This document shows, one piece after another, positions 1 to 64,000 of a stretch of DNA of 64,000 nucleotides. The notes beneath the pieces were generated by a model. That model had not been told where the DNA came from and searched no databases. It was given only the letters and a program-made list of their open reading frames with translations. A program made the translations under genes and the position numbers. The stretch covers positions 237,654 to 301,653 of the forward strand of contig JBFLZW010000022.1 in NCBI GenBank assembly GCA_040755755.1, written 5' to 3'. Numbering within the stretch: position 1 is the first letter of the stretch; each line of letters opens with the position of its first letter. This DNA is from a bacterium. GTDB lineage: Bacteria; SZUA-182; DTGQ01.

Positions 1-42
1 TAATACAAGTAGTAATAATGTTTAGGGAGAAAATACATAACG

Positions 43-2904
43 ATGACGAAATTAATTTCATCAGACAAGACATCAAACAATTCACCCGATGAGCGGAATG
101 TTGACAAATTCACTATCCTGAACGTCGATGACGATGATGCCGGACGCTATGCCATTGGACGGATCCTGCAAAAGGCCGGGTTTGCGGTCAAGGAGGCGGC
201 AACCGGCAGGCAGGCGCTGGAGATGGCCGGAAAGATTATGCCCGATCTGGTCCTGCTCGATGTCCATCTTCCCGATATCAGCGGATTCGAGGTCTGCAAG
301 ATGCTCAAGGCTGATCCAGCCACGGCCCTGATACCGGTCCTCCACCTGTCGGCAACCTATATGGACAGCCATTCCCGAGTGGCAGGTCTGGAAGGGGGGG
401 CGGACGCATACCTGACTCACCCGGTCGAGCCGCCGGTATTGATTGCCACGATCAAAGCCCTTCTCCGGATGCACCAGGCGGAAACGCGGGTGGTGACCGC
501 TGCCCGGAAGTGGCAGATTACCTTCGACACCATCAGCGACGGTGTTTGCCTGCTGGATGAAGAAGGGAAAATCGTTCAGTGCAACCAGGCCATGATAAAG
601 CTGCTGGACAAACCGCCGGATGAGATCACCGGCAAAAAGTGCGGGGAGCTCATCGGGTGCGAGAAGCTCGATTCGGAAGGGGCCTGTTATCAACACCTGC
701 GGGAGACCGGTCGCCGGGAGTCGTTCGACTGGCAATTCCATGACCGGTGGTTCCATATGAGCCTTGATCCGGTCATGGACGAAGCGGGCCTATTCAGCGG
801 CGCTGTCCAGATCATCACCGACATCACCCTGGAAAAGAGGTCTCAGGAGGAGCGCGAGCGGCTGTATAGGCTGCTGGAAGCGGAGCAGAGCCGGCTTGAG
901 GCCGTGGTGCAGCAGATGCCTGCCGGTGTGAGTATTGCAGAGGCCCCCTCGGGAAAGCTCGTGCTCAGCAATGAGCAGGTGGAGAAAATCTGGCGGCACC
1001 CTCCCCTGAAATCTGCTTCCATCGAGCAGTACAGCGAGTGGAAAGGGTTTCACCCTGACGGCAGGCCCTATCAGCATGAGGAATGGCCGCTGGCACGTTC
1101 CATCCGCACCGGCGAGGTGGTCATGAACGAGGAGATTGCCATCCTTCGCGGTGACGGCTCCTGCGGCACCATAAGCATCAGTTCTGCACCGATCCGGGAC
1201 CGGGACGGGCAGATAGTGGCCGGAGTAGTGACCATTTCCGATATCACCGAGCGCAGGAAGGTGGAACTGGAACTGGAGCGCTACCACCATCACCTTGAGG
1301 AACTGGTGAAGGAGCGAACCAGTGATCTTATGGCAGCCAACGAGAAGCTGCGTCAGGAGATCGAAGAACGCCGCCGGGCAGAAGAGAAACTGCGGGAGTC
1401 GGAATTGAAGTATTCGACCGTGGTCGAGCAGGCCAGGGACTGGGTGGTCATCGTCCAGGATGGAGTTTTTCAATTCAGCAACCAGGCCGTAACCTGTCTT
1501 ACCGGCTATTCTGTGGAAGAGATCCTCGGCAGGCCCCTGCTGGATATCATTGCCCCCGAATACCGGAATCTGGTAGCCGAACGGTATGCTTTGCGCTCGG
1601 TCGGTAAAGATGTTCCTTCTCCCTGCGAGGTGAAAATTCAGGCAAAAGATGGTGCGGTCAAAGATGCCGAAATATCTGCCGGAACTATCCAGTATCAGGC
1701 CAGGCCTGCCACCGTGATCATTATCCGGGACATCACCGAGCGCAAAAGACTGGAGGAGGAGAGACAAAGGGCTGAGAGACTTGAATCGATCGGGATTCTG
1801 GCCGGAGGGATAGCTCACGACTTTAACAATATCCTGACCTCCATTATCGGCAATATCTCGCTGGCGAGAATGTATGCCAAATCTGAGAGCAGAATTCACG
1901 GGCTGCTGACCGAAACGGAAAAATCATCCTTTCAGGCCAGAGACCTGACTCAGCAACTGCTTACTTTTTCCAAAGGCGGAGCACCGGTCAAAAAAACCGC
2001 TTCGATCCGGGAGCTCCTGCGGGAAGTTTCCACCTTTGCCCTGCGGGGCTCCAGAGTGAAAGCCGAATTCTTCCTGGCCGAAGACCTGTGGCCGGTTGAA
2101 GTCGATACCGGACAGATCAGCCAGGTCATCAACAATCTGGTCATCAATGCCAAACAGGCCATGCCCGATGGGGGCATAGTCAGGGTGACGGCCGAAAACG
2201 TGACAATGGGGCCGGGGTCAGAAAACGATACGCCCCTGCTGGCGGGCAAGTACATCAGAATATCCGTCGAAGACCAGGGGAGCGGCATACCGGCTGAACA
2301 CCTGCAGAATATATTCGATCCGTATTTCACGACCAAGGAAAAAGGATCGGGCCTGGGACTGGCCACCAGCTATTCGATTATCAGGAAGCATGACGGATAT
2401 ATCAATGTCAGGTCCAGGCTCGGCGTCGGAACGGTGTTTACCATGTATCTCCCGGCCGTTCCGGAGAAGGCCGCAGCAGTATCAGAAACCCGGACCTTCC
2501 CCGCAAGCTTTCGACGCGGCCAGGGGAAGGTTCTGGTTATGGATGATGAAACGACCGTTCGAAACGTTGTCACTCATATGCTCAGATTTCTCGGCTACGA
2601 GGCTGAGGCGGCCATTGACGGCAATGAAGCGATTGACCTGTACAAAAAGGCAAGGGAATCAGGACACCCCTTTGATGCAGTGATCATGGACTTGACCGTG
2701 CAGGGAGGCATGGGAGGCGAGCAGGCCATCCAAAAAATGCATGAGATCGATCCTGGAGTGCGGGCCATCGTTTCAAGCGGCTACTCCAACGATGCCATTC
2801 TGGCTGATTTCCGCCGGGCAGGCTTTTCCGGCATCATCGCCAAGCCATATAAGGTCGAGGAACTGGCCGAAGTGCTGCATCAGGTGATCGGAGGGAAGAA
2901 ATAA
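43..2904 (+). CDS. Hybrid sensor histidine kinase with two receiver domains
   Basis: A 953-residue cytoplasmic two-component protein with no membrane segment. In order: an N-terminal receiver (about 23-142, phospho-acceptor Asp73 in LLDVHLP), three PAS-type sensor modules (about 155-275, 285-410 and 455-570) joined by a charged coiled coil at 410-450, a HisKA helix with phospho-acceptor His592 in GGIAHDFNN, an HATPase with the N box near VINNLVINAKQ, and DQGSGIP and GSGLGLA loops, and a C-terminal receiver with Asp883 in VIMDLT. The receiver-PAS-kinase-receiver layout suits a phosphorelay that integrates an input phosphorylation with a soluble signal. The signal cannot be read from sequence. 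No DNA-binding partner lies next to it. GGAG lies upstream of the ATG at 43, with rather long spacing. Confidence 0.95.
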   Translation: MTKLISSDKTSNNSPDERNVDKFTILNVDDDDAGRYAIGRILQKAGFAVKEAATGRQALEMAGKIMPDLVLLDVHLPDISGFEVCKMLKADPATALIPVLHLSATYMDSHSRVAGLEGGADAYLTHPVEPPVLIATIKALLRMHQAETRVVTAARKWQITFDTISDGVCLLDEEGKIVQCNQAMIKLLDKPPDEITGKKCGELIGCEKLDSEGACYQHLRETGRRESFDWQFHDRWFHMSLDPVMDEAGLFSGAVQIITDITLEKRSQEERERLYRLLEAEQSRLEAVVQQMPAGVSIAEAPSGKLVLSNEQVEKIWRHPPLKSASIEQYSEWKGFHPDGRPYQHEEWPLARSIRTGEVVMNEEIAILRGDGSCGTISISSAPIRDRDGQIVAGVVTISDITERRKVELELERYHHHLEELVKERTSDLMAANEKLRQEIEERRRAEEKLRESELKYSTVVEQARDWVVIVQDGVFQFSNQAVTCLTGYSVEEILGRPLLDIIAPEYRNLVAERYALRSVGKDVPSPCEVKIQAKDGAVKDAEISAGTIQYQARPATVIIIRDITERKRLEEERQRAERLESIGILAGGIAHDFNNILTSIIGNISLARMYAKSESRIHGLLTETEKSSFQARDLTQQLLTFSKGGAPVKKTASIRELLREVSTFALRGSRVKAEFFLAEDLWPVEVDTGQISQVINNLVINAKQAMPDGGIVRVTAENVTMGPGSENDTPLLAGKYIRISVEDQGSGIPAEHLQNIFDPYFTTKEKGSGLGLATSYSIIRKHDGYINVRSRLGVGTVFTMYLPAVPEKAAAVSETRTFPASFRRGQGKVLVMDDETTVRNVVTHMLRFLGYEAEAAIDGNEAIDLYKKARESGHPFDAVIMDLTVQGGMGGEQAIQKMHEIDPGVRAIVSSGYSNDAILADFRRAGFSGIIAKPYKVEELAEVLHQVIGGKK

Positions 2905-2905
2905 T

Positions 2906-3164
2906 TTGCGAGCAGCGGTTTCCCAGGTTGCCTTTACCGATTATACCACCAGCATCACCAGGGCGATTGACCTGATCGGTGCAGCCGGAAGGCTTCCCTC
3001 CTCTGGCCTGATCATCATCAAACTCAACCTCACCAAGGCGAGCAACGCCGCCGGTAACGACCGATGCCAGGGCAGCCGAGGCGGTTTACCGCTATTGCCG
3101 CCAGCACTCACCAGCCAGGATCGCCATTGGCGGCCCATACCTTCTTCTGAATTCTGACTCCTGA
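2906..3164 (+). pseudogene. DUF362 family N-terminal fragment, frameshifted
   Basis: The frame from 2906 reads a DUF362-like start (VAFTDY, SITRAIDLIGA, then IIIKLNLTKASNAA). Near 3053 one extra G breaks it. Reading on from 3054 in the next frame gives VTTDARAAEAVYRYCRQH then ARIAIGGPY, which is the expected DUF362 continuation (family members carry a KPNL and TTD..AVEAV pattern). The frame ends at 3164 inside a 7-bp repeat, so about three quarters of the usual gene is missing. The frameshift and truncation are directly visible; the family name is from memory of the motif. It starts two bases after the kinase stop and may once have been co-transcribed with it. Confidence 0.6.
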
Positions 3165-3344
3165 CTCCTCTGGAAAAGTGCAGTTTTTGCTGGAATTCTC
3201 CAGACCAGTATACTATAATTTTACCGACAGCCAGTGAAGCTGCTCTGAAATGCCATGAAGTAGAGAACACAACCTGAAGATATCGGGAATCGAAGATATC
3301 GGGAATCAAGGTGTTAGGATACTATAAATAAGGAGAAGTAAGCG

Positions 3345-3944
3345 ATGCGGAAGTATATGATTTTTCCACTGTTGCTTTGTTGGTTTGCTTTGTTGGCAAG
3401 TGGTTGCGGATCATCCTCAAGTGGCGGGGCGGAATATTTCGATACGGTATTAGTCACGGTAAGCAGTGAACAACCTTCACTTGATTCCGATATTCAGGTA
3501 TGGATGGACAGTAACAATGATAACATTTGCGACAGGTCCATAATTAAACCTGATTCTATCTCCGTCCAAATCAAGTCTCAGGTATTAAGCAATAAAAATA
3601 AGACCTTACCGGCTTCAGACATCAGGATTGAGAGCGTGCGGATCGACTATACACCCGCTGACAGTGGAACTCCCGCTTTAGATTCCCAATTTCTGGCACT
3701 TGGTCAGATTATTGAACCTGATGAGGAAGTAAAAATCGACGTAAAGGTCATGAGTCAAGCACAGAAAATAAACTATCCGCTTGCCCGACTTTTGAGGCGT
3801 TCTGTTTCAGATATATATAAATATCATACCAAACTTACCTTTAACTGTATAGAAATACTGTCTGACCGGGAGACCGATCTTACAACAAGCCTGAGCATCG
3901 ATGTAGCTGACTTTGTCAGCGACGAGGAAACCTGTCACTTTTAA
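3345..3944 (+). CDS. Small lipoprotein, unknown function
   Basis: The 199-residue product begins with a lipoprotein signal peptide: basic MRKY, a hydrophobic run, and the lipobox LASGC followed by a Ser/Gly-rich linker. The mature part is soluble, polar and beta-rich in character, with no recognised domain; it includes DSNNDN, resembling a loose calcium-loop sequence. The start is well supported by AAGGAGAAG 8 bases upstream. It stands alone between the DUF362 remnant and the zinc-ribbon gene, with untranslated gaps on both sides. A role at the outer membrane or periplasm is all that can be inferred. Confidence 0.75.
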   Translation: MRKYMIFPLLLCWFALLASGCGSSSSGGAEYFDTVLVTVSSEQPSLDSDIQVWMDSNNDNICDRSIIKPDSISVQIKSQVLSNKNKTLPASDIRIESVRIDYTPADSGTPALDSQFLALGQIIEPDEEVKIDVKVMSQAQKINYPLARLLRRSVSDIYKYHTKLTFNCIEILSDRETDLTTSLSIDVADFVSDEETCHF

Positions 3945-4081
3945 TGAGACCGCAACAAATTAATTTCACTACCATAATCCTTGACAGTGAGAAAGTATCA
4001 GGGTACAACAGAATTAGAACAGAGTGAGCAGGTAGAGAGCAAACAGGTCATATCACCATAATACGGAGGAGGAAATAAATC

Positions 4082-4267
4082 ATGCCGCTCCATGAATTTC
4101 ACTGCCAGGAATGTGGTATGGACTTTGAGTCACTGGTAAGGGAAAACGAGTCTGTTCAAAAGTGCCCGAAATGCGGCTCTCCCAAGGTAGAAAAGAAAAT
4201 GTCATTTTTTGAAAACCTTTTCCAGAGAGGGAAGAAATCCTTCGATCAGTGTTCTCCCTTCAGTTGA
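4082..4267 (+). CDS. FmdB-type zinc ribbon protein
   Basis: This 61-residue protein carries the FmdB regulatory-family zinc ribbon: MPLHEFHCQECG at the start, then CPKCG about 20 residues later, giving a four-cysteine zinc site (CxxC...CxxC). The tail after residue 40 is basic and phenylalanine-rich (FFENLFQRG), common in this family. FmdB proteins are small putative regulators of uncertain partner. A strong ribosome site (GGAGGAGG) precedes the ATG. The gene converges with the glucan dikinase gene, with a short hairpin at 4282-4300 between them. Confidence 0.85.
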   Translation: MPLHEFHCQECGMDFESLVRENESVQKCPKCGSPKVEKKMSFFENLFQRGKKSFDQCSPFS

Positions 4268-4281
4268 AAGCCACGAAGATA

Positions 4282-4300
4282 AGGCGGCAGTTAGCCGCCT
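4282..4300. terminator. Short hairpin between convergent genes
   Basis: AGGCGGC and GCCGCCT form a perfect 7-bp stem around a 5-base loop, immediately between the stops of the zinc-ribbon gene (plus) and the glucan dikinase gene (minus). There is no clear T-run, so its activity as a terminator is uncertain. Confidence 0.4.
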
Positions 4301-4319
4301 CAACATAAGAGCATCCCTT

Positions 4320-7013
4320 CTATACAATCTGACTGCGGGTTTGAACCACATAAAAAGAGCCGTTGGCATACATTCCTTCGATATCCTGCGGGCATTTCAT
4401 GATACCTTCGATCTCTTCAGCCACCTGAGCGATCGAATCAAACAAAAAGCGCTGGAAGCCTGTGTCCCAGAATAGCTTTTCCTGATCGTACCGTACCAGG
4501 ACAGGAGCGGGTTTATTGATAAAATAGCTGTCATACAGCCCGGCCCCCGGAGAGTCGGATAAATCCTCGTCATTGGAATCGGATCGGACGATGCATGATT
4601 CACTCCCGCTTTCATCCTGCCGGGAATCGAAGAGGGCTGTCTGTTTCGAGGGGTAGGAGGTAATCATATGCCGGTGTTCTTTTCTGGTCGAAACAACACC
4701 CCAGGGTGTCCCCGGTGAATTACCGGCCAGGGTTTCACCGAGCCCGACCACAATCTCGGATAATATCTCGGAGCTGCTGCCGGATATCGGGTTATGGGTA
4801 TGGATGATAAATGAATAATCAGCAGGAATGGTCTTTTGAACGAGCACCCTCATATGGACCTGGTCACTCGTGATGTTCCGTGCAAGCCGGCTGAGATAGG
4901 CCCGTTCATTCCATACCGAGCCCCATACCATTTTGATATGGGAAATAAGGGCCTTCTCCAGTGGCTGTGACCAGCGGCTGACAATTCCCTCCTGCCCGGT
5001 GATTTCCTTCTGAATAAACCGGGCAAGATCTGCGGGCACAGTAAGATCGTGGATTACCCCTCGGATGCGGGGCAGGAGATGCGGGTAATTTTCCGGATCA
5101 GAGCAAAGCTGTGACGTTAATTCATTGAATACTGATAGTGATTCGGGGTTGCCGTGAAGCGTCTGTTCAAACACTTCATAGGGTATGACAGCCGAAGATG
5201 GCACCGTGATGAAACTGGAGAGTTTTTCCCGCAGCCTGGCCAGATTGCCTGACTTGGAACCATTGCCCCTGCCGCCGGTGACTCTGCTGTCTTCCCTGTC
5301 TTCCGCAAGAGTGACAGCAATGGCCTTATCCCCTCCGGCAGCAGCCTCACGGCAATGAACCGTGCCGTTTTCGATTGAGACAGTCACTCCTCTGCCCTGA
5401 CACAGGGTAAGTCTTTCAAATGCATCCCGTTCATAGCAGGTGCACAATATGACCCTGGAGCTCCGGCAGCGGATTGCAATATGGGATAATATATCGACAT
5501 CACTCAGGGTGAGTATAGCGCTTGCCCAGGGGGGAATCTCCTCGATGCCCTCCACGGTATTCACCAGCATAATCTGGCTATGGTGGTCCGATGATGTACC
5601 CTGAATGGAACGCAGCGACTCAGCCACGCCGAGCATTCCGGTCGCGCTCCCCCGGCCCTGACTGATGATTTTCCAGCAGCCGACCTGGGCCGTTCTCCTG
5701 ACCATGGGAAAGAGGGTATCGATAAGCTTTGACAGGCACAGGGTATTCTGGCTCCGGACCACTTCCTCGGCAAAATGGGTGATAGAGGATTCACCGATAG
5801 CACAGGATTCTCCGATTGTCCGGGCTTTGGGCTGGATGAACTCAGAGAGCTCATCCGTATACGAATGAATGATCGACTGGATATAGGTCAGGGCAGCCAG
5901 GGCCTGCAATCCCCATTCCCGCGACCATGCATGGCCGTCAGGAACGTATTTTATCCGCCTCCACAATCCGATACAGGAGGCTGTTTTCTCATGGTCGTAG
6001 GTTAACTGGACATTCCGGAGGGTCAGCAGGATCAGGTTCACCAGGTCATCGCCGCTCAGGGTGCGAAGGTCAATTCGCTCGATCGATGCCTTGTAGATAT
6101 TGTCGAGGGCAACATCGATCATGAGCGGATCGCGCGGGCAGTCGCTGCGAAGATAATGCCTTAACCTTTCGCGGCAGTCGATAATCTTTCCCGGCAGCCA
6201 CCAGGCACCGAAGTTATTCTCGACATCTTCCAGCATGGAGAAAAGCTCCCCATCAAACTGCCACCGTGACACGTGCAGGAGGTAATGAAGATTCTGTGAG
6301 CTGCCGTGGATCTGCTTCAATATCCAGAGCAGATGCTTTAAGTCCGGCACCAGTTGCGGCATATACCGGGGCTCATGGGTCAGGGGCCTGGCCATGTTCC
6401 GGAGAAAATCTCTCGATATCCTCCCCCGATCCCATAAGATTTGATAAAAAAAGTCTCGTGAATTCGTTTCCTGAAAGGCGATATAGGCTTCACAAATCGT
6501 GATATCCTCGGAAGTACAATTGCTGTGCAGCTTCTGATGCCACTGTTCGAGAAACGGATCGTCGATCCCGGGCCGATGCCCCTCCCGTATGCCATGACGC
6601 CTCATGATATCCAGAATGAACAGCCGAAGCTCATCTCCATTGCCCCCTCCCCGGGGAATAAAATTGATGATGTTCCGGATAAACACCCGATCGAGTGCCC
6701 TGTCTTTTTCAGGCGGGGAGGAGAGCGTACCGGCATAAGCCCTGGCCAGGGACATCGACAGCTCATTTTGCAGGTGAGATATATCCTTGGTCTGATAGTT
6801 ATGCCTCATGTCCTGCCTGATCTCTTTCAGGGCAAACAGCCTTACATAGGTAAAGACCCAGGCCAGGGCATGAGTGTCAATACCGGGCGTATTGATTATG
6901 CCGTGACAAATGCCGTAATGGTCTAACAGGGACCCGGCCCTTGTGCAGAGCCGCCTGATCTGCTCATCCTGAAGTACCTGCCGGTCCTGCATACTATCAG
7001 AGGTATTATTCAT
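4320..7013 (-). CDS. Alpha-glucan, water dikinase (bacterial GWD-like)
   Basis: The 897-residue product matches the catalytic part of alpha-glucan water dikinase, which transfers the beta-phosphate of ATP to glucosyl residues of starch-like glucan through a phosphohistidine. Seen: WHQKLHSN..SEDITIC (about 157-172), a GWD hallmark; the phosphohistidine region DVDILSHIAIR with His511; then a C-terminal nucleotide-binding half with HTHNPISG, IVVGLGETL, YPSKQ, RSDSNDEDL, AGAGLYDS, CPQDIEG and VVQTRSQ, as in plant enzymes. The N-terminal starch-binding modules of plant GWD are absent, which fits the shorter length. An upstream frame extension to 7238 would overlap the RAMP gene; the ATG at 7013 behind AGGGGGATGG is preferred. 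It lies 64 bp downstream of the Csx10-like gene on the same strand. Confidence 0.88.
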   Translation of the reverse strand: MNNTSDSMQDRQVLQDEQIRRLCTRAGSLLDHYGICHGIINTPGIDTHALAWVFTYVRLFALKEIRQDMRHNYQTKDISHLQNELSMSLARAYAGTLSSPPEKDRALDRVFIRNIINFIPRGGGNGDELRLFILDIMRRHGIREGHRPGIDDPFLEQWHQKLHSNCTSEDITICEAYIAFQETNSRDFFYQILWDRGRISRDFLRNMARPLTHEPRYMPQLVPDLKHLLWILKQIHGSSQNLHYLLHVSRWQFDGELFSMLEDVENNFGAWWLPGKIIDCRERLRHYLRSDCPRDPLMIDVALDNIYKASIERIDLRTLSGDDLVNLILLTLRNVQLTYDHEKTASCIGLWRRIKYVPDGHAWSREWGLQALAALTYIQSIIHSYTDELSEFIQPKARTIGESCAIGESSITHFAEEVVRSQNTLCLSKLIDTLFPMVRRTAQVGCWKIISQGRGSATGMLGVAESLRSIQGTSSDHHSQIMLVNTVEGIEEIPPWASAILTLSDVDILSHIAIRCRSSRVILCTCYERDAFERLTLCQGRGVTVSIENGTVHCREAAAGGDKAIAVTLAEDREDSRVTGGRGNGSKSGNLARLREKLSSFITVPSSAVIPYEVFEQTLHGNPESLSVFNELTSQLCSDPENYPHLLPRIRGVIHDLTVPADLARFIQKEITGQEGIVSRWSQPLEKALISHIKMVWGSVWNERAYLSRLARNITSDQVHMRVLVQKTIPADYSFIIHTHNPISGSSSEILSEIVVGLGETLAGNSPGTPWGVVSTRKEHRHMITSYPSKQTALFDSRQDESGSESCIVRSDSNDEDLSDSPGAGLYDSYFINKPAPVLVRYDQEKLFWDTGFQRFLFDSIAQVAEEIEGIMKCPQDIEGMYANGSFYVVQTRSQIV

Positions 7014-7077
7014 TATTTGTCCATCCCCCTGGAGTCTTAAGTTTATTGTATAGTTATGATGAAATCGAGCTCTGCAC

Positions 7078-8388
7078 TTAACTGGATTTGGCCGGAACTT
7101 CCAGGTGGAAGGGGTCGCATATGAGGATCTGGCCATACCCTTCGCCCCGGTTTTCGCCAATGCCGGACTTTTCAAGATGCTCCAGTGCCTGGAAAACTTT
7201 GGGGCTGATGCCGCCGGGAAACGAGAAAACAAATACACTCCCTCTGGCTATGGCCGGAACCGCCTTGTCGGTTGATTTTCCTCTGCTGTACCAGCCTTCC
7301 ACATACACAGGCCGCGAAAAGGAAATTACTTCCTGGCAGATGGTTGCCTGAAGTGGAAGGTCCTCACCCGCAATCCTGCGGTAAACCCGCTGAAGTTCCT
7401 CTCTCAGAAAAGATGAATCGAGTCTGGTTGCAGGCTTCCCGTTCCGGTCTCTGAGAATGATTTCGGACTGAAGGTTCACGGTGATAAGCATATCAGGTTG
7501 GTGAACCGAGTATTCCTTCTGCATCTGGCGGTATTTCTGGTTGAGCTTCAAGACCCTTTGCCGCAGGGATAATTCATGGTCCTCGATTTCCCGGACCTTG
7601 ACCTCAACCCTTCCTGTTTCCTGATTGCCGATTTCTCCAAGGTGAGTGATACTTTCCAGGGAATCCTTGTACAACCCGATCAGGGACGGATCAGCCGGAA
7701 GAAAAGAGAATCCGAGAAACCAGGTCCGTTCACTGATAAATTCGATGAACCGGCCCCGCTGATCAGTGGAAGTATCTTTTTCTGTGCGGTTGCGGGCGAA
7801 AGTCAATACTGACCCCGGCTGGCAATAGGTCCGGACCGGGATCTCCCGGAAATTGCCGTGGGGTTTGGCATACTCGACCTGATAGGAATCGGCAATTCCA
7901 TGACAAGTGCTGCAATAGAGGGTTCCCTGCTCGATAAGCCGGTAATATGCATCCCGAATCAGGCTCAGGCTTCGCGATGGACGCCCGCTTTGGGTGGAAG
8001 AAGCCAGTACCTGCCGGAATATGACCTGGTTGAGCAGGGTATCGAAGACTCCGTGCTGCTCGTCAAAACTGGTATCCTGCACAAAGCCCGGCTTCCATTT
8101 GCAGCTTTTGGCTGTTATTGGCAGCAGCATGGGAAAGGTATAAGCATTCAGATTGGGATAGCAGTTGGGAAAGACTATCTCCATCCCCCATCGATGAGGA
8201 TCACAGAACAATTGATCGAAGCATCGATTCAGGTAGGACCGGCCCTGGAGTAATTGATCGGTTATCGCGCCCCGCAGGTAAACACCCGGAATGTATCTTC
8301 TCGTCTTCAGGACTTTCCCTGATTCCCATTGTTGGTCCTTTAAAATAATGGAAGAATGATTCTTGACCAGCACACCAATCTTTTTCAT
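7078..8388 (-). CDS. csx10: Csx10-like CRISPR-associated RAMP protein (orphan)
   Basis: A 436-residue RAMP-superfamily protein. Visible features: the N-terminal IPGVYLRGAI (the type III RAMP PGSxLRGA element, about 32-41), CSTC in mid-protein as half of a possible zinc site, a TYCQPGSVLTFARNR segment where Csx10 has its ARNR/T motif, and near the end a glycine-rich loop GIGENRGEGYGQ (about 411-422) followed by CDPFH. This combination is typical of Csx10, the RAMP subunit of type III-D effector complexes that bind crRNA. Start ATG at 8388 has AAAGG 8 bases upstream. No cas10, csm/cmr gene, cas6, cas1 or array is visible in the window, so its role is open. Its only near neighbour on the strand is the glucan dikinase gene. 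Confidence 0.78.
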   Translation of the reverse strand: MKKIGVLVKNHSSIILKDQQWESGKVLKTRRYIPGVYLRGAITDQLLQGRSYLNRCFDQLFCDPHRWGMEIVFPNCYPNLNAYTFPMLLPITAKSCKWKPGFVQDTSFDEQHGVFDTLLNQVIFRQVLASSTQSGRPSRSLSLIRDAYYRLIEQGTLYCSTCHGIADSYQVEYAKPHGNFREIPVRTYCQPGSVLTFARNRTEKDTSTDQRGRFIEFISERTWFLGFSFLPADPSLIGLYKDSLESITHLGEIGNQETGRVEVKVREIEDHELSLRQRVLKLNQKYRQMQKEYSVHQPDMLITVNLQSEIILRDRNGKPATRLDSSFLREELQRVYRRIAGEDLPLQATICQEVISFSRPVYVEGWYSRGKSTDKAVPAIARGSVFVFSFPGGISPKVFQALEHLEKSGIGENRGEGYGQILICDPFHLEVPAKSS

Positions 8389-8609
8389 ACACTATACCTT
8401 TCCTGAAATAATTTCAATAAATCGTAACTATTTCATTGAACGGTAAACTATATCAGTACAAGGGTAATTTGTAAAGTATTAAATGCTGAATTTATGCCAT
8501 AACCGGCTTGGAATTTAACTTTTGCAGGTGAATTCAGGTATGATGGGTGTGGATTAATTGCAATCAAGAGATGATGTATCTCCAGATTCAATTGGCATAA
8601 TTTGACCAA
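8389..8609. other. Intergenic region, AT-rich, no gene seen
   Basis: About 220 bases upstream of the RAMP gene and beyond the terminator of the S74 gene. The sequence is AT-rich and must carry the RAMP-dikinase promoter, but I could not choose convincing -35 and -10 boxes. No direct repeats resembling a CRISPR array or degenerate repeat are present. Confidence 0.5.
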
Positions 8610-8645
8610 AAAAGGGGCAAGGTCAATAATGACCTTGCCCCTTTT
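8610..8645 (-). terminator. Rho-independent terminator of S74 gene
   Basis: A perfect 16-bp stem (AAAAGGGGCAAGGTCA with its complement) around a 4-base loop, 25 bases beyond the S74 gene stop, followed on the minus strand by a run of six T. The same hairpin and its leader sequence recur at 11189-11220. Confidence 0.9.
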
Positions 8646-8669
8646 AACTACTTCAGAGACAATATTGAT

Positions 8670-10595
8670 CTATCTGCTCTCCAAAGCCTCGATCCGTGCC
8701 TGTAAAGCTTCAATCTGGGCTTGCTTGGCTTCATCCTTCGCTTTAAGCGCTTCGTTCTGTGCTTTCAGTTCCTTGATTGCCTCAATGAGGTAGGCATTAA
8801 AGCCGTGCGGAAATTGAAGTGACTTTACCTTTTCACCTCCCTTTGCTAAATCCTTATCTTTCCCAATCGGTTCAACTTCCGAGACCCACTCAGGAAATAC
8901 TTTTTCTACTTCCTGTGCAATCAGTCCTGCCTGAGCATCACTCTGATTCCCATGCTCTCCGGGGTTGATCCATTCGAAGGTTACACCTTGTAATTTAGTC
9001 AACCTATCTAAGGCTCCGGTAAGGTTTTGTACATTCTTTTTCAACCTCGCATCAGAAGAATCTGACCAAGATCCACCGCCAGGTTTGCCAGCGCTTCCAT
9101 TAACTTCTAATTTGTATCCCGGGCCCGTCGTGCCAATGCCGACATTACCGTTTCCTAAAATTGACATACGCACTGGTGTGCCACCAATCCCTGAGAATCT
9201 AATTGGTGCAACTGAGCCGGTATTCCAAGTTGTACCAGCCTGTATCCAGGTATCACCACCAGTATAACTAATGAGCCTCATTTTCGATGTCGAAGCTGCT
9301 GTATTATCTATTCTGATCTCAGGGTTAGTGCCTGCCAGATGCAATTTCGCCTCTGGATTCGTCGTCCCAATACCGACGTTGCCGTTTGGCGTAATAACCA
9401 TATCAACATTTGCGTTTGTTCCGGCGCGAAACTTCAGATCGCTGCTTGTTACATCGGCAGTAGCATCGAGATATACGTCATTATCACTATGCATGGTCAA
9501 TACTGGTACGGCAGTTCCTGCCGTGCTTTTCCAATACAGATCTTCGGTATTATCCAAAAGAATACCGTCATAATCTCCACCAGAGACATGGAGTTTCTTT
9601 TCAGGTAAGCTTGTGCTAACGCCAACGTTGCCAACGCTATTCACCAAAATAGACGGGGCTGCCCCACTCTTCCTGATACTTGCAATCGGTTGCTGGTAGG
9701 AAAAAGTAGAACTTGTGAGAGGAGGATTGAAGGCTGTCGAAGTTGTGAGAGAGGTGTTTGAATTAATCCGTTTCACCATCCTTTGTTGTGTACCAACAAT
9801 GATGATATCGCCAATATGCAGTTGAGTGGTAAAACTCGTGCCAGCTCCTGTAACTGTAGTGCCGCTGCTTGTAAGTGTCCCGGTGCCAGGAGAAGTAGAA
9901 GAATTGCCGATAACATCCAGTTTTCTTACCGGATTTGGCGTCCCAATGCCTACATTGTCTGTGCCTGTATGGAGGTATACCCTTGGTGAGGTGCGAAGCC
10001 AGCCGCAGGCAGCATCCTTAGAAGTCAGGGAGAAAGTGATAGAGCCGGGAGTGAGAGAATCGGGAATCTCTGATAGTGTTCCATCCTGAGTCAAAAGCGG
10101 TCCAAGTGATCCATACGGTAACTCAACTCCCTCCAGCGTGCCTGGCGATTCGCTCTCTCCCGTGGACTCGTATCCAGAGGCGGATGAGCTTACTTGATTC
10201 GATGAGCTTATGGGATTAACAATTCCGCTTACCTTCCATTCAGATGGCATTTCGCATTTGATAAAATAGAATGATCCTTCCTGAACAGCGAAATTATTTT
10301 CCAGATAGCCACAGATATACCGGCTCCAATTTCCTCCTATCCATCCATCGATCTCCACACAGCCCCCGCCCTGGGCATTGATGTCCTTACACATCCCTTC
10401 CACATCCTGAAAAGCTGTAGGACTAACCTCCAGAGAGATCAGATTCCAGCCAGCGCTCAATCTCTTGGTAATAGTGACCGGCTCTTGAGATGGTGCCTCT
10501 TCGGCTCGGCAATTACCCCTTATCCCTCCAATTGCCAGAGAAACTGCAACCAAAAACGTCCCCAGCCACCTTACCATAACCTGCTTATTATTCAT
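8670..10595 (-). CDS. Exported tail-fibre-like protein with S74 chaperone domain
   Basis: The 641-residue product begins with a signal peptide ending near NCRAEEA. Residues about 40-130 form a unit with GWNLISL, then come long beta-rich stretches with recurring VGIGTTNP/AKLHL motifs as in tail-fibre and trimeric surface proteins. The C-terminal 120 residues are a peptidase S74 (endosialidase intramolecular chaperone) domain: SDARLKKNVQ with the Ser-Asp autocleavage point, TFEWIN, AGLIAQEVEKVFPE, then a heptad coiled coil (AQIEALQARIEALE). The chaperone helps trimerise the fibre and then releases itself. AGGAG lies 8 bases before the ATG. No phage genes surround it, so a cell-surface fibre is more likely than a prophage tail. 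A partial, broken relative is at 11242-11417. Confidence 0.85.
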   Translation of the reverse strand: MNNKQVMVRWLGTFLVAVSLAIGGIRGNCRAEEAPSQEPVTITKRLSAGWNLISLEVSPTAFQDVEGMCKDINAQGGGCVEIDGWIGGNWSRYICGYLENNFAVQEGSFYFIKCEMPSEWKVSGIVNPISSSNQVSSSASGYESTGESESPGTLEGVELPYGSLGPLLTQDGTLSEIPDSLTPGSITFSLTSKDAACGWLRTSPRVYLHTGTDNVGIGTPNPVRKLDVIGNSSTSPGTGTLTSSGTTVTGAGTSFTTQLHIGDIIIVGTQQRMVKRINSNTSLTTSTAFNPPLTSSTFSYQQPIASIRKSGAAPSILVNSVGNVGVSTSLPEKKLHVSGGDYDGILLDNTEDLYWKSTAGTAVPVLTMHSDNDVYLDATADVTSSDLKFRAGTNANVDMVITPNGNVGIGTTNPEAKLHLAGTNPEIRIDNTAASTSKMRLISYTGGDTWIQAGTTWNTGSVAPIRFSGIGGTPVRMSILGNGNVGIGTTGPGYKLEVNGSAGKPGGGSWSDSSDARLKKNVQNLTGALDRLTKLQGVTFEWINPGEHGNQSDAQAGLIAQEVEKVFPEWVSEVEPIGKDKDLAKGGEKVKSLQFPHGFNAYLIEAIKELKAQNEALKAKDEAKQAQIEALQARIEALESR

Positions 10596-10630
10596 CTTTA
10601 CTCTCCTTTCAATGTGGAAAATGTAAATAG

Positions 10631-10708
10631 CTAATTCAAATACTCCGACCAGTCCCCACTGATCCCCCTGCCAGCCTTAACCTTGGTTTTAGCCTTTATT
10701 GCTTTCAC
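10631..10708 (-). CDS. Possible 25-residue KVKAG-type peptide
   Basis: Directly before the S74 gene, a perfect ribosome site AAGGAGGTGA is followed by a short open frame that reads KAIKAKTKVKAGRGISGDW and stops at 10631. The GTG at 10708 overlaps the ribosome site itself, whereas the codon at the ideal spacing, in the same frame, is ATA. So either an unusual start is used or a former ATG has mutated. Lysine-rich small peptides with a KTKVKAG core are familiar to me as unannotated small genes in various bacteria, but I cannot confirm a family here. About 36 bp separate it from the S74 start. Confidence 0.35.
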   Translation of the reverse strand: MKAIKAKTKVKAGRGISGDWSEYLN

Positions 10709-10719
10709 CTCCTTTCCGT

Positions 10720-11180
10720 ATTGGTGGGATGGTGTGCTCGTAGGATAGCTCACCTTCAGTGGCCACATATTTACTGGCCACTCAACAGGCTAAGGGGAAA
10801 GCAGGGACCTTCATCAGGGGTACATGCGTGGAAGGGATTCGGCTTGAATATGGAAGGCGTGTTATTTTTAAGCGATACCTGCAAGATATACTCAGTGCGC
10901 TACGCATCCGCCCCCTGATCCATAGCGTTGCTTAGGTTAATAAATTTCATATTATTTAAAATTTAAGTATATTAATTATAAATATAAAATTTATTAATGT
11001 CAATATACTTCTTTATATTTATCTAAATTATGAATTATTGTGAAAAAGGGGTGATATCCAGTGTGTATGACAAAAGGGTATTACCCGAATTTTCTGGGGC
11101 GGGGTGTAAACATTGGAAGTTTGTTGAGGGAGAAAGAGCTTGGCCTGAAAGAAAACCTGTCCAGTTCCTGAAACCATAGA
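10720..11180. other. Non-coding stretch with AT-rich block
   Basis: No convincing gene. It contains a copy of the GTGGCCACTG-type dispersed repeat (about 10756-10784) and an unusually AT-rich block at 10930-11050, against a GC-balanced background. The block could hold the promoter of the S74 locus or mark a join of foreign DNA. Confidence 0.45.
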
Positions 11181-11188
11181 CAGGGAAA

Positions 11189-11220
11189 AAGGGGCAAGAT
11201 CATTATTGATCTTGCCCCTT
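11189..11220 (-). terminator. Second copy of the S74-type terminator
   Basis: A 14-bp perfect stem (AAGGGGCAAGATCA and complement) around TTAT, followed on the minus strand by five T. It shares sequence and the preceding TGTCTCTGAAGTAGTTAA leader with the terminator at 8610-8645, with compensating changes within the stem. Confidence 0.85.
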
Positions 11221-11241
11221 AACTACTTCAGAGACATATTG

Positions 11242-11417
11242 CTAGGTTCCTAATGGTATCCAGTATATCGTAGCACCTCCCGTACCTCCTTTCACGGCCT
11301 TCCAGTCTCCGGTATTCTCCAGGGGAAATTGAGGTGGCTGATAGGAGAAAGTAGAACTTGTGAGAGGAGGATTAAAGGCTGCCGAAGTTGTGAGAGATAT
11401 ATTTAAGAAGTTCTGTA
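11242..11417 (-). pseudogene. Remnant 3' end of a second S74-type surface gene
   Basis: On the minus strand the frame reads LNISLTTSAAFNPPLTSS, TFSYQPPQFPLENTGDWKA and GGATIYWIPLGT, then a stop at 11242-11244. The first half is nearly identical to the segment of the S74 protein encoded at about 9689-9760, and it is followed by the duplicated terminator. There is no start: the fragment abuts the stop codon of the TolC-like gene. This is the tail of a paralogue whose 5' portion was deleted, or a duplicated 3' module. The alternative end (no S74 domain) shows that the parent gene had a different C-terminus. Confidence 0.65.
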
Positions 11418-12899
11418 CTACGGGTTCTCCCTGCTGCTTTCCTCATGGCTTATCCCGGCAGCCCCTGCCTGCTGCCCAAGTTGACCGATGGCCCGCTGGA
11501 ATGATGCCCTGGCCAGGAGATAGTCCCACTGGGCTTCAAGGTGAGAGGCTTCGGCCTGGGCAAGGGTAGTCTGGGTATCGAGAAGGTCGCTCATGGATCC
11601 GCTCCCGGCCTCATAGCGCTCGCGGGCCAGCCGCAGGCCCTCCTGAGCGGTCTGGATCAGAGCCTGCGCAGTCTGAATGGCCTCATAGGTTTCCTGAAGC
11701 TTCGAATAAGCTGACCACACCTCATCCTGCACTTCCAGGGCAAGCCGCTCGGCTTCGGCTTCTTCCTGTAATGCCCGGGCTCTCGTCCTGGACAGCAGGT
11801 GCATGCTTGAGAAGCCGGTAAATATCGGCCAGTCAAGAGTAATTCCCGCCAGCCACTCTTCATCATCGGGGAAGCGGTCCGGGCCGCGCCAGCCATATCC
11901 GCCCTCGGCCCTTATCTTGGGGCCAAAAGTGCTGCGGGCTGCCCTGATTTCTCTCCGGGCCGCAGCCACGCGGAAAAGTGCCGCCTTCAGTGCAGGTCTG
12001 GTCCGGGTCGCCTGATCGAGAGCATCATAGATATTGATATTGTCCGGTGGATTGATGACTTCGGGCTGGTCGGTAATCTGAAGCCTGGTCTCAACCGGAG
12101 AGCCCATAGCGATGTTCAGTTTCCCTTTGGCTATGCGCACCAGATTTTCAGTTTTGACTACGGTCAGTCTGGCCTGGGCAACCTCACCCTGAGCCCGGAT
12201 CACGTCCACCTTGGGAGCAGCACCGGCCTCCTTCCTCTCTGTAGCCAGGCGAAGGTGGTCCTCGGCCCTGGCCAGGTTCTTCCCTGCAACTGACCTGGCT
12301 TCCTGAGCTGATCTGAGGCCATAGTAGGCCTGATGGACCTGCATGATGATGTCCTGGCGCGCCCTTTCCGCATCCTCTTCAAGAGCCCACTGCCCGGCCA
12401 GGGCTGCTGTCAGGCGGGCTTTGCGCTCGCCGCTGTCAAAGAGCAGAAGGCGGGCCTTCAACCCGGCAGTCCAATCGTCCGTCGGACCGATGACTTTCGA
12501 CATCCCAGGCCGGGAGATGCCGCTGGGCAGAAAGGCGTACTTCTGCCACCGGCTGTAGCCGGCATTGAGGCCGATTTCCGGGTAATAAGGTGCGGTCGCC
12601 TCTCCCACTTTCTCCCTGGCTGCGGTTACTCCCTCCTGGGCCGCCCGGTTCAGAGGATTCTGAGCAAGGGCGATTTTGATGCATTCAGCCAGCGTCAGAG
12701 GGGGAGAAGAGGAGGAGGATGGAGATGGCGAGGACTGAGAGGGATGCGGAGTTGCTGGTTCAGTGGCCTTGGGGGCTGGGGAGGAGGGTAGCGGTTCCTT
12801 TGGCCTCGGAGAAGAGGCACATCCTCCGGAAATCGCCATTGCCAGGAAGACGAGAACCGGAAAGACCCTGATTATGGCTTTCAATACGTGGTTACGCAT
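11418..12899 (-). CDS. TolC-family outer-membrane efflux lipoprotein
   Basis: A 493-residue outer-membrane factor. It has a lipoprotein signal (lipobox ISGGC), a Pro/Ser-rich linker at about 30-68, and two outer-membrane efflux repeats: the first begins LTLAECIKIALAQNP and the second spans the PALKAALFRVAAARREIRAA helices, with long alpha-helical coiled coils such as LARERYEAGSGSMSDLLDTQ in the usual C-terminal position. Such proteins form the trimeric exit duct for tripartite exporters. AAGGAGG lies 5 bases before the ATG. It is the last gene of the export locus and would complete the pump made of the HlyD adaptor and ABC-2 permeases upstream. The linker is longer than normal. Confidence 0.9.
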   Translation of the reverse strand: MRNHVLKAIIRVFPVLVFLAMAISGGCASSPRPKEPLPSSPAPKATEPATPHPSQSSPSPSSSSSPPLTLAECIKIALAQNPLNRAAQEGVTAAREKVGEATAPYYPEIGLNAGYSRWQKYAFLPSGISRPGMSKVIGPTDDWTAGLKARLLLFDSGERKARLTAALAGQWALEEDAERARQDIIMQVHQAYYGLRSAQEARSVAGKNLARAEDHLRLATERKEAGAAPKVDVIRAQGEVAQARLTVVKTENLVRIAKGKLNIAMGSPVETRLQITDQPEVINPPDNINIYDALDQATRTRPALKAALFRVAAARREIRAARSTFGPKIRAEGGYGWRGPDRFPDDEEWLAGITLDWPIFTGFSSMHLLSRTRARALQEEAEAERLALEVQDEVWSAYSKLQETYEAIQTAQALIQTAQEGLRLARERYEAGSGSMSDLLDTQTTLAQAEASHLEAQWDYLLARASFQRAIGQLGQQAGAAGISHEESSRENP

Positions 12900-12948
12900 A
12901 TTAACCTCCTTGAATAACTTCCTGCATAGCTTAATATTGCGGGTAATG

Positions 12949-12986
12949 CAAAGGCAAAAGCAAAGGACACTTTGCTTTTGCCTTTG
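12949..12986. repeat. 17-bp perfect inverted repeat in export locus
   Basis: Two exact 17-base arms (CAAAGGCAAAAGCAAAG and complement) enclose GACA, forming a very stable hairpin in the 123-bp gap between the last permease gene and the TolC-like gene. It has no T-run. It could attenuate read-through, stabilise the upstream mRNA end or be a member of the CAAAGG-type dispersed repeats seen near 18500 and 32410. Confidence 0.7.
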
Positions 12987-13022
12987 TATTTCCTCTTTGC
13001 AATTTAACCAGTCCCCTGGAAT

Positions 13023-14156
13023 TCAAGCCAGGGTTTTCTGAAATCTCCGTGATGCCAGCCACAGGATAGTAACTCCCATCACTGCCAGGGCAGCCATTTG
13101 AGGCCAGAGGATGTGCCACCCCACTCCTTTCAGGAAGATGCTCCGGATGATCACCAGAAAGTAGCGCATGGGGTTCAGGAGGGTAAGCCACTGAACCGGA
13201 ACCGGCATGTTGGCGATGGGAAAGACGAATCCTGAAAGCAGCATGGAGGGAAAGAAAAAGAAAAATGTGCTCATCATGGCCTGCTGCTGGGTGCGGCTGA
13301 CCGTGGAGATAAAAAGACCGACCCCCAGGGTGGTCATGAGATACAGGGCTGTGGCTGCAAGGAGCAGCCAGAGACTTCCCCGGATCGGCACCTTAAACCA
13401 GAAGACCCCAAGCAGGGTAATCAGGATCACATCAACGATGCAGACCAGAGCAAAGGGCACGGTTTTTCCGAGGATGAATTCGGTCTGGGTGATCGGGGTG
13501 ACCATGATCTGCTCCATGGTCCCGATCTCCCGCTCGCGCACCACGGCCATACTGGTCAACAGCAGGCTGACCAGGGTAATGACAAAGGCGATCACACCAG
13601 GCACGTAAAAATTGCGGCTTTCAAGGTTCTCGTTGAACCAGGCGCGGGTTTGCAGATCAACCTGATTGAATCCGGGAGCTGCTGAACCGCTGAGCCGATG
13701 AGTCCGGCTGATCAGAATCTGCTGAGAAAATTGCCCGGTGATCTTACTGGCATAGTTGAGTATAATACCGGCTGCATTGGAGTCGGTCCCGTCCACGATT
13801 ATCTGGACCCTGGCCGGTCTTGCGGCCAGAAGGTCCTGCGCAAAGCCCTTGTTCAGACGAATAACGGCCTGCGCCTTCCCGCGGTCGAGCAGTTCCCGTC
13901 CCCGGTCTTCCCCGTCGATGTACTCCACAATGTCGAAATACTCCGATTCCACGAACCGGGCTATCAGTTCCCGGCTTACCCTGCTGTGATCGAGGTCATG
14001 GATGGCCGTGGTGATATGCTTGACATCGGTTGTCACCGCATAGCTGAGCGCCAGCACCTGGACAATGGGCATGACGAAGATAACCATTCTCATCCTCGGA
14101 TCACGGAAGATCTGAATAAATTCTTTAATCACCATCTGTCTGATTCGCTCGAACAT
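13023..14156 (-). CDS. ABC-2 permease (YbhR/YhhJ-like)
   Basis: A 377-residue inner-membrane permease. One membrane helix lies near the N-terminus (VIFVMPIVQVLALSYAV), a periplasmic domain of about 130 residues follows (TTDVKHITTAIHDLDHS to the ENLESRNFYVPG region), then five C-terminal membrane helices contain VREREIGTMEQIMVTPI, the cytoplasmic coupling element of this family. It pairs with the related permease immediately upstream (13 bases apart) and with the two ATPases. The substrate is unknown; family members in enterobacteria export drugs or sodium, so a multidrug or lipid-like substrate is possible. Confidence 0.88.
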   Translation of the reverse strand: MFERIRQMVIKEFIQIFRDPRMRMVIFVMPIVQVLALSYAVTTDVKHITTAIHDLDHSRVSRELIARFVESEYFDIVEYIDGEDRGRELLDRGKAQAVIRLNKGFAQDLLAARPARVQIIVDGTDSNAAGIILNYASKITGQFSQQILISRTHRLSGSAAPGFNQVDLQTRAWFNENLESRNFYVPGVIAFVITLVSLLLTSMAVVREREIGTMEQIMVTPITQTEFILGKTVPFALVCIVDVILITLLGVFWFKVPIRGSLWLLLAATALYLMTTLGVGLFISTVSRTQQQAMMSTFFFFFPSMLLSGFVFPIANMPVPVQWLTLLNPMRYFLVIIRSIFLKGVGWHILWPQMAALAVMGVTILWLASRRFQKTLA

Positions 14157-14169
14157 AGTTACTCCAAAA

Positions 14170-15303
14170 TCACCCCAGCTTCTTTTTAAATTTCAGTCTG
14201 GCCAGAATGACTATGCTGATGCCAAAGCCGGTCAGGAGCGCGGCTTCGAGGCCGAGGATCTCAAGCCCCACACCTTTCAGGTAGATTCCCTTGACCAGGG
14301 TCACGAAGTATCTGGCAGGAACCAGGCGGGTTATGAATTGCAGCGGGCGCGGCATATTGATAATGGCAAACACGAATCCTGAGAGCAAAAACGCGGGCAG
14401 GAGGGTCAGCAGCATGGCCAGTTGGCTGGCCAGGAGCTGGCTCCTGGTCACGATGCTGATCAAAAGTCCCAGGGACAGGGATCCGGCCAGGAAAATAGCG
14501 GCCATGCCAAAGAGCAGGGCTGCACTGCCGCGCATCGGCACCCGGAAGACGAATTGCCCCATGAGCACGGCTATGAGCACATCGAGCATGCCGATGCCGA
14601 AATAGGGCAGGAATTTGCCCAGGATCAGCTCTCCGGCCCCGACCGGCGTGGAGATCAACTGCTCCATGGTTCCATTCTCCCATTCGCGGGCCACGGTCAG
14701 GGAGGTCAGGAGCGCGGCCACGACCATCATGATTACGGCGATCAGGCCGGGAATGATAAAGTTTCTGGATTTCAGGTCAGCATTGAACCAGACCCTGGGC
14801 TGAAAATCAACCGGCAGGGAGAGGCTCTGGTGGCCGGAGCGTCTGATCCGGTCAATAGTCACTTTTTGTGAGTATGCCTGGCAGATGGCCGTGGCATAGC
14901 CGATAGCGATGGTGGCGGTATTGGAGTTGCTTCCATCGGCGATCAATTGAACCGGGGCCGGCCGGCCTGCTTTGACCTGTCCGGCAAAGTCCGACGGGAT
15001 GATGAGGGCCAGAACCGACCGGCCTGAATCGATGGCCTCCTCGATTTCCCGGTAACTCTGGACATACTCGTGGAGCGAGAAATAGCGGGAGCCGCTGAAC
15101 CTGCTCAGGAACTCCCGGCTTTCTCTGGACATGCTCTGGTCCCAGACCGTGGTCGGCACATTGTCCACATCCAGGGTCAGGGCATAGCCGTAAAGGATCA
15201 GCATCAGCATGGGAATGGCAATGCCCATGCCAAGGCTTCGCGGATCGCGGATGATGTGGAGAAACTCCTTGCGGGCCATGGCCCACGTTCTCACGGGGCT
15301 CAT
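14170..15303 (-). CDS. ABC-2 permease (YbhS-like)
   Basis: A 377-residue paralogue of the following permease: an N-terminal helix (MLMLILYGYALTLDV), a large extracytoplasmic domain, the segment REWENGTMEQLISTPVGAGELILGK between helices, and five further membrane spans ending in a basic tail. Its ATG overlaps the stop of the ATPase gene upstream (ATGA), so translation is coupled. The two permeases probably form a heterodimeric channel. Assignment to the YbhS/YbhR side of the family is by layout and motifs. Confidence 0.88.
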   Translation of the reverse strand: MSPVRTWAMARKEFLHIIRDPRSLGMGIAIPMLMLILYGYALTLDVDNVPTTVWDQSMSRESREFLSRFSGSRYFSLHEYVQSYREIEEAIDSGRSVLALIIPSDFAGQVKAGRPAPVQLIADGSNSNTATIAIGYATAICQAYSQKVTIDRIRRSGHQSLSLPVDFQPRVWFNADLKSRNFIIPGLIAVIMMVVAALLTSLTVAREWENGTMEQLISTPVGAGELILGKFLPYFGIGMLDVLIAVLMGQFVFRVPMRGSAALLFGMAAIFLAGSLSLGLLISIVTRSQLLASQLAMLLTLLPAFLLSGFVFAIINMPRPLQFITRLVPARYFVTLVKGIYLKGVGLEILGLEAALLTGFGISIVILARLKFKKKLG

Positions 15304-16277
15304 TTTTTCACTTCCTGCTGCGGCTGTTCGGCGCGGTCTCTGGCCTCGATGAGTGAGACAAAGACATCCTCCAGCGAGGGGATGATTTTCTCGATCGACT
15401 GGACCCGGAATCCCTGCTGAGCGAGCAGGTGCCGGATAGTCGGCTCCGCTGCTGCCGCATTCTCGACAATTACATGGAGCTCCTGGCCGAACAGGGCCAC
15501 CTCTTTGATGCCGCTCAGTTTTTCGATTCTGATCATGGCTTCCTGGGGCTGATCGCAGCTCACTTCCAGAATATCCTCGGTCATAAAGGCGGTCTTGAGC
15601 TGCAGCGGTGTTCCGAGGGCAATCAGATCGCCCCGGTAGATAAGGCCGACCCGGTCGCAGTATTCAGCTTCATCCAGGTAATGGGTGGTGACAAAGATGG
15701 TTATTCCTCTATGGGACAGCTCGTAGATCAGGTTCCAGAAATTGCGGCGGCTGATCGGGTCTACCCCGGATGTCGGCTCGTCGAGGAAGATGACCGGCGG
15801 CTCATGGAGAATGGCGCAGCCAAGGGCCAGCCTCTGCTTCCATCCGCCGGAGAGAATGCCTGTCCGGGAATGGCGATGTCCGGCAAGACCCGCCATCTCG
15901 ATCACCCACTCTTTGCGCTCCTTCTTCTTCTCCGGCGGAAGGCGATAGATGCCGCTGTAGAAATCGATATTTTCCTCCGCAGTCAGGTCCTCGTAGAGTG
16001 AAAACTTCTGGCTCATGTACCCGATGCGGGATTTGACCTTTTCCACCTCGGTGCTGATATCGAATCCCGCCACTGTTCCAAAGCCGCCGGTTGGGGCAAG
16101 GAGTCCGCAGAGCATGCGGATGGTGGTTGACTTGCCTGCTCCGTTGGGGCCCAGAAAGCCGAAGATTTCACCCCTGGCCACCTCGAAGCTGATCCGGTTG
16201 ACAGCCACGAAGCTGCCAAACCTCCGCTCAAGATTCCTGACGATGACGGCTTTTTCCTGCCCGCTGCTGGCGTTCAT
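15300..16277 (-). CDS. ABC transporter ATPase (YbhF half)
   Basis: A 325-residue ABC ATPase with Walker A GPNGAGKS, Q-loop near MSQKFSLYEDLTAEENI, signature LSGGWKQRLAL, Walker B VIFLDEPTSGVDP and the switch His in THYLDEAEYCDR. Note the Trp in the signature (LSGGW instead of LSGGQ), which occurs in this family. A C-terminal regulatory domain follows. It corresponds to one half of the fused E. coli YbhF, here a separate gene overlapping its neighbours on both sides by four bases. Confidence 0.9.
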   Translation of the reverse strand: MNASSGQEKAVIVRNLERRFGSFVAVNRISFEVARGEIFGFLGPNGAGKSTTIRMLCGLLAPTGGFGTVAGFDISTEVEKVKSRIGYMSQKFSLYEDLTAEENIDFYSGIYRLPPEKKKERKEWVIEMAGLAGHRHSRTGILSGGWKQRLALGCAILHEPPVIFLDEPTSGVDPISRRNFWNLIYELSHRGITIFVTTHYLDEAEYCDRVGLIYRGDLIALGTPLQLKTAFMTEDILEVSCDQPQEAMIRIEKLSGIKEVALFGQELHVIVENAAAAEPTIRHLLAQQGFRVQSIEKIIPSLEDVFVSLIEARDRAEQPQQEVKK

Positions 16278-17227
16278 TTCCGGCCTCCGTTCCCGTCATT
16301 CAGGACCGAGACGAACACATCCTCAAGGCTTGGCCTGATTGGCCGGATACTGGAGACTTCAAGGCCGGCTCTGGTCAGTATCTGCTCTGTCTGTCTGGCT
16401 GTTTTCTCCGGCTCCCTGGTCACCAGGTGAAGGCGGTCGCCGAAAAGGTTGATCGCATCAGCCGCTGCCAGTTGCTCCCGCAGCAGCGATGCAGCCTGGC
16501 GCGGCTTCAGGGTGCGGACTTCGAGAATGGTGCCGCTCATCAGCTTCTTGACCTCAGCCGGAGTACCGAGGGCCAGAAGCTTCCCCTGATGAATGAGTCC
16601 CAGCCGGTTGCAGCGCTCGGCCTCATCGAGGTAAGCGGTCGAGATAAAGATCGTCACCTTCTCACGGAGCAGTTGATAGAGAATGCGCCAGAAGTCCCGC
16701 CGGGAGATAGGGTCCACGCCATTGGTCGGCTCATCGAGGAAAAGCACCCTGGGAGTATGAATCAGGGCGCAGGTCAGGCCGAGCTTTTGCTTCATACCGC
16801 CGGAGAGGTTGCCCGCCAGCCGCTTTTTGAAAGGCGTCAGGTTGCTGAAGGCCAGCAGTTGGTCGATCCTTCCCTTCCGCTCCCTGGCGGGCACGGAGTA
16901 GATATCGGCATAGAAATTGATATTCTCGATCACCGAAAGGTCTGCATAGAGGCCAAATCTCTGGCTCATATACCCGATCTCCCTCTTGACCGCTTCAGCC
17001 TCCCTCACCACATGGTGACCGGATATCCAGGCATCACCCGAAGTCGGCTCCATGATCGAGGTCAAGAGCCGCATGGTCGTGGTTTTCCCGGCACCATCCG
17101 GACCGACCAGGCCGAATATCTCCCCTTCAGCCACCGACAGGGTAAGCTGATCAACGGCAGTCAAATCGCCAAATGACCTGGTAAGGGCTGCGGTTGTTAT
17201 GGCGGCGTCCATTCCCTGAAACCTCAT
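16274..17227 (-). CDS. ABC transporter ATPase (YbhF other half)
   Basis: A 317-residue ATPase paralogous to the next gene: Walker A GPDGAGKTT (Asp replacing the common Asn, as in the YbhF N-terminal half), MSQRFGLYADLSVIENI, signature LSGGMKQKLGL, Walker B VLFLDEPTNGVDP. The switch-loop His is replaced by Ala (STAYLDEAERC), so this nucleotide site is probably degenerate and the partner carries the active one. The internal ATG at 17212 has better-spaced GAGG than the ATG at 17227 and may be the true start. It overlaps the downstream ATPase gene by four bases. Confidence 0.9.
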   Translation of the reverse strand: MRFQGMDAAITTAALTRSFGDLTAVDQLTLSVAEGEIFGLVGPDGAGKTTTMRLLTSIMEPTSGDAWISGHHVVREAEAVKREIGYMSQRFGLYADLSVIENINFYADIYSVPARERKGRIDQLLAFSNLTPFKKRLAGNLSGGMKQKLGLTCALIHTPRVLFLDEPTNGVDPISRRDFWRILYQLLREKVTIFISTAYLDEAERCNRLGLIHQGKLLALGTPAEVKKLMSGTILEVRTLKPRQAASLLREQLAAADAINLFGDRLHLVTREPEKTARQTEQILTRAGLEVSSIRPIRPSLEDVFVSVLNDGNGGRK

Positions 17228-17295
17228 TCATTCATCATAGCCAAAGAGCTTTCGTGTGTTTCGTGTATTTCGTGGTTAATGCCTTTGCTTTTCAT

Positions 17296-18456
17296 TTATC
17301 CCTGGCCGGTCAGGATTTGCGCATCCGCAGGCATGCCGGGCTTTAATTCCATATTGGGATTGGGAATATCCACCTTGAGGCGAAAGACCAGCTTGACCCG
17401 CTCGGTCTCGGTCTGAACGTTCTTGGGAGTGAACTCCGCCTCCGGGCTGATAAAGGAGATGCGGCCTTCGTATATTTTCCCCGGATAGGTATCCGTGGTC
17501 ACCTGTACCCTCTGGCCGATCTTCACCCGGCCAAGATCGGTCTCGTTGACATAGGTTCGCAGATATACCTTTTTCAGGTCACCGACCGTAACGACCGGGG
17601 TTCCGGGAGTGACCCGCTCTCCCGGCTCGATGGCCTGTGACAGGACAACGCCCGAGAGCGGAGAAATCAGGGTGGTGTAAGCAAGACGGGTCTCGGCCAG
17701 GGCCTGGGCTTCCTGAGCCTGCCTGAGGCGGGCGCTGGCCTGATCGATAGTTTCCTTTCGCGGACCTTTTTCCACCAGCGCAAGCCGCTCTCTGGCTTCT
17801 TTCAGGGCCTCGCGGGCCTGCTCGATCTGCTCTTTCCGTGGGCCTTCCTGAACGAGCTTTAACTGCTCCTCGCTCTCCTTCAGCCTGGCCCGGGCCGCCT
17901 CAAAGGAAGCCTGGGCTGTCTCGTATTCCCGCGCTGAAATAACCTCTTTCCGGTACAGTTTCAGCAATCGTTCATGGTCTTTCTCTGCGCGGTCACTTTC
18001 AGCCTTCATCCTCTGCACCGCCGCTTTGGCCGCAGCCACCTCCTGGGGCCTCGACCCTCCGAGCAGTTCATCGAGCCTGGCCTGCGCTCTCCCGACCGCG
18101 GCCTTCTCCCGGGCGATTTCTTCAGGTCTCGATCCGGCAACAAGCTCGGCCAAAAGCGCCTGGGCCACCTGGACTTCGGCCTTGCGAAGGGCAACTTCCC
18201 GATCGAATTCAGTGCTCTCCAGCCAGGCAACCACCTGACCGGCCCTGACCGTCTCGCCTTCGGAAACCGGACGATCTTCCACCCGGCCAGCAACCATAAA
18301 ACTCAACTCAGCCTCGGTGACCTCGATGTTGCCTGAGAGACGAATGATATCCGGATCATCCGAAAATCCTCTTTTCCGGTAGTAAGTGTATGCTCCGATA
18401 GATGCCATCAGAATAATCAGCAGCGGTATGAGTAACTTTTTCTTATTTTTCATCAC
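17296..18456 (-). CDS. HlyD-family periplasmic adaptor (YbhG-like)
   Basis: A 386-residue membrane-fusion protein: one N-terminal membrane anchor (LLIPLLIILMASIGAYTYY), a biotinyl-lipoyl half (LSFMVAGRVEDRPVSEGETV), a long alpha-helical hairpin (about 85-260) holding three related copies of a GSRPEEIA/GPRKEQIE-type unit, the second lipoyl half (TTLISPLSGVVLSQAIEPGE) and a beta-barrel (YLRTYVNETDL..IGQRVQV). It bridges the inner-membrane ABC permeases to the TolC-like channel. A 68-bp gap with a TTCGTG-type dispersed repeat separates it from the ATPase genes. Confidence 0.92.
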   Translation of the reverse strand: MMKNKKKLLIPLLIILMASIGAYTYYRKRGFSDDPDIIRLSGNIEVTEAELSFMVAGRVEDRPVSEGETVRAGQVVAWLESTEFDREVALRKAEVQVAQALLAELVAGSRPEEIAREKAAVGRAQARLDELLGGSRPQEVAAAKAAVQRMKAESDRAEKDHERLLKLYRKEVISAREYETAQASFEAARARLKESEEQLKLVQEGPRKEQIEQAREALKEARERLALVEKGPRKETIDQASARLRQAQEAQALAETRLAYTTLISPLSGVVLSQAIEPGERVTPGTPVVTVGDLKKVYLRTYVNETDLGRVKIGQRVQVTTDTYPGKIYEGRISFISPEAEFTPKNVQTETERVKLVFRLKVDIPNPNMELKPGMPADAQILTGQG

Positions 18457-18608
18457 CCGAAACCTCTTGTTAAGTAACTGGCCATAAGATTATAAAAACT
18501 CAAGGCAAAGACAAAGGCAAAGGCAAAAAAACAAAGGACACCACACCAGACACAGAGAAAAGAAAAGGAAAGAGTAAAACCTCCTGTGTCTCTCTATGCC
18601 CTGGGGAG

Positions 18609-19223
18609 TTATCTTTGAGAAGATTCATGTGTTCCGACGCTCTCACGGAATATCCGCCAGGACTCCTGTGCATGCCGTACGGCCTCGAACCTCCCATTGC
18701 TGAGATGCCAGAGAACCCCTGCCTGCTGTACCAGCCCCAGAAACATGATGGAGATTGTTTTGGGATCGATATCCTGACGTATCTGTCCTTCCTGCTGGCC
18801 CTGATGGATAATTTCGGCCACATTGTCAAGATAGCTGGTGATAATCTCATACACCCTGGCCTTCCTCTCAGGACGATCGACCGAGAAATCATCGGAGAAA
18901 ATAAGGCGCGGAATGGCCTGGTTCTTCTGGACTATCTGAATGTGGCGCATCAGCAGGGCCTCAAGACGCCGCAGGGAGTCTTGAGTTTCTTCGCGGACTG
19001 CCGTGATATGGGCAAGAAACCTGTCCTGGATAAGGTCAAGCACAGCTTCGAGCAATTCATCCTTGTTCCTGAAGTGGCGGTAAATTGCCGATGGAACAAT
19101 GCCGACCCGTTCGGCTACTGCGGCTACGTTCAAGTTCCTGAGCCCCTGGCTGACAACCAGTTCCATGGCTGCCTGGGCAATCTGCTCCTGCCTGATTTCA
19201 GTATTCAATTTCTCTGTGCTCAT
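18609..19223 (-). CDS. TetR-family repressor of the export locus (CecR-like)
   Basis: A 204-residue regulator with a TetR DNA-binding N-terminus (IAQAAMELVVSQGLRNLNVAAVAERVGI.PSAIYRHF, about 12-60) and a helical ligand domain. A longer frame starts at 19265 with ATGA overlap to the upstream permease, but its 14 extra residues are encoded by the GTGGCCACTGGCCAC dispersed repeat, so the ATG at 19223 is preferred. Position between the DrrAB-like pair and the adaptor gene mirrors cecR before ybhG in E. coli, where the regulator senses antibiotics. It probably represses this operon; its operator was not identified. Confidence 0.88.
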   Translation of the reverse strand: MSTEKLNTEIRQEQIAQAAMELVVSQGLRNLNVAAVAERVGIVPSAIYRHFRNKDELLEAVLDLIQDRFLAHITAVREETQDSLRRLEALLMRHIQIVQKNQAIPRLIFSDDFSVDRPERKARVYEIITSYLDNVAEIIHQGQQEGQIRQDIDPKTISIMFLGLVQQAGVLWHLSNGRFEAVRHAQESWRIFRESVGTHESSQR

Positions 19224-19261
19224 AGTATGAAACCTTGAGAAAAGTGGCCAGTGGCCACTCA

Positions 19262-20116
19262 TCAAACAGCGGCATTCGGATACAGCTTCCCTCCAGCAAT
19301 AACCAGGAATGTCGTACCAAGCAGCAGCACGGCAAAATCCAGTCCCAGCCTGGAGGTAGCGGTGCCGTTAACCAGCATCAATGTCCGCAGGGCGTCCACC
19401 TCATAGGTCAGCGGATTGGCTCTGGCTATCACCTGGAGCCAGCGCGGCATCATCGAGATCGGATAGATGGCATTGCTGGCAAAGAACAGGGGCATGGTCA
19501 GTACCTGGCCTACGCCCATGAACCGCTCGCGTGTCTTGACCAGGCAGGCGATAATCACGGAAAAAGTGGAAAAAAGCGCTGCCCCCAGAAGCACAATCGC
19601 CAGAACGCCCAAAAGTGCCAGGGGATTCCAGTTTATCTTCACTCCCAGCAGCAGAGCCAGGGTGTAGATGACAAACATCTGCAGGAGGCTGCGGATACCG
19701 GCAGACAGCGCCTTGCCCAGTACCAGGGCCGGCCGCGGAGTGGGACTTGCAAGGAGCTTGTGGACCAGTCCCAGATCCCGCTCCCAGATAATAGCCACGC
19801 CATAAAAAATAGCGATAAACAGCACACTCTGGGCCAGAATACCGGGGGTCATGAAGTCGAGGTAGCGCAGGCCCCCGGTAGGAATGGCCCGGGCACGGGA
19901 GAATACCTGTCCGAATAATAACAGCCACAGCGTTGGCTGGACCGCGCGCAGGATGAGCTCAGTGGGATCGTGGCGCAGCTTCCGTACTTCCAGCTCGGCA
20001 ATGGTAAGGGTTTTTTTCAGGAAGCGGATAATCGACATCAGCGGATTGGCTGCACTGGCCGGGCAGGGCTGGTCAACCGAGCCGCCGTGCAGTGGTCCTT
20101 GTTCTTGAGGTTTCAC
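19262..20116 (-). CDS. ABC-2 permease (DrrB-like)
   Basis: A 284-residue six-helix ABC-2 permease with no large periplasmic domain: RAVQPTLWLLLFGQVF, ERDLGLVHKLLASPTPR (coupling element), then ALLGVLAIVLLGAALFSTFSVI and FFASNAIYPISMMPRWLQ, the last being characteristic of DrrB-type drug-resistance permeases. The GTG at 20116 is chosen because AAAGGAG lies 5 bases upstream; the start overlaps the ATPase gene by 44 bases. With that ATPase it would make an exporter independent of the YbhGFSR-like unit downstream. Confidence 0.87.
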   Translation of the reverse strand: MKPQEQGPLHGGSVDQPCPASAANPLMSIIRFLKKTLTIAELEVRKLRHDPTELILRAVQPTLWLLLFGQVFSRARAIPTGGLRYLDFMTPGILAQSVLFIAIFYGVAIIWERDLGLVHKLLASPTPRPALVLGKALSAGIRSLLQMFVIYTLALLLGVKINWNPLALLGVLAIVLLGAALFSTFSVIIACLVKTRERFMGVGQVLTMPLFFASNAIYPISMMPRWLQVIARANPLTYEVDALRTLMLVNGTATSRLGLDFAVLLLGTTFLVIAGGKLYPNAAV

Positions 20117-20882
20117 AATAACTCCTTTTTGATTCGGCCTCCACCTCGTCCGCATCGGTATAATGGGCGAATACTTCGTTCAGGGTTGCATCGCCGTTTC
20201 CACCGATTGATGCCTTGAGATGGGCTGGCGTGCCGATGGCCACCACTTTGCCAAGGTGCATCACTGCTACCCGGCTGCACAGGGCGTCGGCTTCTTCCAG
20301 ATAGTGAGTGGTCAGAAAAATGGTAGTGCCGTAATCGGCCATCAGTTGTTCGATATGTTTCCAGACCGCTTTGCGGGCCAGGGGATCAAGGCCCACGGTC
20401 GGCTCATCCAGAAAAAGCAGCCGTGGCCGGTGCAGCAGGGACTGGGCTATTTCCATCCGCCTGATCATTCCCCCTGAGTAGGTGCGCACCAGTTTATCGG
20501 CAGCCTCGGAAAGCCCCATGAAGGAGAGGGCTTCCCGCACCCGATCTTTTCGCTCTGACCGGGGCAGATCGTAAAGCTTGGCAAAGATCAGAAGGTTCTC
20601 GTAGCCGGTCAGGGTGCCATCGGCAGACAGAATCTGCGGCACATACCCGATCATGCGCCGCACATCATGAGCGCGGCAGGCAAGATCGCATCCGGCCACC
20701 ATGGCCGTGCCCGAAGTCGGCGGCAGCAGGGTAGTCAGCATCTTGATGGCCGTGCTCTTGCCTGCCCCGTTCGGACCAAGCAGTCCAAATACCTCGCCGG
20801 ATTCCACGCAAATGTTCAAGGCATCAACTGCCGTCATCTGGCCAAAGACGCGGGTAAGATTCCTGGTTTCCAGAACAGCCAT
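20073..20882 (-). CDS. ABC transporter ATPase (DrrA-like)
   Basis: A 269-residue ATPase with Walker A GPNGAGKS, Q-loop IGYVPQILSADGTLTGYENL, signature YSGGMIRRMEIAQ, Walker B LLFLDEPTVGLDP and switch TTHYLEEAD. The pattern is that of daunorubicin-resistance DrrA ATPases. The frame is open to 20984, but the ATG at 20882 is preceded by GGAG at a 6-base spacing. It is the first gene of the export locus and divergent from the flavodiiron gene, with about 257 bp between them for both promoters. Confidence 0.9.
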   Translation of the reverse strand: MAVLETRNLTRVFGQMTAVDALNICVESGEVFGLLGPNGAGKSTAIKMLTTLLPPTSGTAMVAGCDLACRAHDVRRMIGYVPQILSADGTLTGYENLLIFAKLYDLPRSERKDRVREALSFMGLSEAADKLVRTYSGGMIRRMEIAQSLLHRPRLLFLDEPTVGLDPLARKAVWKHIEQLMADYGTTIFLTTHYLEEADALCSRVAVMHLGKVVAIGTPAHLKASIGGNGDATLNEVFAHYTDADEVEAESKRSYCETSRTRTTARRLG

Positions 20883-21139
20883 TGTTATCTCCATACTATA
20901 CTGCCCGGCTCCATATTCATTCACTTCGATCTCCGGGCATGGTGAGCCCTGGAGAATCCGGGCAGTGAGCTTGTGAATAAGCATTCACAATATAAACGAG
21001 AAAAAAGGTCTTGTCAAGAGGAAAGAAATGCTGAAAAATAGGGGGAGCGGTTGGCCTGTGTACTTGCACATCAACCGGTACACGGCATGAGGAGAGTAAA
21101 AATTTTATACCGTCAAGGTTAGAAAGGAGGATTTTGGGT

Positions 21140-22333
21140 ATGGCAATACAGCAATTGACTGAAGGTGTTTATTGGGTTGGAGTTGTAGACTGGGCACTGA
21201 GGCATTTTCACGGGCATGAGCTTTCGACGCACCGGGGCTCGACCTATAACGCCTATCTCATTGTCGATCAGAAAGTCGTGCTGGTGGATACCGTATGGGG
21301 TCCCTTCCAGGAGCAGTTGATCGAGAACATCAGCCGGATTATCGATCCGGCTAAAATCGACATCATAGTGGCCAATCATGCCGAGGTTGATCATTCGGGA
21401 GGACTTCCAGCGGTCGTGCGGCATGCTCCGAATGCCCTGGTCGTGGTCTCACCGCGGGGCGCGGAAAGCATTGAAGGGCACTATCACCAGCCGTGGAATT
21501 TCAAGATAGTAAAAACGGGTGACAGAATCAATATCGGCAGCAGCGATCTCGTCTTCATCGAAGCCCCGATGCTTCACTGGCCGGACAGCATGTTCACCTA
21601 TCTGACCGGCAGGAACGTTCTCATGCCCAATGATGCTTTCGGCCAGCATTATGCGACCGGCTTCCGGTATAACGATGAAGTGGATCAGGAGGAGCTTTTC
21701 GAGGAAGCTCTGAAATATTATGCCAATATTCTGACTCCATTCAGCAAGCTGGTCACCAAAAAGATCGACGAGGTTCTGGCCCTGAACCTGCCTGTTGACA
21801 TCATCGCTCCCAGCCACGGGGTTATCTGGCGCAAGGATCCGGTCCAGATCGTCAGGAAGTACCAGGAGTGGGCTGCCCAGGTTCCCCAAAAGAGTGCGGT
21901 CATTCTTTATGACACCATGTGGGAAGGCACCCGGAAAATGGCCGAGGCCATTGGTGAGGGCCTGGCTGATGCGGATGTCCCTTACAAGCTGTTTCATATG
22001 GCGGTCACGGACCGCAATGATGTTATCGCCGAAATCTTCAAGACCAGGGCGGTTATCATCGGATCACCGACCCTGAATAACGGCCTTCTGCCAACCATCA
22101 CCCCCATTCTGGAAGACCTTAAGGGCCTGAAGTTCCAAAACAAGATCGGCGCAGCCTTCGGGACCTATGGCTGGAGCGGAGAGGCGGTTAAACTCATCGA
22201 AGAGCACTTGAACCACTGCCGAATTCCGGTGGCTGTCCAGGGCGTACTGGCTAAATGGCAGCCCAAGGAACCTGAGCTGGCTGCCTGCAAAAATCTTGGG
22301 CGCACCATGGCCGCTGCCATCAGGGAGGGATGA
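21140..22333 (+). CDS. fprA: FprA-type flavodiiron protein
   Basis: A 397-residue A-type flavoprotein: an N-terminal metallo-beta-lactamase domain (1-245) holding the diiron site (NHAEVDHSGG gives the HxExDH ligands; further ligands at LHWPDSMFTY and SHGVIW) and a C-terminal flavodoxin domain (from about 255; YDTMWEGTRKMAEA binds FMN phosphate; GSPTLNNGLLPTI, GTYGWSGEA). These enzymes reduce oxygen to water or nitric oxide to nitrous oxide, protecting anaerobes. The ATG at 21140 has AGGAGG 9 bases upstream; a TTG six bases earlier is too close. It stands alone, followed by a strong hairpin. Confidence 0.95.
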   Translation: MAIQQLTEGVYWVGVVDWALRHFHGHELSTHRGSTYNAYLIVDQKVVLVDTVWGPFQEQLIENISRIIDPAKIDIIVANHAEVDHSGGLPAVVRHAPNALVVVSPRGAESIEGHYHQPWNFKIVKTGDRINIGSSDLVFIEAPMLHWPDSMFTYLTGRNVLMPNDAFGQHYATGFRYNDEVDQEELFEEALKYYANILTPFSKLVTKKIDEVLALNLPVDIIAPSHGVIWRKDPVQIVRKYQEWAAQVPQKSAVILYDTMWEGTRKMAEAIGEGLADADVPYKLFHMAVTDRNDVIAEIFKTRAVIIGSPTLNNGLLPTITPILEDLKGLKFQNKIGAAFGTYGWSGEAVKLIEEHLNHCRIPVAVQGVLAKWQPKEPELAACKNLGRTMAAAIREG

Positions 22334-22341
22334 CCGCCTAA

Positions 22342-22408
22342 CCGCAAAGCTCACCAGGGCAGCACGAGGGTATCAGACTGGCAGCTATCCTCCTGGTGAG
22401 CTTTGCGG
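22342..22408 (+). terminator. 17-bp hairpin after flavodiiron gene
   Basis: CCGCAAAGCTCACCAGG pairs perfectly with its complement across a 33-base loop, starting 8 bases after the stop codon. There is no T-run directly after, so it may protect the 3' end rather than terminate on its own. Confidence 0.6.
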
Positions 22409-22559
22409 GCTTCCGGTAACCTTTTCCTTGAGTGCCTTTCTTTGAGTGCCTTTCCTTGTGTACTTTTCCTTATTGCGCCATAGCCCCGGAAACCATGAAC
22501 TAACTTTTCGGGAGTGGAGGACAGCTATCCCCCCATGAGAAAGGCAACGACTACATGTA

Positions 22560-22616
22560 GGGTGGGGCCGCTTTTTTGTCCCACCAAATACCGCACGCGA
22601 TCTCTTTGCCGAGCCT
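22560..22616. repeat. 57-bp dispersed hairpin element, copy A
   Basis: Begins with a GGTGGG-type arm, a short spacer containing six T, and the complementary CCCACC arm, followed by an invariant AAATACCGCACGCGATCTCT segment. It matches 53 of 57 bases at 38423-38479. Substitutions fall in the hairpin and near the end. Confidence 0.85.
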
Positions 22617-22656
22617 ATAATATTGTTATCAAAAATCAAAAAAGTATAAAATAATA

Positions 22657-23004
22657 TTGAAATTTAAACTAAACAATAGTAAGTTATACTGTGAAGGGAT
22701 ACGGGTTCCAATAAATGAGGATTACTATAATCCCGATCATTTAAAGAGGTTGTTTACTATCATATTCCATGAGCCTGAAAGACAGGGTATTGATGATTGT
22801 AAGACTATACGGGACGTACGTAAATGCTACTTCGAAATAACATTGAATTTCATGGGATTTCTCCATGACAGGAAAAATAAAGACTGGCTGGCAGCAGAAT
22901 TCTATCGGAGTTTGGCCAATGATTATCTCGTTCATGTTACCCCAAAAACGGAAAAAAGCCCGGGGAAGCATTTATCTTTTCAAAAGATAAAATTGACGAG
23001 ATGA
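22657..23004 (+). CDS. Hypothetical protein, 115 residues
   Basis: No family recognised. The product is lysine-rich and aromatic-rich, predicted soluble and mostly helical, with one cysteine pair (CEG.., DDCKT). It starts at a TTG without a visible ribosome site and sits in an AT-richer stretch than its surroundings. The amino-acid pattern (HLKRLFTIIFHEP, GFLHDRKNKDWLAAEFYRSL) looks protein-like rather than random. It converges with the methyltransferase gene, 41 bases apart, and may be an accessory gene of that locus. Confidence 0.45.
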   Translation: MKFKLNNSKLYCEGIRVPINEDYYNPDHLKRLFTIIFHEPERQGIDDCKTIRDVRKCYFEITLNFMGFLHDRKNKDWLAAEFYRSLANDYLVHVTPKTEKSPGKHLSFQKIKLTR

Positions 23005-23045
23005 TTGTCAGAACCTGTACAAGTTTATTGATGGATTTGTTCTGG

Positions 23046-24689
23046 TCAACGACAGTCACCCTCTGAATCGAAAAGAAGCATTTGTCTCGACTGATTGACA
23101 GACACTTTTGGCATAGCCGCTAAGATGCTATGAGCTGGTACATTTGCCAGTTCTTTCGGTTCGATCTTATGAAGTCCGCCTCCATAAACACGCCCCTTGC
23201 TCATTAATATATCGGGTGAGATTTCGTTGAGGGCCTTCCATACAGCTTTGAATAGTTCCAGGTTGCTCCCAAGCTCTTTTGCGAGCATTGGCTTTGGATA
23301 TAACATGAGATACACATTGAGTACGGTAGCCTTAGAATGATTCAGAATAAAACGGAATGGATTACCGTTTTTTACTGATTGGCGACCCATATAGGTACAG
23401 AGAAAGGGTGCGGGAGGGCGGTTTTCTTGAGAGAACCAGGGATACCTATGCCTGCATAAGTAGCGATTATGAATACCTTTCTCTCTGCCGATTTGCAGGT
23501 ATTCCCATAATGATGGGTAGTTTGCCTTTATATCGCTTTCTGGCCGATTGCAAGCCAATAAGAATAGTTGCTGAGCAGGGACAGGATCCCCATCGTCATC
23601 AGCTTCAATTTCATCCGTTAATAAATATCGGGGACCGGGTAATACCGGTATAAGAAACTCTGATGGTAGTTTATACTTCAAGGTCTGCTCTCGGGTAAGT
23701 ACGAAGAACTTGTTTGCCCCTGTAGCTAAACCGCGTTTAATTGTAAACAAATCCGATAATCTGATCTGAGGAGAAACAGTTTTTACAGGAGAGGTAAAAA
23801 ACGCATTAGTGCAACCAGGTGTTTTGGGGAAGTCAGTCCACTTTTTTGATTGATTAAGTGCTTTCAGTGGAATACGATGAGATATCTCCGGCTTTGCGAG
23901 CGTACCACCATAGCTAAAATCAACCACATGCTCCGCAGGTGCTTTTCCTTTTCTATACCAGATTACGGATGAGGATACATATGCATCTTGAAATTGTACA
24001 TCGTCAGGATTAAAGCAATGAATCTGCAGGAGGGTTACTTGCGATGAGAGATATTGTTTAATCTGGCTCCCATAATTGACATCCATAAACTCGCTTGGGA
24101 TCAACCATCCGGCCAGACCACTATTTGCCAGCCAGTTATGCGAAATTAAAATGAAGTAGCAGTATAGCCCAGCCAAGCCACTCATTTTCAAACCAGTTAT
24201 CTGCTTACTGACCATCTGTAATCGTAATTTTTCATCGATAGGCAAGTGATGATGCCGCACATAGGGAGGATTACAGATAAGCAGGTTGGCTCTCCTATCA
24301 TCCGAATCCGGTGCTTTTACCCTGGTAAAGTCTCCTATGTTGAGCTGTAATGGTGTATCAGCCCAGAGCCTTGCCGCCTCCTGCCCATAGTGGAGGTCAA
24401 TTTCATAACCCCAGGCTTGAGCTATCTGTGATAACGGCCATGAGCGTAATAAAGCAGCATAAAACGAGCCTGTGCCAAAAGCAGGGTCAAGAAAACGGAT
24501 TTGCTGATGTGGGGGCATCATTGTTTTGGCATATTCCAGTATATCTGTTGCCAGTATTGTTGGAGTGGCAAATTGACCTAGTTTGTTCCGTTCAGTCTGT
24601 GTTCTTTTGGAATCCAATTGATATTGAGCTGCAATCCGCTGCTTTTCAATGGGATCGTCTACGAAAGGAATTTCATTGGTTATGGCCAT
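23046..24689 (-). CDS. N6-adenine DNA methyltransferase (Eco57I/gamma type)
   Basis: A 547-residue class I SAM-dependent methyltransferase. SAM-binding motif I is FLDPAFGTGSFY (about 65-76), preceded by GQFATPTILATDILEYA, and catalytic motif IV is NPPYVRHH (about 138-145), the amino-methyltransferase signature for adenine. The C-terminal half (about 300-530) looks like a target-recognition region (IRLSDLFTIKRGLATGANKFF). No endonuclease motif (PD..ExK) was noticed, so it is either a solitary or defence-associated methylase. It is divergent from the large P-loop ATPase gene; the 260-bp gap could carry shared regulation. Confidence 0.88.
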   Translation of the reverse strand: MAITNEIPFVDDPIEKQRIAAQYQLDSKRTQTERNKLGQFATPTILATDILEYAKTMMPPHQQIRFLDPAFGTGSFYAALLRSWPLSQIAQAWGYEIDLHYGQEAARLWADTPLQLNIGDFTRVKAPDSDDRRANLLICNPPYVRHHHLPIDEKLRLQMVSKQITGLKMSGLAGLYCYFILISHNWLANSGLAGWLIPSEFMDVNYGSQIKQYLSSQVTLLQIHCFNPDDVQFQDAYVSSSVIWYRKGKAPAEHVVDFSYGGTLAKPEISHRIPLKALNQSKKWTDFPKTPGCTNAFFTSPVKTVSPQIRLSDLFTIKRGLATGANKFFVLTREQTLKYKLPSEFLIPVLPGPRYLLTDEIEADDDGDPVPAQQLFLLACNRPESDIKANYPSLWEYLQIGREKGIHNRYLCRHRYPWFSQENRPPAPFLCTYMGRQSVKNGNPFRFILNHSKATVLNVYLMLYPKPMLAKELGSNLELFKAVWKALNEISPDILMSKGRVYGGGLHKIEPKELANVPAHSILAAMPKVSVNQSRQMLLFDSEGDCR

Positions 24690-24949
24690 AACTTATATTC
24701 CCATTTCCGCCAGGTCATCGATATAGTATACTACGCTGTGTTAAGTTTATTCAATCTTTTCTTCATGATCAAGATGAGGTACGAAAATCTGAAAGTATGA
24801 GGCTATCTTTCATGTCCACCCTAATCTCTTTGTGCTTTTCCTGCTCTTTTTTTCTTTGTACTTCAGCCATCTTTATGATAAATTTATTAAATTGACCTAA
24901 AAAGCAAAGTTTCACCCTTTTTCGCTCCACAGGAAGGAATAAAAAAGCT

Positions 24950-27900
24950 ATGCCGAAAATCAAGGATCTGATCCGGGTACCTGAAATCAGGACCGTGATC
25001 AGGCTGTCGGATGTTTATGATCAGGATCTTCGAAGGTCCATATTTCAAAATTTTGTCCTGACCAGGGAAGCGGCGGATATTCTCCAGAGCCTCCTGGCCT
25101 CGGTCCGGCAGGGGAGGGGGGAAGGGGCTTTTATTCAGGGCCACTTCGGTTCGGGGAAATCTCACCTGCTCAGCATCCTGAGCCTGCTGTTTCAGGAAAG
25201 CGATGCCTGGCTGCCCATCCTGGAGCAGAAGGCGGCTTTTCAGGAATACGCCGAGGCGCTGAGGAAAGAGCGCTATCTGGTGCTCGATATCTCGCTGGTG
25301 GCCAGCCGCACCACGGAGTCTCTGGAGGAGATCGTGCTCCGCCACCTCGATCGCAGGATTCATGGCCTGTTCGGCGAGAACCTGACCTTTCACGATCCGC
25401 AGAAGTTTGTGGCTGACATGAAGCTTTTGATCTCGCAGCACTACAGCAGCGAGTGGGAGGAATTCAGCCGGAAAAAAGGCGTCTCGCTTACAGACATTTC
25501 TCCTGATCTTCCGGAATCCGTAGCCCTGATTCACCGCTTTCTGGCCAGGATCAATCTGCCCTATCACCTGCGGTTCCACCGCCTCGAGGCTTTCAATCGT
25601 CTGGGGAAGCTTTTTGAGCAGCACCGTATTTGCGGTCTGATCATTCTCCTGGACGAGTTATCCGAATTCCTCAACTCCAAAAAGGAAGAGCCGGGTTTTC
25701 ATGAAGATATCCGCTTCCTGCAATTTCTGGCCGAGGGGCTTCCCGCTGCCGCCGATGTTCCTGCCCTGTACCCGATCTGGGTAGTGGGCACGGTTCAGGA
25801 ATACATCGAAGATACGGCCCAACTGCCCCAGGATCTGTTCAACAAGATCAGGGACCGCTATCCCCTTCGCCTCTCTCTGACCGGCACTCACATCGAGGAG
25901 CTCATCAGCAGCAGGCTGATCCAGAAAAATCCGGGAAGTCAGGAAGTTATCAGCGCTCTCTATCAGGAATACAAGCAGGCCTTCACCACCCTGCCCATTA
26001 GTGCAGAGCGCTTCCTGCGGCTCTATCCGGTGCATCCGGCAACCATCGATCTTCTGGACGATCTCAAGTCCCTGTTCTCCCAGCAGCGCGGAGTGGTGGA
26101 CTTCATCTACCATCAGGTCAGGGGCGGTCCTGCCGCTTCCCAGCCCGGTATTCTGGAGGAGGAGGCGGATTTTCTGCTCACTGCGGACAGGATATTCGAT
26201 CACTTCCTGCCCCGCATCCAGGGACGGGTGGAAACAAACCCCTACGTCAGAACGGTCTTCAAGTACTACACCAACGAGATGGCCAGGATCCTGCCGGATG
26301 AAGAGCAGCAGGCCATTGGTTTTCGCCTCATCAAGATCCTGATCCTTCTGGCCATCTGTCCGGTGAAAAAAAAGTATACTGCATATCAGCTTGCCGAAAC
26401 CCTGCTTCACAAGGTGACCGGCCTTGAGTCTTCCATAAACTATGAATATATCCGGGAGATACTCGATCAGCTCTATCAGAAGGGCGCTTACCTGAAGCTG
26501 GTGGACAAGGGGGCGACACCGGCAGAGGATGTTCTGGCCATAGACCTTGAGGCGGATTTTCAACTGGTGGTAGCCAATAAGATCGAGAGCATGAAGCAGA
26601 GTGTAACCAGGGAGGATGCCCGCATCTTCTACCACCTTGGCCAGTCGGTGGATCTGATCCATCTGCCCCTGAGCCGTTTCATCAGCCAGGAAAGCTGGCC
26701 GCAGACCTTCAAGTGGCAGAACACCGGCCGTGAGGGCCGTATTGCCCTTGCCCGGCTCGATGAATTTCCACGGGAGGAGTTTCAGGATATCCTTCGGGCG
26801 CTTCAGCAGACCGAGCTTGATTTTGCCCTCCTGATCGGTCCGAGCCTTGGTTCGGAAACTCAGCGGGAGGCGGTTTTCGAGCATCTGGCACCGATCATCC
26901 CGCCAGCCCTCAAGCCCGTGGTTTTCTTCTGGCTGCCCGCCGAGGTCGGGGACAGGGAATTCATGCGGCTTGCTCTGTGCCATCAACTGCTGCGGGACAA
27001 ATATTCCTCCGACCACACCGAGCTGGGGAGGCAGATTCATCAATACCTCGAAGGACAGGTCGAGGCCAATCAGAGCAGGATCAAAGAGGAATTCACCCGC
27101 GCCTATTTCAGCGGAACGATTGTCGATGGCTATCTCAAGCCGGTCGTGGACCTTGGCTCCCTTGGCACCCTCGCCTTCACCCGGCTTCTCGACACCCTGA
27201 TCGCCCAGGGCCTGAACAGCCGGTTCCCCCGGCACAAGTCGATCGCTCCGGGTCTTGAGTATGTTCAGCGGGGGATTATTCAAGAGGCCATCGACACCTT
27301 TCTGACCAGGGGGGAGATCATCTTCGGCTATCAGGAGCAGCAGGGAGTCCGTGCCCTGATCGAGGGTTTTCTGCGGCCTATGGACCTTGCGGTACGCACC
27401 ACCAGCGGCTTTCGCCTGCGCCTGGATTCCCGGAAAAACGCTCTCATCGCCCATGTTCTCTCCCTCATCCAGAGCGATCAGGAGCCGTTTGACCGGCTCT
27501 ACTGGCTGCTGCGAAAAGGTGAGTGGGGCCTGACCCGTCTTCAGTTCGAGCTTCTTTCGCTCTCCCTGATCTTCGGAGGGCTTCTGACACCTTACAGTGG
27601 CCAGAAGCGAAAGCCGCTCGATCAGGTTACCATCTACAATCTGGACAAGATTACCGCCGTGGGCAAGGGCGAGTTGATTCAGCCGGAACTGCAGTCCCTG
27701 CTGCCGGAGCTTCCCTTTTTACCCAAAAAGCTCCAGGGAGAATATTCCCTGCCTCTCCAGGAGGAAACCTGGGATTTTTTGCGCAAATTCAAGGAAGAGG
27801 AAGAGGAAAACATCCTGATCGCCTCATCCCGGCTGTCCAGACTGGAGAATGGCCGCGAGTTTTCCGGCCTTGGCCGTGAGGGGCTCGATCGGGCCCGGAA

Positions 27901-28948
27901 GGTTCTTGGCGGTGTAGCCAGGCTGTGGGCAAACCTCGACCCCGGATTTTCCGCCAGGCAGGGGCTTTCGCAGTTCCTCGACCAGTACCGCAAGTCGCCG
28001 GAGCATGGGCAGGACTATAAATTATGGTCCGGTCTGCAAACCATTCTGTTGAAGAAATATGACCGTCTGGTGTTCATCTATCACTATGTCACCCATCCGG
28101 GGCTGGCAGTTCCCGAAGATCAGCCTGATCTTTCCACCCTGCACCGGGAGATCCTGGACCTTCTGGCCAATACCTATCTTTTCTTTTCCGAGAGCTGCTT
28201 TGCGGACCTTGAGGCCGGATTCGACCGCTTCTGCGAAAAGTACCGGCTGGCCTACCAGAAGGGACACCAGGATTTTTCTTTACCCGGCCTGTTTGCGCCC
28301 TACGAGGAGATCAGGTGCTGTCGTCACTATAGCATTCTGAAGCGGCTTTCCCGGATCAGCTTCATCTCGGTCAAAGACGACCCCGGCAGGGTTGACCGGA
28401 TCCTGGCTGCTGTCTTGAGCCGGCGATGCGCACGCGATCCCCACGATCAGCTTGAGACAACTCCTGTCTGCTCCTGCGGCTACAGGCTTGGCCAGCGGCC
28501 TGATTTACCCCCGGTGACCGAGATCGGGTCATTGCTGGAGCAAGGCATCAGCCAGTACCTCGAAGCCTTTCAGGAGGAGGGATACCGGCAGCGGATCATC
28601 CCCTATACCCTGACCCTGGAAGAGATCGGACGGCGGGCCGAAGCGGAACAAATCCGGCAATTACTGGACCTTGGCCGGGAGAATAGCGGACCACGGGGAG
28701 TCGCCGGACTCCTTGACCGCCTGGATGAGCTTCTTTCAGATCAGGTCATCGAAGCCCTGAATGAAGCCTTCCTCGGCAAGGTAAGCGTAGTCCGCCGCAA
28801 CCTTGATCAGTTGTACGAAAACCTGATCGACCGCCAGTTCCCGCTGGAAAAGCTGCAAGACCTTTTCCGGGAGTGGATCATGGGAGGCGAACGGCTGGAG
28901 GGGCAGACATACATCAGGATCACCGGGAGCAGGGGAGGGGATTTATAG
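24950..28948 (+). CDS. Large BrxC/PglY-like P-loop ATPase (DUF6079-type)
   Basis: A 1332-residue protein. The N-terminus (KIKDLIRVPEIR..IRLSDV then QNFVLT) followed by Walker A GHFGSGKSH (about 65-73) and Walker B LIILLDELSEFL (about 228-239) matches the arrangement in BrxC/PglY and DUF6079 proteins, ATPases of BREX-type phage-defence systems. The rest is long and helical, with KSPEHGQDYKLW, a short CSCGY element near residue 1180 and no second enzymatic domain I can name. The start is set by AGGAAGGAA upstream. PglZ, a protein kinase and a Lon-like protease, the usual partners, are absent, so the system is either minimal or broken. Confidence 0.78.
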   Translation: MPKIKDLIRVPEIRTVIRLSDVYDQDLRRSIFQNFVLTREAADILQSLLASVRQGRGEGAFIQGHFGSGKSHLLSILSLLFQESDAWLPILEQKAAFQEYAEALRKERYLVLDISLVASRTTESLEEIVLRHLDRRIHGLFGENLTFHDPQKFVADMKLLISQHYSSEWEEFSRKKGVSLTDISPDLPESVALIHRFLARINLPYHLRFHRLEAFNRLGKLFEQHRICGLIILLDELSEFLNSKKEEPGFHEDIRFLQFLAEGLPAAADVPALYPIWVVGTVQEYIEDTAQLPQDLFNKIRDRYPLRLSLTGTHIEELISSRLIQKNPGSQEVISALYQEYKQAFTTLPISAERFLRLYPVHPATIDLLDDLKSLFSQQRGVVDFIYHQVRGGPAASQPGILEEEADFLLTADRIFDHFLPRIQGRVETNPYVRTVFKYYTNEMARILPDEEQQAIGFRLIKILILLAICPVKKKYTAYQLAETLLHKVTGLESSINYEYIREILDQLYQKGAYLKLVDKGATPAEDVLAIDLEADFQLVVANKIESMKQSVTREDARIFYHLGQSVDLIHLPLSRFISQESWPQTFKWQNTGREGRIALARLDEFPREEFQDILRALQQTELDFALLIGPSLGSETQREAVFEHLAPIIPPALKPVVFFWLPAEVGDREFMRLALCHQLLRDKYSSDHTELGRQIHQYLEGQVEANQSRIKEEFTRAYFSGTIVDGYLKPVVDLGSLGTLAFTRLLDTLIAQGLNSRFPRHKSIAPGLEYVQRGIIQEAIDTFLTRGEIIFGYQEQQGVRALIEGFLRPMDLAVRTTSGFRLRLDSRKNALIAHVLSLIQSDQEPFDRLYWLLRKGEWGLTRLQFELLSLSLIFGGLLTPYSGQKRKPLDQVTIYNLDKITAVGKGELIQPELQSLLPELPFLPKKLQGEYSLPLQEETWDFLRKFKEEEEENILIASSRLSRLENGREFSGLGREGLDRARKVLGGVARLWANLDPGFSARQGLSQFLDQYRKSPEHGQDYKLWSGLQTILLKKYDRLVFIYHYVTHPGLAVPEDQPDLSTLHREILDLLANTYLFFSESCFADLEAGFDRFCEKYRLAYQKGHQDFSLPGLFAPYEEIRCCRHYSILKRLSRISFISVKDDPGRVDRILAAVLSRRCARDPHDQLETTPVCSCGYRLGQRPDLPPVTEIGSLLEQGISQYLEAFQEEGYRQRIIPYTLTLEEIGRRAEAEQIRQLLDLGRENSGPRGVAGLLDRLDELLSDQVIEALNEAFLGKVSVVRRNLDQLYENLIDRQFPLEKLQDLFREWIMGGERLEGQTYIRITGSRGGDL

Positions 28949-28950
28949 CC

Positions 28951-29275
28951 ATGATTAACGAAAAATTACTCCAAGGTGATCAGGCTTTGGCTGAAAATGG
29001 TCAGAAGGCTGGTGGCTGCATTTTCACCGGAGCGGATTTATCTTTTCGGCTCGCGGGCACGCGAAGAACAAAGGACTGACAGTGATTATGATCTCATGAT
29101 GATTATCCCGGCATCCTCTCTGCCCAGGTATCAATGAGAGCAAAAAGCTTTCCGGGCACTGTGCGGCCCTGGTGTTTCCAAGGAAGTGATTGTGCTCACC
29201 CGAAATGAATCTGACTCCAGGCGCTCTGTTGTTTGTTCGCTTCCGGCTACTGTCGAGCGGGAAAGGTACCTATGA
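28951..29275 (+). pseudogene. MNT-type nucleotidyltransferase, disrupted
   Basis: Two bases after the ATPase stop, an ATG with a good ribosome site opens MINEKLLQGDQALAE. An extra base at about 28999 shifts the frame; the next frame reads RRLVAAFSPERIYLFGSRARE, then TDSDYDLMMII, the nucleotide-transferase GSR(A)RE...DSDYDL signature. A stop (TGA at 29135) interrupts it, and the same frame continues with EQKAFRALCG, VSKEVIVLTRNE and SLPATVERERYL to 29275. At least two lesions are visible. Intact relatives are MNT antitoxins or toxins of HEPN/MNT modules. The tight spacing suggests it was once part of the ATPase operon. Confidence 0.75.
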
Positions 29276-29640
29276 GTTAAATCAATAGGTTTCTCCAATA
29301 CACCATAAGGTGACAGAAAAACCTATCCATTACAAGGCCCTTCCAGGGCCAATAAACATGCCACCGCCTCTGGCGGTGGTAGTTGACTGATTTGCTGTTC
29401 TATTGACAGCAAGAATAAATTAATATACAATAAAGAGCTTTTTTACAGGTGAAAATTGCCAGGAGCCTGGGCATATCAAATGTTCCTCATCCCTGCAGCA
29501 ATTTCGGATGTTCCCCATGTCCCTTTTCTCAATGAGGAGGGTGAAAATAACCATCACCCCCACCCAGCCTCCCCCCTCAAGGGGGAAGAGAATAGTGGAT
29601 GCTCCCATACAAGATGGGGAACATCTGGGCAATTTTCCCT
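29276..29640. other. Intergenic stretch with short hairpins
   Basis: No gene. It holds two compact inverted repeats (GGCCCTTCCAGGGCC near 29337, CCACCGCCTCTGGCGGTGG near 29360) that may end transcription of the ATPase operon, and a CACCCCCACCCAGCC-type pyrimidine-rich segment of the sort dispersed between other genes here. Confidence 0.5.
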
Positions 29641-29643
29641 TGC

Positions 29644-29672
29644 TTGGTGTTATGGCATAAATGTGCTATAAT
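29644..29672 (+). promoter_or_regulatory. Sigma-70-type promoter
   Basis: TTGGTG and TATAAT are separated by exactly 17 bases. The perfect -10 box lies about 145 bases upstream of the pRiA4b-like gene. A GGCATAAATG direct repeat flanks the -10 box and could be an operator. Confidence 0.6.
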
Positions 29673-29816
29673 ATATTGGCATAAATGCCGTTTCAGCCCA
29701 CGGTAAATTTACCATTCAGCTCCTGATTAATCCTGATTAAGAGGAGCAAAGCGGCTATCACCAGAAAATATTATTCCAATCCAAACAAGAAAGGCTCAAC
29801 AAAGGAAGGATTAAAA

Positions 29817-30686
29817 ATGGAAGAACAACAGGAAAGAGAAATACCGAAGGGAAGATGCTTCTTCTGTAATTCTGCCTTCAGCAAGACAGAGATGACCAGA
29901 CACTTATCCTCGTGCAAGGCAAGGGCAGCTTCCGAAATGGCAGTCCAGAAGAACAAAAAGGCAAGCAAGAACAAAAGCTTTCATCTTCTGGTGGAAGGAC
30001 GCTACCAGCCTGAATACTGGATGCATCTGGAGGTAAAAACCAAGGCTACTCTCGATGATCTGGATGAATTCCTCCGGGATATCTGGCTTGAGTGCTGCGG
30101 GCACATGAGCGCTTTCACCATCGAAGGGCGAACCTTCGTCTCAGGGCCTGACCGGGACAGCGGCGAAGAGGGATTCGATATCGAGCTGGGCAGCATTCTC
30201 AGCCCCAAGATGAAATTTTACCACGAGTATGACTTCGGCACCACCACGGACCTTTCGCTGAGAGTCCTGTCGGAGCGGGAAAGCAGCCCTGGCGACTGGC
30301 CTGTTCGACTGCTGGCGAGGAATGAAGCCCCTCAGATAAACTGTGAGGTATGTGGAAAACCGGCTACCGTGGTGTGCAGTCAGTGTATCGACGAGGGTGA
30401 GGGGTGGCTGTGCAGCGAGTGTGCCGAAGACCATGAATGTGGTGAGGAGATGCTCCTGCCGGTGGTTAATTCGCCGCGAGTCGGAATGTGCGGCTATACC
30501 GGAAACGGAGATGACGAGGAAGATCTGGACTGGGAAGATGAAGATGAAGATGAAGACTTCTTCGATGAGGAAGAGGATTACGGCGAGAACGGCGAGGATG
30601 ACGAGGACATATTCGGCGACGATCTGATATTCGAGGAAGAAGAGGAAGACGAAGAGGATATGTTCGAGGACGATGAAGAAGAGTGA
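29817..30686 (+). CDS. pRiA4b ORF-3-like protein with acidic tail
   Basis: A 289-residue protein. A Cys2-His-Cys-like zinc finger opens it (CFFCNSAFSKTEMTRHLSSC), then a pRiA4b ORF-3/TnpR-like fold (about 55-165: HLLVEGRYQPEYWMHLEV, LDDLDEFLRDIWLECCGHMS, YDFGTTTDLSLRV), then a second cysteine cluster (CEVCGKPATVVCSQC...CSEC, about 175-203) and a 75-residue tail made almost wholly of Asp and Glu. The fold is found on plasmids and mobile elements but its biochemical role is unknown. The two zinc clusters suggest nucleic-acid or protein binding, and the acidic tail a DNA mimic or charge-based interactor. The next gene starts within this tail. Confidence 0.8.
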   Translation: MEEQQEREIPKGRCFFCNSAFSKTEMTRHLSSCKARAASEMAVQKNKKASKNKSFHLLVEGRYQPEYWMHLEVKTKATLDDLDEFLRDIWLECCGHMSAFTIEGRTFVSGPDRDSGEEGFDIELGSILSPKMKFYHEYDFGTTTDLSLRVLSERESSPGDWPVRLLARNEAPQINCEVCGKPATVVCSQCIDEGEGWLCSECAEDHECGEEMLLPVVNSPRVGMCGYTGNGDDEEDLDWEDEDEDEDFFDEEEDYGENGEDDEDIFGDDLIFEEEEEDEEDMFEDDEEE

Positions 30687-32322
30687 TCCCCCGGCCATGT
30701 CCTCGCAAAGAGGCGGAAATCGCCTTGTGTCCGGAGAGACGCCAAAGACCCTGCCATCGGCCAGGCTGAAAGTCCTTTTGATCGTCACACCCCTGGTCAC
30801 CGGTGCGGCGGTGATGATGATCGAGCTTCTTGGCACACGGATCATCAGCCCGTATTTTGGGGTCAGTCTGTATGTCTGGACCTCGCTGATTACCGTGACC
30901 CTGGTAGCCCTGGCTGGCGGCTACTGGTGTGGCGGTCATATAGCTGACAGAAAAAAGAAGGCTGGCTTTTTGTACCTGCTGATTTCCCTGGCCGGATTTT
31001 TTCTGCTCTTCATTCCCGGACTGAAGAAAACCTTTCTGGTCCTCTCCTCCCATCTTGGGCTGAGAGTGGGCAGCCTGGCAGGTTCGTTTCTGCTGTTTTT
31101 TCTTCCGCTCTTTCTCCTTGGAGCTGTAACTCCTTACCTGGTCAGGCTTTATGCTCATGATCTCGGGCATATCGGCAAGGTTGTCGGCCATCTTTACGCC
31201 ATCTCCACGGCCGGCAGTTTCGCGGGCACGGTTTTGACCGGCTTTGTGCTTATTCCCCATTTTAAAAACGAATCGATTCTGCTCCTTGTCTCAGCCACGC
31301 TTTTGGCTCTTCCCCTGGCTTACTGGCTCTTTTTCCGGGAAAAAAAAGGGGCCAGCGGCCTGCTGCCCGTAATTCTGGCAGCCCTTGCTGTCCCCATAGT
31401 GCTGAGCAGGCTTCATGCCGGACCGCAGGGTGATCAGGTAATCAACCAGACCCGGTTTCATATCGTAGCGGAGGAGAACTCCGCCTATGGCCAGATCAAG
31501 GTGATCGATGCCAATGACCGCTTCAGGATCCTGGTCCTGGATGGTCTCACCCAGAATGCCATCGACCTTTCGAGCGGCCTCTCCGTCCATGCATATACCT
31601 ATGCCTTGCAGCTTATTGCCAGGTCTTACAACCCCGGCGGAAGGACAGCCCTGGCCATCGGTCTTGGAGCGGGAACTGTCCCTTCCGAGCTTCGCAGGGA
31701 TAATTTTGTGGTCGATTGCGTCGAGATCAATCCGGTCATGGCCAGAGTGTCGGAAAAGTATTTCGGCTTTAACCCCGCTGGCCTTAATCTGGAAATTCAG
31801 GATGCCAGATACTTTGTCAGAAACTGCCGCAAGAAATACGACCTGATTTTTCTCGATGCTTTCAACGGGGATTCCGTTCCTGAGCATCTCCTGACCCTGG
31901 AAATGTTTCAAGACCTCAAGCGGCTCCTCAATCCCGGCGGAGTCCTGAGCATCAACTTTTTCGGCTCCCTGGCCCCCGAACATTCGTTCGGCACCTGTTC
32001 TCTGGCCAGGACTCTGCAGCAGGTCTTCGTCCAGGTGGTTGCCTTTACCAATCTGTCGGCGGACCAGATCGGGGGCAACATTTATTTCCTGGCTGCCGAT
32101 GAGCACAAAGACCCCGGTCGGCTGATCGAGATTGACCGCAACCGCTGTTTCTATCCTCTCTATGATGAGCTGAGCAGCCTGGGGGAACACAAAATCGACA
32201 TCAAGGCAGATTCGGGCATCATCCTTACGGATGCCTACAATCCAATCTCTTTCTATGATGCCGGCACCAGGGAAAAAGTCAGGGAAGGGATGCAGTCGCT
32301 GCTCGGAAAATTGCTGCTGTAG
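30673..32322 (+). CDS. Membrane-anchored spermidine synthase-like fusion
   Basis: A 549-residue fusion: about seven to eight membrane helices in the first 260 residues (such as LLIVTPLVTGAAVMMIELLG and GSFLLFFLPLFLLGAVTPYLV), then a spermidine-synthase/methyltransferase-type Rossmann domain (about 270-510): ENSAYGQIKVID, ALAIGLGAGTVPSELR, CVEINPVM, DARYFVRN, YDLIFLDAFNGDSVPEHLLT. The C-terminal domain resembles SpeE with aminopropyl-transfer motifs (LDGLTQ, DAFNG), but such membrane fusions have no firmly known substrate. It overlaps the preceding gene by 14 bases, so the two are probably coupled. Confidence 0.88.
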   Translation: MKKSDPPAMSSQRGGNRLVSGETPKTLPSARLKVLLIVTPLVTGAAVMMIELLGTRIISPYFGVSLYVWTSLITVTLVALAGGYWCGGHIADRKKKAGFLYLLISLAGFFLLFIPGLKKTFLVLSSHLGLRVGSLAGSFLLFFLPLFLLGAVTPYLVRLYAHDLGHIGKVVGHLYAISTAGSFAGTVLTGFVLIPHFKNESILLLVSATLLALPLAYWLFFREKKGASGLLPVILAALAVPIVLSRLHAGPQGDQVINQTRFHIVAEENSAYGQIKVIDANDRFRILVLDGLTQNAIDLSSGLSVHAYTYALQLIARSYNPGGRTALAIGLGAGTVPSELRRDNFVVDCVEINPVMARVSEKYFGFNPAGLNLEIQDARYFVRNCRKKYDLIFLDAFNGDSVPEHLLTLEMFQDLKRLLNPGGVLSINFFGSLAPEHSFGTCSLARTLQQVFVQVVAFTNLSADQIGGNIYFLAADEHKDPGRLIEIDRNRCFYPLYDELSSLGEHKIDIKADSGIILTDAYNPISFYDAGTREKVREGMQSLLGKLLL

Positions 32323-32514
32323 GCGGCTGACAAGCTTCTTCGTCACACCCCCACCCCCTACTTCCGCTCCTCCTCTGGGCTTACCTCTGTGTCTTGAGTG
32401 GTATCCTTATGTCTTTGTCTTTTGTCTTTGTCTTTTTGTAGTATACGCAAGGAAATTTATTCCGAGAGTTATGTCATGAGGATATAGAATGCAGAGTAAG
32501 GAGGATTACCTAGT
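32323..32514. other. Intergenic gap with dispersed repeats
   Basis: Contains a TACCTCTGTGTCTTGAG-like segment and a TCTTTGTCTTTTGTC-type low-complexity stretch, both resembling repeats between other genes in this window. A strong ribosome site (AAGGAGG) for the aldolase ends it. Confidence 0.5.
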
Positions 32515-33573
32515 ATGGAACGATTCATAGAACGGATTGAGGAATTGCTTGGTGATGAAACATCGCTTTTGACCTATTCATGCCGGGGGATTTCAAGAGA
32601 CAGGCTTCATTTGCCCGGCCCTGATTTTATCGAGCGGGTGCTGGTGCCGACTGACCGGCCGGTTGCCACGCTCCGGAATCTTCGGTGGATGTTCAACACC
32701 GGACGTCTGGCTGGTACAGGGTATCTATCCATCCTTCCCGTTGACCAGGGTATCGAGCATTCGGCAGGTTCTGCCTTTGCTCCCAATCCGGATTATTTTG
32801 ATCCGGAAAATATCGTCAGGCTGGCCATTGAGGGAGGATGCAACGCTGTTGCCTCAACCTGTGGGGTACTGGGTGCCGTAGCCCGCAAATATGCCCATAA
32901 GATCCCTTTCATTCTCAAACTCAATCACAATGAGCTGCTGTCATATCCAAACACCTATGATCAGGTGGAGTTTGCCAGTGTAGACAAAGCCTTTGAGATG
33001 GGTGCGGTAGGAGTCGGGGCCACTATCTACTTCGGTTCGCCGGAATCGAGGCGGCAGATCGTTGAAATTGCCCGGGTGTTCGAGCAGGCCCATGAACTTG
33101 GGATGTTCACCGTGCTGTGGTGCTATCTGCGCAATTCGGCCTTCAAACAGGACAAGGATTACCATAATTCCGCGGATCTGACCGGGCAGGCGAATCACCT
33201 GGGCGTGACCATTCAGGCTGACATCGTTAAGCAAAAGCAGCCGGAAAACAATGGCGGCTATCCAGCTCTGAAGTTTGGAAAGACGGATAAGAGGGTCTAT
33301 TCGGAGCTGGTGCCGGACCATCCCATTGAATGGACCCGCTATCAGGTGGCCAATTGCTATATGGGACGGTCAGGGCTGATCAACTCAGGCGGCGAATCGC
33401 TCGGCAAGGGTGATCTTGGCCAGGCCGTGCGCACGGCAGTAATCAATAAGCGGGCGGGCGGTACAGGGCTGATTACCGGGCGAAAAGCTTTCCAGAAGCC
33501 GTTGAAGGAAGGAATTGCCCTGCTGAATGCGGTCCAGGATGTTTACCTGGCAAAGGAGGTGACGATTGCCTGA
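32515..33573 (+). CDS. fbaB: Class I fructose-bisphosphate aldolase (FbaB/DhnA type)
   Basis: A 352-residue member of the DhnA-type class I aldolases, which split fructose 1,6-bisphosphate using a Schiff-base lysine. Seen: [24 protein letters not shown], the conserved [17 protein letters not shown] segment containing the Schiff-base lysine region, [12 protein letters not shown] (phosphate binding) and [15 protein letters not shown] near the C-terminus. The start has AGGAGG at good spacing. It is monocistronic and converges with the SLC13 gene. It would serve glycolysis or gluconeogenesis, linking with the glucan metabolism suggested by the dikinase. Confidence 0.95.
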
Positions 33574-33655
33574 GCGCACCACGGCACCAGGAATGGGCTG
33601 CCCGTCAGGGAGATGGATGGCAAAATGGTGTCTGGCGGGGCCTGTGAGCCCCACT

Positions 33656-35458
33656 TTAAAACCCGTAGAGGGGGTAGATCAGGGGTACGAGCAGCAAGGT
33701 CAGGATAACGGTCAAAACGACCAGGGGGAAGCCAAGGCGTACATAGTCACGGCCGCTATAGCCGCCAGGCCCCATGACCAGCAGATTGACCGGATGTGAG
33801 AAGGTGGTGAGAAAAGAGGCAGAGGTAGCAATGGCCACAGTCATGGCAAAGGCACGCGGGTCAGCTCCGACGTGCAGCCCGGCACTAATGGCAATGGGGC
33901 CGATTATCAAGGGGATAGCAGCACCGCCAGGGATAAACTGAGTAAGCACGACCGTAAGTCCGCAAAAACCAGCCAGCAGAGCAAACGGCCCGAATCGGCC
34001 CAGGGTGTCTGTGAGGAGCCTGGCCATAAGGTGAGCGGCGCCTGTTTTATTGAGAGCGGCCCCTGCGGGCAGCATTCCACCGACGAGCACAATGGAGCGC
34101 CAGTCAATGGCTTCATAGGCATCATCCATAGTGATCTGGCGGGTCAAAATTAGCAGCGTGGCACCAATAAAGAGTGTCTCGGCCACCGGGAGCCACTGCG
34201 TGGCGGCACAGGCAAGCGCAGCCGCAATAATCACCAGGGCAACCCAGGACTTTCCAAGAGGCGGTTGTTTATCCTCTTTCCTGCCCAGGACGATTAAATC
34301 ATGGTCAGTTTTAAGCTGGTTAAGACGCGCATGCGTACCCTGGAGAAGCAAGGCATCGCCAAACTGCAAGGGCAGCTCTTTGATGCCCTGGCGGATTGGC
34401 TGTCCATTGCGCCAGATAGCGAGTACACTTAAGCCATAGCGCTGGCGAAACAGTATCTGGCGCAGGGTCTTATGGGCCAGTGACGATCGCGGAGTGATGA
34501 TGGCCTCGACCAGGCCAACCTTTTTCGGCATTAACCTCTCACGCTGGCCATCATCGCCTGACTCTGCTTCCAGCCCCAGGGCCGTGAGCTTTGCTGCCGG
34601 ACAGGAGGGGGTGAAAAGAAGGCGGTCATGCACGGCCAGTTGTTCTTTCGATCCAGGCGTGAAGATTACCTGACCGCTGCTGCGGTAGATGGCCACGATA
34701 TTTATATCCAAAACCTTGCGCAAGCCGCTGGAAGCCAGCGTAGAGCCAACCAGGGGCGAGTCAGGCAGAACGGAGGCCATATGAAATTCACCTTGAAGCC
34801 CATAAAGCTCAGCCAATGGTATAAATTGGCCCTTCTCCTCCGGGGGCAGGAACATTTCAGATGAGGCGGGAAGTAATCGCGGGGTCAGCCAGATCATGAC
34901 TGCCAGACCGACGACAGCGACAGGGCCGCCGACAGGGAGAAAATCGAGGAGCCCGAAAGCAGGCAGGCCATGATTTCTGAGTATGGATGACATTACGATA
35001 TTGGAGGTCGTCAGCAGGGTGGCCATGCCTGCCAGTTGCGTGGCAAAAGCCATAGGCAGCAGCAATCTTTTTGGGCTGGCTGATACCCTGCGCATGGCGG
35101 AGATACCGGCGGGCATCAGCACAGCGGCAGCAGCAATATTATTCATGAAGAGGGAGAGGAAAGCAGCGCTCAGGGAGATGGAAAACAATAAGGATCTTTC
35201 ACTGTGGCCGGTTATCCGCACCAGGAAGGCACTCAGGATTTCACCAAGACCTGTTTGCCTGATGGTTTCTGTAATAACGAAAGCGGCCAGGAGCACAATA
35301 ACCGCTGAGCTGGTGAATCCACTGAATACCTCCCCCCAACTGATGACTCCGGTGATAGAGAGAGCTATCGGCACCAGCAGGGCCACCAGGTCAGGGCGCA
35401 GCCAGCCGCCGATGAACAAGACAGAGGCTGCCAGCATTATACTGAGGACGAGAACCAT
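33656..35458 (-). CDS. SLC13/DASS-family permease with TrkA-C domains
   Basis: A 600-residue inner-membrane transporter: an N-terminal block of five or six helices (AASVLFIGGWLRPDLVALLVPIAL, NNIAAAAVLMPAG), a cytoplasmic insert with two RCK/TrkA-C-like domains (about 205-385, each beginning around VGSTLASSGLR and AHKTLRQILFR), then the second membrane block with GGMLPAGAALNKTGAAHL. Family members carry sulfate, dicarboxylates or similar anions with sodium. The adjacent sulfotransferase gene, 19 bases upstream, makes a sulfate-related substrate plausible. A TTG at 35473 also opens the frame; the ATG at 35458 is preferred. Confidence 0.87.
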   Translation of the reverse strand: MVLVLSIMLAASVLFIGGWLRPDLVALLVPIALSITGVISWGEVFSGFTSSAVIVLLAAFVITETIRQTGLGEILSAFLVRITGHSERSLLFSISLSAAFLSLFMNNIAAAAVLMPAGISAMRRVSASPKRLLLPMAFATQLAGMATLLTTSNIVMSSILRNHGLPAFGLLDFLPVGGPVAVVGLAVMIWLTPRLLPASSEMFLPPEEKGQFIPLAELYGLQGEFHMASVLPDSPLVGSTLASSGLRKVLDINIVAIYRSSGQVIFTPGSKEQLAVHDRLLFTPSCPAAKLTALGLEAESGDDGQRERLMPKKVGLVEAIITPRSSLAHKTLRQILFRQRYGLSVLAIWRNGQPIRQGIKELPLQFGDALLLQGTHARLNQLKTDHDLIVLGRKEDKQPPLGKSWVALVIIAAALACAATQWLPVAETLFIGATLLILTRQITMDDAYEAIDWRSIVLVGGMLPAGAALNKTGAAHLMARLLTDTLGRFGPFALLAGFCGLTVVLTQFIPGGAAIPLIIGPIAISAGLHVGADPRAFAMTVAIATSASFLTTFSHPVNLLVMGPGGYSGRDYVRLGFPLVVLTVILTLLLVPLIYPLYGF

Positions 35459-35476
35459 AGGCTCACTGGGCAATAC

Positions 35477-36112
35477 TTATTTACGGTTGCGATAGAGGCT
35501 GGGGTCGACCACCCCGGCCATTTTTCCCCTATCGAGGTGTCCACCCAGAAATCGATTGATTTTTTCAACCTCTTCGGCAGGGCTTTTCAGCAACTTACTA
35601 TGGTCGATGAAGAGAACTTTAAAATGAGGTTCGTGGTCCAGCATATATTTTACCTTGCGAAGATGGTTTTCATAATTTTGAATCATCTTTTCGTCACCCG
35701 CCGGGTCATCGATGGCCACGCCCCTGTGGGCAAGCATTTTATTTTGAGAGGCAATCACTTCCTGAAGGTTACGTTCTATAAAGATTACCTTATAGTTGTT
35801 ATTATTTGGCAGATGCTCCAAAAAATAAGAAACGATCTTGACCGCTTTGCCCCTTAATTCAGCTAACCATGCTTTGTCAGTACCTTTGTCAAGCTCTTTC
35901 ACTTTCTCCAGTTCATAGTAACCCTTTGGATTATCGGTATCGGCAGTACGCAAACCATCGGTAACGACTTGCATGCCGCCAGCTTCCAATATCTTCATGA
36001 GCATGGATGTCCCGGAACGGGGCAGTCCTGAAACAATAACAATTGGTTGGCCATATTTAATTCTTCGGTAAAGGTACACTATCTTATCCTCTCTCCATAA
36101 ATAGAAAAGCAT
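35477..36112 (-). CDS. Sulfotransferase-family protein
   Basis: A 211-residue protein with the PAPS 5'-phosphate loop VVSGLPRSGTSMLMKILEAGG (IVSGLPRSGT at about 26-35) and a distal IFIERNLQEVIASQ (3'-phosphate-binding region). This is a short, cytosolic sulfotransferase-type P-loop protein; the acceptor is not known. It is followed almost directly by the SLC13 transporter gene. The first 20 residues (MLFYLWREDKIVYLYRR) may be a leader or an overlong start. Confidence 0.8.
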   Translation of the reverse strand: MLFYLWREDKIVYLYRRIKYGQPIVIVSGLPRSGTSMLMKILEAGGMQVVTDGLRTADTDNPKGYYELEKVKELDKGTDKAWLAELRGKAVKIVSYFLEHLPNNNNYKVIFIERNLQEVIASQNKMLAHRGVAIDDPAGDEKMIQNYENHLRKVKYMLDHEPHFKVLFIDHSKLLKSPAEEVEKINRFLGGHLDRGKMAGVVDPSLYRNRK

Positions 36113-36239
36113 TCATTCCTGAACGAGAATAACTGGAGAATATTATACAGGGATACGGGTAAAAGTAAAGGCAAGAAAAGATCGCAGCTCAGTGCATGGT
36201 GTGGGAACTGACCTGGCGATCCCTCAGAACGATGGGCTG

Positions 36240-36710
36240 TCAGGGGGGCTGCTCTTTCAACTTCTTCAATGCCGTCTGAATGGCTTTCTGCGTAGTGAGA
36301 ATGCTGCTCTGACTCTGGTAGGGCTGGCGTCGCCAGACGAATCCCCGGGTAAACAGGCCGTCTTTTTTCCAGCGGGGAACAACATGAATGTGAAGGTGCA
36401 TTACCCTCTGACTGACCCGGTTATTGATGGCGATAAAGGAACCATCGGCTTTCAGGCCCAGTTCAAGAGCGCGGGCCAGAACCTGGGCCTGGGAGAAGAG
36501 TGGCTGAATGAGATGGTGCGGCAAGTCAAGAAAGGTTTCATAGTGCTGCCTGGGAATTACCAGGATATGACCTCTGAGCAGGGGCTGATGATCGAGGAAA
36601 GCGAGAGTATTTTCATCCTCAAAAATAATGAAGCTTTTGACCTCGCCCCGCATGATCCTGCAAAAAGTGCATTCAGATTCTATCCGCTCAGAGATGTTTA
36701 TATTTTCCAT
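36240..36710 (-). CDS. HIT-family nucleotide hydrolase
   Basis: A 156-residue histidine-triad protein: CTFCRIMRGE near the N-terminus (CxxC zinc site typical of bacterial HITs), ILVIPRQHYETFLDLP, and the triad HLHIHVVPRW at about residue 106-115. HIT enzymes hydrolyse dinucleoside polyphosphates or nucleotide-phosphoramidates. The frame is open from a TTG at 36728; the ATG at 36710 is the more likely start. It stands alone. Confidence 0.92.
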   Translation of the reverse strand: MENINISERIESECTFCRIMRGEVKSFIIFEDENTLAFLDHQPLLRGHILVIPRQHYETFLDLPHHLIQPLFSQAQVLARALELGLKADGSFIAINNRVSQRVMHLHIHVVPRWKKDGLFTRGFVWRRQPYQSQSSILTTQKAIQTALKKLKEQPP

Positions 36711-36741
36711 AAGCGGTGTTAATCCCAACGTGTTATGATAA

Positions 36742-36775
36742 TTCAGTTATCAGTTTTTACTGACCACTGGCCACT
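36742..36775. repeat. Dispersed CACTGGCCACT element, copy A
   Basis: TTCAGTTATCAG, a short T-run and ACTGACCACTGGCCACT, matching 52989-53024 apart from a slight T-run length change. Related shorter forms lie at 19239-19262 and 10756-10784. The core contains the palindrome AGTGGCCACT-like stem. Confidence 0.7.
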
Positions 36776-36799
36776 GACCACTTTTCCTCCTGACCACTC

Positions 36800-37510
36800 T
36801 TACTCTCCCACGGTCAGCAGGCAGTAGGCGCGCTGACCGAAGCGGCTCTGAACAAAGCGGGAAACGTTGTGAACCGGAATCCCCCCTGGCGTAAAAGCGT
36901 GCGGCGAGCCATGGTGGGCGTGCGCATGAACAATCACATCCACGCCGTGACGGTCAAAGACATCGGCAAAGAGTGACGATCCGAGAAAAGGGTACAGTTC
37001 GACTTCTTCGCCTGCCAGTGTCTCCTTGATCGGCGCGTAGTGCATGGCCGCTACCCTGAAACGGCAGTTCAGGTTCCCCAATGCCTTATCTATCCGGGCG
37101 GCTTCGTTGATGCTGGTTTTAATGAAATTTTTCAGAGCCTGCTCGCCAAAGGGCTGGACATGCAGTTTTCCGAATCCGCCGCAAAAACCTTTGGTACCGA
37201 CAATTCCCACGTTGTTGATTATGCAGGTATTCCCATCCAGAACACAAATGCCGCTTCCTCTCATCATTCTGGCCAGGACTTCGGCCTGGTCGCTCTCATG
37301 GTCATGATTTCCGATGACTGCAATTATCGGCAGGGAAAAAACGCTGAGCTCATCCAGGAGAACTTCCATCTCCCTGATCTGCCCCAGATTGGTGATGTCG
37401 CCTGCCAGGATCAGTATGTCCGCTTCGCGGTCAATCCCCTTCAGAAGCTGCCTGATCATTCCGCTCGAATCAGGCTTGCAGTGCAGATCGCCGATGGCGG
37501 CGATTCTCAT
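36800..37510 (-). CDS. Calcineurin-like metallophosphoesterase
   Basis: A 236-residue phosphoesterase. Metal ligands are visible in order: GDLHCK (Asp8, His10), LAGDITN, IGNHDHE, and a C-terminal HAHAHHG cluster (instead of the common GHTH). Such enzymes cleave phosphomono- or diesters with two metal ions. Its ATGA overlaps the stop of the nucleotidyltransferase gene upstream, so the two are translationally coupled. The pair might act on a common nucleotide or RNA substrate, which is inference from the overlap only. Confidence 0.9.
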   Translation of the reverse strand: MRIAAIGDLHCKPDSSGMIRQLLKGIDREADILILAGDITNLGQIREMEVLLDELSVFSLPIIAVIGNHDHESDQAEVLARMMRGSGICVLDGNTCIINNVGIVGTKGFCGGFGKLHVQPFGEQALKNFIKTSINEAARIDKALGNLNCRFRVAAMHYAPIKETLAGEEVELYPFLGSSLFADVFDRHGVDVIVHAHAHHGSPHAFTPGGIPVHNVSRFVQSRFGQRAYCLLTVGE

Positions 37511-38316
37511 AGACGCTCTCCCTTATCGTTGACCAGGGGAATCAGGTTGCATCCGTTTTCAAAGCCCCACTCCCGGCAGTCCACGGCAAAGGCGAACGGA
37601 TCGAGCAGCATGCCGCGGAACGCCTTCGGTCTCTTGGGCTTCGACCAGCCCTCCCGCATCTGCTCGAACAGGGCAGCCAGCAGTTCCTTCGGCAGGTAAT
37701 CTGAATGGGAAGGATAAACAAAATCAAAGAGGATCAGATAGATCAGCAGTATCTCCCGGTTGTCTTTCAGGTGAATGAGCACCCGCTGCCAGTCAATCTT
37801 TCCCTGAACTGCCAGCATAAGATGGACAATATCTGCACCGTCAAAGCGGTCTCTCTTGAGCATATAAACTTTGGAGGCGATCAATTCCTCCACTGCGGCC
37901 AGTTGAGTCCTGACGCCCATGAGCTCGGCAGGCTGACAGTATTCGAACCATGTCCCGTCAATCGGGAATTGGCTGCTCGATGTTCCGAAAATAAGGTCCA
38001 TGAGGTACGGCCTCTGGTGCACTTTGGCCAGCCAGTATACATCCCGGACCTCGGTCTCGAACCCGGCCCTGCTCAGGGCATTGAGGGCTTTTTTGACATC
38101 GCCCGGCTGGAGAAAGATGTCCAGATCCTTCGTATCCCGCCAGATGCCGGTATAAGCATATACGGCAAAGGCCCCGCCCACCACGTACTCGACACCTGCC
38201 TCGTTCAGGATGGTCAGCCAGCGGGTAAACACGCTTGCTTCTTCAGGCGTAATCCGGATGTTGCCTATGGTTATCCGATCTATCGGCAGTTCTCTGTTCA
38301 TCTCCTGATTCGTCAA
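37507..38316 (-). CDS. Nucleotidyltransferase family protein
   Basis: A 269-residue protein with a polymerase-beta-type core: YVVGGAFAVYAYTG (GG motif), TKDLDIFLQP (the catalytic DxD) and a later DLIFGTSS acidic residue. It resembles families related to AbiEii or MNT nucleotidyltransferases, but longer. The start is a TTG at 38316, supported by GGGGA at a 6-base spacing; the ATG five codons later has its ribosome site too close. It is the first gene of a two-gene unit with the phosphoesterase. Confidence 0.75.
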   Translation of the reverse strand: MTNQEMNRELPIDRITIGNIRITPEEASVFTRWLTILNEAGVEYVVGGAFAVYAYTGIWRDTKDLDIFLQPGDVKKALNALSRAGFETEVRDVYWLAKVHQRPYLMDLIFGTSSSQFPIDGTWFEYCQPAELMGVRTQLAAVEELIASKVYMLKRDRFDGADIVHLMLAVQGKIDWQRVLIHLKDNREILLIYLILFDFVYPSHSDYLPKELLAALFEQMREGWSKPKRPKAFRGMLLDPFAFAVDCREWGFENGCNLIPLVNDKGERL

Positions 38317-38422
38317 TATGTTCCCCTTTAACCGATGAAGTGATTATGAGAAAGTGTAATTACTTTTCGGCTTCTTGGCGGGAAATACCCTCATTGAACC
38401 ATTCAAGAGATGCACGGCGGAA

Positions 38423-38479
38423 GGGTGGGGCTGCTTTTTTACCCCACCAAATACCGCACGCGATCTCTTTGTCGAGCCT
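38423..38479. repeat. 57-bp dispersed hairpin element, copy B
   Basis: The second copy of the element at 22560-22616, with a fully paired GGTGGGG/CCCCACC stem. The change T to C in the right arm restores pairing. It lies between two minus-strand genes. Confidence 0.85.
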
Positions 38480-38510
38480 AACTGGCCGCGGATTTGCGCG
38501 TCGCGTACTT

Positions 38511-39050
38511 TTAGTCCTGGGACCCTGCTGAAGTCTTTCGAATAACGACACAATCCTCACCCTCGATGGGAGTTCCATCCAATAGGGTACCCGTGATTGT
38601 CAGCACAGCTATATCGTCGTTGCCGAGCTCTCCGATGGTGGACGCCACTTCCGGAATATTAAACTCGAAAACCAGATCATCCATCCCGTCTTCTCCATTG
38701 ATGGTGCAGTCGCAGACATCCTGGCGGTCAATGACCGGTGCGCTTACATCTTCTTTCCGGTAATTGACGGAAGAGACTCCTTCGAGCTGGACGGTTTCAG
38801 GATCGATCCTGGTTACATCCAGGTTGTCGGTGCCAAGGATGGCGACCGGAATGGTGCGCCGGCTTTCCACATCGAGTGGATTGGGGCAGTAACCGGGCTC
38901 GATATCGACTTCAACCTCTCTGACTTCCTGAGTTTCCATCATTTTCTGGGCCAGGCATATGTGAGATACAAGATTGCCCCAAAATGGCATAATCAGCAAA
39001 ATAAGGAGCAATGATACAACTCCAGCCAGGATTTTCCCCGTAGACTCCAT
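38511..39050 (-). CDS. Exported beta-rich protein, VDIEPG..CPNPL type
   Basis: A 179-residue protein with an N-terminal hydrophobic anchor or signal (AGVVSLLLILLIMPFWGN). The mature part follows a pattern common in secreted proteins of environmental bacteria: VDIEPGYCPNPLDVESR, IPVAILGTDNLDVTRIDP, VQLEGV, then a DDLVFEF segment and LDGTPIEGEDCVVI at the end. I know this as a beta-sandwich-like module with no assigned biochemical role. GAGGAG precedes the ATG. Confidence 0.75.
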   Translation of the reverse strand: MESTGKILAGVVSLLLILLIMPFWGNLVSHICLAQKMMETQEVREVEVDIEPGYCPNPLDVESRRTIPVAILGTDNLDVTRIDPETVQLEGVSSVNYRKEDVSAPVIDRQDVCDCTINGEDGMDDLVFEFNIPEVASTIGELGNDDIAVLTITGTLLDGTPIEGEDCVVIRKTSAGSQD

Positions 39051-39502
39051 TTTTATCTCCTCATTATCAGAATCCTTCTCTGGTCGAACGCCGATTCTAT
39101 ATATATCTTACATATATATTTCGGCTATTTCATTCTTTTTTTCTGCAATATTCCATAAGGACTGCATAATCCATAAGGATTTTATAGCACAATCTGCATG
39201 GTCAGACAATCCGATGATTGAGGGCCAGTGTGAAATAAATTGCTTATCAGGTTGAAAAAAATTTCACAATTTTCCCGGAAAAAGTCTTTCTCCGGGCCGC
39301 AGAGTTACCTGAGCACTTGCCCTTATCAGAGGGATATTTATTTGACTTTACGATACCAATTGACCGTATAATGGTTTTATTTGATAAGCGAAGTTCAAGA
39401 GAATTATATGGCATAGAGATTGCAGCTTCTCTCAGAAAAGGCAGCGATTGTGAAATATCATTGTATTGTGAAATATCATTGTATAGGTATAGCTATTTTG
39501 AA
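39051..39502. other. Intergenic stretch with tandem 18-bp repeat
   Basis: No convincing gene. AT-rich up to about 39200, with ATATATAT tracts and a repeated CCATAAGGA. At 39448-39483 there are two exact head-to-tail copies of an 18-base unit (TTGTGAAATATCATTGTA). A longer frame of the next gene runs through it, but the repeat and lack of a ribosome site argue against translation here. Confidence 0.5.
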
Positions 39503-40036
39503 ATGGAACTAATCGAAACTATGAGAACAATAGTGATCAGTCCTTTTCTTCTGAGAAGGACCAGAGTCTCTTCCCTGGTTCTGGGTGTGTCTCTCATAGG
39601 ATTTGTGTGCCTGCTGAGCGGGCTCGACGCCCCGGAATACATCCGATGCAGGCATATTGGGATCTGTGAATTCCTGGAAATCTGCGGGGATGTAGGTGCT
39701 CCTCAAAAATCGAAAGTTATCATGGAAGCCATTGGCAGATTTACTCATCAGAGCTTATCCTCCAAGGTCTGTTTCGGACAGCCTCCCTTCTTTTTGCCAT
39801 ACCCGGGAAAGATCATTCATCTGACAGACACCGCCAAACTCCAGGGTGATGTTGTATGGAAATTCGATCAGATGCTGGACCGGTTTTTTCATCCTGTCCA
39901 CAAAGCATTATACCCTCCTCTCCTGGGAGAAGGGAGTAAGGTTTTAGCCGGTAAGGAACAATTTTCTCCTTCGCCAGGAAGCGGCTTTTCTTCGCAAGCC
40001 TTCCTGATCAAAACTATTGCTGTTATCAGATGTTGA
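39503..40036 (+). CDS. Small exported protein, LDAP-x-Y motif family (A)
   Basis: A 177-residue protein of unknown family. A basic start and hydrophobic run (SSLVLGVSLIGFVCLLSG) form a signal peptide or anchor, followed immediately by LDAPEYIRCRHIGICEFLEI. The second gene at 40197 has LDAPAYVHCRDIGVCEFLEI at the same place, so the two are diverged paralogues over that motif. The remaining sequence (GQPPFFLPYPGK, HPVHKALYPPLLGEGS) does not align to the partner. The start is weakly supported; the ATG at 39521 is an alternative. Confidence 0.6.
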   Translation: MELIETMRTIVISPFLLRRTRVSSLVLGVSLIGFVCLLSGLDAPEYIRCRHIGICEFLEICGDVGAPQKSKVIMEAIGRFTHQSLSSKVCFGQPPFFLPYPGKIIHLTDTAKLQGDVVWKFDQMLDRFFHPVHKALYPPLLGEGSKVLAGKEQFSPSPGSGFSSQAFLIKTIAVIRC

Positions 40037-40196
40037 ATCATTCATCCCACCTGCAGGCATCATTGAATTAACCTCTGAAGATAATTTTTGTATTGTATTA
40101 TCGAATACATGCTTTTCCAAAGCATAACTTTTTGGCTTGCTGAGAATACTCAATTACTTGCGTAGCTGGTATTGAGATAAGAAAGCCCTGTTACCT

Positions 40197-40667
40197 ATGG
40201 TGAAGCTCCAGAAATTCTTTCTTTTTTCTGTGATATTGGCGGCTGTTATTTGTGGTCTGGAAGCCCTGGATGCTCCAGCCTATGTCCATTGTCGGGATAT
40301 CGGAGTCTGTGAGTTTCTCGAGATACCGGTGATTGTTGACGACTTTGCCGAATCGCCGCAGATAACTGCCTGGAATGAGAGGTCTGGCATTATTTCCAGT
40401 CAGTTACTGGACCTGCTGATTGATGGAATCAGCAGGACATTGCCTGGTCTATCCGCTTGCCTCTATGCACGAAACAAGAGGGATTATCTGGATTTCAGGT
40501 ATCATTTTTCAGGTCATTATCGAGAGCAGAGACAAAAGGCTGTACATTTTTGGGATACTTACCGGCTGAATACCGCTACTTTACACTCCAGGTATGCCTT
40601 TGATTCACAAGGTTATATACTTACACCAACCCTTCAGATTATTGCAGCTTCCGTAATTCAATCCTGA
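40197..40667 (+). CDS. Small exported protein, LDAP-x-Y motif family (B)
   Basis: A 156-residue product with a signal-type N-terminus (KFFLFSVILAAVICG) followed by LDAPAYVHCRDIGVCEFLEI, shared with the previous gene. Two cysteines are conserved between the paralogues (in CR.IG.C) and would fit a disulfide or metal site in the periplasm. The C-terminal part (SRTLPGLSACLYARNKRDYLDFRYHFSGHY) is rich in aromatic and charged residues. No family recognised. Confidence 0.65.
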   Translation: MVKLQKFFLFSVILAAVICGLEALDAPAYVHCRDIGVCEFLEIPVIVDDFAESPQITAWNERSGIISSQLLDLLIDGISRTLPGLSACLYARNKRDYLDFRYHFSGHYREQRQKAVHFWDTYRLNTATLHSRYAFDSQGYILTPTLQIIAASVIQS

Positions 40668-40883
40668 ACCGACACTTCAGGCAACTCCAGGCCGAAAAGG
40701 CTGTCTTGTGTTCCCCGGCAAATCCGGCCTGACAAAAAGATTGTTTAACATGGGCATGCACAAATCAAGGTTTGGTTAAGTTAATTTTATGGGAAAGGGG
40801 GGTAAGTTTCATAAATTTTCACTAACTTTTTGAGGTTTGACAGGTTTTTTAAGGTTAGAAGTGATGTAAAGGAGAAAGGAAAG

Positions 40884-43187
40884 ATGAGGGAAACAGGTAA
40901 GTGTATCAGGTTATTATTATTAACTTTTTTCACAACCGCTCTTGTATCGCTGCTCTGGAGCGGCCGAGCTACTGCTCAAGATCATCCTCCGGTCCAGAAT
41001 GTGCCGTCTCAGTTTACCCAGCAGACCATGGTCCCTATCCAGTTGCCGAATTATAATGATCCCGCTAATCCAACTGGCGGCGATATCCTGATCGACAACT
41101 TCGAATATTGGGATGATGCCAAAAATCATGGCTGGATTTCCTGCGAACCAGACTATCCGGTGTGGGGATATGGAATCGGCTATGGACAAATCCTGACTGT
41201 CATGGATTTTCAGGAAGGGAGCCGGGTACTGGATGTATATCGTCCGGTTTCGGCTTTCCTGCCATTTACCGAGCCCCCATTATCGAATCCCCTGGCAGAT
41301 CGGCTTCGGTACATGCCATATACTATCATAAGACCGCTGAACATTAACTTTGGCACATCAGGCCCCCACAGCCTGTTGAGCTTTAAAGTCAGAGCTCCTC
41401 TTTCCGTAGAGCAGTTCGATACGTTCCGTGTCATCGTTGATGTTACAACTTCTCTCGGCGGTTTTGCCCGTATCGTTTTTATCCCCAGGGAACGATCTGT
41501 GGGCTGCACTTTGACCAGTGTGGATAGTGTAATCCCCAAAAACGCCAATTGCAGCACAATTGCAGCCAATTCCGATGTCATTGAAGTATATCTGGGCAGG
41601 GAATTCCAGGATAGCACCTGGCACCTGGTCAACCAGAATCTGGACGACATCCTGGCTGCTTATGTTGGTACTGCCCCAGCCGAATCCATTACCGGTATTA
41701 CCCAGATCATGGTCAGGGGCAATCAGTACCGGCTGGATGATATTACCTTCTCACAGACCCGGCCCGATGGTCTGGGAAGCGCTCAGGGTATAGGATGCCC
41801 TTACCTCTATAAGATTGGCCCACTTTTTGTCCAGTTGTTTGCGCCAACGCAAAGGCTCGTTTTTGCCGAAGACCACATGGGTAATATCTACGATATTCTG
41901 AACAACCCCGACGATATTACCATTGCCTACGCACAAGATTCACGGGATGGTTTTGCGCCTGAGAGTATTTACTGGCTCGATAAAAATGCAGGGACAACCC
42001 ACGTTGCCGAACCGGATCCTCTCAATTGGACTGACGCGGAAATTCAGGCTGCCAAGGCCCGGGTGACGGCTGCCGGTCTCAATCCGGCATCTCCGGTACT
42101 GGCCGATCAAACCATGAGGAGAAGGAACTTGGGTAATCTCAACCATGAAGAAGATATGCTGCAATTCAGGGCTTTTATCGGCGGCGGCAGCGGTTCCGGG
42201 GCATTCACTCAGACTCTGATCAGACCGCTGGAGATCGTTCCCGGAAGCGGGAAACCGGCATACCTGCCTGCGTATTACCACTTCGGGAAAGAAGAACCCC
42301 ATATGGCTCCTCATGGTCACTGTATCGGTACCTGCCACGAATCCGAAGGAATGTACTATTTCTTGCCGGCCAGAGTTGCGTTAATCGAGCAGGCTTTGCT
42401 GAACGCCGGCTACAGGTTCTGGCCGAACGTGGCCGTTCTGGAGTTCCAGCCGCAGGTTCTTGAGGACCTTATTGTTACCGTGGAAGTGAGCAACGGTCTG
42501 AGCAGAGATATCGAGACCTTCCCTGTTTCCGTGGTCAACTATCCGGTAGATAATTTTCCTCCAATCATGGAAGATCTCGATAACCAAATCGCTTATGTAG
42601 GAGAGACTTTTTACTATCCCATTACCGCCAATGACCCGGATACCTGCATCTACACAGGCACGGGAACTCATCCCAAGGCTGACCAGTTCGGCCTGACCTG
42701 GAGCGCGACCATTGCCGATCTTCCTGCCTATATGTATGGGCCATGGGCAGAATCTCTGATCAATCCCCGAAGCGGCGAGATCATGTTCACCCCGCAATTC
42801 GAAGGAGTTTATGCGATCGTGGTCAGGGTTGATGACCCCCGAGGTTTTTTTACCGTCAATCAATTTGAGGTTTATTGCGTCAATCCGGGAACATGGCTGA
42901 ACCATCCGCCGGTTGTGCTCGGTGACTGGGATCATCCGCAGGTTTGCCGTGCCGGCGAGCTGTTCGTCCTGGATTCTGAAATTGACGTTACTGATCCTGA
43001 TGGAGACAGAGTGTATCTGTCCTGTAATATCGGCTCCATCGGCACGGATTCGAATGGAAATGTAATCTGGTCGTTCCAGACTCAATTCCCTGGTTTCTAT
43101 GTGGTTGAGATTTTTGCTCTGGATGGCCGTGGAGGGTTTACAACATTCACCATCGACCTTGAGGTCCGCCCCTGGTGGGCAATCTAG
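40884..43187 (+). CDS. Large secreted protein with cadherin-like domains
   Basis: A 767-residue exported protein: the signal peptide ends near GRATA. The body (about 50-530) is beta-rich with FEYWDDAKNHGWISCEPD (a carbohydrate-binding-like opening) and a long region with CIGTCHESEG, a cysteine pair. Two putative Ig/cadherin-like domains form the C-terminus (about 575-680: NQIAYVGETFYYPITANDPD and NPRSGEIMFTPQFEGVYAIVVRVDD; about 690-765: DVTDPDGDRVYLS and GFYVVEIFALDGRGG). No anchor or sorting signal is seen at the end. The role is probably an extracellular adhesin or binding protein. The ATG at 40884 is preceded by AAAGGAGAAAGG. Confidence 0.8.
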   Translation: MRETGKCIRLLLLTFFTTALVSLLWSGRATAQDHPPVQNVPSQFTQQTMVPIQLPNYNDPANPTGGDILIDNFEYWDDAKNHGWISCEPDYPVWGYGIGYGQILTVMDFQEGSRVLDVYRPVSAFLPFTEPPLSNPLADRLRYMPYTIIRPLNINFGTSGPHSLLSFKVRAPLSVEQFDTFRVIVDVTTSLGGFARIVFIPRERSVGCTLTSVDSVIPKNANCSTIAANSDVIEVYLGREFQDSTWHLVNQNLDDILAAYVGTAPAESITGITQIMVRGNQYRLDDITFSQTRPDGLGSAQGIGCPYLYKIGPLFVQLFAPTQRLVFAEDHMGNIYDILNNPDDITIAYAQDSRDGFAPESIYWLDKNAGTTHVAEPDPLNWTDAEIQAAKARVTAAGLNPASPVLADQTMRRRNLGNLNHEEDMLQFRAFIGGGSGSGAFTQTLIRPLEIVPGSGKPAYLPAYYHFGKEEPHMAPHGHCIGTCHESEGMYYFLPARVALIEQALLNAGYRFWPNVAVLEFQPQVLEDLIVTVEVSNGLSRDIETFPVSVVNYPVDNFPPIMEDLDNQIAYVGETFYYPITANDPDTCIYTGTGTHPKADQFGLTWSATIADLPAYMYGPWAESLINPRSGEIMFTPQFEGVYAIVVRVDDPRGFFTVNQFEVYCVNPGTWLNHPPVVLGDWDHPQVCRAGELFVLDSEIDVTDPDGDRVYLSCNIGSIGTDSNGNVIWSFQTQFPGFYVVEIFALDGRGGFTTFTIDLEVRPWWAI

Positions 43188-43281
43188 GTTGATCGGCCTT
43201 TGGACCGGCCTTATTGACCGGATCCATTGCCGATTTCGTCCCTAACCCAAGGGAGGGGAGCTTTTCTCCTTCCTCCAAGCC

Positions 43282-43374
43282 GCATGGAGGACCACTTCCT
43301 CCTCCATGCAAGCCTCCCTTCCATAGCACGGGAGGGGCAGCAACCTTGCTTCCTCAAAACTGCCCCTCCCGTGC
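43282..43374. terminator. Two hairpins between secreted protein and phosphodiesterase genes
   Basis: GCATGGAGG pairs with CCTCCATGC (43282-43290 and 43301-43309), and GCACGGGAGGGGCAG pairs perfectly with its complement (43326-43340 and 43360-43374). They lie in the 267-bp gap and likely isolate the two transcription units. Confidence 0.5.
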
Positions 43375-43454
43375 AGCTTCTATCTTTCTTTTCATTGAGC
43401 GAAAATCTGGTGAAGAAGAGCAAAATGGCCGAAAAGATGGAGAGGAGGATAACC

Positions 43455-44219
43455 ATGAAGATTCAAGTTCTGGGGTGTTGCGGGGGAAGGCTGCCTGGCT
43501 TCTATACGAGCGGTTTTTTATTGAATGACCATCTTCTCCTTGATGCTGGAGAGATAGGGGGAGTGTTAAAGATTGAGGATCAATGCCAAATCAGTGATAT
43601 CCTGCTCACCCATGCCCACCTGGACCATGTCGTGGGTCTTCCCTTTCTTGGGGATACTATTTTCGGGCAGATCCATAAATCCATCTCTATTATCAGCATT
43701 CAGGATGTGCTTGACAGCCTCCATCGGCATGTATTTAACGATCAGATATGGCCGGACTTCACCCGGCTGCCTGGCCAGCATGGACAGCCTGTGTTCCGCC
43801 TGCAACCTCTTCGCCCAGGTCTGCCCTGTTCCATTGCTGAATTCGAAGTTATCTCCTTTCCCGTGCGCCATACGGTTCCTACTGCCGGTTACCTGATTCG
43901 TGACCAGGAAACCGCTATCCTGTATTCCGGGGATACCGGCAGTCTTCAGGATATTATTCAGGCTATCAGGAGTGCTGAAAAACTCAAGGCCGCCTTTATT
44001 GAAACTTCCTTTCCGAACCGGCTGAAGAAATTGGCTGAAGAGACGGGCCACCTTATTCCGGCAGCTTTATCCACGCTCCTGGCTGAATTGGATCCGCAGA
44101 TTCAGGTCTGGCTTTTTGGCATGAAGCCGCAGTACCTTGAAGAGATTGCCAAAGAGTGCCAGGAATTTCAGGACAGAGCCAGAATACTGAGACAGGGAGA
44201 GATCCTGCACCTGACATGA
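43455..44219 (+). CDS. MBL-fold cyclic nucleotide phosphodiesterase (class II type)
   Basis: A 254-residue metallo-beta-lactamase-fold hydrolase. THAHLDHVVGLP near residue 50 fits the class II cyclic-nucleotide phosphodiesterase signature HxHLDHxxG. Further metal ligands are in PVRHTVPTAGY and YSGDTG. The start is fixed by GAGGAGG before the ATG at 43455; a longer frame to 43227 crosses the hairpins. A terminator hairpin overlaps its stop. It sits 87 bases upstream of the adenylate cyclase gene, so it probably breaks down the nucleotide that the cyclase makes. Confidence 0.85.
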   Translation: MKIQVLGCCGGRLPGFYTSGFLLNDHLLLDAGEIGGVLKIEDQCQISDILLTHAHLDHVVGLPFLGDTIFGQIHKSISIISIQDVLDSLHRHVFNDQIWPDFTRLPGQHGQPVFRLQPLRPGLPCSIAEFEVISFPVRHTVPTAGYLIRDQETAILYSGDTGSLQDIIQAIRSAEKLKAAFIETSFPNRLKKLAEETGHLIPAALSTLLAELDPQIQVWLFGMKPQYLEEIAKECQEFQDRARILRQGEILHLT

Positions 44220-44230
44220 CAGGTGCAGGA
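44203..44230 (+). terminator. Hairpin overlapping the phosphodiesterase stop codon
   Basis: TCCTGCACCTG and its perfect complement flank a 6-base loop that contains the TGA stop of the phosphodiesterase gene. It is an 11-bp stem. Without a clear T-run it may dampen rather than end transcription into the cyclase. Confidence 0.6.
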
Positions 44231-44306
44231 ATTGAAGGACACCACACCAGATACAGAGGCACAGAGGTAAGCCCGGAGAAAAGCACAGGCGTGGGGGGGT
44301 GAGAGA

Positions 44307-46553
44307 GTGAAAAACTCGAGAAAAACTCTTGCCTGGGGATTTATCATCAGCCTTTCGATCAGCCTGGCCATGATGGGACTCTATGTTGGACACCCCCGGT
44401 TCATGGAAGTCATTGAGCTGAAAGCATTCGACCTGCGTTTTCGCTGGCGGGGGTGCATTCCTCAAGGACCTGAAGTGGTCATTGCAGCCATAGACCAGAA
44501 AAGCATTGATGAGCTGGGAAGATGGCCCTGGCCGCGCAGCAGAATGAAGCGCCTGGTCGATGAGCTGAAAGCTGCCGGAGCCAGGGTTGTGGCATTTGAT
44601 ATCACCTTTCCCTCCCCGGAGCTGGACCCGGAATCCTCTGAAGAGCATGCCCTTGAGCTGGTCAAAAATCTCAACAGCTCCGCTCTTTCGATTGACCGCC
44701 AGCAAATCAGGAAGGCATTAAGCCGCCTTGACCCGGACCGGGATTTCAGCCTGGCCATTCGGAAAGCGGGCAATGTTATTCTGGGCATGTTTTTCTTCCT
44801 CTCTCCGCAGGAGGTACCGACCGGCAAGAGGCTGCGGCCTGCTCCGCCTTATCTTGTCTCGCAGCGCTATCCCCTGGTTCAGCAGTTGGGTCCCGTGGCT
44901 TCGGACAGCCCCATCATCCCTCAAGGGTATGGCTATGAAGCCAGTCTGGACATGCTGGGGGCTTGCGCGCTGGCCAGCGGAGCTTTTAATATGTACCCGG
45001 ATTTTGACGGTACGATCCGCTGGGCTCCTCTGATTATTGCCTATCAGGGGAATTACTACCCTTCCCTGGATATGCAGGTTATCAGGCATTACTGGGGTTT
45101 GAACGGGGATTCCATACTGATCCAGATGGGTGAGCACGGAGTGGAAAGCCTGCTCCTCGAAGGCATGCCTGTTCCGGTCGATGCCAGAGGTCACCTGCTC
45201 ATCAATTACCGAGGGCCGCACGACACCTATGCCCACTACAGCATCTGCGATATCCTCTCCCGCCGGATTCCGGCTGAAAAACTCCGGGACAGGATTGTTC
45301 TGGTAGGAGCTACAGCAACCGGCATCTATGATATGCGCTATACCCCGTATAACATCATGGCCGGGGTGGAAATCCACGCCAATATCCTGGATAGCCTGCT
45401 CCATCTTGACTTTCTTTCACTTCCGGGGCATTATATTCTCGTAGATTTATGCCTGTTGCTGGCTGTCGGCCTGCTGCTCGGTTTCCTGCTCCCCCTTACC
45501 CGGCCCCTCGTGGGATTAAGTCTGACTGCGGCTCTTCTTGCCGGCTATACCGGGTTCAATCACTACCTGTTCTCTTCGCGGGGGATGTGGATCAATCTGG
45601 TCTATCCGGCTGCGGAAATAATGGTCATTTTTACCATGATTACCCTTTACCGATATGCCACCGAGGAGAAGGAGAAGAAAAGGATCAAAAACTCCTTTGA
45701 GCGCTACCTCGCTCCCGACCTGGTTCAGGAGCTTATCCAGAATCCGCAGATGCTGAGCCTTGGAGGAGAAAAAAAGCTCCTGACGGTCCTTTTTTCCGAT
45801 ATCCGGGGGTTTACTTCCATCTCCGAGCGGCTGGAGCCGGAAGCCCTGGTGTCCTTTTTAAATGAATACATGAGCATCATGTCCACGATCATCCTGAATT
45901 ACTCGGGATTTCTGGATAAGTTCATCGGCGATGCCATTATGGCTGTCTACTGTGCACCTATTGTCCGGGAAGATCATGCCCTGTTGGCCTGCCGGGCTGC
46001 CCTGGACATGCGAACAGCCCTGGCCGGAATCAATCGGAATCTGCATCAGAAGAATTTTCCGCAGATAAAAATCGGCATCGGCATCAATTCCGGTGAAATG
46101 ATCGTCGGCAATATGGGTTCCAGGGAACGGATGGATTATACGGTCCTGGGGGATAATGTCAACCTGGCCTCGCGGCTGGAAGGAATTACCAAGGTTTATG
46201 GGGTGGATGTGGTAATCAGCGAGCACACCTGTCAGCTTGTCCGGGATGAATTTGTCGTCCGGGAGCTTGATATGGTCCGGGTGAAAGGAAAAACGCAGCC
46301 GGTGAAAATATTTGAGCTTATGGGCAGGAAGGAAGAAGCGGCCCATTATGAACCTCTGCTGCGAAGCTTTGCCGAAGGGCTCAGGGTTTACCGGAATCAG
46401 CGGTGGGAGGAAGGGCTCAGGAAGTTTCAGAAGGTTTTGGAGATTTGCCCCTCCGATGGGCCCTCGAAATACTATCTTGACCGCTGCCGTCAATACCTGC
46501 ATTCTCCTCCAGTGCCTGACTGGGATGGCGTACTTACCCTGACGGCTAAATAA
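44307..46553 (+). CDS. CHASE2-domain class III adenylate/guanylate cyclase
   Basis: A 748-residue membrane receptor-cyclase. An N-terminal membrane helix is followed by an extracytoplasmic CHASE2 domain (about 30-350: FDLRFRWRG, VVIAAIDQKSIDELGRWPWPR, VVAFDITFPSPE), three membrane helices (about 375-445), and a class III cyclase (about 480-665) with metal-binding FSDIRGF and GDAIMAVYCAP, and NSGEMIVGNMGSR. The substrate-selecting position is not certain, so cAMP or cGMP both remain possible. A helical C-terminal segment (LLRSFAEGLRVYRNQRWEEGLRKFQ) resembles a TPR. GTG start at 44307. It follows the phosphodiesterase in the same orientation. Confidence 0.93.
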   Translation: MKNSRKTLAWGFIISLSISLAMMGLYVGHPRFMEVIELKAFDLRFRWRGCIPQGPEVVIAAIDQKSIDELGRWPWPRSRMKRLVDELKAAGARVVAFDITFPSPELDPESSEEHALELVKNLNSSALSIDRQQIRKALSRLDPDRDFSLAIRKAGNVILGMFFFLSPQEVPTGKRLRPAPPYLVSQRYPLVQQLGPVASDSPIIPQGYGYEASLDMLGACALASGAFNMYPDFDGTIRWAPLIIAYQGNYYPSLDMQVIRHYWGLNGDSILIQMGEHGVESLLLEGMPVPVDARGHLLINYRGPHDTYAHYSICDILSRRIPAEKLRDRIVLVGATATGIYDMRYTPYNIMAGVEIHANILDSLLHLDFLSLPGHYILVDLCLLLAVGLLLGFLLPLTRPLVGLSLTAALLAGYTGFNHYLFSSRGMWINLVYPAAEIMVIFTMITLYRYATEEKEKKRIKNSFERYLAPDLVQELIQNPQMLSLGGEKKLLTVLFSDIRGFTSISERLEPEALVSFLNEYMSIMSTIILNYSGFLDKFIGDAIMAVYCAPIVREDHALLACRAALDMRTALAGINRNLHQKNFPQIKIGIGINSGEMIVGNMGSRERMDYTVLGDNVNLASRLEGITKVYGVDVVISEHTCQLVRDEFVVRELDMVRVKGKTQPVKIFELMGRKEEAAHYEPLLRSFAEGLRVYRNQRWEEGLRKFQKVLEICPSDGPSKYYLDRCRQYLHSPPVPDWDGVLTLTAK

Positions 46554-46701
46554 GGAACCGAATCGAGACTGTGTTTGCATCCCGTTTCAGAAACGATGCC
46601 GCTTAAGCCAGGTGAAATGTCCACTGGACCGATAGACGGTTCTGGAACAAAAAATTGGCTCTTGAAAGCTTTTTTGTAGTATTATATTGATAAGGATAAG
46701 G

Positions 46702-46743
46702 TGCTCATAAGCTCTTTTATCTTACTATTTAATGTTATGAGCA
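46702..46743. promoter_or_regulatory. Inverted repeat before the antitoxin remnant
   Basis: TGCTCATAA and its exact complement are separated by 24 bases, 35 bases before the first antitoxin ATG. This is a plausible operator for an autoregulated toxin-antitoxin unit, or a leftover of one. Confidence 0.4.
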
Positions 46744-46777
46744 TTATTTTACGGTTATTATAAAAAGGCTGGTAGAA

Positions 46778-46988
46778 ATGTATAAAATTATAGATCTTCA
46801 TGACTTGCCAGATGAGGATGTAAAACTTGTCGAGGAATTAGTTGAATTCCTAGAAGAAAAAGCAAAAAAAGCTGGCTTGCAGGGAGAAAGAAACAATGGA
46901 TCACAAAGAGGAAAAAATCAACTTTGCCACTTGGTCTTCCGATGTGATTGGTAAGTTGACCAGAGAAGAGATTTATGACTACCTCTGA
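46778..46988 (+). pseudogene. Frameshifted antitoxin of a PIN module
   Basis: The first frame reads MYKIIDLHDLPDEDVKLVEE then EFLEEKAKKAG and stops at 46954. A different frame, starting ATG 46896 behind GGAG, reads KEEKINFATWSSDVIGKLTR then EEIYDYL to 46988. Joined, the two make the usual PIN-partner antitoxin (LP..DVKLVEEFVEFL ... FA.W...GKLTREEIYDYL). A length change near 46865-46895 split it. The second frame overlaps the toxin start by 14 bases, as in intact modules. Confidence 0.65.
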
Positions 46989-47307
46989 GATTGCTTTTAT
47001 AGATAGCAATATTCTTGTTTATGCTTCACAGACCTTTTCTCAATTCTTTTTACCTGCCAAACAACTCAGAGATAAGGGAATGAGAGGTGAATTACCTCTT
47101 TGTGTTTGTCCCCAGATACTCATAGAGTTCTTTGCCGTAATAACCAGTCCCAAGAGAGTAACACACCCCTGTACCCAAGGGGAAGCTATTGTTGAAATCA
47201 AAAAGTACATCGAGTCTAGAAATATTATTAAGTTTTCTCCTCAGGAAGATACTCTGGATAGAACAATTGCTCTTTTGGAAAAATATGAGATCAAGAGGCA
47301 ATTGTAA
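46975..47307 (+). pseudogene. Truncated PIN-domain toxin
   Basis: A 110-residue frame with the PIN start FIDSNILVYASQ (first acidic residue) and QILIEFFAVIT (second). It stops at KRQL before the third and fourth acidic residues expected in the D..AT....GV..I.T.N..DF part. No continuation is visible in the following 115 bases. The active site is therefore incomplete and the toxin is probably dead, which fits the broken antitoxin. Confidence 0.7.
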
Positions 47308-47423
47308 CCAAGAACACTGTGAGTATCAATGCCAACTCAAGATAGATCGTATGGATTACCGTGCACTGAGGAATAAAAGAGATAATCCCGATCACTCATT
47401 ATACGGGAAGAAAGGAAAAAAAT

Positions 47424-47726
47424 ATGGAAATCCAGGAAATTGATCTGGATGGGCGCAAGCTGAAAGGGGTAAGGATACCGACGGGAAATACCGTTATCCT
47501 GGTTATTGAAGCTCCGGGAGGATTTCTTGGCTGTGGCTATTTTGACATCGAGACAGCCAATAAAGTCAAAGATATTGCAGCTATCGTCACCGGTGTCAGG
47601 ACCTTTCAGGACATGCTGGACAAGCCGGTCCAAAAGGTCAGCCAGTCTGCTCAGGAACTGGGAATTACCGTAGGATCTTCGGGGCTTGAGGCGCTCCGGA
47701 AGATGCTGGCCGGTGAATTGATCTGA
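47424..47726 (+). CDS. DUF1805 protein
   Basis: A 100-residue protein matching DUF1805: LDGRKLKGVRIPTGNTVILVIEAPGG (with the GGFLGCGYFD turn at about 34-43), then EIANK/ETANKVKD and VTGVRTFQDMLDKPVQKVS. Members are small, probably dimeric, with a buried cysteine and no known enzyme activity. AAAGGAA precedes the ATG. It lies between the decayed toxin module and the convergent methyltransferase gene. Confidence 0.8.
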   Translation: MEIQEIDLDGRKLKGVRIPTGNTVILVIEAPGGFLGCGYFDIETANKVKDIAAIVTGVRTFQDMLDKPVQKVSQSAQELGITVGSSGLEALRKMLAGELI

Positions 47727-47782
47727 TTGATGGGCATCGCACGCGGGTTGTGGAAGCGGGCAGCTCATGATTACTGAAGCGG

Positions 47783-48385
47783 TCACATGATCACGGAAGC
47801 AATGATTGGCGGAAGATGCAGATGAGGCAATATCCGTGGATAGATCACATTTCCCAAAAACATCATGGCCAGAACAGCTCCGGTGAATCCCAGAATGCAC
47901 TGCTTCTCTTTCCTGATGCCCCGCATCCAGAGGGTGGCGGATTCTCCCCTGTCCATTGACCTGCGCAAAGGGTTCGGAACAAGCCGGGGGACGCTCTGAT
48001 AATATTTGGACCATGCATCGGGAAATTTACTTTTTAATCTTTCCTCTTCCCGGAAAATCACCGGATAGTAAACAAGGAGAAAGAAAAGAAATGTACAGCC
48101 CAGGAGAACAGGTCTTTGAACAGCCAGACAGAAGCCGATAGCCATAATCATGCTGCCAAGATAAAGCGGATTCCGGGTGTATCGGTACGGCCCCTGAGTG
48201 CAGAGAGTGACATTTTTCTGGATATGGCTGGCCGCCCAGATCCTGATCAACAACCCCACCAGAGCGACTCCGATACCTGGCCACCAGATTCCCCTGGTGC
48301 AGGAAAGCAAGACCACCGCCCCTAATGCCCAGCCTAAAAAAAATCTCTGCCTTTCACTTAATTTTCTCTGCCTGGTGTTTTGCAT
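47783..48385 (-). CDS. Isoprenylcysteine carboxyl methyltransferase-like protein
   Basis: A 200-residue inner-membrane protein with four or five helices. The ICMT/PEMT-type signature is seen: TQGPYRYTRNPLYLGSMI (SAM-binding GPYR..RHPxY pattern with Asn for His) and REEERLKSKFPDAWSKYYQSVPRLVPNP near the end. In bacteria such proteins methylate lipids or small substrates, but no target is implied here. The ATG at 48385 is preferred to the GTG at 48403 on the basis of GAGGG spacing. Confidence 0.85.
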   Translation of the reverse strand: MQNTRQRKLSERQRFFLGWALGAVVLLSCTRGIWWPGIGVALVGLLIRIWAASHIQKNVTLCTQGPYRYTRNPLYLGSMIMAIGFCLAVQRPVLLGCTFLFFLLVYYPVIFREEERLKSKFPDAWSKYYQSVPRLVPNPLRRSMDRGESATLWMRGIRKEKQCILGFTGAVLAMMFLGNVIYPRILPHLHLPPIIASVIM

Positions 48386-48564
48386 CTTTAGTATTACCCT
48401 CACTCATTACCTCTTGATTTCTTCAGTACCCGGTACGTATTGTCCTGGTATTTCTCCTGCTTCGACCGTCGTATTTTCCTTCTAGCATATCGTGAAAAGC
48501 TGTTCGCTGTCAACAGCTTTGGTGAGATGTGGAGCGGGGGGAAAATGCTGCCCTGCGCTCAATG

Positions 48565-49272
48565 TTAAGGAGCTGCTTTTATTCTGACTCCTGACTTCTG
48601 ACTTCTGACTTCTGACTTCTGGCTCCTGACTCCTGACTTCTGACTATGGCACAAAGTGCAATTTGCGGCCGCGATATCCCGCTCCTTGTGGCAAAGAAAG
48701 CAGGAGCTTTTCATATTGGGCAGGAACGAACCTTCCCCATGAGCAACATCTCTATGGCAGGGCATACATTTTGAAATCGTGCCGATTTTTTCCATTACCT
48801 GGATATGCTTGACGTGGTTTAAGGTAATCAGCCGGTCTGGCCGGGCATGGTTGTCTATATCTTCTATTTGGTGGCATCCTGATTGAGTGCAGGACACCGG
48901 CTCGCAGATTGTTGGCTGTATCGCTGTTGGTTCTGGTTGTACGAGATTTGCCTGACAATTCCGCGCCGATAAGGAAGAGGGGAAAGAAGGGAAAGTCGGA
49001 TCGAGGAATTCCAGATGAGTGAATGCCGTCTCGACCTGGCTTTGGAGAAAACCCAGGAACCCTGGGCGGGCGTGGCAATGTATACAGGCACTTCCCTGGG
49101 AATTAACCGGGCTGTGTTTGGATTTTCTCCAGGTAGCGGCAATGTTTGATGTTTCATGGCAACGAAGACAAAACCAGGCAGTAGAGGATATTTTGATCCC
49201 AACAACAGTCATCACACTCATAAGGGAGATACCTGAGCCAGCGATAATCAGCAGTTTTTTCAGTTTCCTCAT
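48565..49272 (-). CDS. Multihaem c-type cytochrome (NapC/NirT-like) with repeat-derived tail
   Basis: A 235-residue cytochrome: an N-terminal signal or anchor (LLIIAGSGISLMSVMTVVG), then haem motifs CLRCH, CIHCH, CMPCH, CFLCH and CTLCH plus a degenerate CTQSGCH site, so five CxxCH and one CxxxCH. Such proteins shuttle electrons from quinol or within the periplasm. After the last haem site the chain continues with SQKSGVRSQKSEVRSQKSGVR, encoded entirely by the 7-bp repeat array (seven-residue period), then IKAAP. So the original stop was probably overrun by repeat expansion or insertion. GGGAGG precedes the ATG. No partner enzyme gene is adjacent. Confidence 0.85.
   Translation of the reverse strand: MRKLKKLLIIAGSGISLMSVMTVVGIKISSTAWFCLRCHETSNIAATWRKSKHSPVNSQGSACIHCHARPGFLGFLQSQVETAFTHLEFLDPTFPSFPSSLSARNCQANLVQPEPTAIQPTICEPVSCTQSGCHQIEDIDNHARPDRLITLNHVKHIQVMEKIGTISKCMPCHRDVAHGEGSFLPNMKSSCFLCHKERDIAAANCTLCHSQKSGVRSQKSEVRSQKSGVRIKAAP
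48584..48646. repeat. Heptamer array, nine units of CTGACTY type
   Basis: Nine head-to-tail 7-base units (CTGACTC, CTGACTT, one CTGGCTC) directly inside the 3' end of the cytochrome gene. The outer edge reads ATTCTGACTCCTGACT, as at the arrays at 3154-3167 (two units) and 52905-52974 (ten units, opposite orientation). Confidence 0.95.
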
Positions 49273-49617
49273 ACCTGCATCCTCCCATCGAGAAGATCAA
49301 GTGAAGCCGCAAATGAGCCCAGAGTTCTTTCTTGCCGCATTCGGACCCCCTGAATTTTTACCGTGTTTCACAATTGAAACAAAAATAGAATCCCTGCTTG
49401 ACCAACAGGTAATTAACAGTTTGAATAATCATATCTTTTACGATGGCACGGAGTATGCTTCGGTTAATTTTCACGGGAAGAATATAATTTGGAACATGAT
49501 TTGAAACATAGTGACTTGGCGAATTATCCCCGGTGAAAGGAGGTTGAAAGATAATGTGATATATATTTTTTAAACACTTGGAGAGGGAACCATAAAAGAG
49601 AATACGAGGGTAAAACC
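49273..49617. other. Divergent intergenic region
   Basis: A 345-bp gap between the cytochrome (minus) and secreted-protein (plus) genes. It must hold both promoters. GTTTCA and TGAAAC form an inverted repeat at 49365-49380 with a 4-base spacer. No gene seen. Confidence 0.45.
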
Positions 49618-50181
49618 ATGAGTAAAGAAAAAGTAATGAAGGTAGTATCTTTATCACGTCCTCTCTTTATCGGGATAAGTATATTACTCGTAACCGGCAT
49701 AAAAACAGCCAAGGCTCAAAATTGGGCTGCCCTGCCTCCGTACAATACTCTCTGGCCGTTATGGTCTCCGGCACTATCACCAACCAATGCCTCCACCGGG
49801 CTTCCCACTCCGCTGGTCACCAGTCTTACACCAGCCACCGTTTTACCAGCCCAGCCCGGCCTGACATGGGATCCCTTCCGAAGGGAACCCTGGCTGCTCT
49901 ATAATACTCCCCTTGGTATGGCTTATTATGATCCTCTTACCGGAATCGATCTCTGGCCGCCGGGAATCCTGATTAACCAGATTACCGGCCTTCCTATCAC
50001 TCTCACCTTGCCCGCTAATTATTCCGCTCTTCCTCCGACCCTGGTCTCCTGGCTGGCAGCCAATGTTCCGGCGGCGAACTGGTCATATCTCGTGGCCTAT
50101 CCAACCTACGCAAGCAGGACTTCGACTCTTCCCCGGCCAACGCTGAGCTCGCTGCTGACTCCTACAGCTCTTCTTCTGTAA
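49618..50181 (+). CDS. Exported proline-rich protein, unknown
   Basis: A 187-residue product with a signal peptide ending near KAQNWA. The mature part is unusual: rich in Pro, Leu, Thr and Trp, with few charged residues, repeating PLWSPALSP/TPLVTSLTPATVLP/ITLTLPANYSALPPTLV-like short blocks. It has no recognised domain. GAGGG precedes the ATG. Possibly a surface or matrix protein. Confidence 0.65.
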   Translation: MSKEKVMKVVSLSRPLFIGISILLVTGIKTAKAQNWAALPPYNTLWPLWSPALSPTNASTGLPTPLVTSLTPATVLPAQPGLTWDPFRREPWLLYNTPLGMAYYDPLTGIDLWPPGILINQITGLPITLTLPANYSALPPTLVSWLAANVPAANWSYLVAYPTYASRTSTLPRPTLSSLLTPTALLL

Positions 50182-50307
50182 ACTGGTTTTTCAGCTTTTC
50201 CCCCTTCCCCCTGTCCCTCTTCCCCTTTGGGGAGTGAGGGGCAGGAGAGGGGAGACTTTCAGACAACCTGCCAAGCCGGAGAAATACAATGAAAATTACT
50301 GGCCAGG

Positions 50308-50877
50308 TCAAGCCTCTCCGACGAGTATCTTATCGTTGTTCAGAGTTGCCTTTACTATGGTCAGAGGTTTTGGCGCAGGACCGGATTTTACATTTCCGTT
50401 CAGGTCATATTTTGCACCATGACATGGGCAGACGATTTCCTGACTGCTTTCATCCCACTGTACGATGCATCCCAGGTGGGTGCATACAGCCGAGAGGGCA
50501 ACAAGGCCACTGGCTGTGTTAATGACAATAGTAGGAGTTTCTTTATAATTGATAATCTTGGACTTTCCCATGGTGACCTCGGCTGCACTGACTTCCACAA
50601 CACTTGAATTTCGGGCTGATCTCTGGGGAGGCATCAGATATCGAATTATCGGGTAAATGAATGCCCCGGCTATAGCTCCGAAAATTCCCTTGCCCAGGAT
50701 ATCCAGGAATATCCTTCGAGTAATTGCAAGATAAGGTTTCTGCGTTTTTACCGGCTCAGCTTCAGCTGCTACTTCCACTTCTTCCACTTCTACTTCTACT
50801 TCCACTTCCGACTTAGCTAATTCCATAGGTATGAGTAGGCTCCAAAATGAAATATCCGTTCGAATTATTTTCCTCAC
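50308..50877 (-). CDS. Rieske iron-sulfur protein (QcrA-like)
   Basis: A 189-residue protein. The C-terminal Rieske domain has the two cluster motifs CTHLGC (about 131-136) and CPCHGAKYD (about 150-158), with PAPKPL near the end. One membrane helix is predicted (ILGKGIFGAIAGAFIYPIIRYL), preceded by a twin-arginine-like RRIF sequence. Upstream is a Glu/Val low-complexity stretch (SEVEVEVEVEEVEV) encoded by a short tandem repeat. No cytochrome b gene is adjacent, so it is an orphan subunit here. The GTG at 50877 with AGAGG is the assumed start; the ATG at 50826 is an alternative. Confidence 0.88.
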   Translation of the reverse strand: MRKIIRTDISFWSLLIPMELAKSEVEVEVEVEEVEVAAEAEPVKTQKPYLAITRRIFLDILGKGIFGAIAGAFIYPIIRYLMPPQRSARNSSVVEVSAAEVTMGKSKIINYKETPTIVINTASGLVALSAVCTHLGCIVQWDESSQEIVCPCHGAKYDLNGNVKSGPAPKPLTIVKATLNNDKILVGEA

Positions 50878-50944
50878 TCTGTCCTCTTATCCGCTTTGAA
50901 GGTAATGGATAAGATGATGAGGGGGACGTTAAGTTATTGCAAGA

Positions 50945-50969
50945 GGGACAGGTTTAAATCACCTGTCCC
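50945..50969. terminator. Hairpin upstream of the Rieske gene
   Basis: GGGACAGGT and ACCTGTCCC form a 9-bp stem with a 7-base loop, followed on the plus strand by CCTTTT. It may serve a plus-strand transcript, or it may be a repeat-type hairpin. Confidence 0.4.
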
Positions 50970-51238
50970 CCTTTTACCCAACCGGGCGGATAATTATCGT
51001 ATCCTGTGTACCTGTTTGTGCACACCGCGCTGTAATCTTATGGTCAGTTGGCACCTTCCCTTCGGATCTGGGAACTGCTGCGGCAGAGCCGCTTTCAGAT
51101 GGAGAGCGGGGCGTTACTGCCCCCTTTTCCAAGGGGGCAGTTTGGGGAGCTTCTATCCCATCAGACACCATACTCCAATCTGTTTGCCGGTATCCCGACC
51201 GACCGCATATTTAGAGTGCTGTGTACTTTCTCAGGTAC
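50970..51238. other. Intergenic region with hairpin
   Basis: No gene seen. CTGCCCCCTT and its complement form a 10-bp stem with a 4-base loop at 51117-51140, a likely transcript end for the calcium-repeat protein gene or a dispersed element. Confidence 0.45.
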
Positions 51239-52573
51239 TTAGTACCGAATTCCGGTGAGGTCATTGATCCCATCTCCATTAGCATCGATAAAGTTGTCAT
51301 TGATTCCGTTTCTGTCTTCATCCTGCCAGCCATATCCATGAGCATAGGACATTCCCTCAGCCGGTTTGCCCGGATCACAGATTCCGTTTCCATCGGCATC
51401 GGTAAAAATATCATTGGTTCCGTCTCCGTTCTGATCGATAAATTTGAACCGATATCCGTGGATAGCCGGCCGTCCGGTCAGGTCATTGATTCCATCACCA
51501 TTCGCGTCGGCGAATTTATCGTTAATTCCATCTTCATCTTCATCCTGCCAGCCATATAAATGAGAGTAGAGTACATGATTATTCAAGTCATTGATTCCGT
51601 CTCCATTCGCGTCCTGGAAAAAGTCGTTCAGCCCGTCATTATTCTTATCGACAAATCCGAAAGTAAAACCATAGGGAGAACTTTGAGGGAGCAGGTCATT
51701 CCTCCCATCCCCGTCTGCATCGATGAAACTGTCGTTTATTCCATCTGCGTTCTCATCCTGCCATCCGTAACCGTGGGCATATGCCTGGCCGGTCAGGTCA
51801 TTTTTTCCGTCGCCATCAGTATCCTGGAAAAGATCGTTTACTCCATCTCCATCCTCATCTTTCCAGGGGAAGCGGTAGCCGTCAAATCCGTCGCAGATCA
51901 ACAGTCCGTCAGCATCAATGCCGCTGATCCGGCCCAAATCGAGGTCATACGGCAGGCTGAGCCGGATATCTTTTTTGGCCACCTGATTTCCATCGTAATA
52001 TAAGGTCAGAGAATAATTTCCTGCCTGACAATCCAGAATCTGAAAACTGCCCTCTGCATCGGGAACTCCATATAAACCGGTATTTCCCAAAATCATGACC
52101 ACCGCATACTGGCTGATCACGGCATTCATGGTCCCGCCACCCCTCCCCGCTCCCTGCCCGGCATTCTGAGGCCCCGGAGTCCCGGTGGGCGGGCCGCCGC
52201 CGGTCGTCCCACTCTGTGATCCCGTAGTATCATCCGGCGGGCCGGGAGTTCCATCCGGAGGACCATTCCCTGTGCCGGAGCCGCTTCCGCTTTGGGGCCC
52301 CCCTCCAGCACCGGGGACATCATCCGGCGGGCCGGAGGTTCCATCAGGGCCGGGATTTGTTGGCCCTTTCATCCTGACACGGGGGGAAGAGGCGGAAAAA
52401 TCAATATCCAGCGTTCCTGAAACCCTTATTCCGGATAGAGGGGCTGCTTTGTTTGCAGCATAGGGGGTAATTTGCTTGTTGTCCCCCGATGAATCGCTCC
52501 TGCATCCTGAGAGGAATAAAAATGTAATGAGGGCAGCTTTCATTCCAGTAATAACCACTCCGCGGCAATCCAT
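51239..52573 (-). CDS. Lipoprotein with thrombospondin type 3/EF-hand-like repeats
   Basis: A 444-residue protein with a lipobox LFLSGC. After it comes a very Gly/Pro/Thr-rich stretch (about 65-145), a beta domain (VVMILGNTGLYGVPDAEGSFQILDCQAGNYSLTLYYDGNQV), then about nine calcium-loop-like repeats with alternating forms DxDGDGxND and GWQDENADGINDxFxDADGDGxND (about 220-444). These bind calcium and stabilise extended surface stalks. GGAGG lies 7 bases before the ATG at 52573. There is no C-terminal anchor. Confidence 0.8.
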   Translation of the reverse strand: MDCRGVVITGMKAALITFLFLSGCRSDSSGDNKQITPYAANKAAPLSGIRVSGTLDIDFSASSPRVRMKGPTNPGPDGTSGPPDDVPGAGGGPQSGSGSGTGNGPPDGTPGPPDDTTGSQSGTTGGGPPTGTPGPQNAGQGAGRGGGTMNAVISQYAVVMILGNTGLYGVPDAEGSFQILDCQAGNYSLTLYYDGNQVAKKDIRLSLPYDLDLGRISGIDADGLLICDGFDGYRFPWKDEDGDGVNDLFQDTDGDGKNDLTGQAYAHGYGWQDENADGINDSFIDADGDGRNDLLPQSSPYGFTFGFVDKNNDGLNDFFQDANGDGINDLNNHVLYSHLYGWQDEDEDGINDKFADANGDGINDLTGRPAIHGYRFKFIDQNGDGTNDIFTDADGNGICDPGKPAEGMSYAHGYGWQDEDRNGINDNFIDANGDGINDLTGIRY

Positions 52574-52904
52574 GCACAATCCTCCAACAAGGCAGTAGAA
52601 AAAAGATGTATACCAGTAGTAAGTGTCTCATGCTCATTCATCAACCTTCCGACCTCAATAAAGCAAGAAGAATACCAGATGAACCAGAGGATACCAGAGA
52701 CCGGGTTTTGGTCTGGACTTTTCCTCCATAAATATTATGGAATATCGATTATAGTAAGACAACGCCGATAAGTTTTGATACCAGGATCGAAGTGTTAAAC
52801 GTTCACTTCGCCTGTTTCAATTATGGAACATGCTCTTATCGATGTTGAGAAATAGACCAGAATTTTCCAAATATGGGACACCGCCGTGCCGAATAAAAAT
52901 AAAG

Positions 52905-52974
<70 letters not shown>

Positions 52975-52988
52975 AATAAAGACAGTAG

Positions 52989-53024
52989 TTCAGTTATCAG
53001 CTTTTTTACTGACCACTGGCCACT
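52989..53024. repeat. Dispersed CACTGGCCACT element, copy B
   Basis: Matches the element at 36742-36775 with the same order of blocks, and lies 15 bases after the heptamer array and directly before the cbiM ribosome site. Confidence 0.7.
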
Positions 53025-53047
53025 AATCAAAGGAGAAAGAGGAATCA

Positions 53048-54004
53048 GTGCATGCACCGGATGGATTCTATAGTGACAGCCTGTGCCTGGTCGTGGATAT
53101 GGCCTGTGCGGGAGTTCTGGCCTACAGCTTGAAAAAAGCCTGGAAGCGGATCAATACCAACGAAGTTTTACTGGCCAGTGCCGTAGGAGCCTTTTGCTTT
53201 GCTCTGGAGATGGCCAACTTTGAGGTTACCCGAGGCTCTTCCTGCCATTTCATGGGAGGTGTTTTTGCCTCCATTGTCCTTGGTCCCTACCTGGCTACAC
53301 TGGTCATGACCCTGGCTCATCTTATCCAGGCCTTTGTTTTCCAGGATGGAGGAATTATGGCTATAGGACCCAATCTGCTGACTATTGTCCTGGTCAGCAC
53401 CTTTGGGGGATACTATCTCTATGCTCAATTAAAGAATCTGGTTATCGAGCCGTATGGATGTTATATCAGCGCATTTCTTTCAGCCTGGCTCACCCTGCTG
53501 ATCACCAGCCTGACGGTATGCGGAATGCTGTCGATCTGCGGAATTGAGAAATTTTCAGCCACGATCAGTCCCATGCTCGGTCCCCATGTCGAGGTGGGCA
53601 TTGCCGAAGGAGTGCTGACCATCCTTCTCATGGTGGGGATTCAGGCGTTGACTTCAAGCCCCATCGAAGACCGGGAAATATCACCCGGATCAGCCCGGAA
53701 GGTTGCCTGGGCTTTGCTGGGTATGGCTTTTGTGGTCAGCCTGGCTATCTCCCCGTTTGCTTCCCGGTCTGCAGAGGGGCTGAAGATATTTGCCTTGAAC
53801 CGCATTCACTTACACTCACAGAAAATCATCATCCCCTACCAGGCACCGATTCCCGATTATCATCTGCCGGGAATCGGGAACCAGAAAGTAGCCAAAATAC
53901 TTGGAGGAACACTCGGTACAATTATTACCTTTTTTCTCTGTTTTTTTGGATGCTCCACAATAAAAGAACGGGTTCATATGAATGATCTGAGGAGCCATCC
54001 ATGA
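53048..54004 (+). CDS. cbiM: CbiM-like cobalt/nickel ECF transporter component
   Basis: A 318-residue integral membrane protein. It starts at a GTG with the CbiM N-terminus MHAPDGFYSD; the first two residues take part in metal binding, which fixes the start. Conserved spans include FALEMANFEVTRGSSCHFMGG, GPYLATLVMTLAHLIQAFVFQDGG and GPNLLTIVL. A C-terminal PDGLE/CbiN-like part (about 220-318) is fused. GGAGAAAGAGGA precedes it. No CbiQ, CbiO or cobalamin riboswitch is adjacent. Confidence 0.9.
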   Translation: MHAPDGFYSDSLCLVVDMACAGVLAYSLKKAWKRINTNEVLLASAVGAFCFALEMANFEVTRGSSCHFMGGVFASIVLGPYLATLVMTLAHLIQAFVFQDGGIMAIGPNLLTIVLVSTFGGYYLYAQLKNLVIEPYGCYISAFLSAWLTLLITSLTVCGMLSICGIEKFSATISPMLGPHVEVGIAEGVLTILLMVGIQALTSSPIEDREISPGSARKVAWALLGMAFVVSLAISPFASRSAEGLKIFALNRIHLHSQKIIIPYQAPIPDYHLPGIGNQKVAKILGGTLGTIITFFLCFFGCSTIKERVHMNDLRSHP

Positions 54005-54094
54005 ATAATAACCTGCTTATTCGCTTTTCTCTGTGCCTCTGTGTCTCTGTGGTGTCCTTGTGGACAAGACACCCCTATAGTTCAAAAATTGATC

Positions 54095-56932
54095 ATGGAT
54101 AAGAAGCCAAAAAAAATATTAGAAAGCATCCTGCTGCCTTTCATTCTGGTGTTTCTCACGATTTTTTTGACTCATATGGGTATGCAAACCCAATTTATCG
54201 ACCAGGAACTGGATAAGCTGACCAGTAACAGTATGGTAGCTCAGATGCAATTCATCAGGAATCATTTCCTGACTGACGAGGTGCGAAATCCGCTCCTGGT
54301 TCTCCAATATGTGGCTGATTCTATCTTTCCGGGCATTCTGCACGGCGCATCCGGGGATCAAAATTTTTTTTCACCCTACTTGAAGAGGCTGAGAAACGAT
54401 CTGAACCTGGACCATATAGCTCTCTATGACTTGGAGGGGAAAATACTGGACCAGAAAGTATTATCTTCACATTATGAAAAAGCGGACCTGACCGAATTCC
54501 AGAATCTGATCAAACAGGGAAAGGTTACCAGGGAGATTTTTGGATTTGATAAAGCCGACCAGGGTCTGGTCTTGAAAATAATTTTTCCCGTTCACGGTTT
54601 CCAGGAGGAGACTGTGGGATACCTGTCAGCCATCCGCTCCCTGGGCAGCCATTTTTTTCAGAAAATCCAGCAGCCTTCCAATCTGGACATCCTGCTCTTC
54701 AAAGATGAGCATGCTGTTTTCAGTACCATTCCTGCCAAAACAGGTGAGCCGCTTTCTATCCCTCCCGAGATTCAAAAAAAGGTTCTCAAGGCCAATGAAG
54801 AATCACAGCAATCAGTTGAACGTATTTTTATCTTCGGCACCCAATATTATGCTGTTTCTTTTCCTTTCCAAAACCTGCGGGGGAAGACCGTAGGAACTCT
54901 CATGCTGGTAGCCGGTCTGGATGCAAAAGCGCAAAGCCTGAAAAAGATTGTCCTGTATCTCCTGTGGGCTGGCGTGATCGGGATCATCTTGCTGATATCT
55001 TTTGGATTTCTCATCAGCAAGGGGATAACTACCCCGCTTGAAAGACTCATCCAGGCCACACACCGGGTATCAGCCGGAGACCTGAATACCAGAGCCAGGA
55101 TACAGTCTCACCGGGAGCTCATTACTTTGTCACAGGCATTCAATACCATGACTGAAAATTTGCAGCATACGCTGGTTTCCAAAAACTATTTCCATACTAT
55201 TATTGATACCATCAATGACCTTCTGATCATTATTTCTCCTGAACAGACTATCACCTTTGTCAACCAGGCAACTCTGCGGGTGTTAGGGTACGATAGAGCG
55301 GAATTGATCGGCAAACCGATTGGTTTTCTTTTCCACAAGGATTACCCTGTGAGAGAAATGGATCTCAATGTGCTCGCTCAACAGGGAACGATCGAAGACT
55401 ATTCCTGCGGCCTGGTAACGAAATCGGGTGAATCCATCCCGGTGAGCTTTTCGGGATGGCCTATGCTGGATGAACAAAAGCGGCTTTCGGAAATCGTCGG
55501 CATTGCCCGGGATATCCGGGAAAAAGCGGAGGCTGAGCGAAAGATCAAAGAGGAGCGTGATAAATTGAATACCCTGATCAATACGATCAATGATCTTATT
55601 TTTATCCGTGACTCTCAGGGGAAGGTGATCTTTATCAGCCATGCTGTGCAGGACATCCTCGGCTACTCTCCACAGGAGTTTACCAGCCTGCCCTATGAGG
55701 CGGTTCTCAGCTCGAATCCGATTAACCAGAGTTTTCTGGAATCACCTACCCGCCTGTGCACCAGGGGGGAAGATGTTGAGCCCTATTGGACTGAATTTCT
55801 GGCCCGCGATGGCAAGCGGCTTATCCTGGAGATCAATGAAGCCCCTTTACTGGGGAAAAAGGGAGAAGTCATCCAGATCATGGGCGTTGGCCGGGACATT
55901 TCAGAGAGAAAAAAATTGGAAGAGCAGTTGCGGGAGTGGCAGGAAAAACAGGCAAAAATGTCCGATGAAACCTACCGGTTCGGCAATATTATCGGCAAGA
56001 GCCGGAAGATGCAGGAAATCTATGAATTAATCAAAATAGTTTCCCAAAGTAATAGTACTGTTTTGATCCAGGGGGAAAGCGGAACCGGAAAGGAGTTAAT
56101 CGCTCAGGCCATTCACTGTCAGAGCCCCCGCCGGGATCATCCCTTCATCGAGGTGACCTGTTCGGTGTTGTCTGAGCAATTGCTGGAAAGTGAGTTGTTC
56201 GGGCATGTCAAAGGCGCTTTCACCGGCGCTATCGCGGATAAGCCCGGTCGGTTCGAGCAGGCGGACGGAGGGACCATTTTTCTCGATGAGATAGGCGAGG
56301 TCAGCCTGAACGAGCAGGTTAAGTTGCTCCGTGTTGTCCAGGAGCGGGAGGTTGTGCGTGTGGGGGGAAATAAACGGATTAAAGTCAATGTCCGGATCAT
56401 TGCCGCCACCAATAAAAATTTAAAAGAAGCCGTAGCTCAGGGTTCTTTCCGGGAAGATCTCTACTACCGGCTGAATGTAGTGCCGGTCCTGGTACCGCCG
56501 CTACGGGAGAGGAAAGAGGATTTACCGCTTATGGTGAATCATTTCATTCAGAAGATGAATAAGAAAATCGGCAAGGAGATTACCGGCATTTCCCAGAAGG
56601 CCCTGAACATCCTGTGGAAAGAGGACTGGCCGGGAAACGTCCGTCAGTTGGAAAACACTATCGAGTATGCTGTGGTCCGCTGCCGGGATCAGGAAATAAA
56701 GGTGAGGGATCTTCCATCGGATATCCATGGCATCCACTCAGAGGATACCACCTCGGTGCAGGATCTTCTGGCCAACGTCCAGAAATCAGCGCTGATCGAT
56801 GTTCTGGAGGACTGTCAATGGAACATGACCCAGGCAGCTCAAAAATTAAACATCAGCCGGACCACGCTCTGGCGAAAGATACGCAAGTACGATGTGGCCA
56901 AACCCGATAACCTTGGGTCCGCTCTCAGTTAG
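54095..56932 (+). CDS. Membrane-bound sigma-54-dependent sensor-activator
   Basis: A 945-residue protein: membrane helix (about 10-30), a periplasmic sensor of about 250 residues, a second helix (VLYLLWAGVIGIILLISFGFLI), a HAMP region (GITTPLERLIQATHRVSAGDLN), two PAS modules (about 370-480 and 495-610), an AAA+ domain with GESGTGKE (about 659-666) and the sigma-54-contacting GAFTGA (about 706-711), and a C-terminal Fis-type helix-turn-helix (TQAAQKLNISRTTLWRKI). It joins sensing at the membrane to direct activation of sigma-54 promoters, without a separate kinase. The ATG at 54095 starts the basic N-terminus. A sigma-54 promoter lies just after it. Confidence 0.93.
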   Translation: MDKKPKKILESILLPFILVFLTIFLTHMGMQTQFIDQELDKLTSNSMVAQMQFIRNHFLTDEVRNPLLVLQYVADSIFPGILHGASGDQNFFSPYLKRLRNDLNLDHIALYDLEGKILDQKVLSSHYEKADLTEFQNLIKQGKVTREIFGFDKADQGLVLKIIFPVHGFQEETVGYLSAIRSLGSHFFQKIQQPSNLDILLFKDEHAVFSTIPAKTGEPLSIPPEIQKKVLKANEESQQSVERIFIFGTQYYAVSFPFQNLRGKTVGTLMLVAGLDAKAQSLKKIVLYLLWAGVIGIILLISFGFLISKGITTPLERLIQATHRVSAGDLNTRARIQSHRELITLSQAFNTMTENLQHTLVSKNYFHTIIDTINDLLIIISPEQTITFVNQATLRVLGYDRAELIGKPIGFLFHKDYPVREMDLNVLAQQGTIEDYSCGLVTKSGESIPVSFSGWPMLDEQKRLSEIVGIARDIREKAEAERKIKEERDKLNTLINTINDLIFIRDSQGKVIFISHAVQDILGYSPQEFTSLPYEAVLSSNPINQSFLESPTRLCTRGEDVEPYWTEFLARDGKRLILEINEAPLLGKKGEVIQIMGVGRDISERKKLEEQLREWQEKQAKMSDETYRFGNIIGKSRKMQEIYELIKIVSQSNSTVLIQGESGTGKELIAQAIHCQSPRRDHPFIEVTCSVLSEQLLESELFGHVKGAFTGAIADKPGRFEQADGGTIFLDEIGEVSLNEQVKLLRVVQEREVVRVGGNKRIKVNVRIIAATNKNLKEAVAQGSFREDLYYRLNVVPVLVPPLRERKEDLPLMVNHFIQKMNKKIGKEITGISQKALNILWKEDWPGNVRQLENTIEYAVVRCRDQEIKVRDLPSDIHGIHSEDTTSVQDLLANVQKSALIDVLEDCQWNMTQAAQKLNISRTTLWRKIRKYDVAKPDNLGSALS

Positions 56933-56972
56933 AGGCACAAAGCTCTGTGCCTCAATAGTTACCTCCCCGATT

Positions 56973-56988
56973 TGGCATTGGTTTTGCA
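56973..56988 (+). promoter_or_regulatory. Sigma-54 (-24/-12) promoter
   Basis: TGGCATTGGTTTTGCA has GG and GC separated by exactly 10 bases, matching the sigma-54 consensus TGGCAC-N5-TTGCA. It lies about 40 bases after the sigma-54 activator gene and about 220 bases before the lipoprotein gene. Confidence 0.8.
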
Positions 56989-57073
56989 CAATAATCTCGT
57001 ACAGGCGATACTATAGTTGTTCAGAACGACCCAGCTCAAAAATTGACCTTAACCCTTCAACCCAATCAGCGAA

Positions 57074-57093
57074 AAGGAGTCAACAAGATGTAA
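57074..57093 (+). other. Start-stop element in the lipoprotein leader
   Basis: AAGGAG, eight bases, then ATG immediately followed by TAA. A two-codon start-stop in a transcribed leader could modulate mRNA stability or be the remnant of an ancient start. Confidence 0.25.
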
Positions 57094-57206
57094 GAATGGG
57101 CTTTCCTGTTTCCTGAAGCCTTCAAATTGCTCATTTTGTTTACCACGACCTTTCCGGTCATCGGAGGTTTAAGCTGTTCACTGACAATTTCCGGAGGGAG
57201 ATGCCA

Positions 57207-59864
57207 ATGCACGAGAGAAAGCTCCTGTTTGCTGCTTTGTTTGTTACCATGGTTTCATTCTGTGCTCTATGGGGATGCGGAGGGGGAAGCTCTTCATCAA
57301 CCACTGACTCAGGATCGAATAGCCAGCATGAGGATGCCTATACAGGCTATGTTTATGCCCCTGTTTCATCAGGTCAATCACTGTTCAGGCTCTATAATCT
57401 TACCGATACCAGTACGGAAGAGGGAGTATTGGTTCTGGACAGTCCTGCTCAGGCCCCGGCTGGATACGAACCGTTAGTAGGCTGCAAGGTTGTTCTTCCC
57501 GATGGCACTGAAGCCACGACGGATGCCTATGGCCGGTTCGGGTTTGCCCGAATACCCTTTACCAGCTCCGACAGGGGGATGCCCCTGATAATAGATCCGC
57601 AGGGTTCAAATCACCCCCGTCTGGCGCAGGTAATTGTCCCGCTCGTTGTTCCCCGCCGGGGAACTGCTGCTGACCTTGTGGACAGCGAGGACCTTCGGCT
57701 GGTGGTCAGGCCTGCTTCGCTGCTGTTATCCAAGGGATCGAGGTTTCTCTATCATGCTTTTTGGGTTGACGACAGCCAGGGGGCCGTATATCAGGTTCTT
57801 CCGGATGATGTCACCTGGTCAGTCGGCGGCGAGGGGGGAAGAATTATCGGCACTATTTCCTCCGGCGGGCTTTTCCTGGCTACCGGCCTTGGCAAAGGGC
57901 AGGTTGTGGCTACAGCAAGGGTCAATTCCCGGCAGATGACAGCCTCCAGTGAGATAGAAGTTATCGACAGGCTGCAGGTATCCCGGATATACGGCCTGGT
58001 TACCGATGCCTTTCAAAATCCTGTCGAGGGAGTAATCATCTTTGTGGCCGGGTTTGAAAACGGTGTGGTTACCGGATGTCAGGGCGATTATCTCATTCCC
58101 CGTGTTCCCACCGGCGAGAGTCTGACCCTGACCTTTATCTACCGGGGTATCGTGGTCAGGACCCTGAAGGACGTTGTGTTAGAGCATGGAGAGGCAAAGG
58201 AAATCAATGTGAGCCTCGATACTTTCCATGAAACCGGCAGGCTTTTCTTCCGTGGGGGCCAGGTAATCCTGTCGGTCGAAGGATTGGCGGGACCGCTTTC
58301 AACCGATGAATTTCCGCAAACCAAAGAATACGAACTGCTGGGGGTAGCTGAAGTCTATCCGGATATCTATCAGCAGCTTCAGCAGGACCCGTCCGTGGGT
58401 ATCCCGGCTATAGTGGAAGGAACCCCGAACTATTCTTCATCGCAGGTCGGCAGCCTCCTTCCCCAGGTGCACCTCACTTCTCTCCAGGTTCTGGCCATAG
58501 AGCAGAATGCTCCTGTGGAGACCCTGCAAGGGGAAATCTCCTGGCAGAATGGAGAGGCGTATTTCCGGGGAACAGGCAGAGGCCAGAACTCAGGCTCCGG
58601 TCAACTGAAAGTAGACGGCCTCGGGGTCTTTTCCCGGATCCAGGCCAAAATACAGAACTCTCCCGGCACCTGGTTTGCTGTCAAAGTCATTGGCCGGATT
58701 GACCGCCTGAGCCGGATTATTACCCTCCTTAATATCAGCATGGTCGAAAAGTTTTTCCAGGAAGAGGGGGAAATATACTATAATCCGGATATTTCACCGC
58801 AAGGGGCCATTCTGATGGAACCTGCTGCCGCAGGCTCCGGTCAGACAGAGGGACAACAGCCTTACCTTCTCCTCAATGTCAGGGCAGTCTCACCGGAGAT
58901 TTGTGACCTGCTGACATCTTTTCCGAACAAGCGCTTTTCCGGCCAGGTTTCCGGCTTTGAGCTCGATGAGTCCGGCTCTGATTTCCTGCCGGTCAGCGTG
59001 TCCCGTATCCAATTGTTTTCAGAGGCAGGTTATCTGCTGCACAAGCGGGGGAAGATATGGTCTGATACCACGGGTCAGATCCGGTTCTCTCCATCCCTTT
59101 CGCTGGGGGCTGGTGAAGAAGTGTACATCCTGAACGGGGTTTCGGAGTTTGATGAAATTCAGGCTACCCTGGAGCAATTTCCCGGCAGAGTATATCTTTG
59201 CTACCTGTCCGGAGAGATCAGCCAGGGAGGTGATGAAATCACCGTCTCACAACTGGAGCTGCTTGGCCCGGATGAAGAGCCGCAAGGGGACGGAGCGGGA
59301 CTGCGGGGTGATGGAATTGCCTATTACAAAATCGATAACGGCGCGGTCCAGGGCTACCGGTATCTGTACCAGAAGATCATGTCGAATGGGTACATTGACG
59401 GTAATCTGTATGAGTTGAGCAACATTCGGCCAGGCAGCGAAATCGCCGATACCTTGAAGGCACAACCGGGGCAGATTTTCCAGGTCACCCTGAATTATTC
59501 TGATATCCCAAATAACGGGCAGCAGAATAACGTCCGACCGGGTCCAACCCGGCTGATCGTCAACAAGATAGATATTGTGAAAAATGGAGATCCGCTGTTT
59601 CAGGTTTCCGGAGAGCTGATTTATCACTCCTGGGAAAACATTCTGGAGATGGTGGCTACCTCCCCCGCTTTCCCGGCGGGAAGCCGGCAAAGCTTCATCC
59701 TTGACAAGGTGCCGAACGGTATTTTAAGTGACCTCATGAGTCATCCGGACCGCTTTATCTCGGTTACCGGCATCATCCAGGTATTCCAGCAGGGACAGCG
59801 CTCCATCCGTGATCCCCTGAAAGCCAAGGCCCTCAATCTGGAGATTGAGGAAGACCTGGATTAG
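57207..59864 (+). CDS. Large lipoprotein with carboxypeptidase-like and beta repeats
   Basis: An 885-residue lipoprotein: signal and lipobox ALWGC, a Ser/Thr linker, a beta domain with GCKVVLPDGTEATTDAYGRFGF (carboxypeptidase-regulatory-like, about 95-115), a second such domain (about 250-340: ISRIYGLVTDAFQNPVEGVIIFV), then about 500 residues of beta-rich repeats with LLTSFPNKRFSGQV, LEQFPGRVYLCY and LKAQPGQIFQVTL, each a variant of a domain ending in a PGxxxxV turn. The function is unknown, probably on the cell surface. The ATG at 57207 has GGAG 6 bases upstream. A sigma-54 promoter lies upstream and the neighbouring activator probably controls it. Confidence 0.8.
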   Translation: MHERKLLFAALFVTMVSFCALWGCGGGSSSSTTDSGSNSQHEDAYTGYVYAPVSSGQSLFRLYNLTDTSTEEGVLVLDSPAQAPAGYEPLVGCKVVLPDGTEATTDAYGRFGFARIPFTSSDRGMPLIIDPQGSNHPRLAQVIVPLVVPRRGTAADLVDSEDLRLVVRPASLLLSKGSRFLYHAFWVDDSQGAVYQVLPDDVTWSVGGEGGRIIGTISSGGLFLATGLGKGQVVATARVNSRQMTASSEIEVIDRLQVSRIYGLVTDAFQNPVEGVIIFVAGFENGVVTGCQGDYLIPRVPTGESLTLTFIYRGIVVRTLKDVVLEHGEAKEINVSLDTFHETGRLFFRGGQVILSVEGLAGPLSTDEFPQTKEYELLGVAEVYPDIYQQLQQDPSVGIPAIVEGTPNYSSSQVGSLLPQVHLTSLQVLAIEQNAPVETLQGEISWQNGEAYFRGTGRGQNSGSGQLKVDGLGVFSRIQAKIQNSPGTWFAVKVIGRIDRLSRIITLLNISMVEKFFQEEGEIYYNPDISPQGAILMEPAAAGSGQTEGQQPYLLLNVRAVSPEICDLLTSFPNKRFSGQVSGFELDESGSDFLPVSVSRIQLFSEAGYLLHKRGKIWSDTTGQIRFSPSLSLGAGEEVYILNGVSEFDEIQATLEQFPGRVYLCYLSGEISQGGDEITVSQLELLGPDEEPQGDGAGLRGDGIAYYKIDNGAVQGYRYLYQKIMSNGYIDGNLYELSNIRPGSEIADTLKAQPGQIFQVTLNYSDIPNNGQQNNVRPGPTRLIVNKIDIVKNGDPLFQVSGELIYHSWENILEMVATSPAFPAGSRQSFILDKVPNGILSDLMSHPDRFISVTGIIQVFQQGQRSIRDPLKAKALNLEIEEDLD

Positions 59865-59958
59865 ATAATTTTTCACCAGACATTGATTAATGCTGGTCCT
59901 TCCCTTCCTCTCCCTCCCCGAAATGCGGGGAGGGGGCAGGCAGGGGGGACCCTGATTT

Positions 59959-61233
59959 TTATGCTGATGCGATTCCTCTCTTGTTTGGAATCAATATCGG
60001 CTTATTGAGCATCCTCTTTTGTCCTCTCCTGTTATCCAATTCAACAGCCTGGACAAATCGCTTTTGAAAATCCGGTATGGCGGCTATCACCCTGACCCAG
60101 GCTGACAGCATGGGAATGCCCGCAGGATCTTCAGTGAATTCATGTATGCCCTTCTTGAGAGCCTCAAGGAACAGCTCGGTAGTCACAATTTCCTCATGAC
60201 GGTCATATTTCAGCCCATTGAGCATGGCCAGGGCATTGAATTTTTCTATGGCGGCACGCGATTCCTGAATATAGGTCATAAGGAGGGTTCGAAAAAATGA
60301 ATCTGCCATGACAATACCATCCTGGCTGAGCACTCTGAAAAGGGTCTGGGTAATCTCATTGGCCATTCGGATAAGTCCGGTGTGCTGCTCCTCTTTGCTG
60401 ACTTCCTGATGTTTATGGTCATAAGTTTGTACCAGGTCAACCTGGGCAACCCGATTGGTGGATGTTTTGGTATAGACTTCACTGAGCATGGAAATTTCGA
60501 GGCCCCAGGTCGGCGATATGCGAATGCTGCGGGCGAGACTTGCCAAAAAGGCGAACTCCCCGGAAAGAGGGTAGCGGAAACTATCGAGGTATTCGAGAAA
60601 GGAATTGTATTTTAAAATTTTTTTCAGTGACCGTATGAGAGGGGTATAAAAAAGCCGGGTTACTCTTCCGTAAAATTTATCATGAGCCCGTGCGTAATAG
60701 CCTTTGCTGAACTCGTAGTCCAGGGCGGGGTGGATGATCGGGTAAAGAAGCCGTGCCAGAAGCTCTCTTCTATAGTTGAGAATATCGGTATCGTGCAATC
60801 CTATGGCATAGACTTCCCGGTCAGCGAGGATATATCCCAGGGTCATCCATACCGATCTCCCCTTGCCGGGATTCTCGATCCTGAAATCCGCGTGCCGTAA
60901 TTCTTCATACAGGGACTGCATCCGGGGACCATCATGCCATATTACCTTTACCGTAGTCGGAAGCTCGCTCATGATTTCTTTTACTCTTTTGAATTCATCC
61001 TCACCGGCCCGGTCAAGAGAAAGCACTATTTGAGAAAGATAATCGACCTGCTTGAGCTCTGCGATAATTCCCGGCATGGCCGGGCCTTCAAATTCCGAGT
61101 AGAGCGCGGGAAGCAGAAGTACCATAGCTCTTTTTTGACTGAATTGCCGCAGCTCATCCTCGATTTCTTCAACCGGTCTTCTGGTGATATCCTGCAAGGT
61201 GGCAATGGAACCGTTCTGGAAATAGTCTGACAT
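59959..61233 (-). CDS. Glycosyltransferase, GT-A fold (GpgS/MpgS-like)
   Basis: A 424-residue soluble protein with a GT-A-type nucleotide-sugar fold: MVLLLPALYSEFEGPAMPGI near the start, KGRSVWMTLGYILADREVYAIGLHDTDILNY (HDTD, the metal-binding DxD), FSKGYYARAHDKFYGRVTRLF, SGEFAFLASLARSIRISPTWGLEI. These positions recall the glucosyl- or mannosyl-3-phosphoglycerate synthases. It starts 3 bases after the stop of the fusion gene, with GAGGATTAGAAC as ribosome site in its end. The pair is likely a single operon for compatible-solute or glycan synthesis. Confidence 0.7.
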   Translation of the reverse strand: MSDYFQNGSIATLQDITRRPVEEIEDELRQFSQKRAMVLLLPALYSEFEGPAMPGIIAELKQVDYLSQIVLSLDRAGEDEFKRVKEIMSELPTTVKVIWHDGPRMQSLYEELRHADFRIENPGKGRSVWMTLGYILADREVYAIGLHDTDILNYRRELLARLLYPIIHPALDYEFSKGYYARAHDKFYGRVTRLFYTPLIRSLKKILKYNSFLEYLDSFRYPLSGEFAFLASLARSIRISPTWGLEISMLSEVYTKTSTNRVAQVDLVQTYDHKHQEVSKEEQHTGLIRMANEITQTLFRVLSQDGIVMADSFFRTLLMTYIQESRAAIEKFNALAMLNGLKYDRHEEIVTTELFLEALKKGIHEFTEDPAGIPMLSAWVRVIAAIPDFQKRFVQAVELDNRRGQKRMLNKPILIPNKRGIASA

Positions 61234-61236
61234 GTT

Positions 61237-64000
61237 CTAATCCTCAGTGGTTGATGGAGCATCACTGTCATGGCATCCTGCGACCATATGGCGGTCTCGG
61301 TAGGCTTGGATTGTGGCAATCGGCGGCCTTTCCATATCGGTAATGACACTCTCGTTGAGTGAGTGGCGATGATGATTATGGACGATAAGCTTCATCGAAC
61401 GGTTGAGCTCCGTGCTCAGTTGCACTTTCTTTTCTGCTTCGAGACGGCAGATAATCACCTGGGTGATAGCGAATGCCATTCGGCTGAGATCAGCCAGTGA
61501 TTTATTGCGGTGAACACGCTCATCGAGGTTCACTTGACCGATAGCCGACAGTCCAAAATTGGACAATATATCGATCAGAATACCGATTTCAACACCATAG
61601 CCGGTGAAAAATGGTATGGATTCGAGGGCTCGACGTCGGCCGGCGTATTCACCACTCAATGGCTGGATCAAGCCTGAGAGCTCCGGGAAAAACAGGTTTA
61701 TCAGTGGTCTGGCTGTCAATTCTGTCACGCGGCCTCCCCCTGTGTGGTGGAGGATTCCGTCAATGCATATGGGCCGGTGATAAAAGCCTTTGACATACTG
61801 CAATTTCGGTTCTCGCAATAATGGGCCGACGAGACCATAAACGAACTTGGGATCCATATTGGAAATATCGGTATCGACCCAGGCGATGATATCTCCTTTC
61901 AGGACATGCAGGCTCTTCCATAACGCCTCGCCCTTGCCTCGATAGCTGGCTGCCTCCGGCAGTATCTCGCTGTGCTGATAGACGGGAACGCCAAGGCTCT
62001 CGGCTATTTTTACGGTATCGTCATGTGAACCGCTGTCAATGACTGCGATTTCGTCAAGGAGCCGAACCCGGTCCATCAGCCTGCTCTTGATGGTCTCGAT
62101 GACCTGGCCGATAGTCTCTGCTTCATTCAGGGTTGGCAGCCCAAGGCTGATGGAAAGTCCCTGTCGTTGCTTGAGGGCGACAAGCTCCTCCAGGTTCGAA
62201 AACTCGGAGTGTTCAAACGTGTTCTCGGCAAACCAGCGATCGACAATGACACCCACCGGTAATTCGGGAACCACAAAGGATGCCGGATCGATAGCCTGGC
62301 GTGTCTTGACCGCAATCAGTGTGGCCTCGCATTTCTTGGCAATTGCCTCGGGAACAGCACCAAGGGCAAATCCACCTGCCTCTTGAGGGCCAGCCGATAC
62401 ACCCATGACCACCACCTCATGGTCCTTTGTTTGGGCCAGAATTCCTTCTTCGAGTGATTTCACCTCGATAGATCGTACCTCAACCCCATCAAGGTCGGGT
62501 AATGAAGTAAGAAATTTTTCGAATGACTTCAGGTCGGATGCCCGCCGTTGCGGATTACCGATCAGGTCCACGTGCAGGAGGGTCACTGAACAGCCGTAGT
62601 AACTGGCAAGCCGAGTGGCGATTTGCATTGCCAGATGCGCATGAGGGCCACCACGGACAGGCACAAGGATACGCCTCCATGCCTGCTCACGTCCCTGCCG
62701 TATTATGGCCAGATTGCAGGGCAACTCGCTTATGAGGCTGGCGAATGGAGTACCGAAGACCGGTGCTTCTTTATTTTCCTGGTTTGGCCAGCCAAGGACT
62801 ACCAACTCAGGTTGCTCTTCGAGGACAACGTCTCTGATGCCTTCGTATGCGTGGCGTGCGATGCGAACAGAAGGGCAGAACTCGATTGAGCTCGGACTCA
62901 AATCGGAAATACGCTGCAATAGACGCCGCTGACGACGGGCCAGGATCGTTCCTTCAGAGAGACTTCGATGTTCAGGAATCTCGACCACACCCAAAGCAAC
63001 GGTCTGTCCTTGGGTGTCGCCAATCATGCTCGATGCGATCTTGACCAGATTGCCGGCAGTTCGCGGATTTGCAACCGGCACCAAAATAGTGTACGGATGC
63101 TTTGGCTGATCAGGGGTGGGGAGAGGGGCAGGGTGAGGGAAAGCTTTTAGGACCGCTTGGGAAGCTGTATAACTAAAATGGGAATTTTTTCCAGATAGAG
63201 TTGCCAGGCGATTCAGCAGATGAGGCTTCTGGTGCTCGAATGACTTGGCCTGCTGCTCGATGACCTGCTCGGCCTGCTCAATCTCCATATCACCTGTCTC
63301 GATTACGAACGAGGCAAGCCGGCCAAAGTGCAGAGGAGTAAGCGCCTCGATGAGATTCGTCCGCTGATCCGCAGGCTTGACCAGGTAAGAACTAAGAAAA
63401 TCATAGACAACTTCAGCCCATAGTTCGGCGGAGAATCCAGCCTCCGGATCCTTTTGGCGGCTGGCATCGAACACCCGCTCTGCGGCAGAAGGGCAAAGAA
63501 CCTGCTGCCACTGATCAATGAATTTCGCTGCACCGAGACAAAAACGTTCCTGGAGAGTCCGGCTATCAACCTTGATAGGCTTGGGCTCAACAGGCCGCTG
63601 AAAACCGTAATCGGAAACAGAATGGCTGGACCTGATGTCTGTCCAATACTTCTGAAACGTGCCTGCCAGGTTGAAAAGTGTATTGACAACTTGATGGAAC
63701 ATGGGTCCCAGGTCGGCAGCAGGATCTTTAACATCATGCACCTTGGCACCAAGGCGAGCCTGGACGATGGAAAAACCTTCGGTAATGGCCAGCGTCGTCA
63801 GCCAGATGTCAATGCCGAATCGTGCCACATCGTCGTCCCAAAGCGGACTTTCCAGGATCGAGGCAATGAAGTCATCGCTGAGGCCAAAATCACCCCCAAT
63901 CGGCTGGCGGATGCGCCAGCCGTAAAGCGCTCGTGTAAGCGGGTAGGCAATGTTATTGGTAATAGTTCCGTCGTATTTATGTCGTGAGTAGAGCGGTGCC
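61237..64000 (-). CDS. Glycosyltransferase-UspA-UspA-GpgS multidomain fusion (5' end off window)
   Basis: At least 920 residues in the window, with the 5' end beyond it; the frame is open to the edge (HKYDGTITNNIAYPLTRALYG near the edge). A glycosyltransferase-like N-terminal part (IDIWLTTLAITEGFSIVQARLG) leads to a helical section, then two UspA-type universal stress domains (YTILVPVANPRTAGNLVKIA and RRILVPVRGGPHAHLAMQIA, with the nucleotide-binding VVLGWP and VVMGVS), then a GT81 glucosyl-3-phosphoglycerate synthase (SLGLPTLNEAETIGQVIETI, AVIDSGSHDDT, AASYRGKGEALWKSL, IAWVDTDISN with the DxD, YVKGFYHRP, GGGRVTELTARPL, LSGEYAGRR). GpgS makes glucosyl-3-phosphoglycerate, precursor of glucosylglycerate. 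The fusion could tie synthesis to stress sensing. Confidence 0.85.
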   Translation of the reverse strand, partial: APLYSRHKYDGTITNNIAYPLTRALYGWRIRQPIGGDFGLSDDFIASILESPLWDDDVARFGIDIWLTTLAITEGFSIVQARLGAKVHDVKDPAADLGPMFHQVVNTLFNLAGTFQKYWTDIRSSHSVSDYGFQRPVEPKPIKVDSRTLQERFCLGAAKFIDQWQQVLCPSAAERVFDASRQKDPEAGFSAELWAEVVYDFLSSYLVKPADQRTNLIEALTPLHFGRLASFVIETGDMEIEQAEQVIEQQAKSFEHQKPHLLNRLATLSGKNSHFSYTASQAVLKAFPHPAPLPTPDQPKHPYTILVPVANPRTAGNLVKIASSMIGDTQGQTVALGVVEIPEHRSLSEGTILARRQRRLLQRISDLSPSSIEFCPSVRIARHAYEGIRDVVLEEQPELVVLGWPNQENKEAPVFGTPFASLISELPCNLAIIRQGREQAWRRILVPVRGGPHAHLAMQIATRLASYYGCSVTLLHVDLIGNPQRRASDLKSFEKFLTSLPDLDGVEVRSIEVKSLEEGILAQTKDHEVVVMGVSAGPQEAGGFALGAVPEAIAKKCEATLIAVKTRQAIDPASFVVPELPVGVIVDRWFAENTFEHSEFSNLEELVALKQRQGLSISLGLPTLNEAETIGQVIETIKSRLMDRVRLLDEIAVIDSGSHDDTVKIAESLGVPVYQHSEILPEAASYRGKGEALWKSLHVLKGDIIAWVDTDISNMDPKFVYGLVGPLLREPKLQYVKGFYHRPICIDGILHHTGGGRVTELTARPLINLFFPELSGLIQPLSGEYAGRRRALESIPFFTGYGVEIGILIDILSNFGLSAIGQVNLDERVHRNKSLADLSRMAFAITQVIICRLEAEKKVQLSTELNRSMKLIVHNHHRHSLNESVITDMERPPIATIQAYRDRHMVAGCHDSDAPSTTED

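Follow-up and report, generated by a model that had tools for sequence, protein, structure and literature searches.

Csx10, the Cas5 subunit of type III-D CRISPR systems, has a clearly identifiable C-terminal G-rich loop (PMC3150331). In the III-Dv system of Synechocystis, the Cas5 domain is fused to Cas7 and Cas11 and works within an assembled crRNA complex (Cas7-Cas5-Cas11, PDB 8s9t; PMC11026444). Array-less gene clusters derived from type III systems, HRAMP and ARAMP, have been described in haloarchaea and Asgard archaea; they combine diverged Cas5 and Cas7 homologs with nucleases (PMC8730458, PMC12669027). The gene analyzed here resembles those of HRAMP and ARAMP in being a CRISPR-derived RAMP without any array and in being restricted to a certain lineage. 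Unlike them, it is one bacterial gene, traceable to subtype III-D, with no adjoining nuclease: it stands singly between genes for an S74-domain protein and a dikinase and is not part of a RAMP cluster. It was found in a stretch of 64,000 nucleotides, referred to below as the window (G000:C22:237654-301653), of a draft genome (G000) consisting of 5,263,227 bases in 88 contigs and estimated to be 97.6% complete.

Relation of the gene to Csx10

The gene and its downstream neighbor are as follows:

7078 to 8388, minus strand: solitary Csx10-like (type III-D Cas5) RAMP gene, 436 amino acids, pI 8.9
4320 to 7013, minus strand: alpha-glucan water dikinase-like gene (GWD-like, PF22973 and PPDK_N), a neighbor and not a conserved partner

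The preliminary description of this DNA had placed a Csx10-like RAMP gene at 7078-8388; these bounds are exactly those of the open reading frame, and the assignment was confirmed by profile and hhalign matches. The NCBIfam Csx10 model TIGR02674 matched at E=3.2e-34 with 118.8 bits, the curated cutoff being 177.3: as judged from these profiles, the protein is homologous to Csx10 but falls under the equivalog threshold. The best match among the PADLOC Cas5_IIId models had an E-value of 8.5e-35, and other models of the same name span residues 8-430, so that the likeness to the Csx10 family extends over nearly the full length. The profile built from the protein and its only close ortholog (see below) aligned with that of five canonical III-D Csx10s at 99.9% (E=3e-35, 363 columns), which indicates homology and not a chance resemblance between motifs. 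Csm4 and Cmr3, the Cas5 proteins of subtypes III-A and III-B, belong to the same group, and the weak match to Pfam Cas_Cmr3 just passes (22.6 bits versus a cutoff of 21), but the protein is clearly closer to Csx10, and the genome has a separate Csm4. It also differs from canonical Csx10s in carrying a lineage-specific insertion at about residues 119-157.

In the phylogenetic tree, the two orthologs form a single long branch among the III-D Csx10s; the nearby supports are 34-38 and the sister group is not settled. In a PDB sequence search for which this pair was the sole query, Cas7-Cas5-Cas11 and Cmr3 appeared at E-values no better than 1. The AF2 model obtained from the two-sequence alignment has a mean pLDDT of 35, too low to speak for or against any fold. 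Two ferredoxin-like domains (the RAMP/RRM fold) are likely because of the sequence homology to Csx10. A phage or plasmid origin was considered and rejected: the protein had no match in phages or in IMG/VR, the latter having been searched with canonical Csx10s as well, and the lone plasmid match was a canonical III-D locus.

Genomic setting in the two species

That no cas genes or repeat-spacer array occur within 64 kb, as had been noticed at the outset, held in both the window and the contig searches. The array search detected no CRISPR-like array in the window, and the CRISPR repeat of the genome itself had no match there. In the assembly-wide profile search, PF03787 RAMPs over the cutoff were identified only on contigs C33, C61, and C36, and none on C22. 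The assembly has one cas10 and one Cas6, both of them on C33, in a type III-A locus (Cas10/Csm1, Csm2, Csm3, Csm4, Csm5, Cas1, a CARF-PDDEXK protein, and Cas6) accompanied by a 43-repeat array. In subtype III-D, csx10 adjoins Cas7-type RAMPs and cas10; no III-D set of RAMPs, cas10, and Cas6 was found on C22 or elsewhere in this 97.6%-complete genome.

The RAMPs on C61 and C36 were classed as Cmr1/Csm3-like and lie near defense genes. The former (L022:9844-11241, minus strand) combines PF03787 (residues 82-221) with a PDZ domain (PF13180, residues 250-300) in an island carrying PglZ and SNF2-type helicase genes, and is a second kind of non-CRISPR RAMP in this genome. The latter (L023:10356-16902, minus strand) is a short Cmr1-like RAMP of 160 amino acids adjoining homologs of HmaC (DUF499) and HmaB (DUF1156 methylase). 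In the window itself, short tandem arrays of AGGAGTC-like heptamers were observed at 48582-48645 and 52889-52986, in opposite orientation and about 4.3 kb apart.

Among the relatives searched (193 and then 386 genomes, in overlapping sets), the sole close homolog, with 75% identity, comes from G001, the second genome of this genus; the same homolog was retrieved again from the record JAILZY010000006.1 ("MAG: bacterium isolate HOT.CON.50"). There is no other RAMP on its contig, where it lies among ordinary genes that include one for a beta-propeller (LVIVD) protein and a convergent Memo gene. On a separate contig, the sister species encodes a type III-A system that includes a Csm4, and no III-D RAMP, cas10, or Cas6 was found in its genome outside this locus. 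The RAMP ortholog is absent from G002 and G003, two genomes of the same family, the first of which has a III-A-like locus. The genomic position of the gene differs between the two species, since the Memo ortholog of G000 (on C66) has no adjoining RAMP; this difference is compatible with either a move of the gene or a rearrangement of the surrounding genome. Just downstream of the RAMP gene of G001, the 3' end of Memo shows a tandem 92-nt duplication (98%; L024:14842-15067), which is possibly the scar of a rearrangement there. The carriers thus number two genomes, at least one of them a MAG, and both are drafts that are 96-98% complete.

The setting of other Csx10 genes was surveyed in the 386 relatives and in 85 genomes of the phylum to which the closest canonical homolog belongs. 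Each of the 46 further Csx10 loci found is accompanied by another RAMP gene, located on its contig at most 2.6 kb away; since the 85-genome set is a single phylum picked for that homolog, these 46 loci are not a random sample. The neighbors were checked for 32 loci in one set and 14 in the other, the latter being compared by eye. Within the scope of this survey, which Csx10s diverged past the search thresholds would escape, solitary Csx10s occur only in the two members of the genus. Named III-D loci on cyanobacterial plasmids, reached via the query and a canonical homolog, show a similar RAMP-accompanied setting. In L026 (G047) and its relatives L095-L101, the canonical Csx10 is fused behind a Cas7-type RAMP domain in frames of about 634-666 amino acids, a fusion that recurs within one phylum.

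Motifs, selection and expression

The motifs compared with those of canonical Csx10s are located as follows:

8266 to 8295, minus strand: N-terminal RAMP motif YIPGVYLRGA (YIPGIYLREA in the sister), residues 32-41, from codon positions
8101 to 8190, minus strand: most conserved 30-residue stretch between the orthologs (97%), holding the Csx10 PxTAxSC segment, residues 67-96
7747 to 7824, minus strand: degenerate remnant of RxAINRxxxxAxxxLLY, with "ARNR", residues 189-214, the least conserved stretch (27%)
7609 to 7641, minus strand: first G-loop, LGEIGNQETGR in place of the canonical LGxGxSRGxGxV, residues 250-260
7258 to 7296, minus strand: position of the canonical GWNxxWxLPK, here GWYSRGKSTDKAV, 4 residues shorter in the sister, residues 365-377
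7126 to 7161, minus strand: retained C-terminal glycine-rich loop IGENRGEGYGQI, residues 410-421

The orthologous pair keeps the RAMP core, with PGxYLR, PxTAxSC, HGxxD, CxxC, and the C-terminal G-loop; the residues C96, H112, C159, and C162 align with Cys/His residues of canonical Csx10s and are retained. Three elements are lost from the pair: AINRxxxxAxxxLLY, RxRG in the first G-loop, and, of GWNxxWxLPK, the residues NxxWxLPK; the consensus of these three motifs was derived in this analysis from canonical loci. The preliminary description had rested on three motifs, which fared differently. The Csx10 glycine loop GIGENRGEGYGQ is present and 90% conserved between the orthologs. The PGxxLRGA start exists in G000 as PGVYLRGA, but the glycine of RGA is replaced by Glu in the sister, and the letters of the ARNR segment, although present in G000, belong to the degenerate remnant and are not conserved in the sister.

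As a control, we used seven canonical Csx10 pairs with 64-77% overall identity, some of which share a member. The identity over the AINR motif was 31% in the orphan pair (72% overall) versus 84-100% in six of the seven canonical pairs and 54% in the seventh (L064/L070); a further canonical pair, L058/L059 (80% overall), gave 68%. The figures for GWNxxWxLPK were 40% versus 90-100%, and those for the C-terminal G-loop 90% versus 70-95%. This contrast depends partly on the alignment, since the motif columns were set on a canonical sequence and the orphan alignment is uncertain there (29 columns with gaps versus 19). A column-shuffle test using the orphans alone, independently of any canonical sequence, located the 40-column window of lowest identity at residues 179-214, over the AINR region (p=0.001), and that of highest identity at residues 45-84 (p=0.02). 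The lost elements may serve filament assembly or crRNA binding. The loss of the first G-loop does not by itself exclude complex assembly, since the Cas5 domain of the functional III-Dv complex, which belongs to the same group, is changed there too (RIGQSKKDQYG in 8s9t_A, also without RxRG); unlike the orphan, it has kept WxxxWxLP.

The reading frame is intact in both species. Between the orthologs, dN is 0.17-0.18 and dS 1.36-1.50, giving a dN/dS of 0.11-0.13 by both NG86 and YN00, an approximate value since dS is near saturation, yet one far from 1; changes at codon positions 1, 2, and 3 number 81, 64, and 199. The signals found upstream of the gene are:

8447 to 8475, minus strand: predicted sigma70-type promoter, TTTACA-17-TATAGT with a TG preceding the -10, some 60 nt ahead of the start
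8610 to 8645, no strand assigned: perfect 16-bp hairpin with a T-tract after it, terminator-like, separating the transcript of the S74 gene upstream from that of the RAMP gene

A matching promoter layout (TTTACA-17-TATCAT) lies upstream of the ortholog in the sister. The dN/dS shows strong purifying selection and, together with the conserved promoter, indicates that the gene is not a decaying remnant. It looks like an independent transcription unit, from which read-through into the dikinase gene is possible. No Rfam RNA was detected close to it. The hairpin at 8610-8645 and another at 11187-11220 are near-identical (GGGGCAAGGTCA type), terminator-like, and 94% complementary to each other, and bracket the S74-domain gene at 8670-10595.

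Possible roles of a solitary Csx10

Two possibilities had been put forward in the preliminary description: that a III-D complex is encoded at some other place, or that the RAMP acts by itself. The assembly searches speak against the first, while the solitary ortholog, the purifying selection, and the lost signature motifs speak for the second. We therefore favor, with a probability of about 0.55, a type III-D Cas5 exapted at the level of the genus, most likely as a stand-alone RNA-binding protein. Repurposing is probable because the gene stands alone in two genomes without a III-D complex, is strongly selected, and has lost motifs. The points in favor are the Csx10 homology, the absence of III-D, the solitary ortholog, the survey (46/46), the dN/dS, the promoter, and the pattern of constraint; against it weigh the small number of carriers (n=2) and the first G-loop, also altered in the functional III-Dv. 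In the ancestor of the genus, a Csx10 would have stayed on, or been captured, without the rest of the effector complex, and would then have been kept for another job. This basic protein (pI about 8.9) might bind RNA via the RAMP/RRM surface and the C-terminal G-loop, and would have given up capping Cas7 filaments assembled on III-D crRNA. Its target would most likely be a specific RNA, on which it would act by itself or together with a partner encoded at an unlinked site, the outcome being regulation or defense. To our knowledge, no Cas5 subunit is known to work alone, and neither a class 1 effector reduced to a single RAMP nor a lone Csx10 was found described in the open-licence literature. 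Slightly less than even odds can be given to a Cas5 subunit having become a stand-alone non-CRISPR RNA-binding protein or serving another immune system as a single-gene accessory.

The orphan might instead act in trans on the type III-A system, for instance by taking the Cas5 place in the III-A complex or by binding the crRNA tag and so modulating that complex. Since both genomes encode III-A with Cas6 and Cas10, crRNAs should be available, and G000 has the 43-repeat array. We consider this unlikely, however: both III-A loci already have a Csm4, the orphan has degenerate forms of those motifs that complex-forming Csx10s conserve best, and the co-occurrence is not specific, since G002 has its III-A-like locus without the orphan. 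It is rather improbable that the gene is the remnant of a lost III-D locus drifting toward loss. The degenerate motifs, the solitary state, and the restriction to one genus in the sample would fit such a history, but the selection data disfavor it: the frame is intact twice over, dN/dS is low with dS above 1.3, the promoter is conserved, and the core stretch is 97% identical.

There is very little chance that the orphan belongs to a III-D complex whose other genes escaped both assemblies, draft though these are. The assembly-wide RAMP, cas10, and Cas6 searches showed only the unlinked III-A locus, which has a separate Csm4, and the two Cmr1-like RAMPs in other defense islands, the sister likewise has III-A only, the orphan does not have the signature motifs of complex-forming Csx10s, and all the other Csx10 genes surveyed adjoin a RAMP gene. 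That the RAMP protein works with the downstream dikinase, binding its mRNA for example, is hardly tenable: the two genes are indeed co-oriented, as had been stated, with a gap of 64 nt (likely ATG of the dikinase at 7013), but in G001 the RAMP gene adjoins the convergent Memo gene and no close dikinase ortholog exists, whereas G002 and G003 carry full-length dikinase orthologs (61-64% identity) without the RAMP. A RAMP-dikinase operon was rejected on this uncoupled presence, and the adjacency is coincidental.

The exaptation of CRISPR parts is a recognized theme, but HRAMP and ARAMP, the cases documented for type III, are cassettes of several genes. The annotation of a lone csx10 does not imply that a III-D system is present. 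A single Cas5 descendant that is selected and separately transcribed would, if the favored reading is true, be a minimal case for RAMP RNA specificity outside a CRISPR complex.

Follow-up and report, generated by a model that had tools for sequence, protein, structure and literature searches.

A BrxC-like ATPase gene that lacks the PglZ domain of its relatives and adjoins the remnant of a XamI restriction-modification system

Background

The closest described systems to the locus reported here are the BREX systems of types 1-6, in which a BrxC-like AAA+ ATPase is combined with BrxB and with PglZ, a protein with a catalytic threonine and histidines. BrxC, BrxB and PglZ of Acinetobacter BREX form a core complex (PMC13326643), and mutants of the PglZ of Escherichia fergusonii at T538 and H741 have lost or changed nuclease activity, T538 being needed for cleavage (PMC12205998). 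The mechanism by which BREX restricts phage without wholesale DNA degradation has yet to be explained; its presumed core is the BrxC-BrxB-PglZ complex. The BREX-related (BR) systems also have a large ATPase with a helicase, and type 3 BR recruits PglZ (PMC12839542); these systems centre on DUF499, an N6-methyltransferase and a Swi2/Snf2 helicase. Two other points of comparison are SspC of the phosphorothioate Ssp systems and PorX, a response regulator in which a PglZ domain is joined to a CheY-like domain.

The window (the whole stretch of 64,000 nucleotides of bacterial DNA that was analysed) contains a large ATPase gene next to a methyltransferase gene. A previous sequence-only reading proposed that these two genes might constitute a two-component defence system or the residue of a larger one. 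Here the locus is compared with its relatives in other genomes and with the described systems.

Results and discussion

A BrxC-like ATPase at the locus

The methyltransferase and ATPase genes have the positions, gene types and divergent orientation that were attributed to them from the sequence alone, and both reading frames are intact (Table 1). The assignment of the ATPase to the BrxC/PglY-like proteins is borne out as well. The protein matches DUF6079 of Pfam (E = 6e-34), the BrxC model of PADLOC (E = 4e-26) and the BrxC model of NCBIfam (E = 1e-25), the last scoring 90 bits where the cut-off is 400; judged by these profiles, it is a homolog of BrxC that falls outside the curated NCBIfam family. 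For residues 1-1199, AlphaFold2 gave a model with a mean pLDDT of 88 and a pTM of 0.49, so that the placement of domains in it is uncertain. When the PDB was searched with this model, the top five matches were BrxC (E = 3e-13), then ORC subunits, and when it was searched with a profile of the clade to which the ATPase belongs, BrxC chains (3e-19) were the sole matches at E below 1e-3. The window ATPase is thus BrxC-like by sequence and by fold. The N-terminus of the ATPase also has distant similarity to SspC (E = 9e-11), weaker than that to BrxC, and on inspection no SspA, SspB or SspD was seen near the gene.

The motif KI(K/R)DRYP, the Walker A motif and the DELSEFL Walker B motif are all conserved across the alignment of the ATPase clade. 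The KIRDRYP motif of the window protein, which aligns with a KIAGRFK stretch of BrxC, may be an arginine finger, and the conserved cysteine cluster is a possible zinc ribbon.

Table 1. Positions of features of the locus in the window, and loci of relatives that carry a RecQ gene
Feature	Position	Strand	Basis or remark
AT-rich 115-aa ORF that shares the low-GC island of the methyltransferase	22657-23004	+	Pfam, PADLOC and NCBIfam searches negative
Orphan XamI-type N6-adenine methyltransferase (M.XamI-like), 547 aa, intact ORF	23046-24689	-	Pfam, PADLOC, relatives
Remnant of XamI endonuclease (IDDLAEMGI*): the nine final codons with the stop	24693-24722	-	compare RIDDLAEFGL (L114), RIEDLALFGI (L113)
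DNA homology (76%) with G001 of the same genus	24841-28902	+	left edge is the junction with the methyltransferase island
BrxC/DUF6079-type AAA+ ATPase, 1332 aa, without the C-terminal PglZ domain of relatives	24950-28948	+	profile and fold matches
Walker A, GHFGSGKSH, residues 64-72	25139-25165	+	kept in 58 relatives
Walker B, DELSEFL, residues 235-241	25652-25672	+	invariant in 58 relatives
KIRDRYP motif, residues 299-305	25844-25864	+	aligned to KIAGRFK stretch of BrxC
Conserved cysteine cluster, C1160...C1174-S-C1176-G	28427-28480	+	clade alignment
Decayed MNT (minimal nucleotidyltransferase) antitoxin gene, one in-frame stop	28976-29275	+	Polbeta 1e-7
RecQ-bearing loci of relatives	L024-L028, L030, L032, L036, L041, L045, L051, L068		RecQ between TPR and ATPase-PglZ

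As had been noted from the sequence alone, the usual partners of BREX are missing: genes for PglZ, BrxA/B, BrxL or a kinase were not seen in the neighbourhood. There is no methyltransferase of the PglX/BrxX type at the locus either, the adjoining one being of the XamI type.

Relatives with a fused PglZ domain

With the window protein alone as query, a scan of genomes returned no relatives; with an alignment as query, 189 relatives were found in 84,980 species genomes, of which 80 loci were kept. Most of these are from metagenome-assembled genomes (MAGs), belonging to Desulfobacterota, Halanaerobiales, Syntrophomonadaceae, other Firmicutes, Nitrospirota, Marinimicrobia and others. The scorable rows include the window itself and a few loci whose flanks are incomplete, and their genes were called mechanically. 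Among these rows, a PglZ domain is fused to the ATPase or encoded directly after it in 63 of 71, representing many phyla, and a gene for a TPR protein of about 335 aa is located on the same strand just upstream of the ATPase gene in 54 of 70, frequently overlapping its start. Complete relatives are mostly 1550-2000 aa in length, the PglZ region accounting for about 450 aa, and the nearest fused relative is 39% identical across the ATPase part to the window protein, which over its full length is an ATPase of this clade.

The Pfam match of the C-terminal region to PglZ is weak (0.0035-0.025). A model of this part has a pLDDT of 90.5, and its only significant fold matches are PorX, the closest solved fold, and the BREX PglZ of the Acinetobacter BrxC-BrxB-PglZ complex; unlike PorX, the clade joins PglZ to an AAA+ ATPase. 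A set of metal-site residues is conserved in the PglZ of the relatives (D319, T355, D401, H405, D444, H445 and H466 in the numbering of L018), of which the threonine and the last histidine should correspond to T538 and H741 of the E. fergusonii protein.

In 12 loci, all from Desulfobacterota, a RecQ helicase gene intervenes between the TPR and ATPase-PglZ genes; the one locus that was scanned for domains has DEAD, RQC and HRDC domains in its helicase. Neighbours other than TPR and RecQ do not recur widely across the loci of the relatives, no conserved methyltransferase was found among the approximately 80 loci, and no recurrent neighbour is a candidate for a partner like BrxA or BrxB, with the proviso that very divergent BrxB-like iSTAND proteins could escape notice. 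Thus, the clade differs from the BREX core in having ATPase and PglZ in one polypeptide, a TPR partner, sometimes RecQ, and no conserved methyltransferase, and the window copy differs further in having no PglZ, either in the protein or at the locus. The clade differs from the BR systems in its DUF6079-like ATPase, in having RecQ in a subset of loci and in having no methyltransferase. Text searches of the literature, with supplementary data and subscription papers outside their scope, returned nothing relevant to the combination of BrxC-PglZ with TPR and, in some loci, RecQ, and priority is uncertain; the main text of a 2026 survey of BREX (PMC12839542) mentions neither TPR nor RecQ, nor, as far as the searched phrases show, a fusion of BrxC with PglZ.

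In a Poribacteria MAG, the gene immediately preceding that of a PglZ-less ATPase of the clade codes for a P-loop protein of 170 aa (L077:9475-9987). It was considered as a BrxF-like protein and rejected, the match being weak (E = 0.002, under the cut-off) and the gene absent from other loci.

Loss of PglZ and retention of the TPR partner in the genus of the window

The ATPases of the window genome (G000) and of a second species of the same genus (G001) stop at the junction where their relatives run on into PglZ, and searches of both genomes with the clade profile found no ortholog of the clade-type PglZ. The sole PglZ of G000 belongs to a BREX-3 system, encoded on contig C61; another hit on contig C2, together with a related hit on contig C24 of G001, was judged by eye to represent other proteins of the alkaline phosphatase superfamily, and contig C83 of G001 has a weak match to the clade PglZ profile (E = 0.007). 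The contig of G001 stops 192 bp past the ATPase gene, and comparison downstream is limited to those 192 bp. In G002, of the same family, a PglZ remnant is found at the start of a contig, with an out-of-frame ATPase tail before it. In a quick tree, computed with a simple model, both ATPases of the window's genus are nested in a mostly PglZ-bearing clade of 48 rows with 98% SH-aLRT support, so loss of PglZ in this genus is the simplest reading. The PglZ-less forms represent three changes on the tree: one in the genus of the window, one in a group of Poribacteria, KSB1, Caldithrix and G085, and one in L038. A linked loss of PglZ and of adjacency to the TPR gene was also considered. Counted by raw rows it gives a Fisher p of 4e-4; it reduces to two or three independent events, however, and is not significant on the tree.

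The TPR gene is not adjacent to the ATPase gene of the window. The clade TPR profile nevertheless has a single outstanding match in each of three genomes (G000 contig C79, 2e-93; G001 contig C151, 1e-87; G095 contig C173, 2e-70), against a background of other TPR proteins at 2e-31 and weaker, and no comparable match in seven relatives of the same class without a full ATPase, the best of which is partial (G006, 5e-36). Orthology and co-occurrence in the three genomes indicate that the TPR partner has been retained in the window's genus, unlinked from the ATPase. On C79 of G000, an intact MNT-HEPN pair overlaps the end of the TPR gene (L103:9545-10570) and stands in the place usually occupied by the ATPase (TPR gene and pair together, L103:9545-11319); the TPR gene of G001 is syntenic with that of G000, without the MNT-HEPN pair.

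Both the ATPase and the TPR protein are clearly under purifying selection between G000 and G001. The dN/dS of the ATPase gene is 0.14 (NG86) or 0.18 (YN00) and low in all six segments, that of the TPR gene is 0.09 or 0.21, and those of four metabolic genes are 0.06-0.11, all of these values being rough with dS near saturation by NG86. The ATPase reading frame is open over 1332 codons in both species, which share 75% protein identity. As a comparison of two species, these ratios would also be compatible with selection that mainly preceded a recent loss of function.

These observations bear on the possibility that the ATPase is a decaying leftover, the non-functional front of a former ATPase-PglZ fusion with no present role. 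The loss of PglZ, the unlinking of the TPR gene, the decayed toxin-antitoxin genes alongside, and the retention in G002 of no more than a broken remnant would all be expected of such a leftover, but the long reading frame kept open in two species, the low dN/dS of every segment, and the existence of a second PglZ-less clade (Poribacteria, KSB1, Caldithrix), which indicates that a stand-alone form of the ATPase is stable, make it improbable. Thus, the suggestion that the locus is the residue of a larger system stands to the extent that nearly all relatives carry PglZ and the genus of the window has lost it, but not in the sense of simple decay. It had likewise been reasoned that PglZ and other genes in all homologous loci would mark this one as just truncated; the distribution of PglZ largely agrees with that, whereas purifying selection and the TPR gene kept elsewhere in the genome do not.

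The G000 genome also encodes a BREX-3-type system on contig C61 (L013:1130-10572; C61:20085-20606), with a full-length DUF6079 ATPase (1906 bits), BrxF (5e-59), a large methyltransferase and PglZ. The presence of a full DUF6079 BrxC, BrxF and PglZ on one contig raises the idea that the window ATPase serves as a second BrxC, acting in trans with that PglZ. This is very improbable, considering that the C61 system has a BrxC of its own, that identity between the two ATPases is only about 24-29%, over short stretches, and that the clade profile found no convincing PglZ in G001.

The adjoining methyltransferase

The methyltransferase matches Eco57I/N6_Mtase of Pfam and the type II methyltransferase model PDLC03328 of PADLOC (E = 2e-133), and is 53-59% identical, at 92-96% coverage, to its best plasmid relatives, among them XamI-paired methyltransferases and the nearest kin of these. 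In Planktothrix and Chroococcidiopsis, the genes of its relatives come directly after, and overlap, a gene for a XamI-family endonuclease; before the window gene, the endonuclease gene is gone apart from its last nine codons, whose translation resembles the C-termini of those endonucleases; this loss distinguishes the locus from a XamI type II restriction-modification system. The GC content at third codon positions (GC3) is 0.41 in the methyltransferase gene and 0.39 in the 115-aa ORF, versus 0.70 in the ATPase gene and 0.56-0.73 in nine other genes of the window. No homolog of the methyltransferase was found anywhere in G001, which has the ATPase, and among the approximately 80 ATPase loci there is one distant homolog, six predicted genes away from the ATPase (L038). 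The XamI kinship and endonuclease remnant, the GC3, the absence from G001, the edge of DNA homology at the junction and the single recurrence together indicate that the adjacency of methyltransferase and ATPase is due to chance. The methyltransferase (METHYLTRANSFERASE) is an element separate from the ATPase system and a leftover of a XamI restriction-modification system.

A minimal two-component defence system consisting of an N6-adenine methyltransferase and a BrxC-like ATPase was suggested by the adjacent, divergent genes. It is hardly credible in view of the XamI-type enzyme with its endonuclease remnant and differing composition, and of its absence from G001; the search for this gene pair in other genomes, which the sequence-only reading had proposed, shows that it is not conserved, and as a conserved pair it is refuted. 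The explanation that we prefer, and regard as probable, is that the window ATPase is a conserved, PglZ-less member of the BrxC-PglZ/TPR clade, to which the methyltransferase is unrelated.

Possible functions of the clade

The usual form of the clade is a single polypeptide with a BrxC-like ATPase and a C-terminal PglZ domain, a putative nuclease or phosphodiesterase, translated just after the TPR protein. By analogy with the biochemistry of BREX, the ATP-bound AAA+ part may self-assemble on DNA, the TPR protein may interact with it as an adaptor or sensor, and RecQ may be the helicase of the assembly in Desulfobacterota, while the tethered PglZ domain would nick or cut DNA or hydrolyse nucleotide messengers. 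The fused form might then be an ATP-controlled, DNA-bound assembly carrying its own nuclease. In the genus of the window, where PglZ appears to have been lost and the TPR gene unlinked while the ATPase has been conserved, the protein probably keeps the ATP-dependent assembly on DNA with the TPR protein and relies on other effectors. The prospects are evenly balanced for the broader proposal that the clade is a widespread machine, as yet undescribed, that unites the two core proteins of BREX, BrxC and PglZ, in one polypeptide co-translated with TPR (and RecQ in Desulfobacterota), free of a methyltransferase and hence of methylation-based self recognition, and that the window protein is a conserved PglZ-less derivative still functioning with an unlinked TPR protein.

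BREX-like DNA surveillance would be the most likely function, and a role in defence or in surveillance of mobile elements could as easily prove wrong as right. Of 110 genes sampled at distances of up to 2.5 kb from the operons, no more than about 5 have PADLOC matches (1e-10), a count made without a control set of distant genes; having so few such neighbours counts against a typical defence-island gene. The clade might instead be a chromosomal machine of DNA repair or genome maintenance, made up of TPR, RecQ helicase, AAA+ ATPase and PglZ nuclease, and not a defence system. The operon's RecQ with its RQC and HRDC domains, the very few defence genes among the neighbours, and the ATPase tree, which largely follows taxonomy, are consistent with such a role, which is rather unlikely all the same, given that the gene is patchy in occurrence (among 40 genomes of one class, two have it at full length and one in part, and it varies within two genera) and that BREX proteins are the closest homologs. 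Both of these points favour defence, whereas the agreement of the tree with taxonomy speaks against it.

A natural BrxC-PglZ fusion without a methyltransferase would isolate the BREX core in one protein. It would show whether BrxC-PglZ can act on DNA that carries no methyl marks, and whether target recognition is provided by the RecQ or TPR partners. PglZ-less forms such as that of the window would be a natural test of the ATPase acting alone.

Other features of the locus

The gene right after the ATPase is a decayed MNT gene, as the sequence-only reading had it, and its product is 41% identical to an intact MNT elsewhere in G000. No HEPN gene was found after the ATPase at the window locus. 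In G001, a short fragment after the ATPase looks, by eye, like the beginning of a HI0074-like protein, a HEPN substrate-binding protein (L008:13434-13523). The MNT and HEPN remnants after the ATPase in both species, and the intact pair after the TPR gene of G000, prompted the idea of a HEPN-MNT module tied to the ATPase; this was rejected, as such modules are common here (another is at L103:2799-3438) and MNT is found near only three or four relatives, and the HEPN-MNT remnants by the ATPase are taken as chance insertions. Further downstream in the window (29817-30686), a pRiA4b ORF-3-like protein is encoded whose C-terminal tail is long and acidic.
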